Virus record (IMG/VR): IMGVR_UViG_3300046007_014014
Coordinates: 1 to 25,374 of that record
Strand: one strand, 5' to 3'
Length of the DNA: 25,374 bases
Origin: a virus
Shown: positions 1 to 25,374 of the stretch, in pieces
Layout of the letters: each line of letters opens with the position of its first letter
Numbering within the stretch: position 1 is the first letter of the stretch
Translations under genes and position numbers: made by a program
Notes under the pieces: generated by a model
Database searches by the model: none
Told to the model about the DNA's origin: nothing
Seen by the model: the letters and a program-made list of their open reading frames with translations, nothing else

Positions 1-180
1 TCAGACTCTGGTGGCGCACTCCTGCAGGTAAACGGCAATCGAGTTAGAGTTGCCACGGCAAAAACACCTGCATCGGCATCTGATACTGGTACAACCGGAG
101 AGATCTGTTGGGATGCCAATTACGTTTACGTTTGCACTGCCACGAACACATGGAAGCGCACCGCAATCAGCACATGGTGA
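1..180 (+). CDS. C-terminal end of a tail-fibre-like structural protein (partial)
   Basis: The open frame enters from the left edge in frame 1 and stops with TGA at 178-180, giving 59 residues. The end reads TPASASDTGTTGEICWDANY and closes with TWKRTAISTW. That pattern (small residues, GEICWD, then VYVC and WKR near the end) is one I recognise from the C-termini of phage tail-fibre and other virion surface proteins; no catalytic motif is present. It is followed by a strong intrinsic terminator, consistent with the end of a late structural operon. The assignment rests on the C-terminal motif only, so fibre, tail tip or other particle protein cannot be separated. Confidence 0.6.
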   Translation, partial: SDSGGALLQVNGNRVRVATAKTPASASDTGTTGEICWDANYVYVCTATNTWKRTAISTW

Positions 181-211
181 CGCCCTTTAGACCTACTCGT
201 TAAAACGTCTG

Positions 212-235
212 GGGCGGTACACACCGCCCTTTTTA
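212..235 (+). terminator. Intrinsic terminator after the structural gene
   Basis: A 7-bp GC-rich stem (GGGCGGT / ACCGCCC) with a four-base ACAC loop is followed at once by TTTTT. It lies about 30 nt after the stop codon of the tail-fibre-like gene and before the first small gene, so it probably closes the structural operon. Confidence 0.85.
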
Positions 236-302
236 ATGCGTGGTATAGTGGTGGGGCAGCGAGTTTGCACCTCCTGCCCCTGGCCACAGTTCCCTAGAAA
301 CC

Positions 303-794
303 ATGACCAACGAAGATTACTCGAAGGTGCCACCGCCGCACCTGCTCAAAAAGTTCTCCGAGCAAGCACGAGAGGACAGCCAAAAGCGCGGTCATCCCGG
401 CTACTGCAAGACGTTTGCCAAGCTCTGTATCGACTGGGCGCTGAACTCCAAATCATCTCCTAATAATCTCCAAATTAGGAGTTTTGACATCACCCCACCG
501 CCAGAGCTGGTAGAGCAGTGGCGCAATGAGTGGATCTACAACGCGCCAAACGACAATGACGAACTGGGGTTTTTGACCACGCGTGGCGCCCAATGGGGCG
601 CTGATCAGGAATTGGATGCTTGTTGTGAGCTGGTTCCCGGCCTGAAGAGCTATTTGCGCGAGAATCGCCGTCCAAAACCCGCAACACTGAAGGAGCAATC
701 CCTGAAGCATCTAGAAGTGATGGAGCGGGACGGGCATTACCTGCCTGAAATCCTGCAAGATCTTCGCCGTGCACTGGAAGCGCTTCCCGAATGA
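303..794 (+). CDS. ITPPPELV-family small phage protein with an N-terminal extension
   Basis: This 163-residue protein of unknown function has a C-terminal part (from about residue 62) that starts ITPPPELVEQW and continues with a conserved AQWGADQELDACC block. The same block recurs in the two genes at 23054-23407 and 23404-23748. Its first ~50 residues contain a weak echo of the same opening (PPPHLLKKF), suggesting an old internal duplication. The two parts are joined by a peptide SPNNLQIRS encoded by a DNA hairpin repeat (457-481). The ATG at 303 is chosen because it is the first in frame. Two Cys and a helical, acidic character are all that can be said about mechanism. I associate this family with cyanophage genomes from memory. 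Confidence 0.75.
   Translation: MTNEDYSKVPPPHLLKKFSEQAREDSQKRGHPGYCKTFAKLCIDWALNSKSSPNNLQIRSFDITPPPELVEQWRNEWIYNAPNDNDELGFLTTRGAQWGADQELDACCELVPGLKSYLRENRRPKPATLKEQSLKHLEVMERDGHYLPEILQDLRRALEALPE
457..481 (+). repeat. Hairpin repeat inside a coding sequence (copy 1)
   Basis: Perfect 8-bp arms CTCCTAAT / ATTAGGAG enclose a 9-nt loop. The right side CCAAATTAGGAGTT is identical to the second copy at 22905-22943, which sits in an unrelated gene. The element lies exactly at the join between the N-terminal extension and the ITPPPELV part of this protein and stays in frame. Confidence 0.75.
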
Positions 795-1092
795 TCAACT
801 TAGTTCGGAGGGATACAGTGCCGCCGATGATGTTGAAGGCTGGGGGAATTATGCATCCAGTTATTTTCAGGAAAAACATGATCTTCCCGGCAACGTTGCT
901 CGGATTCACGCTATGGCTGACGAAGCTCGCGCCTACCTTGCTGCTACCACTGAGCCTCAGATCAGTGAAGAAGAAAACGAGCGGCGATTCAGGGAATGCC
1001 TTCGTATTATTCAAAACACCACCCATGAAAACCTAGTGGAACTGATGGGAGAGGACTTCTTAGAAGAGTTTCGTCGCGCTTCCCAGCGCTAG
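769..1092 (+). CDS. Small hypothetical acidic protein
   Basis: 107 residues from a GTG that overlaps the end of the preceding gene by 26 nt; the next in-frame ATG (913) would leave a 59-residue protein. The C-terminal half is rich in Glu, Arg and Ala and predicted helical (for example QISEEENERRFRECLRII). No known motif is recognised. The frame stays open through the region and ends TAG, and the overlap fits the local gene packing. The start is uncertain. Confidence 0.55.
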   Translation: MHWKRFPNDQLSSEGYSAADDVEGWGNYASSYFQEKHDLPGNVARIHAMADEARAYLAATTEPQISEEENERRFRECLRIIQNTTHENLVELMGEDFLEEFRRASQR

Positions 1093-1162
1093 TAATTACC
1101 TTCACTAGTTACCTTCTAATTTGACTCAAATTTGAAGTTGGCCAGTCCACGTCACTAGGCGG

Positions 1163-1187
1163 GCAACCGGCCTACTCAACTGGTTGC
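1163..1187 (+). other. Intergenic hairpin (GCAACC/GGTTGC type)
   Basis: An inverted repeat GCAACCGG / CTGGTTGC (seven of eight pairs) occupies the gap between 1092 and 1224. There is no U-tract, so it is not an obvious intrinsic terminator. The same GCAACC/GGTTGC arms recur at 14065-14086 just upstream of a promoter. The rest of this gap is AT-rich, with a repeated TTACCTTC and a palindrome AATTTGACTCAAATT, but no clear promoter. Confidence 0.45.
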
Positions 1188-1223
1188 ACTCCTACTAACC
1201 TGCTACTGAACACGGTTTTTACC

Positions 1224-1535
1224 ATGGCCACCAACTTTGTTTGGGGTATCAACACCCTTGAGCGCGAAACCGACGACGGCTTTGTGTTTACGGCCCACTA
1301 CACCGTCAATGCCTCAGATGAGGCATATTCCTCTGGCGCATATGGCAGCATCGGCTTTCAGCGCCCCGACAACCTGATCCCATACAACCAACTCGACGAG
1401 CCAACTGTGATCGGCTGGGTACAGGAAGCCCTTGGCGGCGACGAAAAAGTTGCTGAAATTGAAGCTGCTTTGCAAACTCAAATCGACGAACAGCGTCATC
1501 CGTCTAAAGCTGCCGGCGTTCCTTGGGCTAACTGA
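1224..1535 (+). CDS. Conserved small phage protein (DUF7936-like)
   Basis: 103 residues starting MATNFVWGINTLERET, then a beta-rich section (FVFTAHYTVNASDEAYSSGA) and a helical C-terminal section rich in E, A and Q. I recognise this arrangement from a widespread phage family of unknown function found near tail and lysis genes. The ATG at 1224 sits in CCATGG context 131 nt after the previous gene, and the gene is closed by its own terminator, so it may be a separate transcription unit. No enzymatic motif is seen. Confidence 0.75.
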   Translation: MATNFVWGINTLERETDDGFVFTAHYTVNASDEAYSSGAYGSIGFQRPDNLIPYNQLDEPTVIGWVQEALGGDEKVAEIEAALQTQIDEQRHPSKAAGVPWAN

Positions 1536-1558
1536 GTCGTGCTAACTGCCGCAGTGCT

Positions 1559-1588
1559 TGCCGGTGCCTGGTGCGCCGGCATTTTTTT
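1559..1588 (+). terminator. Intrinsic terminator
   Basis: A stem TGCCGG-U-GC / GC-G-CCGGCA (nine pairs including one G-U) with a five-base loop is followed by seven Ts. It lies 24 nt after the stop of the 1224-1535 gene. Confidence 0.88.
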
Positions 1589-1630
1589 GGCTTACTGTCT
1601 AGTGGCAATTAACCCACGGGATGATTTGTA

Positions 1631-1768
1631 GTGGCGACAAAAGCAAAAACCGGCACCGGCCGGCTTGACCACCAAGCTGGTCGCCCCAAAACCACCCGAG
1701 ACGGGTACGGCCAGAACAGTCGTCCTCGGAGACGCGGCAAGAAAAAACGAGTCGGCCAGGGCCGCTAA
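1631..1768 (+). CDS. Small, strongly basic protein
   Basis: A 45-residue frame beginning at GTG (VATKAKTGTGRLDHQAGRPK) and ending RRRGKKKRVGQGR. About a third of the residues are Lys or Arg and acidic residues are rare, so nucleic-acid binding or packaging-type interaction is plausible. Short basic KTGTGRxDxxAGRPK proteins are something I recall from cyanophage genomes, which is why I prefer this frame over the longer overlapping frame that starts at 1665. It sits between a terminator and the one-TM protein and ends 32 nt before that gene's start. Confidence 0.6.
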   Translation: MATKAKTGTGRLDHQAGRPKTTRDGYGQNSRPRRRGKKKRVGQGR

Positions 1769-1799
1769 TCTGAGAAAAAGGTCAGCGGCATGTCTTGTA

Positions 1800-2051
1800 A
1801 TGGAGCACTTCGACGAGGCACCCGTTAGCACCAAACCCCCTGAAAACCCCTTCAACCAAATCGTGCCAGCTCTACTGACCGCTGCAGTGGTCGGTTTAGC
1901 TGGCCTTTTTATGCAAGTTGCCAAGCTGGACCAGTCAGTCAACACCGTCGCCGCCGACATCCAAGAACTCAAAAACGACTCCAAAGAACGGCTCACAGAT
2001 CTCGAAACCCGCGTGCGTCATATCGAAATGACCGTCGGCAGCAAAAAATGA
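1800..2051 (+). CDS. One-TM protein with coiled coil; holin or lysis-accessory candidate
   Basis: 83 residues from the ATG at 1800 (MEHFDEAPVS). A single hydrophobic segment, about IVPALLTAAVVGLAGLFMQV, is followed by a heptad-rich soluble tail (QSVNTVAADIQELKNDSKE) ending in HIEMTVGSKK. This layout matches phage membrane proteins in lysis cassettes and also tail or pore accessory proteins. It lies next to the endolysin, which transcribes toward it from the other strand. I reject the longer frame from 1665 because its first 45 codons overlap the basic small gene. Holin function is an inference from layout and position. Confidence 0.6.
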   Translation: MEHFDEAPVSTKPPENPFNQIVPALLTAAVVGLAGLFMQVAKLDQSVNTVAADIQELKNDSKERLTDLETRVRHIEMTVGSKK

Positions 2052-2233
2052 GCGTCGTCAACACCACCGACTACGGCAACGGCTTCAGCCTGGATCAGCT
2101 GGAAAACGAGCGCGGCGAACTGTACTACCGCGCCTGCAAAGACAGCATCTGCCGCTACGCCGAGGACCACTACATCGCAATGATGTATCTCGAAGGCATG
2201 GGCTGGGACTTTAAGCAAACTCCCCTGGCTTAG
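2048..2233 (+). CDS. Small hypothetical protein
   Basis: 61 residues starting at an ATG that overlaps the previous stop in ATGA, which indicates translational coupling. The sequence is rich in Tyr, Asp and Glu (GELYYRACKD) with a Met-rich middle (YIAMMYLEGMGW). No TM segment or known motif. Its 3' end overlaps the convergent minus-strand gene by 23 bp, so this point is a strand switch without an intervening terminator. Confidence 0.65.
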   Translation: MSVVNTTDYGNGFSLDQLENERGELYYRACKDSICRYAEDHYIAMMYLEGMGWDFKQTPLA

Positions 2234-2369
2234 CCCCAAAATCCGGCCCCGGGTCCCGCCCCGTCTTCAACACCGCCACCGCCCTCGCATAGAACGGGCT
2301 GCTGGTCTTACCTGCGCGCTCCAGGGCCTCCTTCACCTTCGCCCAGTTCTCCCGAGTGCGGTCGTCCAT
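2211..2369 (-). CDS. Small hypothetical protein coupled to the endolysin
   Basis: 52 residues, MDDRTRENWAKVKEALERAG at the start, then FYARAVAVLKTGRDPGPDF. The ATG overlaps the endolysin stop (TGATG), a clear coupling signature and the reason for choosing this start over the longer antisense frame up to 2735. The N-terminal half is an amphipathic helix; there is no TM segment, so it is not a holin. Last gene of the minus-strand block. Confidence 0.65.
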   Translation of the reverse strand: MDDRTRENWAKVKEALERAGKTSSPFYARAVAVLKTGRDPGPDFGAKPGEFA

Positions 2370-3508
2370 CAGTACAGCCACTCGGCTGCAGGCCTGGCAC
2401 CGGCCCCAGGAACGAAACCTCCGCCCCCGCGCGTGTCCATATGCACGAAGCCGCGTGGTCGCCCATCGCCCAGACCCCCAGTCCACCTGACTTTTATCCA
2501 CTGGTAGAAGCTGTCCAGGCTCCGGTCCACTGAGTAGAGGTCGAACGCCTCCCCGAGGACGTGCCTCGAGCCCGGTACCCCTCCCACCTGGGCATTGATC
2601 GGCTCCGGCCTGTAGAAGCTCGTCACCCCCAGGGGCCGCCCCCACGCCTCGCGCACTCGCTGAAACTCCGCCGCAGTGCGCAGCAACCGCGTCCGCACCG
2701 ACGACGTCGGCCCTGGAATTCGCCGCCGGTCCCACTGCAAGATCTCACCCACAGTCAGATTTGGCGTTACTAGACAGTTGAAGTCGCCCCAATCGACATC
2801 AGGGCGCATGAACTCCCCCGAGCCGATCACCTTCCGCCAGTGTGGCTCGAACACAAACCAAGTCCCGGCCCCCGCCGCCAACTCCACCCGCGCATGCCCA
2901 TCCGCCGGCCGCTCCGTGTATGCAACCACTGCATAATCTTTCCCGACGGGCACCAGAACCTTCTCCTTCTCACCGAGCTCGGCAGCCGGAACTGGCTCCT
3001 TCTTCAGCCATGTCACATGCACCGCCTCGATCCGGTACAAGATCGACTTTGGCTCCGCCTTAACCACAGGCTTGCTCACCACCGAGGACGGTGCCCGCTC
3101 ATCCATCAGCTTGATCAACTTCTCTGCGTAGGTCGGATCTGTCGCGTACCCCTGATCCACCAACGCCTTCGCCGCATCCCCTCGCGTCGCCGCCCGATTC
3201 ACCCCCTCATATTTATCCCAGTCTTTGTACCATCGAGTAACCAAGTATCTAACACACGCCCCTAGATCAGAAAAGTCGATAAATTCTGCCGTTATCGTTA
3301 TCCACTTTCCGTCGACAAACTCTTTAGTTTCCTTACCCGTACCTGCACCTTTTAACCCAAAGTAATTGTGTTTACCACTCGTGTGCTTCCCGTAGCCACT
3401 CTCAAGTGCCCACTGTGCTGCCACAAGCTCGGGGTATTTAGCCCCAGCATCTTCCCCTGCCTGCCGCACACCCTCCCAGGTGTTCGAGTACGTCTTGCGA
3501 GTAGCCAC
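2369..3508 (-). CDS. Two-domain endolysin: glucosaminidase (GH73-like) + M15 peptidase
   Basis: 379 residues from a GTG. Residues ~1-140 resemble the FlgJ/GH73 N-acetylglucosaminidase fold: AAQWALESGYGKH gives the probable catalytic Glu36, then NYFGLKG, and later GYATDPTYAEKLIKLM. A linker with a beta-rich section (~150-235) follows. Residues ~240-379 match peptidase family M15 (D-Ala-D-Ala carboxypeptidase-like): TSFYRPEPIN, GGVPGSRHVLGEAFD and FVHMD supply zinc ligands H316, D323 and H356. Together the two domains would cut both glycan and peptide parts of peptidoglycan. No signal peptide is visible, so release would need a holin. By eye the N-terminal domain is more AT-rich than the C-terminal one, consistent with domain shuffling. 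Confidence 0.85.
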   Translation of the reverse strand: MATRKTYSNTWEGVRQAGEDAGAKYPELVAAQWALESGYGKHTSGKHNYFGLKGAGTGKETKEFVDGKWITITAEFIDFSDLGACVRYLVTRWYKDWDKYEGVNRAATRGDAAKALVDQGYATDPTYAEKLIKLMDERAPSSVVSKPVVKAEPKSILYRIEAVHVTWLKKEPVPAAELGEKEKVLVPVGKDYAVVAYTERPADGHARVELAAGAGTWFVFEPHWRKVIGSGEFMRPDVDWGDFNCLVTPNLTVGEILQWDRRRIPGPTSSVRTRLLRTAAEFQRVREAWGRPLGVTSFYRPEPINAQVGGVPGSRHVLGEAFDLYSVDRSLDSFYQWIKVRWTGGLGDGRPRGFVHMDTRGGGGFVPGAGARPAAEWLY

Positions 3509-3531
3509 AGATTTCGCGCAGATACTTCACG

Positions 3532-3756
3532 CTACCGGCGCCGCTGCACCTCACGCCAATAGCGGTCCTCAACCTTGCCCTGCCAAGCCTGGTACTGCGA
3601 CATACGTGCCGACGCCCGAGCTCGTTTCTTCCGCAGGTTCCAGTCATAAAAAAACTGGGCATCCTCCACCAAGCGATGAAGGAGCCCATTTGGTAAACGC
3701 TCTGCGATTCGGTTAAGTCGAGCCAACAACCGAGAACGCAGCTCGCTCTCGTCCAT
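3532..3756 (-). CDS. Small basic hypothetical protein
   Basis: 74 residues from an ATG that overlaps the stop of the cyAbrB gene (TGATG). MDESELRSRLLARLNRIAER is followed by a strongly basic section (WNLRKKRARASARMSQYQAW). Helical and charged, no known motif recognised. It sits between the regulator and the endolysin with 23 nt to the latter, so all belong to one transcription unit. A role in nucleic-acid binding is possible from charge only. Confidence 0.6.
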   Translation of the reverse strand: MDESELRSRLLARLNRIAERLPNGLLHRLVEDAQFFYDWNLRKKRARASARMSQYQAWQGKVEDRYWREVQRRR

Positions 3757-4136
3757 CAACCAGCCACAGCCACAGACTTACTGGAGGCTTTTACGCTCGC
3801 TGCAGATTGAGGCACAAGCCGAATTGCATCATCCTCGATCACGATCTGCAGTTCATCGCCCGGCTCCACACCAAACTTCTCCGAGTACGTCTTGCCTACC
3901 AAAATCACACCATTACGATGGACGGTAGTCATAAACTGTGCTGCTTTACCAGGCTTCTTGCTGGTTTTCAGCTTTACACCTTTAGCTTCAAGCAGTGCCT
4001 CGTGCAACTTACCGATGAGCAAGCGCTCATTACCCTTATCCGTATTGCGCACGTAGCCAGCCTCGCGAGCTAGCTCGGCTTGATCCATGTCCGCATTGGC
4101 TTTCACAAATGAAAGCAGGTCTTGCCCAGTGAGCAT
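3756..4136 (-). CDS. cyAbrB-type transcriptional regulator
   Basis: The N-terminal part LTGQDLLSFV...AREAGYV...LHEALLEAKGVKL matches the cyanobacteria-specific AbrB family, whose members share LTGxxLL, CGY and FYNALLEAKGI blocks. The C-terminal part (FMTTVHRNGVILVGKTYSEK then GVEPGDELQIVIEDDAIRL) is the SpoVT/AbrB-type DNA-binding barrel. In cyanobacteria these proteins regulate carbon/nitrogen and central metabolism genes. I chose the ATG at 4136, which starts at the conserved MLTG; a GTG at 4169 would add 11 residues not expected in the family. It lies 41 nt downstream of the polymerase gene. A phage copy could act on host or phage promoters; that part is inference. Confidence 0.82.
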   Translation of the reverse strand: MLTGQDLLSFVKANADMDQAELAREAGYVRNTDKGNERLLIGKLHEALLEAKGVKLKTSKKPGKAAQFMTTVHRNGVILVGKTYSEKFGVEPGDELQIVIEDDAIRLVPQSAASVKASSKSVAVAG

Positions 4137-4177
4137 GAGTGGTAAAACGCTACGAAAACAGCGTATCACACAAAGCT

Positions 4178-6127
4178 CTACTTGGCATCGGCCCAGCTAC
4201 TACCAAAAGAAGCTTCCGCCACGATAGGCACCAACTGACAAACTACCGAACCCGCGGCTTCCATAGCTCCGGCTAATGTTTTCGCCCACTTCTCCACTAC
4301 CCCATCCTCAACCTCGAGAACGATCTCGTCGTGCACCATGGCAATAAGCATCGCTTCCCCTGGCTTAGCCGCTTTTATGTTGTCCCATATCATCGCGATG
4401 GCAATCTTAGCGATGTCACCCGCTGTACCCTGCACTTGCGTGTTGATTCGCGTAGTGTATTTATCATTAAAGCCTGTCAGTATCCTACGCCTACCATACC
4501 TAGTAAATACAGCGCGCGTAGTCTTATTGCCTTCTTGCATCTGCCACTCATAAAGCTGGGGATACGCTTCACGAAACCCAGTAACAAGACCCTGGGCTTC
4601 TTCTAGCTCCATATCTACACCATATTGTGCAACAGCTTGCTTTCTTAACGTAGCAGCACCTGCCCCATACAAAAGCCCGAAATTACAAAGCTTCGCGGAC
4701 GTACGCTCTTTCTTCGTAATAGTATCAGCACTTTTACCTGTCACTAAAGCTGCGGTCTCTGTGTGCAAGTCCCGCCCAGCTCGATACGCCTCCAGCATGC
4801 GCTCCTCACCAGATAGCTCGGCGGCCACCCTCAGCTCCACCTGACTGAAGTCAGCCACAACCAAGGTGTAACCCTCACGAGCGCGAAACAGGCGCCGAAA
4901 CTCCCCCTCCCGCGGCACTTGCTGAAGATTCGGACCTGAGCAACTCAGCCTGCCCGTCGCTGTCCCCATCTGCCGGTACCCCGCATGGATCCGCCCATCC
5001 GGTCCAATCGAATCCAGCAGTTTCTCAATGTGAGACACACGGGTTACAGCCGCCTTCCACTCCATGTACATGGCCACGAGCTCGTACTCCCCCTTCAGAA
5101 ACGCCAGCAGGTTCTGATCCAAACTCGGTGCTCCCTTCTCGTCTGGTGGCAGCAGAATGCCCGCCTGCTCAAACCGCTCCGCCATCTGCTTCGGCGAGCG
5201 CGGGTTGAACCCCTTGTAGCGCTTGGTTCCAGCGCGGATCGACCCCGAGTCCTTCTCACGTGTGTTTAAGACCCCGTCCTCATCCCGCGGTAGCCACACA
5301 GCCGGCTCATCCGGATGCTCTGCTGTGATCGCCGCATCCAACGCCTCAAGGAATGTCGTCTTAAGCGTCTCAGCATTGTCTTGCAATGAGACTTGCAGCG
5401 CCACGGCAGACACCGCATCAAATCCAAACCCGTTCCACTGCATCCGAGCGATGGGCCGAAGCGCCATCATCTCCAGCTTGAAGATGTCCCACAGCGTCAC
5501 CGAGGGCGACACCTCTGACTCCTTCAGCGCTGCTACGAGTGCGGGCACCATCCTCGGTAGACACACCGCGTCCCGGGCGGCATAGCGGACCATCTCATCC
5601 GAGATCTCCCCTGCCCAATCGGCCTTCTGTAGCTCCTTAGGCAGCGGCACCTTCAGCACATGGCTTACCAGACTCCCCAGGTCGTTCTTTGCCCCTGTGC
5701 CGTTGTTCACCACCTTGGCGGCAATCATCGTGTCGAAGATCGAGCCACCGAGCTCGACACCTTCTCCCGCTAGGAAGTTCAAGTCGAATGCAGCATTCTG
5801 CAGCACCTTCTTCTTCGGCCCCTCGAGCAACGCCTTCAGCTGACGTAGCCCTGGTGCATCCCAAGGCAGCTGCCGCCCGCCCTCGGTGCGCCAACCTTCC
5901 ACATCGACCACCAACGCATAGTCGCAACTTGCGACTTGGATGAGACGCACGCGATTCACCAGTGGATCCAGGCCAGTGGTCTCTGTATCCACGCCCAGCG
6001 GACCCACTGCCTCCCCGAGCTCGGAAACGCGCCGGGTCAGCAATGCCGCAGCCTGTGGACCACGAATGAAGTCGAAATCCACATTATCTAAAGCTTCCTT
6101 GTGAGCAAGGGATTCATCGGACGGCAT
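4178..6127 (-). CDS. polA: Family A DNA polymerase with 3'-5' exonuclease domain
   Basis: 649 residues, no 5'-nuclease domain, the usual size for a phage Pol I-like replicase. Exonuclease motifs: LGVDTETTGLDP (D47, E49), NAAFDLNFL (D115) and YAARDAV (Y182, D186), all intact, so proofreading should work. Polymerase motifs: A = ADFSQVELR (D426), B = RTSAKLCNFGLLYG (R475, K479, F483, Y487), C = MVHDEI (D600). The O-helix residue equivalent to E. coli 762 is Phe, as in many lytic phage enzymes. It is followed closely by the cyAbrB gene and preceded, beyond a small divergent ORF, by the primase. The C-terminal third looks more AT-rich than the rest. The start ATG is the first in frame and aligns just ahead of the exonuclease domain. 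Confidence 0.95.
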   Translation of the reverse strand: MPSDESLAHKEALDNVDFDFIRGPQAAALLTRRVSELGEAVGPLGVDTETTGLDPLVNRVRLIQVASCDYALVVDVEGWRTEGGRQLPWDAPGLRQLKALLEGPKKKVLQNAAFDLNFLAGEGVELGGSIFDTMIAAKVVNNGTGAKNDLGSLVSHVLKVPLPKELQKADWAGEISDEMVRYAARDAVCLPRMVPALVAALKESEVSPSVTLWDIFKLEMMALRPIARMQWNGFGFDAVSAVALQVSLQDNAETLKTTFLEALDAAITAEHPDEPAVWLPRDEDGVLNTREKDSGSIRAGTKRYKGFNPRSPKQMAERFEQAGILLPPDEKGAPSLDQNLLAFLKGEYELVAMYMEWKAAVTRVSHIEKLLDSIGPDGRIHAGYRQMGTATGRLSCSGPNLQQVPREGEFRRLFRAREGYTLVVADFSQVELRVAAELSGEERMLEAYRAGRDLHTETAALVTGKSADTITKKERTSAKLCNFGLLYGAGAATLRKQAVAQYGVDMELEEAQGLVTGFREAYPQLYEWQMQEGNKTTRAVFTRYGRRRILTGFNDKYTTRINTQVQGTAGDIAKIAIAMIWDNIKAAKPGEAMLIAMVHDEIVLEVEDGVVEKWAKTLAGAMEAAGSVVCQLVPIVAEASFGSSWADAK

Positions 6128-6150
6128 ACTCGGTTAAATGCAGTGGTTGT

Positions 6151-6372
6151 GTGGACGACCTTACTCTTAGCTTTGCTCAAGAAGCAGCACTAAGGCAGAT
6201 CGATGATTGTACCAATGTAGCAGAGCTAAAAGCTCTAGCTAAGAGTCTCATTAAGTCTCACTTCACATCGCGCAGCTTCATAGCAACACTCTTGCTCCGC
6301 GAAACAACCCTGGGGCCCAGCCCCAGCTACCAGGCCGAGCTCGATGACGAGCTCCCCTGGCGCCAGGGCTAA
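6151..6372 (+). CDS. Small helical protein divergent from polA (NblA-like layout, tentative)
   Basis: 73 residues from a GTG. The front half (LTLSFAQEAALRQIDDCTNV, then LKALAKSLIKSHFTSRSFIA) predicts two amphipathic helices in an LSxxQE...R..., LLLRE arrangement. This recalls small cyanobacterial and cyanophage helical proteins, loosely including the phycobilisome-degradation adaptor NblA; the similarity is too weak for assignment. It is the only plus-strand gene inside the minus-strand replication block, filling almost the whole 255-nt gap between polA and the primase gene. The surroundings are AT-rich relative to the flanks and contain a doubled AGTCTCA motif (6244-6260). Confidence 0.5.
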   Translation: MDDLTLSFAQEAALRQIDDCTNVAELKALAKSLIKSHFTSRSFIATLLLRETTLGPSPSYQAELDDELPWRQG

Positions 6373-6382
6373 GAGCGCAACA

Positions 6383-9136
6383 TCAACCCCAATCGGTGTC
6401 CTCCCAATCTCCGTAGTCCTGCGTAGAACCGGGGGTCCCATATATCTCCGAGGCCGTGTCCAAAACCTCCGGCGGTTTTTCCGAAACCGCTGTGCTGGAG
6501 AGGGTTTCAGCCTCGGAGGTTTTGGACAACCCCTCCGTGTGTCCGAAACTGTCCGAAACCTCTAGGGGCATTTCGGCAGCGTTTTCCACAAAAGTTTCCA
6601 CAGGCAGCTCGGTCTCATGCGTCGCAGCTGAGACTGTGCCTTGCTGAACTGTTTCGACCTCGGAGGTTTTGGACATTTTGGGGTTTTGGACAATTTCGTC
6701 TGTACCCTGTCCAAAACCCAAATCCCTTCCAGCACAAGGAGTTCCAAAGAAAGAAGGAGGGTTTTGGACACTCCGACCCTCGTATATAGGGGCTTTGACT
6801 GAAAAACCCACCTGGGGTCTCCCACCTTTAGGTCCCGTCTGTCTCACTTGGGTTTCCTCTACGAGGCCGGCAACAACCCACCGCTGCGCCCACCGCTTAA
6901 CCGTCTTCTCACTGACGATCGTCCCTGGTCCCCTACGCCCTGCCAGCCGGCTATTGAGCGCGTAGCGCAGCTCCTTAGCTGTCATCGGCGCCTCTGCCTC
7001 CTTGAGGATCCCGAGAACGATCGTCCGTGGCGTCTCATCGCCCTGCCCACCGTTCTCTCGGGTCACAGTCGGGGTGAGATCCTCAATGCTCAGCGCTTCC
7101 TCAATGTCCTCCTGCACCAGGAAGCGATCCCCACCCCGCATGCCCCGACTCTTGTCGATTTCGAGGATGAGCGCATGATCCCCGTACTGAGCGCGCTCCT
7201 CGTCCGTCAGGTCCTTCAGTTCCCAGGTCTCGTGCACCGCATTCCGCAGCGTGTCTGTGCCGCGGAACTTCGTCCCGTCCTTGGTGTTGTGGTGGATCCA
7301 CAGAAATGTCGTCGGTGGGAACGCCGTCCCGTTCTCCCGCGCCAAGCGATACAGCGTGTTCGAGTACTCCTTCTCGTACTCCTTGGCCGCAATCATCGTG
7401 CTCACCGACGTGAGTGAGTCGACTACCACCAGTACTGGCTTGAGCTCTTGCAGCCACCGCAAGAGCACCCTGTACTGGCTTTGTTGCCACTGCGGTTTGA
7501 ATCGGAACCAGGTATCGGCACCGGTCGAGTCAATCCCCTGCTGATCCAGGTACTCCGCATAGTCCGTCATCGACATGTCGTTGCCGATGAACAGCACATT
7601 CCCCGAGACCGTCGGCTCGACCGTCAGCCCCCGCACCTTCATCGGCAGCTTCTGGCCCACGATCTTGGCCAGCAGCACGGCAAGGCGTGTCTTACCCATC
7701 CCGCCCCTTGCGTGCAAGAGAATCGAGCTCGGTGCCGACACAAAGTCCGGGATCAGGTAGTCCCGCTGCCCGCGCATCTTCTCCTGCCACTGCGGGTCTT
7801 CCTCTACCTGCTCCTGGTGCAGCAGGAACCGCTCGAGCGCTGACTCCACCTGCGGCCCCGACTTGTACACGTGTGTCAGCCCGGAGTCCCGCACCAGCTC
7901 CATCAACTGGTAATGCGCGAGCTCGGCATTGTCGTACCCGTTGATGATCTTCTCGGCTGCCGTAAAAAACTCCTGCCCCGATAGCCGTTTCAGCGGCGCA
8001 TCTTTGATGGTGACCTCGGTCGCCGTTGCGCACGCCGGGTAGTCGTACCCCAGCTCCACGGCCAGCTCCGCCACATAGGCCTCGAGGGCGGGCCCACTCG
8101 GACGCCCAGCGTGCATGTCCTTGGTGCGGATCTTGTGGACGAAATCGAGCACGTCACCACCTACACCACACGCTTTGCAGTCCCAGCAACCGGTCTCTTC
8201 CGCGTACTGGAATGTCGTCCCGCTCTGCCCCCCGTGCCACGGGCAGCCGCTCATGCGCTGGGGCTTATCTCCACCGCGGCTCTTCCACCCGTACCGGTCA
8301 AACACCTCGTGGTTGAACACCAGATCAGCCAACCGCGGCCGCAGCAGCGACTGCACCTCCTCCTTGAAAAACCACCCACGGATCTGACGTGGCGGGACAG
8401 CTGTCTGCCCCCCGAGCTCGCTCATCACCTCCTTCTGCTCAGCCTCGGACAGCCATTGCACCGGCTTCCGATGTGGGCGCAGCACATCCAGCACCCACTG
8501 CGGTGCCGTCTCTACCTTTCCGCCGTTGTAGTTGAGGAACCGATAGGGCTGTTTTGTTTCCGGGTGTGGTGAGCCAGGGACCACGCTCTGACAGGCGTTG
8601 AACCGCAGCACCACCTCTTCGTAGGCAGCCCCACTGATCGCGTCCACATCACCACCGGCACCCCGGTTTGTATCCCCATGCCCCAGGTGCCACTGCCCAT
8701 CGTCCGTGCGCAGGATCAAGGTCTTCACATCCCCGAGCTCGGGAACCAAACGCTTGGGTACCTGATACAGGATCTGCCGACGCCCGGGCTTACCCGAAGT
8801 CCACGACATGGTCCGCTCCTCGCCATAGACCTCGTACTCTGGCCCTGCCACTTCGCGATAGCGCTGATCGGCGTCAAGCCCATCGATGTCGAGGGCTATG
8901 AGTCCCCCCGAGAACGAACCTGTCACCACACCCAGGCCTACGTATTCCTGCCTGAGCTGGTAGGCCGTCATGCACTCAATCCGCGTCAACGGCTTAGTGC
9001 TCCACTCCTTTACAAAGGTGGCTTTTCCCGCAACTGGCACAAAAGCCCATCCATCTGGAAATACATCACGTCGCAGCAATTCGATAGCTCGCCCTTTTAA
9101 GAGATCCGAGCTATTGCCATTGAGCTCTTTGTCCAT
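6383..9136 (-). CDS. PrimPol-type primase with zinc finger and RecA-like ATPase/helicase domain
   Basis: 917 residues. N-terminal archaeo-eukaryotic primase-like domain (~15-220): GLIALDIDG supplies the DxD pair (D83, D85), TSGKPGRRQILYQV follows, and VVPGSPHPET ends the domain. The classical His of motif II is Gln121 here, a form I recall from cyanobacterial plasmid primases. Residues ~298-332 form a CHC2-like zinc finger (C298, H301, C317, C320/C323). The ATPase part has Walker A ARGGMGKT (~476-483), Walker B LVVVDS (~569-574) and sensor-like WIHHN (~613), as in RepA/DnaB-related helicases. A winged-helix section follows near 700-790. The last ~110 residues are low-complexity and coincide with a striking nucleotide repeat cluster. 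It divides from the SSB gene at 9390 across a 250-nt divergent region. Confidence 0.88.
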   Translation of the reverse strand: MDKELNGNSSDLLKGRAIELLRRDVFPDGWAFVPVAGKATFVKEWSTKPLTRIECMTAYQLRQEYVGLGVVTGSFSGGLIALDIDGLDADQRYREVAGPEYEVYGEERTMSWTSGKPGRRQILYQVPKRLVPELGDVKTLILRTDDGQWHLGHGDTNRGAGGDVDAISGAAYEEVVLRFNACQSVVPGSPHPETKQPYRFLNYNGGKVETAPQWVLDVLRPHRKPVQWLSEAEQKEVMSELGGQTAVPPRQIRGWFFKEEVQSLLRPRLADLVFNHEVFDRYGWKSRGGDKPQRMSGCPWHGGQSGTTFQYAEETGCWDCKACGVGGDVLDFVHKIRTKDMHAGRPSGPALEAYVAELAVELGYDYPACATATEVTIKDAPLKRLSGQEFFTAAEKIINGYDNAELAHYQLMELVRDSGLTHVYKSGPQVESALERFLLHQEQVEEDPQWQEKMRGQRDYLIPDFVSAPSSILLHARGGMGKTRLAVLLAKIVGQKLPMKVRGLTVEPTVSGNVLFIGNDMSMTDYAEYLDQQGIDSTGADTWFRFKPQWQQSQYRVLLRWLQELKPVLVVVDSLTSVSTMIAAKEYEKEYSNTLYRLARENGTAFPPTTFLWIHHNTKDGTKFRGTDTLRNAVHETWELKDLTDEERAQYGDHALILEIDKSRGMRGGDRFLVQEDIEEALSIEDLTPTVTRENGGQGDETPRTIVLGILKEAEAPMTAKELRYALNSRLAGRRGPGTIVSEKTVKRWAQRWVVAGLVEETQVRQTGPKGGRPQVGFSVKAPIYEGRSVQNPPSFFGTPCAGRDLGFGQGTDEIVQNPKMSKTSEVETVQQGTVSAATHETELPVETFVENAAEMPLEVSDSFGHTEGLSKTSEAETLSSTAVSEKPPEVLDTASEIYGTPGSTQDYGDWEDTDWG
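6458..6769. repeat. Cluster of eight GTCCRAAAC sites (iteron/origin candidate)
   Basis: On the plus strand GTCCAAAAC occurs at 6458 and 6709 and GTCCGAAAC at 6541 and 6551; the complement GTTTTGGAC occurs at 6519, 6666, 6683 and 6761. Three copies extend to a 14-mer: GTCCAAAACCTCCG at 6458-6471 and its exact complement at 6514-6527 and 6661-6674. Read in the primase frame, the copies encode VQN, SKT, GFG, SFG, VLD and VSD, so all three codon frames and both orientations are used. This points to constraint on DNA rather than protein. Confidence 0.75.
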
Positions 9137-9166
9137 TACGATTTCAGCAGCAAGTGAAGGCCAAGA

Positions 9167-9193
9167 CCCTCCGCCACAAGCGGGGGGTTTTTT
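9167..9193 (+). terminator. Rightward intrinsic terminator in the divergent region
   Basis: An 8-bp stem CCCTCCGC / GCGGGGGG (one U-G pair) with a five-base loop is followed by TTTTTT. It is oriented for plus-strand transcripts although the gene on its left is on the minus strand, so it would stop antisense readthrough coming across the replication block before the SSB promoter. Confidence 0.78.
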
Positions 9194-9248
9194 CTTGACC
9201 GTGTTTCACCGTAACGAGCTACCAGATCCCTGACAACCCACCGCGGTA

Positions 9249-9262
9249 AGTCTCACGAGACT
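9249..9262. promoter_or_regulatory. Palindromic AGTCTC/GAGACT site
   Basis: AGTCTC and GAGACT are separated by two bases between the divergent primase and SSB genes, about 30 bp upstream of the predicted -35 element. A dyad in a divergent intergenic region is a natural operator position. Related AGTCTCA sites occur near other gene borders in the window. Protein partner unknown. Confidence 0.4.
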
Positions 9263-9293
9263 CACTGATTATTGCGAGTTTTCCTGCAGATCG

Positions 9294-9322
9294 TTGACGA
9301 AGTCACGCCAATCCCGTACGAT
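9294..9322 (+). promoter_or_regulatory. Sigma70-type promoter for the SSB-like gene
   Basis: TTGACG at 9294-9299 and TACGAT at 9317-9322 are separated by exactly 17 bp. The -10 is preceded by CCCG as in the three promoters at 13995-14236. The start codon of the SSB-like gene is 68 nt downstream. This would be readable by host RNA polymerase. Confidence 0.6.
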
Positions 9323-9389
9323 CTGCTCACGAGGCCGGGAAACCCCCGACCTCTGGCACATCACCCACTATTTACGGGATTTCGCCCCC

Positions 9390-9923
9390 ATGTCCACGTT
9401 CCTTTCAAAAGTTGCCATCGCGGAGATCTCCAAGGAGTCTTCCGGCGCCGGTCGCTATCTGAACCCCTCCAAGATCACTGACGAAGTCCGAGTGCGCTTC
9501 TTCGGTGAAGGCGCGACAGGTTTCGAGGCCTGGACCACCGACAACAAGCCCATCCGCTGGGAGAGCAAGCCCGAAGAGCTCCCCTCCAATATCCGCCAGC
9601 AAGAGGGCTACCAAACCGTCAAGCGTTTCATCGCCGGTGTGGTCTACGACTACTCCTCTGATGACTTCAAGATCCTGCAGATCACTCAGAAGACTCTGAT
9701 GGATCAGCTCTTCAAGTTCATCTCCGACGAAGACTACGGAGACCCCACTGGCTACGACGTAAAGATCGGCAAAACCGGTGAAGGTAAAAAAACCGAATAT
9801 ACCTTAGTAGCCGCACCTCCTAAGGCTGTCAAAGCTGACCTTCAGGCACGCTTCGATGACCTCACGTGTGACCTGAATCGCCTCTACGACGGTGAGGATC
9901 CATTCGCTGAAGCCTCCGCCTAA
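9390..9923 (+). CDS. Probable single-stranded DNA-binding protein
   Basis: 177 residues from the ATG at 9390 (MSTFLSKVAIAEISKE). Key blocks are YLNPSKITDEVRVRFFGEG, GFEAWTTDNKPIRW, FIAGVVYDYSSDDFKILQIT and EYTLVAAPPK, ending in an acidic tail GEDPFAEASA. I know this set of blocks from a widespread phage family usually annotated as ssDNA-binding; the OB-like beta strands and acidic C-terminal tail agree. It has its own promoter and terminator and sits opposite the primase, so high, independent expression is likely. I reject a longer TTG start at 9294 because it overlaps the promoter and lies outside the family's usual N-terminus. Confidence 0.75.
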   Translation: MSTFLSKVAIAEISKESSGAGRYLNPSKITDEVRVRFFGEGATGFEAWTTDNKPIRWESKPEELPSNIRQQEGYQTVKRFIAGVVYDYSSDDFKILQITQKTLMDQLFKFISDEDYGDPTGYDVKIGKTGEGKKTEYTLVAAPPKAVKADLQARFDDLTCDLNRLYDGEDPFAEASA

Positions 9924-9930
9924 CAGCCAC

Positions 9931-9955
9931 AGGGGAGCTATCTGCTCCCCTTTTT
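9931..9955 (+). terminator. Intrinsic terminator after the SSB-like gene
   Basis: AGGGGAGC / GCTCCCCT with a TATCT loop is followed by TTTTT (arms share the first T of the tract), starting 8 nt after the SSB-like stop. The next gene starts at 9968, so some readthrough or an unseen promoter is needed for the downstream operon. Confidence 0.9.
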
Positions 9956-9967
9956 ACTTAGTACCTC

Positions 9968-10201
9968 ATGGACACCACACAGCTGCTCGGACGCAACATT
10001 CGCTTCCATCTCTTCCGCACCCGGCTAACACTGCGCGATGTCGCCGAAGCCTCTGGCATATCCCCCTACTCCCTTGGTCGCATGGCCAGTGGCAAAACCA
10101 AGCTGATCGATCCCAACGTTCTCGCCGATCTCATGCATGTCTTCCACTGCGACGCCAACGCGCTGCTCCTACCCATCGAGGGCGTCCCCTATGACGGCTG
10201 A
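9968..10201 (+). CDS. Cro/CI-family helix-turn-helix protein
   Basis: 77 residues. The HTH runs from about LTLRDVAEASGISPYSLGRM (residues ~20-40), with a following helix ending in LMHVFHCDANALLLP, the normal layout of XRE/Cro-type DNA-binding proteins. It stands first in the overlapping operon 9968-13153 and ends 11 bp inside the exonuclease gene. It could act as an early repressor or autoregulator; AGTCTCA-type sites upstream of the SSB-like gene are candidate targets, but that link is inference. There is no integrase in the window to support a lysogeny role. Confidence 0.8.
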   Translation: MDTTQLLGRNIRFHLFRTRLTLRDVAEASGISPYSLGRMASGKTKLIDPNVLADLMHVFHCDANALLLPIEGVPYDG

Positions 10202-10871
10202 CCTCATCCGCGGCCTACCCAAGTACGAACCAATCCGCTCCCACGAGAACGGTGAACGCAGCTACTCCACACCACTCGGATCCTGCAGCTCCGTTACCAC
10301 AATCCTGAGCGGCACCCGCGATAGCTCCGGCCTGCAAGCTTGGCGCGAGTCCGTCGGTGAAGCCCGCGCAGACTTCATCTGCAACCTCGCCAGCTTCCGC
10401 GGCACCCGCCACCACGACGCTGTCGAGCGCTACCTACTCGACGGCACCGAGCCCGGTTTCGACTTCCTCAACACGCCCTACTGGAACAGCACGCGCAGCT
10501 TCCTCGACCGCATTCGCCGTCCTCTCGTCTGCGAAGGAGCTATCTACCACCCGCTCCGCTACGCCGGCACGTTCGACTGCATCGCTTATCTAGAGGACGA
10601 TGGTGAACAGCCCTCTTTGCTGGACTGGAAAACAGCCGATAAAGTCCGCAACCCAGCAAAGATGTACGAATACTCGTTGCAAGTTGCTGCTTACACCGCC
10701 GCCGCTAATTACGTCTACAAACCACAAGGCCTAAATATCACCCGAGCGCTGATCGTCGTAGCTATCCCCGACGAAACCCCTCAAATCGAAGAGCTCTCGC
10801 TCCGCAAGCTCACCCAGTACATGCAGCACTTCGAGGCTCGCATCAAACGCTTCACCCGGTCCCGCGCATGA
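10191..10871 (+). CDS. PD-(D/E)XK exonuclease (MGME1/Cas4-like)
   Basis: 226 residues from the ATG at 10191, which overlaps the HTH gene. Motifs in order: SCSSVTTILS, GTRHHDAVERYL (H74), VCEGAIYH (E115), YAGTFDCIAYL (D129), LLDWKTAD (D145, K147) and YSLQVAAYTAA (Q164). This is the full catalytic set of the RecB-like nuclease superfamily, in the compact form of MGME1-like and T7-like cyanophage exonucleases. Such enzymes degrade host DNA or process recombination and replication ends. No Cys cluster for an iron-sulphur centre is seen, so it is not a typical Cas4. It forms a replication/recombination pair with the SSB-like protein. Confidence 0.82.
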   Translation: MTADLIRGLPKYEPIRSHENGERSYSTPLGSCSSVTTILSGTRDSSGLQAWRESVGEARADFICNLASFRGTRHHDAVERYLLDGTEPGFDFLNTPYWNSTRSFLDRIRRPLVCEGAIYHPLRYAGTFDCIAYLEDDGEQPSLLDWKTADKVRNPAKMYEYSLQVAAYTAAANYVYKPQGLNITRALIVVAIPDETPQIEELSLRKLTQYMQHFEARIKRFTRSRA

Positions 10872-11257
10872 GCGAAACCACCCCTATCCACGCTCTGGTC
10901 AGCAACGTCATCGGAGGCTCCCTCCTAGTGCAGCACGCCAACGCGCTGGACATCGATCCCGAGCTGCTCGCTGACCCCAGCAGCCCCGAGTCCTTCGAGC
11001 TCTACCGCAAGCTCACCACGCACCTAGGCCTCGACTTTGAAGTCGCCGCTTCGCACGTTCTGAGCTCCGTGACAGCACTGCTCATCGACGCCGAGATCAA
11101 GGACTACAACGTCCGCTACCTCGCCACCGCGCTCTGGAAAATACTCGGCGATCCCGCACATAACGGCGACGAACCCCCACCGATCTACAACGAGGCCGCC
11201 AAGGCGATGTACGCCTGGACCCTGACCCTTCTCCACCCCACTTTTATCCGCCCCTGA
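10868..11257 (+). CDS. Hypothetical protein in the replication operon
   Basis: 129 residues from an ATG coupled to the exonuclease stop (ATGA). Mostly helical, with a middle segment FEVAASHVLSSVTALLIDAE and a C-terminal YNEAAKAMYAWTLTLLHP. No TM segment and no motif I recognise. Position between exonuclease and dNMP kinase suggests an accessory role in DNA metabolism, but nothing in the sequence proves it. Confidence 0.7.
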   Translation: MSETTPIHALVSNVIGGSLLVQHANALDIDPELLADPSSPESFELYRKLTTHLGLDFEVAASHVLSSVTALLIDAEIKDYNVRYLATALWKILGDPAHNGDEPPPIYNEAAKAMYAWTLTLLHPTFIRP

Positions 11258-11259
11258 TC

Positions 11260-11871
11260 ATGCTCATCGGTATCTACTCTCCCGCCGCCGGCAGCGGCAA
11301 ATCTTCCGTAGCCGACCACCTGGTCACACAGCACGGCTTCACCCACCTCAGCTTTGCCGAACCGCTCAAGTCAATGATCAGCTCGCTGCTCTATGACTTC
11401 GGCTATAGCCCTCAGGACGCGCACCACGCGACCCACGTCGCCAAAACCGCCCCTCTCCCCGAGATCGATGACAACGTCGACGCTCGCCACCTACTCCGCA
11501 CCCTGGGCACCGAGTGGGGCCGCGGCTGCGTCCACCCCGACATATGGCTCCGCTGCTGGACTTCCCGCTACATGCGCCTCCAGCTTCAAGGCATCGAGCG
11601 CGTCGTTGTAGATGACATGCGTTTTCTCAACGAAGCCGCCCTCCTCGATCGCTTCGGCGCCCATCTCTGGAAAGTCACGCGCCCGGGAACCGAGCGCAAC
11701 ACAGACCACGCCTCTGAAGGCGGCCTCGACCACCTCCATGCCCTGACTGACCCCGAGAACGATTGTTCCCTCGCCTTCCACCACATCATCGAAAACGACG
11801 AATCCCTTTACGCGCTATACAGCCAAGTAGACGACGTCCTCGCGTTTGATTATTTCTCCGAAGTCATATGA
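11260..11871 (+). CDS. Deoxynucleoside monophosphate kinase
   Basis: 203 residues. A P-loop near the start (YSPAAGSGKSSVADHL) is followed by FTHLSFAEPLKSMI, a pattern of phage dNMP kinases related to T4 gp1. LLRTLGTEWGR...DIWLRCW and VVVDDMRFLNEAALL (Walker-B-like DD and an R) complete the family signature, and WKVTRPGTERNTDHASEG matches the lid region. The enzyme phosphorylates dNMPs released from host DNA and so pairs with the exonuclease upstream and ThyX at the right end. The start ATG is two nt after the previous stop; the end overlaps the next gene by ATGA. Confidence 0.85.
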   Translation: MLIGIYSPAAGSGKSSVADHLVTQHGFTHLSFAEPLKSMISSLLYDFGYSPQDAHHATHVAKTAPLPEIDDNVDARHLLRTLGTEWGRGCVHPDIWLRCWTSRYMRLQLQGIERVVVDDMRFLNEAALLDRFGAHLWKVTRPGTERNTDHASEGGLDHLHALTDPENDCSLAFHHIIENDESLYALYSQVDDVLAFDYFSEVI

Positions 11872-12053
11872 GCTCACTATCCGTAGTCGAATTGCGTGCC
11901 CACTCCACCAACGTTGAAGACCACATAGCCAGAGTGCTCAACGACTTCAGCGAAATCACTGGAGTAGCCGTCGAAGCTTTAACAATCACCCCAGCTTCCA
12001 CCGCCGATTCCTTCAGCACCACATACTACGTTCAGCTAAAAATCACCCTCTAG
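11868..12053 (+). CDS. Small hypothetical protein
   Basis: 61 residues, coupled to the kinase by an ATGA overlap. The N-terminal half is helical (VEDHIARVLNDFSEITGVAV) and the C-terminal half beta-like (FSTTYYVQLKITL). No motif recognised. Its stop shares a base with the GTG start of the next gene. Confidence 0.6.
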   Translation: MSSLSVVELRAHSTNVEDHIARVLNDFSEITGVAVEALTITPASTADSFSTTYYVQLKITL

Positions 12054-12256
12054 TGGATCAGCATCTCGCCACCGTCCTACCGCAGTACATGCGGCTCGCC
12101 TCCAGTGCATCTGCCGAAACCATCCGTCGCAACCCCGTCACCGGCCCCTACAGCGAGCTCTACTTCAAGCTCGCTCGCCAGCACGGCCTCACCCACGCCC
12201 GAGCCTGGCTACTCGGCTCACTGGTCCGCGACCTTCACAGCTCCGCTGCTTCTTGA
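12053..12256 (+). CDS. Small hypothetical protein
   Basis: 67 residues from a GTG that overlaps the upstream TAG by one base. Helical, with YSELYFKLARQHGLTHARAW in the middle. No recognised family. The reading frame is kept and packed 6 nt ahead of the sigma gene, which supports it as a real gene. Confidence 0.55.
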   Translation: MDQHLATVLPQYMRLASSASAETIRRNPVTGPYSELYFKLARQHGLTHARAWLLGSLVRDLHSSAAS

Positions 12257-12262
12257 TCAGCG

Positions 12263-13153
12263 ATGTCGGACCTCATCTCCCAGTACCTCAGTGACATCTC
12301 CCGGCATCCGATCCTCTCGCGCGAAGCCCAGCTCCGTCACGCCTATCGCATCCGCGCATGGGTCGACTACACCCCACCCGGCTCCACCGAGCCCGACCGC
12401 TCCGCCGCCCCCGCTCACATTGCACGCCCCGGCAAGCGCTCCCTGGACATCATGGTGCGAACCAACCTGCGCTTAGTTGTCCACCTCGCCAAGCGCTATC
12501 AGAACCGAGGCCTCGAACTCAGCGATCTGATCCAGGAAGGCAGCCTCGGTCTCATCCGAGGCATCGAGCTCTTTGACCCAACCCGCGGATACGCCTTCAG
12601 CACATACAGCTATTGGTGGATCCGCCAATCTATTTCACGCGCAATCTATAACTCCTCCCGCACAATACGGCTACCAATAAACGTGCAGGATCTTTCTACC
12701 AAGATCAAGCGCGCCATGCACACTCTGACTGCCTCTTACGGCAGACCCCCCTCCATCGATGAGCTCAGCACCGAGCTCGAGCTTCCCCCTGAGCGCATCA
12801 CCGAGACCTTGATCAGCTGCACCATTACCAGCTGCACCTCCATTGACGCCCTATGTCAGCTCTCTGATGCCCCCATCTCCGAGGTACTCAGCTCTGACAA
12901 CCCGACCCCGTCAGAAAGCCCAGAACTCACCGTATCCCTCATCGAGCGCGAAGAGCTTCTACAAAAAGCCCTCGCGACCCTTGACCCTACGCAACTCCTT
13001 GTGGTGCAAGCGATCCACTTTGAGCAACGCAGCCGCCACGAGCTATCCGACGAGCTCGGTATATCCCGCTATTGCATCTCATCGATCTACAAAAAAGCTA
13101 TGCACAAGCTAAGAGTAGAGCTCACTTATAACTGGGATGCGTTTAACGAGTGA
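12263..13153 (+). CDS. RNA polymerase sigma factor (sigma70 group 2-like)
   Basis: 296 residues. Region 1.2: ISQYLSDISRHPILSREAQL. Region 2: TNLRLVVHLAKRYQNRGLEL, DLIQEGSLGLIRGIELFDP and YAFSTYSYWWIRQSISRAI, nearly canonical for cyanobacterial SigA/B-type factors, so core binding and -10 recognition should be kept. Region 3: TIRLPINVQDLSTKIKRA. Region 4.2: SRHELSDELGISRYCISSIY then KKAMHKLR; the recognition helix, normally TRERVRQIE, is strongly changed. Region 1.1 is missing, as in group 2 and 3 factors. A linker of extra residues (~30-60) separates regions 1.2 and 2. Last gene of the operon from 9968; it meets a minus-strand HNH gene one base later. Probably directs phage middle or late transcription. 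Confidence 0.9.
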   Translation: MSDLISQYLSDISRHPILSREAQLRHAYRIRAWVDYTPPGSTEPDRSAAPAHIARPGKRSLDIMVRTNLRLVVHLAKRYQNRGLELSDLIQEGSLGLIRGIELFDPTRGYAFSTYSYWWIRQSISRAIYNSSRTIRLPINVQDLSTKIKRAMHTLTASYGRPPSIDELSTELELPPERITETLISCTITSCTSIDALCQLSDAPISEVLSSDNPTPSESPELTVSLIEREELLQKALATLDPTQLLVVQAIHFEQRSRHELSDELGISRYCISSIYKKAMHKLRVELTYNWDAFNE

Positions 13154-13154
13154 G

Positions 13155-13802
13155 CTACCAGACAGTAAATTCTTCTACTTCTATGCCCTCCATAGCAAAA
13201 GCGTATACACCTGTGTGCTTACAGCGGTATATACGCTGATAGATAGTGGAGTAATTTAGTCCTACTTCTTTGCATAAGCTCTTAGCGCTATACAGTATTC
13301 CCTGGTATAAGTACATGGTTTTAGTTACGTTACCCACTACAGGTCTTTTACTACGTAGTATCCTAGATACAGCTATGCGCACTGTTTGTTCCTGTGGGGA
13401 TACGTAGTCTTTATTCTGTCTGCTCTTAGCTACTCCGCTTTCATCCCGTCCGTTATCATCTTGCCATCCTAGCGCTAGTTCTTCTTTTCCTATGTGTCGG
13501 ACAACCATACTACCTGGATTTTGACCGGTTTTTAAGTAGTACGCAATCCTGTGTGCGTAAAATACTCCATGCCCCCGCACGGACACTAACCATTTTGCTC
13601 CGTTTTTTGAACCAGCTGGTTCACCTATTTTAGCTTTACCATTTTTACTAGCAACTTTCCATACAAGGCCCGAAGGCGAGGTACTAGATAGCTCGAGCAG
13701 ATCTTCAACTATTGGTGGAATGGGGCGTGGAGCGCCATTCCTGTTGAGCGCGTAGTGCACATCGGTCAGCGGAAGGCAGCGCTGGTATGTCTGAGCAGGC
13801 AT
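13155..13802 (-). CDS. HNH/AP2-type homing endonuclease-like protein, catalytic site degenerate
   Basis: 215 residues from the ATG at 13802 (a TTG at 13826 would add eight). SPSGLVWKVASKNGKAKIGE, KWLVSVRGHGVFYAHRIAYY and KTGQNPGSMVVRHIG follow the layout of HNH_3-type free-standing endonucleases, where the last part normally reads xxxDHxNxxxxDNR. Here it is RHIGKEELALGWQDDNGRDE, so the second HNH half is altered and activity is doubtful. The C-terminal part (SAKLCKEVGLNYSTIYQRI-like, YSAKSLCKEVGLNYSTIYQR) is a NUMOD/HTH-type DNA-binding segment. The gene is far more AT-rich and TA-rich than its neighbours and faces the opposite way, consistent with recent insertion. Confidence 0.65.
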   Translation of the reverse strand: MPAQTYQRCLPLTDVHYALNRNGAPRPIPPIVEDLLELSSTSPSGLVWKVASKNGKAKIGEPAGSKNGAKWLVSVRGHGVFYAHRIAYYLKTGQNPGSMVVRHIGKEELALGWQDDNGRDESGVAKSRQNKDYVSPQEQTVRIAVSRILRSKRPVVGNVTKTMYLYQGILYSAKSLCKEVGLNYSTIYQRIYRCKHTGVYAFAMEGIEVEEFTVW

Positions 13803-13845
13803 ACAGGTCTCTGAGGTACCCCACAAGCATACCCCCTACAACTTT

Positions 13846-13853
13846 TATTTATA
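13846..13853 (-). promoter_or_regulatory. TATAAATA box upstream of the HNH-like gene
   Basis: On the minus strand the octamer TATAAATA lies 44 nt before the ATG at 13802 in an AT-rich patch. It is the T4-type late promoter consensus and also passes as a plain -10 box. No good -35 is seen. Confidence 0.4.
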
Positions 13854-13920
13854 TACAGTTTTTCTAGCCCAGGATGTGACATATCCCCCTCTAGCCCAGT
13901 CTCACTGCGACGCAGGGCTG

Positions 13921-13978
13921 GACTCATGTCCCTCAGGTGCGACGCATGAGACTCATGTCCCTCAGGTGCGACGCATGA
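13921..13978. repeat. Perfect 29-bp tandem duplication
   Basis: Two identical, directly adjacent 29-bp units (13921-13949 and 13950-13978), each beginning GACTCATGTCC and ending GCGACGCATGA; the first nine bases of a third unit's border (GACTCACTG-like) follow. The unit contains TGAGACTCA and GCGACGCATGAGAC. The latter 14-mer also occurs, inverted, in the primase repeat region at 6612-6625. A further CTAGCCCAG repeat (13864 and 13891) lies just to the left. Confidence 0.85.
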
Positions 13979-13994
13979 GACTCACTGGGGTAGC

Positions 13995-14023
13995 TTGACG
14001 GCCGCGCGGTGCCGTGCCAGACT
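13995..14023 (+). promoter_or_regulatory. Promoter P1 of a three-promoter array
   Basis: TTGACG at 13995-14000, 17-bp spacer, CAGACT at 14018-14023 preceded by CCGTGC. The same GCTTGAC...CGTGC arrangement recurs in P2 and P3. It is immediately followed by a terminator-like hairpin. Confidence 0.5.
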
Positions 14024-14029
14024 GACCTC

Positions 14030-14055
14030 ACGCGCGCACATCATGCGCGTTTTCG
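14030..14055 (+). terminator. Terminator-like hairpin just after P1
   Basis: ACGCGC / GCGCGT with a nine-base loop and a following TTTCG. It begins about seven bases after the -10 of P1, so a P1 transcript would be only ~25-30 nt unless the hairpin is bypassed. Confidence 0.5.
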
Positions 14056-14064
14056 TCTTCCTAG

Positions 14065-14086
14065 GCAACCCTCCCTAGCGGGTTGC
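14065..14086 (+). other. Hairpin abutting promoter P2
   Basis: Perfect arms GCAACCC / GGGTTGC (7 bp) with an 8-base loop end on the base before TTGACG of P2. The same arms occur at 1163-1187. It may isolate P2 from upstream transcription or be part of a short RNA. Confidence 0.5.
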
Positions 14087-14116
14087 TTGACGGATTGGCG
14101 GACCCCGTGCAATACT
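14087..14116 (+). promoter_or_regulatory. Promoter P2 of a three-promoter array
   Basis: TTGACG at 14087-14092, 18-bp spacer, AATACT at 14111-14116 preceded by CCGTGC. The left part GGTTGCTTGAC.GAT.GGC is shared almost base for base with P3. The expected transcript immediately enters a long-range 8-bp pairing GCGCAGCC (14130-14137) / GGCTGCGC (14174-14181). Confidence 0.6.
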
Positions 14117-14206
14117 CAAGACATCGGGAGCGCAGCCGCCCCGCGGAGCCTAGGCCTCAGGTCAGCTCCCCATGGCTGCGCACCGGTACCGGCTCCGGCC
14201 GGTTGC

Positions 14207-14236
14207 TTGACAGATCGGCACCCCACGTGCCACACT
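14207..14236 (+). promoter_or_regulatory. Promoter P3, candidate promoter of the structured RNA
   Basis: A consensus TTGACA at 14207-14212, 18-bp spacer, CACACT at 14231-14236 preceded by ACGTGC. Predicted start near 14243. It shares GGTTGCTTGAC and CGTGC with P2. Confidence 0.6.
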
Positions 14237-14242
14237 TCATTC

Positions 14243-14738
14243 AGTTCAGAACCACCAATGCATTAAGCGCAACAGCGCAGCCGATAAAGCGCGGCCGGCC
14301 GGGCGGATCCCGGAGCTATAGCAGCAGTGCGCCCAAACTGACTGGGCGCTAGCTCTTGCACCTCACGGACGGCCTGCTCGGATCACACCGAGCACGAGGA
14401 CCGTCGCCGAGATACCCGAACGCCGTAACAGTTGGCGATAGAGGGTGAGGCGATCAGTACCCGATGGCTGGGGGCAAGCAAGCGAACGCGGAACCTCCTG
14501 CAGGAGGGCGCACTGCATGTGTTTTTACCGATCCCGCTGCTGCAGGGGGATCAACGCTGCTCCCGACAGGGATCACAGCGGGTGCACCGGCCCCTTAACG
14601 CCCGGTCTGCAGATACGCCCATAGGGCAGCCCGCCGCTCCGGCTTCACTAGGACGGCCAAGCCCCGGCACACGGCTCTGCCGGGCACAAACTCTCTCCCC
14701 CAGAAGTTCCCCCTGGCGCGCTGCGTCCGGGGGTCTTT
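14243..14738 (+). ncRNA. Candidate structured non-coding RNA, about 0.5 kb
   Basis: No credible gene exists between 13827 and 14784. From the predicted P3 start to the terminator at 14709-14738 the sequence is packed with helices: GAGCTA (14313) / TAGCTC (14350) extended by GCGCCCA (14329) / TGGGCGC (14343); a three-way arrangement CCTCAC (14361-14366) / GTGAGG (14445-14450) enclosing GACGG/CCGTC with TGCTCGG/CCGAGCA (14375-14394) and CGCC/GGCG (14421-14437); CCTCC-TGCA-GGAGG (14494-14507); GATCCC/GGGATC (14530-14552); CCCGGCA/TGCCGGG (14663-14684). The ORF at 14432-14809 in this stretch lacks a start signal, conserved motif or normal composition. No tRNA, tmRNA or RNase P signature is recognised. 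Transcript borders are inference. Confidence 0.5.
14709..14738 (+). terminator. Intrinsic terminator closing the structured region
   Basis: A stem CCCCC-T-GGCG / CGTC-C-GGGGG (nine pairs around one mismatch) with a five-base loop is followed by TCTTTT. It ends 46 nt before the ATG of the next gene. Confidence 0.75.
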
Positions 14739-14760
14739 TGGCTGAGGGACTTACCCCCTC

Positions 14761-14784
14761 CATCCACTCAAGCTGTGATCAGCA
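14761..14784 (+). repeat. 24-bp leader repeat, copy 1
   Basis: CATCCACTCAAGCTGTGA followed by TCAGCA lies directly before the ATG of the 14784 gene. The same 24 bases, with one change, occur before the gene at 16031. Copy 1's last base is the A of the start codon. No Shine-Dalgarno core is inside. Confidence 0.8.
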
Positions 14785-15065
14785 TGTACTTTCAGCATCT
14801 TTGCGCTAGTAACGATTCCAACGGGAATCCGCGCCGTTTGTACGTCCTCGTTGATGAGGAACTCTCTGTAGCCGCCCGTGTGGCCGCATGGGACGAGGGC
14901 CACGCCGGCCACCTTGCTGTGCCTGGTATCTGGCGCGAATGCGCTTACCTCGCCAAACGTATGGACATAACCGTGTCCCTCTACAACGAGCTGCGCCGCG
15001 ACCTCCCCAGCCCTAAGTGGGCTCACGAGGTGCCCGGCTTTTCTCATCTTCGCGAGCTCGTCTGA
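14784..15065 (+). CDS. Hypothetical protein
   Basis: 93 residues from the ATG at 14784 (MYFQHLCASNDSNGNPRRLY). VLVDEELSVAARVAAWDEGH and an MDITVSLYNELRRDLPSP segment follow. Alpha/beta in character, no recognised motif. I prefer this ATG to the GTG nine bases upstream because the latter lies inside the 24-bp leader repeat. First gene after the structured region and the start of the right-hand accessory operon. Confidence 0.7.
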   Translation: MYFQHLCASNDSNGNPRRLYVLVDEELSVAARVAAWDEGHAGHLAVPGIWRECAYLAKRMDITVSLYNELRRDLPSPKWAHEVPGFSHLRELV

Positions 15066-15099
15066 CTGATTCCCGAACCGGTTACCCCGCATCCCTGTT

Positions 15100-15390
15100 A
15101 TGTACCGCAACACTTGGTTTCACGGCCGCAACGCTCTGCGGCAGCTCCCTTTGGAGTGCATCTGCGACTGCTCCGGCGCTGGCGATCGTGATGACGACGT
15201 AGGCCGCTGGGTGGATCGTCTCGAGTTCGACGGCCCCTCGTGGATTTTCCGCGAATACCTACGCGGTTTCGGCGCATGGGACGCCCGTGATCTGGCCGAT
15301 CACAACGAGAACCGCAAGCGCGTCCTCTGGACCTGGGCCTGCAACTGCGCCAAAGCACCCGGTGCCTACGCCTACCTCTACCTGGAGTGA
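15100..15390 (+). CDS. Hypothetical Trp/Cys-rich protein
   Basis: 96 residues, MYRNTWFHGRNALRQLPLEC at the start, then CDCSGAGDRDDDVGRWVDRL and a C-terminal VLWTWACNCAKAPGAYAYLY. Four to five Cys and several Trp, but not spaced as a standard zinc finger. Three nt separate it from the next gene, indicating an operon. Upstream gap (15066-15099) contains ACTGATTCCCGAA, repeated after the gene ending at 16732. Confidence 0.65.
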   Translation: MYRNTWFHGRNALRQLPLECICDCSGAGDRDDDVGRWVDRLEFDGPSWIFREYLRGFGAWDARDLADHNENRKRVLWTWACNCAKAPGAYAYLYLE

Positions 15391-15393
15391 CCC

Positions 15394-15582
15394 ATGACCT
15401 ACGAGATCTTCGCCACCATCACCGACGAACTCGGCACTCGCTGCGTCCCCACTGGCATCTGGGGATACAGCCGTGCCGATGTCGTGCTGGAACTCGCCGG
15501 CCTCACCCGCCGTAGCCGTAACCCCGGGGAGACCTTCTACATCGAAGAGGTCTTCTCCGAGGACGCCTTCAACGCTTGGTAA
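15394..15582 (+). CDS. Small hypothetical protein
   Basis: 62 residues from an ATG three nt after the previous stop. Acidic, beta/alpha (FATITDELGTRCVPTG, then FYIEEVFSEDAFNAW). No motif recognised; operon position and codon usage match its neighbours. Confidence 0.65.
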   Translation: MTYEIFATITDELGTRCVPTGIWGYSRADVVLELAGLTRRSRNPGETFYIEEVFSEDAFNAW

Positions 15583-15585
15583 CCC

Positions 15586-15750
15586 ATGGACCGCTATTCC
15601 AAATCCCTCGACGTCTGGCATCTGCTCCACTCCGCCGAGCAACTCGTCATCAACGACAAGGACTACCACCCAAATGTCGTGCAGATGCTCAACAAATGCA
15701 TGGACATTGTCGAAACCCTCCAGCACGACCTCGAGGCATCCCAGCCATGA
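15586..15750 (+). CDS. Small helical hypothetical protein
   Basis: 54 residues, MDRYSKSLDVWHLLHSAEQL then VVQMLNKCMDIVETLQHDLE. Almost entirely amphipathic helix, likely an oligomerising or partner-binding protein. Starts three nt after the preceding stop and shares ATGA with the next gene. Confidence 0.65.
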   Translation: MDRYSKSLDVWHLLHSAEQLVINDKDYHPNVVQMLNKCMDIVETLQHDLEASQP

Positions 15751-15947
15751 CCCTGACCTTCACCCGTTCCCTCGGCGGCTATGTCGTCCGCCTGAACCGT
15801 GCGCTGATCGGCCTAATCCTCGCCCCCGAACCCACGGAACGCGACTGGCGGATCCTCACCGAGCACGGCGAATGCGCTACTGCCCCCACTTTGTGTGAGG
15901 CAAAACGCCTTGCCGCCGACTTCCTCCTGCTGGACCACGCGATCTGA
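15747..15947 (+). CDS. Small hypothetical protein
   Basis: 66 residues starting MTLTFTRSLGGYVVRLNRAL at an ATGA overlap. Predicted beta-beta-alpha with a C-terminal helix CEAKRLAADFLLLDHAI. The longer frame from 15576 is rejected because the coupled ATG fits the operon. No known family recognised. Confidence 0.65.
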   Translation: MTLTFTRSLGGYVVRLNRALIGLILAPEPTERDWRILTEHGECATAPTLCEAKRLAADFLLLDHAI

Positions 15948-16001
15948 AGCACCCCCGGAGCCCTTCCCTCGTGGTCGGCTCCCTGGGCGCCTCTGCGCCT
16001 T

Positions 16002-16025
16002 CATCCACTCAAGCTGTGACCAGCA
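16002..16025 (+). repeat. 24-bp leader repeat, copy 2
   Basis: Identical to 14761-14784 at 23 of 24 positions (T to C at one base). It ends five bases before the ATG at 16031. A GGGCGC-CTCT-GCGCC hairpin lies just upstream (15985-16000), so both copies follow a stem-loop. Confidence 0.8.
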
Positions 16026-16030
16026 CAACC

Positions 16031-16732
16031 ATGACCAACTCCAACGGGCGAGTCCTCTACGAGGGCCCGTCGCTGCTTGACGGCGCCCCCATCGTCGTTA
16101 TAGCCACCGGCTTCACCGAGCGTTCCGGTAACGACAAAACCGGCGCCATGCTCCAGACCTGGATCCTCCGTGCTGACATCCCACCGCACCACGCCTTCAC
16201 CAGCGAGGCCGGCGCCTCCGTCTGCGGCGACTGCCCCCACTTCCTGAATCGCACCTGCTACGTCCGCTGGTATCAGGCCCCGCTTGCCGTCTGGAACTGC
16301 TGGCACCACGGCGCCGGCTACGCCCCGGCTTCCCCATCCGACTTTGATGACGCCATACTCCGCGTGGGCTCCGCCGGTGATCCAGCCGCCGTCCCCGCCG
16401 CCATCTGGCTGCCAATCCTCGAGCGCGTAGCAGCGCACACCGGCTATACCCACCAGTGGCGCCAACCTGTTGCCGCCTGGGCCTGCGGCCTCCTGCAGGC
16501 CAGTTGTGACGGCTTCGCCGACTACCTCGACGCCACGGCGCACGGCTGGTCCACCTTCCTCGTGACCCCCGCCGACACCCCCGCTCCCGCAGGCACCGTC
16601 CACTGTGCCGCCTCAGCCGAGCGCGGCCACAAAACCACCTGCGCCGCCTGCACCTTGTGCGATGGCGCCTCTGCCAACGTCGTGATCCACGCCCATGGCT
16701 CCCGCGCTTCCCGCGTCGCCCTGCGTAACTGA
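16031..16732 (+). CDS. Cys-rich hypothetical protein (probable metal-binding)
   Basis: 233 residues from the ATG at 16031. The middle reads SVCGDCPHFLNRTCYVRWYQ...WNCWHHG and the end HCAASAERGHKTTCAACTLC DGAS, giving two Cys clusters (CxxC, CxxxxxC, and HC...CxxCxxC) consistent with zinc or an iron-sulphur centre. I have seen this layout in phage and plasmid proteins of unknown function (DUF7227-type), but cannot assign a reaction. It has its own leader with the 24-bp repeat, suggesting separate regulation. Confidence 0.7.
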   Translation: MTNSNGRVLYEGPSLLDGAPIVVIATGFTERSGNDKTGAMLQTWILRADIPPHHAFTSEAGASVCGDCPHFLNRTCYVRWYQAPLAVWNCWHHGAGYAPASPSDFDDAILRVGSAGDPAAVPAAIWLPILERVAAHTGYTHQWRQPVAAWACGLLQASCDGFADYLDATAHGWSTFLVTPADTPAPAGTVHCAASAERGHKTTCAACTLCDGASANVVIHAHGSRASRVALRN

Positions 16733-16751
16733 TTCCCGAAACAGACAGCTC

Positions 16752-16916
16752 ATGACCCGCACCTATTCCCGAGACCGCCGCACCCAGCCCTGGCTGTACG
16801 CCGAGCACATCGCCGGCTTCCTGCTGGGCCTGGCCCTGGCTGCCATGGCCGTTGACTACGGCTACCAGCGCCCCAGCAACACACTGCCCCCCACCCCCAC
16901 CCTCTACGCCCCATGA
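16752..16916 (+). CDS. Small single-TM protein
   Basis: 54 residues, basic front (MTRTYSRDRRTQPWLYAEH) then one membrane segment IAGFLLGLALAAMAVDYGY and a Pro-rich tail. Likely N-in inner membrane protein by the positive-inside rule. Overlaps the next gene by ATGA. Function unknown. Confidence 0.65.
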   Translation: MTRTYSRDRRTQPWLYAEHIAGFLLGLALAAMAVDYGYQRPSNTLPPTPTLYAP

Positions 16917-17119
16917 CTGACGCCCCCGATCCCCGCCCCCTCAGCCCCCGCGACCCCGAGCCCGACGCTCCACCCATCCGCGTCTGGCACTTCCTCTCCG
17001 CCGACCTCGAACACGAGCACTGGGTGGAGGACCCCACCGAGGTCGAGCCCCTCCTCATCGAGTACGCCACCCGCGCGCAGCCCTACACCCTCAACCACTA
17101 CGTGGAAGATCCGCACTAA
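16913..17119 (+). CDS. Small acidic, Pro-rich hypothetical protein
   Basis: 68 residues; PDPRPLSPRDPEPDAPPIRV at the start, then VWHFLSADLEHEHWVEDPTE. Coupled by ATGA to the membrane protein before it. Ends ahead of a GCAGC-AAA-GCTGC hairpin (17123-17135). No motif recognised. Confidence 0.6.
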   Translation: MTDAPDPRPLSPRDPEPDAPPIRVWHFLSADLEHEHWVEDPTEVEPLLIEYATRAQPYTLNHYVEDPH

Positions 17120-17179
17120 CTGCAGCAAAGCTGCTAACTTCCTTGCGCTCCTCACCGATCCTTGCTAAACCTCACGCAG

Positions 17180-17524
17180 ATGCGTAACCTGACCCGCACA
17201 ACCCGCACCTACAGCCCCACCGGCGCCATCGGCCGCCGTCTCACCGCAGCCCACGAGCTGCAACTCCAATCGCAGCGCATCACCGCTGAGCTCACCGCTC
17301 ACCGCACCTGGCTCTGCGACCGCATGGAGCGCCTCGACCTCGACCGCATCGAGCAGGGCGACCTCATCGTCACCCGCAAACTTCGCCACCGCTGGACTTA
17401 CACCCCCGAGACCGAGGCCGCCATGGAGGCCCTCCGCAAAACCCAACTCCGCGAGCAGGCCGAAGGCCTCGCCACCGACTCCCCCACCGTCTACGTCGCC
17501 CTCACCACTCAGTACCTGCAATGA
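17180..17524 (+). CDS. Helical hypothetical protein
   Basis: 114 residues from ATG 17180 (MRNLTRTTRTYSPTGAIGRR). Long helical region AAHELQLQSQRITAELTAHR... then LDRIEQGDLIVTRKLRHRWT. A TTG six codons upstream is possible but less likely. No recognised family; coupled by ATGA to the next gene. Confidence 0.6.
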   Translation: MRNLTRTTRTYSPTGAIGRRLTAAHELQLQSQRITAELTAHRTWLCDRMERLDLDRIEQGDLIVTRKLRHRWTYTPETEAAMEALRKTQLREQAEGLATDSPTVYVALTTQYLQ

Positions 17525-17715
17525 GCCTCACAGCCCTCTCCCCCACCGAGCTCCACCACACCGTCACCGCCATGGAGCGCCACGGCGGCGGCTTCTGCCG
17601 CGCCCTCGCCGCCGCCTGGTACGTCGCCGACCCCAGCAACAAGCGCCGCCTCGAGAACGCCTTCAACCACATCCTCGAGGACTTCGCCCCCGGCTCTTAC
17701 TTCTACAACCGCTGA
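17521..17715 (+). CDS. Small conserved-looking hypothetical protein
   Basis: 64 residues, including HGGGFCRALAAAWYVADPSN then KRRLENAFNHILEDFAPGS. The GGxFxxALAxAWxxAD...RL..AF pattern is one I recall from many phage and plasmid small proteins of unknown function. Start by ATGA overlap. Confidence 0.7.
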   Translation: MSLTALSPTELHHTVTAMERHGGGFCRALAAAWYVADPSNKRRLENAFNHILEDFAPGSYFYNR

Positions 17716-17719
17716 CCCC

Positions 17720-17881
17720 ATGCGCATCATCACCCTTCAAGTCGTGCGCGAGCACGGCACCGAGCCACGCCTTGCCGTTCAAGTGGATGGCCGCCGTGGC
17801 GTCCCTTCATTCCTCGCCCCTGAGGACGTTGGCACCTGGATCCAGGGCTTCATCGCCGCACTCCCCCCGCTGGAGGACTGA
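17720..17881 (+). CDS. Small hypothetical protein
   Basis: 53 residues, MRIITLQVVREHGTEPRLAV then FLAPEDVGTWIQGFIAALPP. Stop and next start share one base (TGATG). Beta-rich front and a C-terminal helix; unknown function. Confidence 0.65.
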   Translation: MRIITLQVVREHGTEPRLAVQVDGRRGVPSFLAPEDVGTWIQGFIAALPPLED

Positions 17882-17988
17882 TGCGCCGCTTGCTCCTCTC
17901 CTTCGCAGCCGCCGCGCTCTGCACCCCCGCGCAGGCCCGCACCGTCACCGCCACGGGTACAATGGGTTGGTTGCATGAAGAGCCTTGA
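17881..17988 (+). pseudogene. 5' fragment of an interrupted secreted double-psi barrel gene
   Basis: Encodes a clear signal peptide (MRRLLLSFAAAALCTPAQA) followed by RTVTA, then leaves the gene's sense after 24 codons and stops with TGA at 17986-17988. The same reading frame resumes 208 codons later at 18559 with REVTASVYDSWYHG. The original gene would have been a ~110-residue secreted protein. The stop overlaps the endonuclease start as TTGA, so the endonuclease may be translated by coupling from this fragment. Confidence 0.7.
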
Positions 17989-18563
17989 CCGAGGAATGGA
18001 AGCCTGTCCCGCTTGAGGGCTACTGTCACCTCTACTTGGTTTCCAGCCTGGGGCGCATCAAATCCCTCGATCGCCAGGTCGTCGAGAAGACAGGCTTTAT
18101 GCGCCTACACAAGGGAAAGCTGCTCACTCCAAAGAAGACCGGAGCATACCTGGGCGTTTCTTTCTTCGACGGTGTGAGCAGCAAACGCTTCTACATCCAC
18201 CGACTGGTGGCAATGGCGTTCATCCAGAACCCGTTCAACAAGCAGTTCGTAAATCACCTCAACTTTGACCACCGTGACAATCGTGCAGAAAATCTGGAAT
18301 GGGTCACTCCAAAAGAAAACACTGCCTGGAGCGCAGCTGCTGGGCGGCTCAAAAGCGGTGAAGTCCCGCGCGGAGCCGAATGCCAGCGCAGCAAACTCAA
18401 CGATGAAATGGTCCGCGAAATGCGCCTCACTTGGAAACCAGGCGCATCAATGCAGGAGCTTGCTCGTCAGCACGAAATCACGCCGGCGGCTATTTACAAG
18501 ATTCTTCGCGGCAGCAGTTGGAAGCACGTGGAGCCTCCTGTTGCCGTCAACTGGGCACGCTAG
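17985..18563 (+). CDS. HNH homing endonuclease (NUMOD4-HNH-HTH), inserted in a host gene
   Basis: 192 residues from a TTG. NUMOD4-like start EEWKPVPLEGYCHLYLVSSL with GRIKSLDR, then HNH_3: YIHRLVAMAFIQNPFN, QFVNHLNFDHRDNRAENLEW; the H...NH...N set is intact. A C-terminal HTH (MQELARQHEITPAAIYKILR) should recognise DNA. This is the I-HmuI-like arrangement. Only ~30 nt before and none after the ORF remain in the insert, so there is no room for a group I intron core; it is a free-standing type insertion. Lower GC than both flanks. A TACAAT box at 17957-17962 may be its own -10. Confidence 0.88.
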   Translation: MTEEWKPVPLEGYCHLYLVSSLGRIKSLDRQVVEKTGFMRLHKGKLLTPKKTGAYLGVSFFDGVSSKRFYIHRLVAMAFIQNPFNKQFVNHLNFDHRDNRAENLEWVTPKENTAWSAAAGRLKSGEVPRGAECQRSKLNDEMVREMRLTWKPGASMQELARQHEITPAAIYKILRGSSWKHVEPPVAVNWAR

Positions 18564-18825
18564 AGAAGTAACAGCTTCTGTTTACGACTCCTGGTACCAC
18601 GGCCGCACCACCTACTGCGGCGACGTCTACCGCCACTGGGAAACCTCCGCCGCCCACCCCTGGCTCCCCTGCGGCACCCGAGTGCGCGTCTCCCACCGAG
18701 GCCGCACCCTCACGGTGCCCATCACCGACCGCTGCGACTGCGCAAGTTTGGATCTCAGCGGCGGCGCCGCCTACCGCCTAGGCGTCCCCCTAGACGGCAT
18801 CGCCTCCGTGCACATCTCTTACTGA
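18541..18825 (+). pseudogene. 3' part of the interrupted gene: 3D/RlpA-like double-psi barrel domain
   Basis: The frame encodes AREVTASVYDSWYHGRTTYC, then HPWLPCGTRVRVSHRGRTLT and VPITDRCDCASLDLSGGAAY, the hallmarks of RlpA-like/3D-domain proteins (a conserved T-x-T-W/Y-Y front, PCGTxVRV, and a D-R-x-D/C...DLS end), which bind or act on glycans. It has no ATG; a TTG at 18541 inside the endonuclease's end would give PSTGHA before the domain, resembling a crude replacement of a signal-peptide end. Whether it is expressed, and exported, is open. The first ~30 bases after the junction use AT-rich codons (aga gaa gta aca gct) unlike the rest of the exon. Confidence 0.7.
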
Positions 18826-18840
18826 GTCTCATGAGTCTCA
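18824..18840 (+). promoter_or_regulatory. Tandem GAGTCTCA site
   Basis: GAGTCTCAT and GAGTCTCAC are arranged as two direct 9-base units across the stop codon of the barrel gene and the ATG of a 20-codon ORF. The AGTCTCA heptamer recurs in pairs at other gene borders. Confidence 0.35.
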
Positions 18841-18893
18841 CTATCCGCTACACCCGCCGCACCATCTACCCCGTTTGCGCCCCCAATGCCTGA
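18831..18893 (+). CDS. Very short ORF, possible leader peptide or gene remnant
   Basis: 20 residues, MSLTIRYTRRTIYPVCAPNA, overlapping the start of the next gene (ATGCCTGA). The YTRRTIYPVxAP motif resembles the front of longer cyanophage proteins that I recall, so this may be a truncated relic or a coupling leader. Evidence is limited. Confidence 0.35.
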   Translation: MSLTIRYTRRTIYPVCAPNA

Positions 18894-19143
18894 CCTCACC
18901 CTTCCCACTGTTCATCTAAACGGCACCAGCCGCGCCACCCTCTCTGAGGGCTACTTCAACGCCTACCGCGCCCTGCAAGACGCCATCCGCGCCTTCCACG
19001 AGATCGAGTTCAACTGCCGCGACTACTACGTCCAGCCCGCCGGAGCCTGGGCCACAGCCGTCACCGAGCGCGACGCCGCCGCAGCCCACCTCCGCGCGGT
19101 CCAGCAGTACCTCGAAGCCCACCTCATCCACCTCGGCGAATGA
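18886..19143 (+). CDS. Helical hypothetical protein
   Basis: 85 residues; ATG at 18886. LSEGYFNAYRALQDAIRAFH and AVTERDAAAAHLRAVQQYLE predict two long helices joined by a loop with YYVQPAGAW. No family recognised. Coupled to the next gene by ATGA. Confidence 0.65.
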   Translation: MPDLTLPTVHLNGTSRATLSEGYFNAYRALQDAIRAFHEIEFNCRDYYVQPAGAWATAVTERDAAAAHLRAVQQYLEAHLIHLGE

Positions 19144-19403
19144 ACGACCCTGCTTTCAACCTGCTTCAGCTTGAGTCGCGCCCCAACTGGTACGACCACC
19201 TCAGCGCCGTCGAGGCCGCCATGGCCGCCCAGGACCGCATCGACACCGCCCGCTTCCGCGCCGGCTGGTCCGGCGATGAGGGCGGCTGGTACTCCCCCGA
19301 CGGCATCCACGAATCCGACTGGGAGCTCGAGGGCTACCCCTTCCCCGAGGACGAGGGCTATGCCACCTTCTGGCACGCCTACATCCACAGCGCCTCCGTC
19401 TGA
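19140..19403 (+). CDS. Acidic Trp/Gly-rich hypothetical protein
   Basis: 87 residues with AAQDRIDTARFRAGWSGDEG then DGIHESDWELEGYPFPEDEG. Strongly acidic, aromatic-rich C-terminal half. Unknown function. Followed by a 71-nt leader of the DUF932 gene. Confidence 0.65.
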   Translation: MNDPAFNLLQLESRPNWYDHLSAVEAAMAAQDRIDTARFRAGWSGDEGGWYSPDGIHESDWELEGYPFPEDEGYATFWHAYIHSASV

Positions 19404-19408
19404 CCACC

Positions 19409-19440
19409 CGGAGGGCTGCGCCTCCGCTACCAACGCAGCC
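19409..19440 (+). promoter_or_regulatory. Alternative hairpins in the DUF932 leader
   Basis: CGGAGG (19409-19414) pairs with CCTCCG (19421-19426), while GGCTGCG (19414-19420) can instead pair with CGCAGCC (19434-19440). The two helices share bases and exclude each other, an attenuator-like layout; a third GCCGG/CCGGC stem follows at once. No U-tract is present. Confidence 0.4.
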
Positions 19441-19474
19441 GGTTCCGCCGGCCCAGCACCCCTACCGCACCACC

Positions 19475-20557
19475 ATGCGCGACTACAGCCCCAACACCGT
19501 CACCACCGCCTACGCCGCCGACGGCCGCGGCCCTGCCGTTTACGGCAAGTACCGCGAGCACGGCTACGCCGTGAACCCCCTCACCGCCCAGCTCGGCACC
19601 TTCGTCCCCGAGCGCGCCTCCGCCACCGAGGCCTTCGCCATCGCCGGCCTCAACTGGACCGCCGAGAAGCGCCCCGTCTTCTACATGGGCCCCGACGGCC
19701 GCCGCATCGAGGCCCCCGACCACTGCTCCATCGTCCGCAGTGACAACGACGCCCTGCTCGGCATCCACGGCACCGCCTACACCCCGGTGCAGAACGACGC
19801 CCTGATCAACCTCCTCGACTACCTCCGCGAGAACATCCACCTCGAGACCGTCCTCTCCATCCGCGACGGCCGCCGCGTCTTCGCCACCGCCGCCATCGAC
19901 ACCGAGAGCGAAGTCGTCCCCGGCGACCGCGTCCGCCGCTACCTCCACCTCTTCAACTCCCACGACGGCAGCTCCGGCTTCGGCGTCTTCTTCAGCGACG
20001 TCCGCCTCGCCTGCGCCAATCAGCTCAACTACCTAACCGGCCGCGCCGCTACCCACGCCGCGTCCGCCGGCACCGGCCTCCGTCGCAAGCACACCAGCAG
20101 CGTCACCGAGTTCGCCCGCCATCTCCCGCAGCTGATCGACATCGAGCGCCGCACCTTCGCCGCCTCCATCGACGAGCTGCGCTCCCTCGCCAGCCTGCGC
20201 CTCACCCCCGAGACCGCCCGCCGCGTCCTCGAAGCCACCTACGCCGACAAACTCACCACCCCCATCCGCGACAAATCCACCGGCGACAAGCGCCCCCGCG
20301 TGCTCGCCGACCTCCCCGAGATCGCCACCATCCGCAGCCACTACTCCGGCACAACTGGCCTCGGCATTCACGACATCCCCGGCATCCCTGGCACCGCTTA
20401 CGCCCTCTTCAACGCCATCACCCAGCACGCCACCCACGACTCCGGCCGTGCCACCGACTCCACCGAGCGCGCCCGGGCCCGCCTCGAAGCGCTCTGGGGC
20501 GGCGCTGCCGCCAAGCGCATCGAGCGCGCCCGCGAAGCCTGCTTGGCGCTGGTGTAG
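19475..20557 (+). CDS. DUF932 (phage/plasmid-like) protein
   Basis: 360 residues. Blocks GLNWTAEKRPVFYMGPDGRR, HCSIVRSDNDALLGIHGTAY, TPVQNDALINLLDYL, then VRRYLHLFNSHDGSSGFGVF and RLACANQLNYL are the family signature of DUF932/TIGR03299, common in phages, plasmids and ICEs. The biochemical role is unsettled; association with replication or plasmid maintenance has been suggested for the family. It is the largest right-arm gene, preceded by a structured leader and followed by a GC-rich hairpin (20573-20589), so it may be its own unit. ATG at 19475 is the first in frame. Confidence 0.85.
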   Translation: MRDYSPNTVTTAYAADGRGPAVYGKYREHGYAVNPLTAQLGTFVPERASATEAFAIAGLNWTAEKRPVFYMGPDGRRIEAPDHCSIVRSDNDALLGIHGTAYTPVQNDALINLLDYLRENIHLETVLSIRDGRRVFATAAIDTESEVVPGDRVRRYLHLFNSHDGSSGFGVFFSDVRLACANQLNYLTGRAATHAASAGTGLRRKHTSSVTEFARHLPQLIDIERRTFAASIDELRSLASLRLTPETARRVLEATYADKLTTPIRDKSTGDKRPRVLADLPEIATIRSHYSGTTGLGIHDIPGIPGTAYALFNAITQHATHDSGRATDSTERARARLEALWGGAAAKRIERAREACLALV

Positions 20558-20572
20558 CCAGCACCCTGCTGT

Positions 20573-20589
20573 GGCCGGCTCCGCCGGCC
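20573..20589 (+). terminator. GC hairpin after DUF932 (weak terminator)
   Basis: GGCCGG / CCGGCC with a five-base loop, followed by TTCCTACCCTT rather than a clean T-tract. It lies 15 nt after the stop. Confidence 0.45.
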
Positions 20590-20621
20590 TTCCTACCCTT
20601 GCCCTAGAGCGCCCTCCAGCC

Positions 20622-21026
20622 GTGCAAATCCCCGACAGCCCTGAGGCACTCTTCGAGCACCTCAGCGACAGCAGCGTCCGCGAGATGTTCTCCAACTACG
20701 ACGCCCTGCGCCCCCGACACCGCAAGCTCGTCCACCTGCTCCACACCGAGCTCACCAAGGGCGAACTCAGCGACTCGGCCTTCATGGACACGATCGCCTT
20801 CATCACCCTGCTCTGGCGCTGCTTCAACCGCACCGCCTGCTTGCAGATCGAGCAGCTGATCGACGACCACGACGAGCTCGAACCTCGCTGGATCAACGCC
20901 GCCCTCGACTACGCCCGCGTCAACCAGTTCATCGACGCATGCCTCAACCTCTACGACGCCGCCCCCGACCTAACCGAGCTCGACGGCGAGAGCACCTACC
21001 ACATCCGACGCACCTTGCCAGACTGA
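20622..21026 (+). CDS. Helical acidic hypothetical protein
   Basis: 134 residues from GTG 20622 (VQIPDSPEALFEHLSDSSVR). Long helical segments, LVHLLHTELTKGELSDSAFM then LWRCFNRTACLQIEQLIDDH. No motif recognised. An ATG at 20685 is an alternative start. It stands between two non-coding gaps of about 70-80 nt. Confidence 0.6.
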   Translation: MQIPDSPEALFEHLSDSSVREMFSNYDALRPRHRKLVHLLHTELTKGELSDSAFMDTIAFITLLWRCFNRTACLQIEQLIDDHDELEPRWINAALDYARVNQFIDACLNLYDAAPDLTELDGESTYHIRRTLPD

Positions 21027-21105
21027 TAAAGCCGGCCCTCCCCGAGCGCTGAGCGCCGCCCGGCCCACTCTTCACTCCCCTTCACGGCCCTGCCGTTGCT
21101 TTCGC

Positions 21106-21291
21106 ATGGCTTCGCTTGCGTTCGCCTACTACGACCTGTGCAACCCCACCACAGGCACCATCCTCTATCGCACTTGCGCCACCACCTCCGAGATCCTCCA
21201 AGCCAATGCCCGACTACGAGACAGCGGGATATCCAGCCGCTACTACCCAGCCGACACCTTCCACGCGCCTCTACTACACGATCCGCGCTGA
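21106..21291 (+). CDS. Small hypothetical protein
   Basis: 61 residues, MASLAFAYYDLCNPTTGTIL, then YRTCATTSEILQANARLRDS. Beta-hairpin plus helix in character. Its 3' part overlaps the next gene by 86 nt in another frame, which is unusual in this window. Confidence 0.55.
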   Translation: MASLAFAYYDLCNPTTGTILYRTCATTSEILQANARLRDSGISSRYYPADTFHAPLLHDPR

Positions 21292-21475
21292 GGGCGGCTT
21301 CCTCGCCGCCAGCCACGCCTCCGACGGTCCACCCATCACGACAACCGCCGCCCCCGAGAGCGCCACGCGCTTCGTCGACATCCTGACCGCCGGTCGCCGC
21401 GCCGCCGCGCTACAGCAACTCGGCTGGCGCGACCTGCGCGTCATCGCCATCTACCTCCCATCCACACGCCCATGA
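21206..21475 (+). CDS. Small hypothetical protein overlapping the previous gene
   Basis: 89 residues from ATG 21206. The N-terminal 26 residues come from the overlap and are Pro/Thr-rich; the rest (LYYTIRAEGGFLAASHASDG, then ATRFVDILTAGRRAAALQQL GWRDLRVIAI) looks like a folded alpha/beta protein. The true start may differ. Coupled downstream by ATGA. Confidence 0.55.
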   Translation: MPDYETAGYPAATTQPTPSTRLYYTIRAEGGFLAASHASDGPPITTTAAPESATRFVDILTAGRRAAALQQLGWRDLRVIAIYLPSTRP

Positions 21476-21867
21476 GTAAAGCCGTCCCCCCTGAGCGCTA
21501 CACCGAACTGATCACCCTTGCGGAAGCCCACTACTCCCGCCAAGGCTTCGTCAAGTGGAGCGCCCTGGCCACCGAGCTCGGCCTCAGCCGCCAACGCATC
21601 CTCCAGCTCATGCAGCAGGCCGTCGGCCTCGGCTACATCACCAGCGACGACCTCGACCGCTATCGCTCCGAGGCCGCTCGCCGCATGGCCGCCCGCACCA
21701 ACCGCGAGCTACGCCGCGACCTGGAGCGCCTCAAGCTGCAGGTCGTGCTCACCCCCGACAATCTCAGCTGGCTCGACGCCGCGCTCGCTGCCGCCCCCTA
21801 CGGCATCACCCGCAGCGACCTGATCAACACAGCTATTGCACATTTCCGCACCGCCACCAATGCGTAA
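21472..21867 (+). CDS. Putative DNA-binding protein with HTH
   Basis: 131 residues. FVKWSALATELGLSRQRILQ then LMQQAVGLGYI form a winged-helix/HTH-like segment (~residues 22-56). A charged helix RRMAARTNRELRRDLERLKL follows, then a C-terminal LTPDNLSWLDAALA...ITRSDLINTAIAHF that resembles a ribbon-helix-helix. A regulator or partition-like role is possible. Coupled to both neighbours by overlap. Confidence 0.6.
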   Translation: MSKAVPPERYTELITLAEAHYSRQGFVKWSALATELGLSRQRILQLMQQAVGLGYITSDDLDRYRSEAARRMAARTNRELRRDLERLKLQVVLTPDNLSWLDAALAAAPYGITRSDLINTAIAHFRTATNA

Positions 21868-22030
21868 AGCCACCCTCTTCCGCTCCATAGCCCGCTACTG
21901 CTCCGAGCTCGCCCCCATCGCCGGCCCCGTGCTGCTCAGCGCCGCCGACCTCGCAGGCGCCCTCGAACGCGCCGCCCTACCGGCAGCCGCACCACCCGCC
22001 AAACTGCCGGGATCCCCCGAGGACGACTGA
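21860..22030 (+). CDS. Small Ala-rich hypothetical protein
   Basis: 56 residues from ATG 21860, overlapping the previous stop by 8 nt. MRKATLFRSIARYCSELAPI then LLSAADLAGALERAALPAAA and an acidic end. Moderately hydrophobic centre but no clear TM. Unknown. Confidence 0.55.
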   Translation: MRKATLFRSIARYCSELAPIAGPVLLSAADLAGALERAALPAAAPPAKLPGSPEDD

Positions 22031-22040
22031 TCCGCACCCC

Positions 22041-22283
22041 TTGCCCACCCACATCGACCCTCTGCAACTCCCTGATGACCACTTCATCGAGCGCGCCCGC
22101 GCCATGTGCGCGACAAAGATCCCTCACCTGAACCGCCAGGCAGCTGCCGCGCACCTCCGCCGCGGCAGCTACAACGGCACCCCGTATCACTGCCCTATCT
22201 GTGGCGACTGGCACACCACGACCTACGACCGTGCCCAAGCCAAACGCTTCGCTCGCCGCTTGTCCCGCCTACTCCGCAACTAA
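22041..22283 (+). CDS. Small zinc-ribbon-like protein
   Basis: 80 residues from TTG 22041. The helical basic middle (CATKIPHLNRQAAAAHLRRG) leads to YHCPICGDWHTTT, matching the CPxCGxWH(L)T signature of short phage proteins, then a basic helix. A single CxxC plus His could bind zinc or mediate dimerisation. The TTG start is uncertain; ATG 22104 would drop 21 residues. Confidence 0.65.
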   Translation: MPTHIDPLQLPDDHFIERARAMCATKIPHLNRQAAAAHLRRGSYNGTPYHCPICGDWHTTTYDRAQAKRFARRLSRLLRN

Positions 22284-22451
22284 ATGCAACGCACAAAGCT
22301 TTATCAAGCCCGCCTTCAATGCCGCACTATCGGCTTGATGGCATTTGACTTAGAAGATGCTAAGGTCTGTCTGCAAGAGCTTTACCCCAATGAAACGATA
22401 CTAAGTCTCATACTCGCTCCCGAATGGTGCAACGACGATGACGCTGCGTAG
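22284..22451 (+). CDS. Small hypothetical protein
   Basis: 55 residues, MQRTKLYQARLQCRTIGLMA then FDLEDAKVCLQELYPNETIL. The ATG follows the preceding stop by one base. Noticeably more AT-rich than its neighbours. Contains an AGTCTCA site (22404). Beta-alpha-beta-like; unknown. Confidence 0.6.
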   Translation: MQRTKLYQARLQCRTIGLMAFDLEDAKVCLQELYPNETILSLILAPEWCNDDDAA

Positions 22452-22463
22452 CACCCACACCAA

Positions 22464-22553
22464 ATGACCCTGCACGAGATCGAACTACTAACAGCTATCT
22501 ACATAGCTGCTTGCTTCCTTCTACTGTTCATCGCCTCCAAACTCCTGCCATGA
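22464..22553 (+). CDS. 29-residue single-TM micropeptide
   Basis: MTLHEIELLTAIYIAACFLL then LFIASKLLP: almost entirely one membrane helix with a short acidic front. ATG at 22464; the stop overlaps the next ATG (ATGA), which supports translation. Possible holin/antiholin-like or membrane-disturbing peptide, by layout only. Confidence 0.5.
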   Translation: MTLHEIELLTAIYIAACFLLLFIASKLLP

Positions 22554-22708
22554 CAATCGACCCCAAAACAGAACAGCGTCGTCAGGACTACCTCGACGCC
22601 CTGTACGAACGCAGCGGCCGCATCTGCAGCACCTACACCGGCCTCTATCAAGAGCGCCTCACCGAGCTCGTCCAACGCGACATGCAGGAGATCCTCAGCG
22701 ATGCCTGA
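22550..22708 (+). CDS. Small helical hypothetical protein
   Basis: 52 residues, MTIDPKTEQRRQDYLDALYE then RSGRICSTYTGLYQERLTEL. Charged helical protein, coupled to both neighbours. No motif recognised. Confidence 0.65.
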   Translation: MTIDPKTEQRRQDYLDALYERSGRICSTYTGLYQERLTELVQRDMQEILSDA

Positions 22709-23057
22709 CTATGCAACACCCGAGCAGTGGGCCCAGTGCGAGGAGTGGGTGAACAACCCCGTCGTCGGAGCTACCGATGCTTGCCTCCTGGAGCTCCGCA
22801 CCAGGGTCAGCGCGCTTGAAGACGACAGCTGGAAGCAAGCAGAGAGCGCCCGCTTCTGCGTTGATGTACTGGTCAAGCGCATCGAAGCGCTGGAGGCCAA
22901 CTCCAAGCGAACTTCTAATCCAAGCCAAATTAGGAGTTCGCTTGTTGAGGATCTCGCCGATCTGATCGCTGTGCAGACCAGGGATCACGGCACCGAGGAC
23001 GACACAGCCGGCGGCACCCGCGCCGGCTGGCTCCTCGAGCGCGAGGCAGAGCGATGA
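22701..23057 (+). CDS. Small hypothetical protein carrying the hairpin repeat
   Basis: 118 residues from ATG 22701. The front TPEQWAQCEEWVNN and coiled-coil LLELRTRVSALEDDSWKQAE resemble small cyanophage proteins I recall. In the middle, the hairpin repeat at 22905-22943 encodes KRTSNPSQIRSS, interrupting the coiled-coil section, after which the frame continues LVEDLADLIAVQTRDHGTED. Coupled by ATGA to the ITPPPELV gene. Function unknown. Confidence 0.7.
   Translation: MPDYATPEQWAQCEEWVNNPVVGATDACLLELRTRVSALEDDSWKQAESARFCVDVLVKRIEALEANSKRTSNPSQIRSSLVEDLADLIAVQTRDHGTEDDTAGGTRAGWLLEREAER
22905..22943 (+). repeat. Hairpin repeat inside a coding sequence (copy 2)
   Basis: AAGCGAACTTCTAAT and ATTAGGAGTTCGCTT form a 15-bp stem (one G-U) around a 9-nt loop. 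The core CTAAT/ATTAGGAG and loop length match copy 1 at 457-481, in an otherwise unrelated gene. Confidence 0.82.
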
Positions 23058-23407
23058 CACAACACCCCATCACCCCACCGCCGGAGCTGGTGCAGGAGTG
23101 GACGGATGCTTTCTGGAACGAGCCTGGAAATTATGTTGGCATAGATGACGAAGCATTAGCCACCCGAGCCGCCCAATGGGGCGCCGACCAAGAGCTGGAG
23201 GCGTGTTGTGAGTGGCTAGAGGAAGAAACCCCGGAGCCATATATCAACGCACTCCGTGCTGCCCGCCGCCCATCTCTGAAGCCGCCGAGCCTGAAGGAGC
23301 AGGCGCTAGAGCAGTTGGATGGAATTGCAGCCGTATTCCGAATGTCTCACGGTGGCGATCTCGTGTGCGACACCATCCGCCGCGCCATTGAGGCGCTACC
23401 TGAATGA
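23054..23407 (+). CDS. ITPPPELV-family protein, paralogue A
   Basis: 117 residues, MTQHPITPPPELVQEWTDAF, then TRAAQWGADQELEACCEWLE, PPSLKEQALEQLDGI and a TIRRAIEALPE ending. The same order occurs in the 303-794 and 23404-23748 genes. Helical and acidic with a conserved CC; function unknown. ATGA overlaps on both sides. Confidence 0.8.
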   Translation: MTQHPITPPPELVQEWTDAFWNEPGNYVGIDDEALATRAAQWGADQELEACCEWLEEETPEPYINALRAARRPSLKPPSLKEQALEQLDGIAAVFRMSHGGDLVCDTIRRAIEALPE

Positions 23408-23748
23408 CTAAACAACAACAACAACCCATCACCCCACCGCCGGAGCTGGTTCAGCAATGGGTTGATGCTTACTTTGGTGGCACGGTTGCCCAAACCAACT
23501 TTCATTTAGACCTTGCCACCCGCGCCGCCCAATGGGGCGCCGACATTGAGCTGGAGGCGTGCTGTGAGTGGGTCAAAAGCAAGCAGACCTATTGGGCACA
23601 CGACGAACTTCGCGCCACCAGGCGGCCCAAACCGCCGAGCTTGAAGAAACAGGCGCTTGACGAGCTGCACATCAGTTTCGACAGGGGCTACCTCAAGGAA
23701 GGAGCTGCCGACACCATCCGCCGCGCACTGGAACAGCTCAATGACTGA
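23404..23748 (+). CDS. ITPPPELV-family protein, paralogue B
   Basis: 114 residues, MTKQQQQPITPPPELVQQWV, then TRAAQWGADIELEACCEWVK and a TIRRALEQLND end. Its DNA matches paralogue A closely over the ITPPPELV and AQWGAD blocks but diverges between, typical of tandem duplication with fast drift. Overlaps the next gene by 8 nt. Confidence 0.8.
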   Translation: MTKQQQQPITPPPELVQQWVDAYFGGTVAQTNFHLDLATRAAQWGADIELEACCEWVKSKQTYWAHDELRATRRPKPPSLKKQALDELHISFDRGYLKEGAADTIRRALEQLND

Positions 23749-23920
23749 CTTTATGAATCTCAAGATGTCTCAAAAGCAGGTCGTATGCCCCAAGCACGGC
23801 ACGCACAAGTACTACATCAGCAGCGACATCGAAGGCCACGAAGGGCACTGGTGCATGTTGTGTTGGCTTGAAAGCCTTGGCCCCACACTGCCGCTTGTGG
23901 AGGAGCAGTCCAATGACTGA
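23741..23920 (+). CDS. Small Cys/His-rich protein (zinc finger-like)
   Basis: 59 residues. VVCPKHGTHKYYISSDIEGH then EGHWCMLCWLESLGP: CPxHG followed by CxxC, spaced like a compact zinc-binding finger. The ATG at 23741 lies in the junction CAATGACTGACTT, which is repeated at the start of the next gene. An internal ATG at 23753 is possible. Confidence 0.65.
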   Translation: MTDFMNLKMSQKQVVCPKHGTHKYYISSDIEGHEGHWCMLCWLESLGPTLPLVEEQSND

Positions 23921-24215
23921 CTTCTCTCCCGCCGCGCAAGCAGTACTGAACGCCGTAACACTTAATCGCTACGACGTACCTTACTACGCCTGTCCGAAGT
24001 CGATTGACCAGATCAAATCCGATGTCGCCGCCGCCTTTCGCGCTGCTGCTGATCAGGTGGTGCCAGATCAACAAGAGCCAGCCAGCTCACCGCACATGGG
24101 CCATTTCATCACCCATGCACATTGGCGCCAATGCCAGGCTATCCGCAACCAACTCCTTGCTCTTGCCACTGAGCTTGAGCCCAGTAATTACGCCCTTGAA
24201 TCACTAACCAAATGA
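23913..24215 (+). CDS. Small hypothetical protein
   Basis: 100 residues, MTDFSPAAQAVLNAVTLNRY and a helix IDQIKSDVAAAFRAAADQVV; a less structured C-terminal half. TDFSPAAQAVLxA proteins are familiar from cyanophage genomes as uncharacterised. Overlaps both neighbours. Confidence 0.68.
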   Translation: MTDFSPAAQAVLNAVTLNRYDVPYYACPKSIDQIKSDVAAAFRAAADQVVPDQQEPASSPHMGHFITHAHWRQCQAIRNQLLALATELEPSNYALESLTK

Positions 24216-24607
24216 AAAACAACACCACCTTCACCATCAGCGTCACCATCGCGAGTCTCGCCGCGCTCGCTTTCATCCTCTGGGGCCTGCCACAACTCGG
24301 CGTCTACAACCGCACCCTCGCCGGTAAAGCCGCACTGATGGAAGCCGAGAGCACCCGCCAGGTGAAAGTCCTCGAAGCCAAAGCCAAGAAAGATTCCGCC
24401 TCTCTCGAGGCCGAAGCCGAGATCGAGCGCGCCAAAGGCGTCGCCGAAGCCAACCGCATCATCGGCGACTCCCTCAAGGACAACCCTCGCTACCTCCAAT
24501 ACCTCTACATCGTTGGCCTCCAAGAAGGCAGCGAAAAAGGCAACCGCACCATCTACGTCCCCACCGAGGGCGGCCTCCCTATCCCCACCCTCGGCATCGA
24601 AAAGTGA
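24212..24607 (+). CDS. Membrane-anchored Band-7/prohibitin-like short protein
   Basis: 131 residues. One N-terminal TM segment (VTIASLAALAFILWGLPQLG), then a long Ala/Glu/Lys-rich helix (MEAESTRQVKVLEAKAKKDS ... EAEAEIERAKGVAEAN) and RYLQYLYIVGLQEG, as in the C-terminal helix of stomatin/prohibitin proteins without the SPFH domain itself. Phages often carry such truncated forms; they may form membrane scaffolds or spanin-like rods. ATGA coupling upstream, GTGA/ATG downstream. Confidence 0.7.
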   Translation: MKNNTTFTISVTIASLAALAFILWGLPQLGVYNRTLAGKAALMEAESTRQVKVLEAKAKKDSASLEAEAEIERAKGVAEANRIIGDSLKDNPRYLQYLYIVGLQEGSEKGNRTIYVPTEGGLPIPTLGIEK

Positions 24608-24612
24608 CTTCC

Positions 24613-24810
24613 ATGGATTACGACCCCAACTACCTCGTCTATCAAGTCGGCTGCATCGAGTGCGGCGTCAGCTCTTATCCCATCAAGACCTGCGCAACCC
24701 TCGACGAAGCCAAATCCGTAGCCACCTCCCACCCCAGCACCTGGGACACCGAGGGCGGCGAAGGCTACGTCACCATCATCGACCTCCACACCTGCAAAAC
24801 CGTCGCATGA
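24613..24810 (+). CDS. Small Cys-containing hypothetical protein
   Basis: 65 residues from ATG 24613 (MDYDPNYLVYQVGCIECGVS). A CxxC pair near the front and ATLDEAKSVATSHPSTWDTE. A GTG at 24604 that overlaps the previous stop is an alternative start. Coupled by ATGA to thyX. Unknown function. Confidence 0.65.
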   Translation: MDYDPNYLVYQVGCIECGVSSYPIKTCATLDEAKSVATSHPSTWDTEGGEGYVTIIDLHTCKTVA

Positions 24811-25374
24811 GTACCTCTCCCATCGACCCTCACTTCCGCGTCGAAGTTTTATCCCGCACTGAGCACCCCCAAACGCTCTGCTGGTGGGCCATGCACCAGG
24901 ACTACTCCGAGAACTTCGTCTTTGATGAAGACCCCCCATCCGAATCCGAGGCCGGCGCCCTCATCGTCAAACACCTCCTCGCCGGCGAGCGAGGCCACTA
25001 CGGACCCCTCGAACACCCCGCCATCACCTTCAACGTCGGCGGCTTCCCCCACTCGGTGATGCAGCAAGCTCGCACCCACCGCGTCGGCGTCAGCTTCGAC
25101 GTTCAATCCGGCCGCTACACCGGCCGCCGCATCCTCGACGTCTGCACCGGCACCCGCGACGCCGAAGAAGTCTTCTACCTCCGCCCCGTCGGTACCTACC
25201 GAGACCGCCAAGGCAAGAAGTACGACTACACCGAAGACCAACGGATCATCCACCGCATCATCTGCATCGACTCCGCCGCCCGCTACAAACTCGCCATCGA
25301 GAACGGCTTCAGCGAAGAACACGCCCGGGACATCATCCCCTACGCCATACGCCAGGACTTCGTCGTCAGCTCTC
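24807..25374 (+). CDS. thyX: Flavin-dependent thymidylate synthase ThyX (3' truncated by window)
   Basis: The frame begins at an ATGA overlap and runs off the right edge, 189 codons seen. HYGPLEHPAITF and QQARTHRVGVSFDVQSGRYT carry the ThyX signature (RHRxxSxNxxSxRY, here RTHRVGVSFDVQSGRY, the variant known to me from cyanobacteria and cyanophages). The front part SENFVFDEDPPSESEAGALI fits FAD-binding folds of the family. It converts dUMP to dTMP with methylenetetrahydrofolate and FAD; together with the dNMP kinase it boosts dTTP supply for replication. No stop is visible inside the window. Confidence 0.92.
   Translation, partial: MSTSPIDPHFRVEVLSRTEHPQTLCWWAMHQDYSENFVFDEDPPSESEAGALIVKHLLAGERGHYGPLEHPAITFNVGGFPHSVMQQARTHRVGVSFDVQSGRYTGRRILDVCTGTRDAEEVFYLRPVGTYRDRQGKKYDYTEDQRIIHRIICIDSAARYKLAIENGFSEEHARDIIPYAIRQDFVVSS

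Follow-up and report, generated by a model that had tools for sequence, protein, structure and literature searches.

A conserved cyanophage locus predicted to make an exchangeable structured RNA from stacked promoters

Behind a phage sigma factor gene, the viral DNA analysed here (25,374 nucleotides, positions 1 to 25,374 of IMG/VR record IMGVR_UViG_3300046007_014014, hereafter the window) carries three related tandem promoters, P1 to P3, followed by RNA structures. Our preferred reading, to which we give a probability of about 0.6, is that this is a conserved cyanophage RNA-production locus, in which stacked promoters would serve a structured RNA of ~500 nt with a swappable body. Most likely the stacked promoters are strong ones that serve structured RNA, above all the RNA from P3, with both strength and transcripts being predicted. 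The main features of the window are as follows.

12263-13153, plus strand: phage sigma gene with sigma-70 regions 1.2, 2, 3 and 4, directly upstream of the array
13921-13984: TGAGACTCA palindromes upstream of P1, partly within a 29-bp tandem repeat (D3)
13995-14023, plus strand: promoter P1, TTGACG-N14-TGC-CAGACT, spacing 17, TGC extended -10 (alignment A3)
14030-14050, plus strand: P1 hairpin at the predicted P1 start, then TTTT (scan, fold and conservation of CACGCGCGCACATCATGCGCGTTT)
14087-14116, plus strand: promoter P2, TTGACG-N15-TGC-AATACT, spacing 18, TGC extended -10 (alignment A1)
14123-14187, plus strand: P2 RNA structure, from the predicted P2 start onward (fold, and covariation together with 14188-14203)
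14188-14203, plus strand: GC hairpin ending three bases 5' of the P3 -35
14207-14236, plus strand: promoter P3, TTGACA-N15-TGC-CACACT, spacing 18, TGC extended -10 (alignment A2)
14243-14741, plus strand: P3 RNA, type A cassette, a predicted ~500-nt structured RNA (z -2.5, covariation)
14258-14266, plus strand: start-stop minigene ATG CAT TAA, ~15 nt past the predicted P3 start
14700-14741, plus strand: terminator hairpin with TCTTTT (fold z -4.3), nearly invariant across RNA types
14769-14786, plus strand: conserved small dyad CAAGCTGTGATCAGCATG at the start codon that first follows the terminator, with the same location in relatives

The promoter array and the phage sigma gene

All three promoters of the original prediction are present where it placed them, sharing GCTTGAC and CGTGC at a spacing of 17-18 bp. 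Their -35 elements begin at 13995, 14087 and 14207, which puts P1 92 bp from P2 and P2 120 bp from P3. Shuffles and a matrix scan led us to reject chance similarity among them: GCTTGAC..CGTGC occurs three times in the intergenic region and in none of 2000 dinucleotide shuffles of that region, and TTGAC-N13-15-GTGC[AC]A has three copies there against a shuffle mean of 0.001. A pattern search found no copies of the motif in the window other than P1-P3. In the window, and equally in three longer related contigs (G001, G002 and G007; 39, 46 and 66 kb), a matrix trained on 66 array promoters gathered by pattern gave P1-P3 the three highest scores, 22-26 against 19 or less for every other site. In that matrix, conservation at the positions that the gathering pattern itself required follows from the choice of sites; the column-wise alignments A1-A3 show the same conservation.

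The TTGAC -35 and the 17-18 bp spacing found throughout the arrays mark these as sigma-70-type promoters. The -10 hexamers of the 66 array promoters have A at position 2, T at position 6 and usually C as the fifth base, with TGC directly 5' of the hexamer, and their first base is C or A, not the consensus T. Because these hexamers are unusual, a plain consensus scan (9-of-12) picks up P2 only, and the missing first T counts against assuming that P1-P3 are strong.

Relatives were fetched from IMG/VR with the upstream sigma protein (12263-13153) as the query, and further arrays by scanning IMG/VR for the P1 hairpin and for the terminator; all of the records are metagenomic fragments. Most relatives have the three-promoter array straight after the phage sigma gene, and alignment of the DNA 3' of that gene gives one layout from 100% down to ~48% sigma identity: an AT-rich tail, the TGAGACTCA palindromes, P1, its hairpin, P2, the two-part hairpin, P3, the long RNA, the terminator and the next gene. 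The spacers between -35 and TGC drift among relatives, while TTGAC, TGC and the -10 A and T are unchanged. P1 and P2 are 89-130 bp apart, and P2 and P3 mostly 118-125 bp (95-97 bp in L037 and L039). A distant sigma clade (L040, L120, L130, L132, L133 and L136) has fewer detectable promoters, with TAGGTT as the -10. No array turned up among isolated phages, among bacterial genomes or in the single plasmid test when these were searched with specific pieces and patterns, and the terminase family PF20441 had no match in the relatives. The locus, which would be a phage RNA locus so far undescribed, was seen in dozens of uncultured cyanophage contigs.

Copy-number changes among related phages, proposed earlier as a check on duplication, do occur, the number of promoters sometimes being two or four (four in L023). 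In L124, L125, L126 and L134, the P2 and P3 of one genome agree at 81-94% in their variable parts, versus 50% between genomes, which indicates that promoter units duplicate or are homogenised. The block shared by P2 and P3 in the window, put at ~20 bp in the original prediction, extends over 39 nt at 77% identity; the duplication read from it is seen in relatives but not within the window. There, P2 and P3 are 55% alike outside the motif, against a background of 50% +/- 8%, so a recent duplication is invisible, and we rejected reading one from the window alone.

The sigma protein matches Sigma70_r2 (4.7e-21) and r4 (2.3e-11) in Pfam. Its closest cellular relatives, at 32-56% identity, are almost all cyanobacterial, and the host is therefore probably a cyanobacterium. 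The sigma gene lies upstream of every checked array for which upstream DNA was at hand. Between it and the array, the window and some relatives have an HNH-type endonuclease gene (13155-13826, minus strand), which is missing from that place in L009, L011, L013 and L017; since it is present in some relatives and missing in others, it is likely a mobile insertion. A second open reading frame (17985-18563, plus strand) resembles an HNH/NUMOD-type homing endonuclease by eye.

P1-P3 may be read by the phage's own sigma and not by the host sigma, which would make the locus a sigma-dependent RNA module. We rate this a little short of an even chance, and it is compatible with the RNA-production reading. 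The constant adjacency of sigma gene and array argues for it, as do the -10s without a first T, apart from TAGGTT in the distant clade (L040, L120, L132 and L136). In addition, the host-type segment IRLPVHITEKL, after region 2.4, becomes IRLP[IV]N... in the array phages, so that Asn replaces the His of cellular cyanobacterial sigmas, which corresponds to a residue that contacts the extended -10 in E. coli. However, TTGACA with TGn and A-11/T-7 should suit the host RNA polymerase too, and four contigs contain no other site of the motif, leaving the phage sigma no further targets of this type. The Asn replacement makes the phage sigma a candidate reader, while the lack of other sites keeps the host RNA polymerase equally possible.

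Upstream of P1, the TGAGACTCA palindromes are predicted to be possible regulator-binding sites. TGAGWCTCA occurs at 13947 and 13976, and CATGAGAC.CA, 11-12 bp 5' of the P1 -35, is invariant or nearly so in 21 relatives. The window has a perfect 29-bp tandem repeat at 13921-13978, and the aligned relatives are without a second perfect copy. At 18823-18840, just past the end of an open reading frame, TGAGTCTCA palindromes similar to the ones 5' of P1 form another pair (TGAGTCTCATGAGTCTCA), and such a pair also occurs at a similar distance in L013. A replication origin, with repeated TGAGACTCA and a primer RNA, would account for the repeats at 13921-13984 and for an AT-rich stretch at 13840-13875, but GC skew does not reverse at the site and the promoter and RNA features would be left unexplained. 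We consider an origin extremely improbable.

RNA structure behind P1 and P2

The terminator-like stem that had been proposed after P1 is real (-10.7 kcal/mol, z -2.8). It is weak in L037 and L039 and nearly invariant in most other relatives, so covariation tells little about it. Behind P2, where an 8-bp long-range pairing had been proposed, there is indeed structure but of another size, namely a two-part structure of 29 pairs at 14123-14203. Twelve of these 29 consensus pairs are doubly changed, 96% of cells are paired, and the covariation score was reached by none of 500 shuffles, with slid controls far lower. In helix 5, the hairpin at 14188-14203, 7-8 of 19 relatives show A-U/C-G and G-C/C-G swaps. 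The predicted P2 transcript starts with a conserved RNA structure, and the predicted P1 transcript with a hairpin. The proposal that P1 and P2 yield separate finished small RNAs found no support, as the P1 hairpin would stop transcription ~25 nt from the start, and the hairpins 5' of P3 are without a proper U-run.

A strongly constrained structured RNA directly 3' of a phage promoter recalls HK022 put, which also lies directly behind early phage promoters and which, acting as RNA alone during early phage transcription, suppresses pausing and termination (PMC9378689). The P2 hairpins could likewise be a cis-acting antiterminator that works on the polymerase transcribing them. Unlike in HK022, however, a third promoter lies downstream of the structured element, and transcripts from P3 would lack it; we find this reading very unlikely.

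The predicted P3 RNA, its start-stop pair and its exchangeable body

The large structured region foreseen after P3 is borne out by seven relatives, in which 32 of the 138 consensus pairs of the type A RNA are doubly compensated; none of 500 shuffles matched the covariation score. Since the fold was derived from the same alignment, the percentage paired is biased, and the double changes and slid controls are the stronger evidence. By covariation, the predicted P3 transcript is a structured non-coding RNA with a conserved fold. The original prediction missed what would be the main product, this ~500-nt RNA with its own terminator and conserved start-stop pair.

No Rfam family matched the P3 RNA at the gathering threshold or at a relaxed E-value; the only relaxed match in the window region, PVT1_5 (E 0.93), was far under its gathering score and was discarded as meaningless. 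The P3 RNA resembles GOLLD and ROOL in being a large phage-borne RNA with conserved structure. It does not match their family models, and differs from them in having several alternative bodies between constant ends and no tRNA genes nearby (neither tRNA nor tmRNA was found near the array).

The P3 RNAs form at least five groups with little in common beyond their ends.

Group A: window, L005, L016, L134, L135, L122
Group B: L003, L011, L013, L032, L033
Group C: L015, L024, L120, L130, L132, L136
Group D: L023, L124, L125
Group E: L025, L026
Listed beside these groups: L019, L126

The terminator is common to cassettes that are otherwise unalignable. Between the window (A) and L003 (B) the sigma protein is 100% identical, yet only ~11% of the RNA aligns, whereas the RNAs of L003 and L033 (both B) are ~93% identical and the L033 sigma is 64% identical to that of the window. 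Because sigma identity and RNA identity disagree in this manner, we conclude from the alignments that the RNA body is exchanged between phages while its flanks stay. Such exchange suggests a role under diversifying pressure, for example in coping with the host. Searching with a covariance model built on the core of type A recovered type A members only, with a weak in-place match in L037 (E 0.54). L037 (4729-5171) and L039 are distant relatives with the array and yet other RNA bodies; the RNA of L039 ends in the tRNA T-arm-like GGGGGTTCAAGTCCCCC, where ARAGORN calls no tRNA.

At a nearly constant distance 3' of the last promoter, ATG-NNN-stop or ATG-stop is found in 34 of 35 arrays (L126 being the exception), compared with 1.1% of equally long random windows, although the arrays are homologous and the 34 are not independent cases. 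What is conserved is the two-codon minigene form as such, ATG, at most one codon, and a stop. Elsewhere than in the window the second codon is CAC, CGT, CGC, CCT, AGT or GAT, all three stops (TAA, TAG and TGA) are used, and in L120-type arrays TAA or TGA directly follows the ATG. A54, T55, G56 and T60 are invariant in alignment A2, where, 3' of the -10, no column is invariant except those of the ATG, the first T of the stop and one additional G. Which residue is encoded (His, Arg, Pro, Ser or Asp) seems to be without importance, and changing stop codons with a variable second codon are the pattern that would be expected of a selected start-stop. A Shine-Dalgarno sequence is absent before most of the pairs, with AGGAG-like sequences in only a few arrays (L019, L037), which weighs against assuming that the pair is translated.

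The known two-codon minigenes axe-txe mg2, the EHEC LEE1 leader and lambda bar have the same make-up of ATG, one codon and stop. Such minigenes act in cis on their mRNA and, when overexpressed, deplete tRNA; axe-txe mg2 is reported to boost expression in cis, possibly by shielding the mRNA from endonuclease (PMC8708949). In contrast to these cases, the minigene here heads a long structured RNA with no close downstream gene, and some lineages have the stop directly after the ATG. Apparent selection for a start-stop pair at the start of a non-coding RNA would make this an unusual case.

Early genes or an RNA product

Small protein genes lie 3' of the terminator, and it may be these that the promoters in fact serve, which is a point against the RNA-production reading. 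The array would then be an early-gene stack like A1-A3 of T7, serving the small genes to the right, with the RNA as their 5' leader and the terminator overridden by attenuator control or antitermination. T7 has its host-RNAP promoters A1, A2 and A3 at its left end; as here, they are tandem, sigma-70-type, on one strand and apparently the sole such cluster in the genome scanned, and their spacing is ~125 bp. The array was likewise the sole such cluster in the genomes that we scanned, and the small genes are on the same strand and differ among relatives, as early phage genes often do. Right behind the terminator there is also a conserved start-codon element, the dyad CAAGCTGTGA[TC]CAGC, which stands before or at a start codon at 14769-14786 and at 16010-16027 (plus strand; two in the window versus 0.07 expected) and may be a translation-start element.

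However, between the promoters and these genes stands an intrinsic terminator that is strong and nearly invariant, covariation across the whole ~500 nt goes far beyond the needs of a leader, and swapping of the RNA cassette does not follow the sigma gene. In T7, early genes are transcribed from these promoters as long mRNAs; in the array, RNA structure follows each promoter within a few bases, and the last promoter is predicted to yield a structured RNA that ends at a terminator and carries a start-stop pair. An early-gene stack is in our judgement rather unlikely.

If the locus is instead devoted to RNA production, its tandem sigma-70-type promoters, three or sometimes two or four, would fire in one direction, and stacking would raise initiation so that the P3 RNA accumulates. 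Longer isoforms from P1 and P2, reading through their hairpins, would accumulate too. The 5' stems, with a ribosome parked on the start-stop pair, may protect the 5' end of the RNA, and the P3 RNA would act as RNA. Conservation, copy number and covariation uphold the original view of a duplicated promoter array with structured RNAs as opposed to an ordinary leader; nothing shows the timing that a timed promoter stack, its other suggestion, would involve. A bolder proposal, which we think rather improbable, is a new class of phage RNA with a dedicated promoter stack, a start-stop that holds or recycles ribosomes, a swappable body and action in trans on the host early in infection, by ribosome or tRNA capture or as a decoy against defence.

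The conserved recipe consists of a promoter stack, structured 5' RNAs, a start-stop codon pair, an exchangeable RNA body and a constant terminator. Should phages make the RNA in large amounts, it would be a clear target for studies of host takeover or defence in cyanophages.

Follow-up and report, generated by a model that had tools for sequence, protein, structure and literature searches.

Two different genes of one virus open behind nearly the same 24 bases, and this locus raises the question of what such a repeat does at a start codon, i.e., if it acts as a promoter in the DNA, if it acts in the RNA, or if it is the trace of a duplication. The window, which is the whole stretch of 25,374 nucleotides that was analysed, is a virus record and possibly a fragment. 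It encodes a polymerase A, a primase-like protein, an RpoD-like sigma factor (12263-13153), an endolysin and two HNH endonucleases, and the genes of the latter flank the leader region at 13155-13826 (- strand) and 17985-18563 (+ strand). Three paralogous small genes (ITPPPELV...) are found at 303-794, 23054-23407 and 23404-23748, two of them side by side and the third at the opposite end of the record.

The repeat and its two copies in the window

The two copies and the genes behind them are located as follows:

14761-14784, + strand: 24-base repeat, copy A, its last base being the A of the ATG at 14784
14784-15065, + strand: open reading frame of a 93-residue protein after site A
16002-16025, + strand: 24-base repeat, copy B
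16031-16732, + strand: gene of a phrog_2554 protein after site B (PHROG match, E 1.1e-69)

The copies differ at one of 24 positions (T at 14779, C at 16020). A sequence-only reading of this DNA had placed copy A immediately before the ATG at 14784; the adjacency holds, but the repeat runs into the codon instead of ending ahead of it. Five bases separate the end of copy B from the ATG at 16031, as described there. RNA folding yields the hairpin that had been seen in front of each copy, and the reported lack of a Shine-Dalgarno sequence was reproduced, with none of GGAG, GAGG, AGGA and AAGG upstream of 14784 or 16031. This lack is uninformative, since 23 of 28 examined starts of the window (hand-picked from the list of open reading frames, one of them, 15587, placed one base off) are also without one.

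A search of the whole record with up to three mismatches, as had been proposed, returned these two copies only. The core CACTCAAGCTGTGA, again with up to three mismatches, was matched three times against 2.38 expected, which is not unusual, and what counts is the pair of exact copies rather than the matches to this core. In first-order Markov simulations of the window, a direct pair identical at 23 or more of 24 bases arose in 0 of 60, and the other pairs of this quality in the real window belong to the three paralogous genes and to a tandem repeat at 13920-13985. The repeat core GCTG-TGAY-CAGC is a small hairpin itself and the lone differing base sits in its loop.

Relatives and architecture of the leader

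In uncultivated viral contigs, related sites were found with 28 distinct sequences for site A and 19 for site B. IMG/VR, scanned for exact 20-mers, returned nothing, and relatives surfaced only via flanking genes or part of the upstream hairpin H1: gene-based searches gave 80 loci (the best 80 of 529) and another 7, and a 19-base piece from the 3' half of the hairpin found 45 stretches (loci are given below as L numbers). A 25-base H1 pattern had no exact match in GTDB genome contigs, and megablast of positions 1-25000 turned up no named phage as a nucleotide relative. Judged by the portal protein of the related 72-kb record G001, the cyanosiphovirus S-CBS4 of Synechococcus CB0101 comes closest among named phages, with 40% identity over 71% of the query. 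This makes a host among Synechococcus/Cyanobium likely, and the relatives with the leader are lake viruses, probably of cyanobacteria. Of the three copies of AGCTGTGA in S-CBS4, none has CAGC and a start after it, and this phage is not matched by the model R1 at E<=1. The R1 matches on A sites (e.g., 29.6 bits for site A of the window) stem in part from the shared core, because R1 was built on B sites including the 3' core.

The pattern AGCTGTGA-N0-8-CAGC was matched 34 times on the + strand and once on the - strand (1.15 Mb of window and loci, duplicates counted). In 14 records of 25-72 kb, possibly fragments, the exact core pattern is present 0, 1 or 2 times per record and 12 of the 14 have a match, which in two of these 12 (the records of L135 and L137) lies outside the leader architecture. 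The matches in L135, L137 and L139 were set aside as chance, as by eye their surroundings are without that architecture. Against a function, the sequence-only reading had held the case that only two copies exist and that they reflect a simple local duplication. The low number stands (0-2 copies per record searched), but a local duplication does not account for them since the two copies are two separate sites that are conserved in related viral contigs.

At both sites the repeat belongs to a larger arrangement with the following parts:

14692-14697, + strand: P0 of site A (TCTCTC), able to pair with P0' at 14744-14749
14700-14741, + strand: hairpin H1 of site A by folding, with a 7-bp lower stem (CCAGAAG/CTTTTGG), a UU x U internal loop and an upper stem (CCCCC.GGCGC/GCGTC.GGGGG)
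14744-14760, + strand: H2 of site A, P0' (GAGGG) with downstream CCCTC, alternative to P0:P0', from the sequence and its relatives
14772-14783, + strand: hairpin H3 of site A (GCTG-TGAT-CAGC), directly 5' of the ATG at 14784
15945-15956, + strand: P0 of site B, beginning with the stop codon TGA of the upstream frame (15945-15947), then AGCACCCCC
15957-15982, + strand: H1 of site B (GGAGCCC/CGGCTCC, 6 of 7 paired in the window) with a TT x T internal loop
15985-15999, + strand: H2 of site B by folding, GGCGC (15986-15990) with GCGCC (15995-15999)
16013-16024, + strand: hairpin H3 of site B (GCTG-TGAC-CAGC), 6 nt before the ATG at 16031

The common layout begins with P0, a CC x CU internal loop and a ~7-bp lower stem, after which come an internal loop of UU x U or near to it, an upper stem and P0'. 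On the 3' side follow a strand capable of forming H2 with P0', the C/U-rich linker, H3 and the AUG. The stem sequences of A and B differ and the final ~24 bases are alike, and it was these that had first been noticed. Judged by this layout, the repeat looks like the 3' tail of a folded RNA leader that is set before the start codons of many different genes. Compared with shuffled sequences, the fold reaches a z of -3.8 at site A, and site B alone a z of -1.1. In the relatives, site A comes after a long non-coding stretch and site B after a gene; in loci showing both, B is about 0.6-2.0 kb further downstream.

At site A, P0 and P0' are fully paired in 28 of 28 distinct sequences, which fall into three sequence versions with double changes at 3 of 6 positions, the script pattern having constrained P0' but not P0. 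H2 changes along with these versions. In the lower stem of H1 variation is confined to L020 and L016, with pairing preserved in both. At site B, the lower stem of H1 is paired in 73 of 77 cells (11 sequences, chosen with the TGA disregarded, the S1 register set per sequence by maximal pairing), a value that 0 of 2000 shuffles reach, and 5 of the 7 pairs show changes on both sides in at least one sequence. The downstream strand of H2, GCGCC, is altered to GCCC(C/A) in 7 of 19 B sites. Pairing of P0 with P0' at B does not exceed that in shuffled sequences, 832 of 2000 of which reach it, and stays unproven. In all 11 B sites chosen regardless of TGA, the upstream frame has its stop codon inside P0 or at most 5 nt away; exceptions in its position are L083, where the TGA of the long frame is 5 nt further upstream, and L087, where it is inside the lower stem of H1. 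As B starts at the stop codon of the preceding gene, it lies inside a gene run with no intergenic room for a promoter. In L019 (11977-12080) there is a site B that has kept H1, has no H3 and is followed by a terminator-like hairpin (AGCGC-TCTCA-GCGCT-TTTT). A separate candidate leader in L024-L031, CACTCGC(W)CTTAG(W)ACGCG, was dropped as its apparent covariation is broken in L029.

The H3 stem at A is paired at 4 of 4 positions in 27 of 28 sites, 25 with GCTG/CAGC and two with the compensatory GCAG/CTGC, and one pair is broken in L100. These 28 sites were chosen by an exact 19-base piece of H1/P0', so that divergent A sites were missed, and H3 was not part of the selection; for each site, the loop length yielding most pairs was taken. 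The 28 sequences used for P0:P0' differ slightly (L016 in, L109 out), and there the 3' strand of H3 was restricted to CAGC, CTGC or AAGC. In L016, found by BLAST and outside the H3 set, the stem reads GCTT/AAGC. At B, GCTG/CAGC is present in 19 of 19 sites, picked by a pattern containing TGA and H3 that also favoured this stem. The loop measures 4-7 nt at A and 4-8 nt at B. Thermodynamically the hairpin is weak (-4.5 to -5.1 kcal/mol, z -1.0 to -1.7, four examples). From few compensatory events (2 of 28 plus L016), H3 can be regarded as an evolutionarily supported RNA hairpin at the initiation site. Its distance to the ATG at A is 0 nt in 22 of the 28 sites, 1 in five and 9 in one; at B (n=19) it is 0 in nine, 1 in five, 2 in one and 6-10 in four, with 6 in the window.

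Many sites, but not all, have a GTG in the H3 loop that shares the frame of the ATG, so some leaders could be partly coding. As a general rule, this GTG as the true start was rejected, since several sites (e.g., L012 A, L016 B, L020 B and L083 B) have it out of frame. Pairing of GUGA with the anti-Shine-Dalgarno was rejected as well, GTGA being missing in L019, L092, L099 and L110 and in the TAGA/TAGC loops at B. CATCCAC precedes an ORF-opening ATG within 32 nt in 31 of 81 cases versus a control fraction of 0.176 and is not claimed as a general start motif, because the loci are related to one another and A/B sites contribute 7 of the 31.

The first proteins after A and B form many groups that look unrelated by their listed N-termini (no clustering). 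One type (MHSALTV...) is encoded after A in L105 and after B in L085, L121 and L125, and another lies directly after A in L110 and L121, yet has one gene between it and A in the window. The 93-residue protein of the window had no PHROG at E<=0.001 and no phage record by tblastn at E<=0.01, and seven related loci (L083-L089) are found for it.

Proposed translational control and competing explanations

The repeat is, in our judgement and by a modest margin over an even chance, the 3' portion of a structured, start-associated RNA leader that occurs at no more than two sites per phage genome and in which H3 and the AUG form a translational control site. In more general terms, it looks like a portable control element for protein making rather than a promoter or a chance duplication. 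The transcript at each site would fold into the tall hairpin H1, whose closing strand P0' may pair either upstream with P0 or downstream in H2, and after the C/U-rich linker the short H3 would usually end right at the AUG. The working part would be H3 with the adjoining AUG, acting as translational control site for the next cistron. During initiation the ribosome covers the H3 region, so that H3 would have to open or be bound, which is the logic of phage translational operators. H3 and AUG could be read by an RNA-binding protein of phage or host, or by the ribosome directly, in a phage mostly without Shine-Dalgarno sequences. Between the leader and what precedes it, be it an RNA or a cistron, H1/H2 may insulate, act in processing or work as a switch. 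Of the functions suggested by the sequence-only reading, that of a translation enhancer or RNA-protein site is supported as far as an RNA-level element at start codons is concerned, by compensatory changes, short spacing to the ATG and varied following genes; how it works, including the effect on translation, a trans-acting factor, processing and the P0/H2 switch, we infer.

It is unlikely, although it deserves to be weighed first, that the leader serves mRNA processing or stability, in which case an RNase III-like cut between cistrons would fall in H1 with its 2x1 internal loop, and what follows would be no more than the 5' end of the processed mRNA. RNase III sites of T7 are a known parallel for such cleavage. 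At both sites the tall hairpin carries the UU x U (or near) internal loop despite differing stem sequences and position B is intercistronic; the continuous helices are short, however, and the conservation of H3 and its closeness to the ATG would stay unexplained.

Less probable still is control of the elongating RNA, in which H1 of site A would terminate an upstream non-coding RNA and P0/P0'/H2 would be a terminator/antiterminator or a put/nut-like antitermination site. The GC-rich stem of H1 at A is followed by UCUUUU and thereby gives a terminator-like stretch, GGGGGUCUUUU, and P0' has potential partner strands both 5' and 3' of it, which change to match in the window, L019 and L016. However, the U-run at A also pairs with CCAGAAG in the fold, H1 is absent from the list of the terminator scan, H1 at site B has no U-run, and H3 beside the ATG is not accounted for.

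That the repeat is a selfish or recombination-derived element marking insertion slots of accessory genes, with no regulatory role, is very unlikely: the genes behind A and B do vary among phages and can occupy either site, but recombination predicts neither compensatory changes nor a short spacing to the ATG. Least credible is a promoter or DNA operator for a phage sigma factor or repressor, the sequence-only reading's late promoter, for which the sigma factor gene and the length of 24 bases speak, but which is disfavoured by the compensatory pairing, the variation in loop length, the conserved RNA pairing beside the ATG, the missing gap upstream of site B, which opens at a stop codon, and a scan (sigma-70 type sites only) that gave no -10/-35 like hexamers at the repeats and a sole match in 13800-16200, at 14087-14116. 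An RNA-level role on the side of translation is favoured over the promoter reading, with a mechanism that is inferred.

An extension of the translational control reading, which we put forward with much reserve, is that a single trans-acting factor switches two accessory-gene slots at the level of RNA, with A and B as its matched pair of receptors; the factor would be a phage RNA-binding protein or the candidate ~500-nt non-coding RNA upstream of A. If true, this would be a plug-in expression system in which genes are exchanged and the leader stays, with Shine-Dalgarno-free starts abutted by hairpins and a bistable H1/H2 switch. The phage leader bears on how Shine-Dalgarno-free starts, the kind that prevails among the examined starts of the window, are chosen and regulated. 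It offers a defined RNA architecture that is tied to the AUG and portable between genes, and natural compensatory variants could serve as controls.

Known systems and neighbouring elements

No published description of this leader was found in the open-access literature, and the closest described kind is the Start-Associated Sequences (SAS) of cluster K mycobacteriophages. SAS and extended SAS are short conserved sequences at the start codons of different gene families in the non-structural genome part; the 13-bp SAS, GGGATAGGAGCCC, has an AGGAG Shine-Dalgarno core and 11-19 copies per genome, an inverted repeat lies just upstream in about half, some overlap the upstream stop codon, and the function is stated to be unknown (PMC3203893). 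The leader resembles SAS in its closeness (a few nt) to the starts of different-looking genes, its modularity and the upstream inverted repeat. In contrast to SAS, it has at most two copies, another sequence, no Shine-Dalgarno core and hairpins with compensatory changes. The SAS authors saw little support for mRNA hairpins in the inverted repeats (PMC3203893), and the leader gives covariation support for hairpins in a start-associated element.

T4-like translational operators are likewise short RNA signals near start codons. The gp43 hairpin, with a UAAC loop, acts on gp43's own gene from ~40 bases ahead of the start, and RegA sites are unstructured and A+U rich (PMC3014915). The H3 loops of L019 and L099 likewise read UAAC; however, H3 usually abuts the AUG, unlike the gp43 hairpin, and the leader is structured, unlike RegA sites. 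The manA and wcaG RNAs are also structured RNAs in potential 5' leaders of phages of cyanobacteria (PMC2864571). Rfam covariance models, including those of manA and wcaG, gave no match in the window except one below threshold and at chance level elsewhere in it, and none in L012, L016, L019 and L020. The HK022 put and lambda nut sites resemble the leader as two RNA-structured sites per genome, but they act on RNA polymerase near early promoters and the leader is situated at start codons.

In a more distant phage (L025, record G015) a different leader, CACCTAGCAAGGNTCA, is present in four copies within 2 kb, at 9358, 9965, 11019 and 11313. The copies lie 3-5 nt before the starts of four different genes (three ATG, one GTG), and two of the four come after H1/H2-like hairpins by eye. 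Since CACCTAGCAAGGNTCA contains AAGG, it is Shine-Dalgarno-like. It suggests that this kind of start-associated leader may be broader than the sequence found in the window.

Upstream of site A lies a further candidate element:

14237-14741 (approximate), + strand: candidate structured non-coding RNA of ~500 nt, running into H1 of site A

Both-sides changes in at least one of 9 sequences are seen for 35 of 135 predicted pairs, the structure having been predicted on the same alignment as the pair counts, and the single-sequence z is -2.0. No Rfam family matches the candidate at Rfam thresholds. BLAST links 14 distinct loci to its class, and in relatives the same slot is occupied by four other sequence classes with 9, 4, 3 and 1 loci. 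Promoter-like direct repeats (TTGACR, 18 nt, AATACT/CACACT) are located upstream of it at 14087-14116 and 14207-14236 (+ strand); the scan listed the former as its sole promoter-like site (0.4 expected), and the latter was read by eye in a repeat family. Finally, a family of near-palindromic repeats (GTGCGACGCATGAGACTCA / TGAGTCTCATGAGTCTCA), possibly an operator set, is found at 13920-13985, 9245-9267, 18821-18843 and 6612-6632, with a tandem arrangement at 13932/13961.
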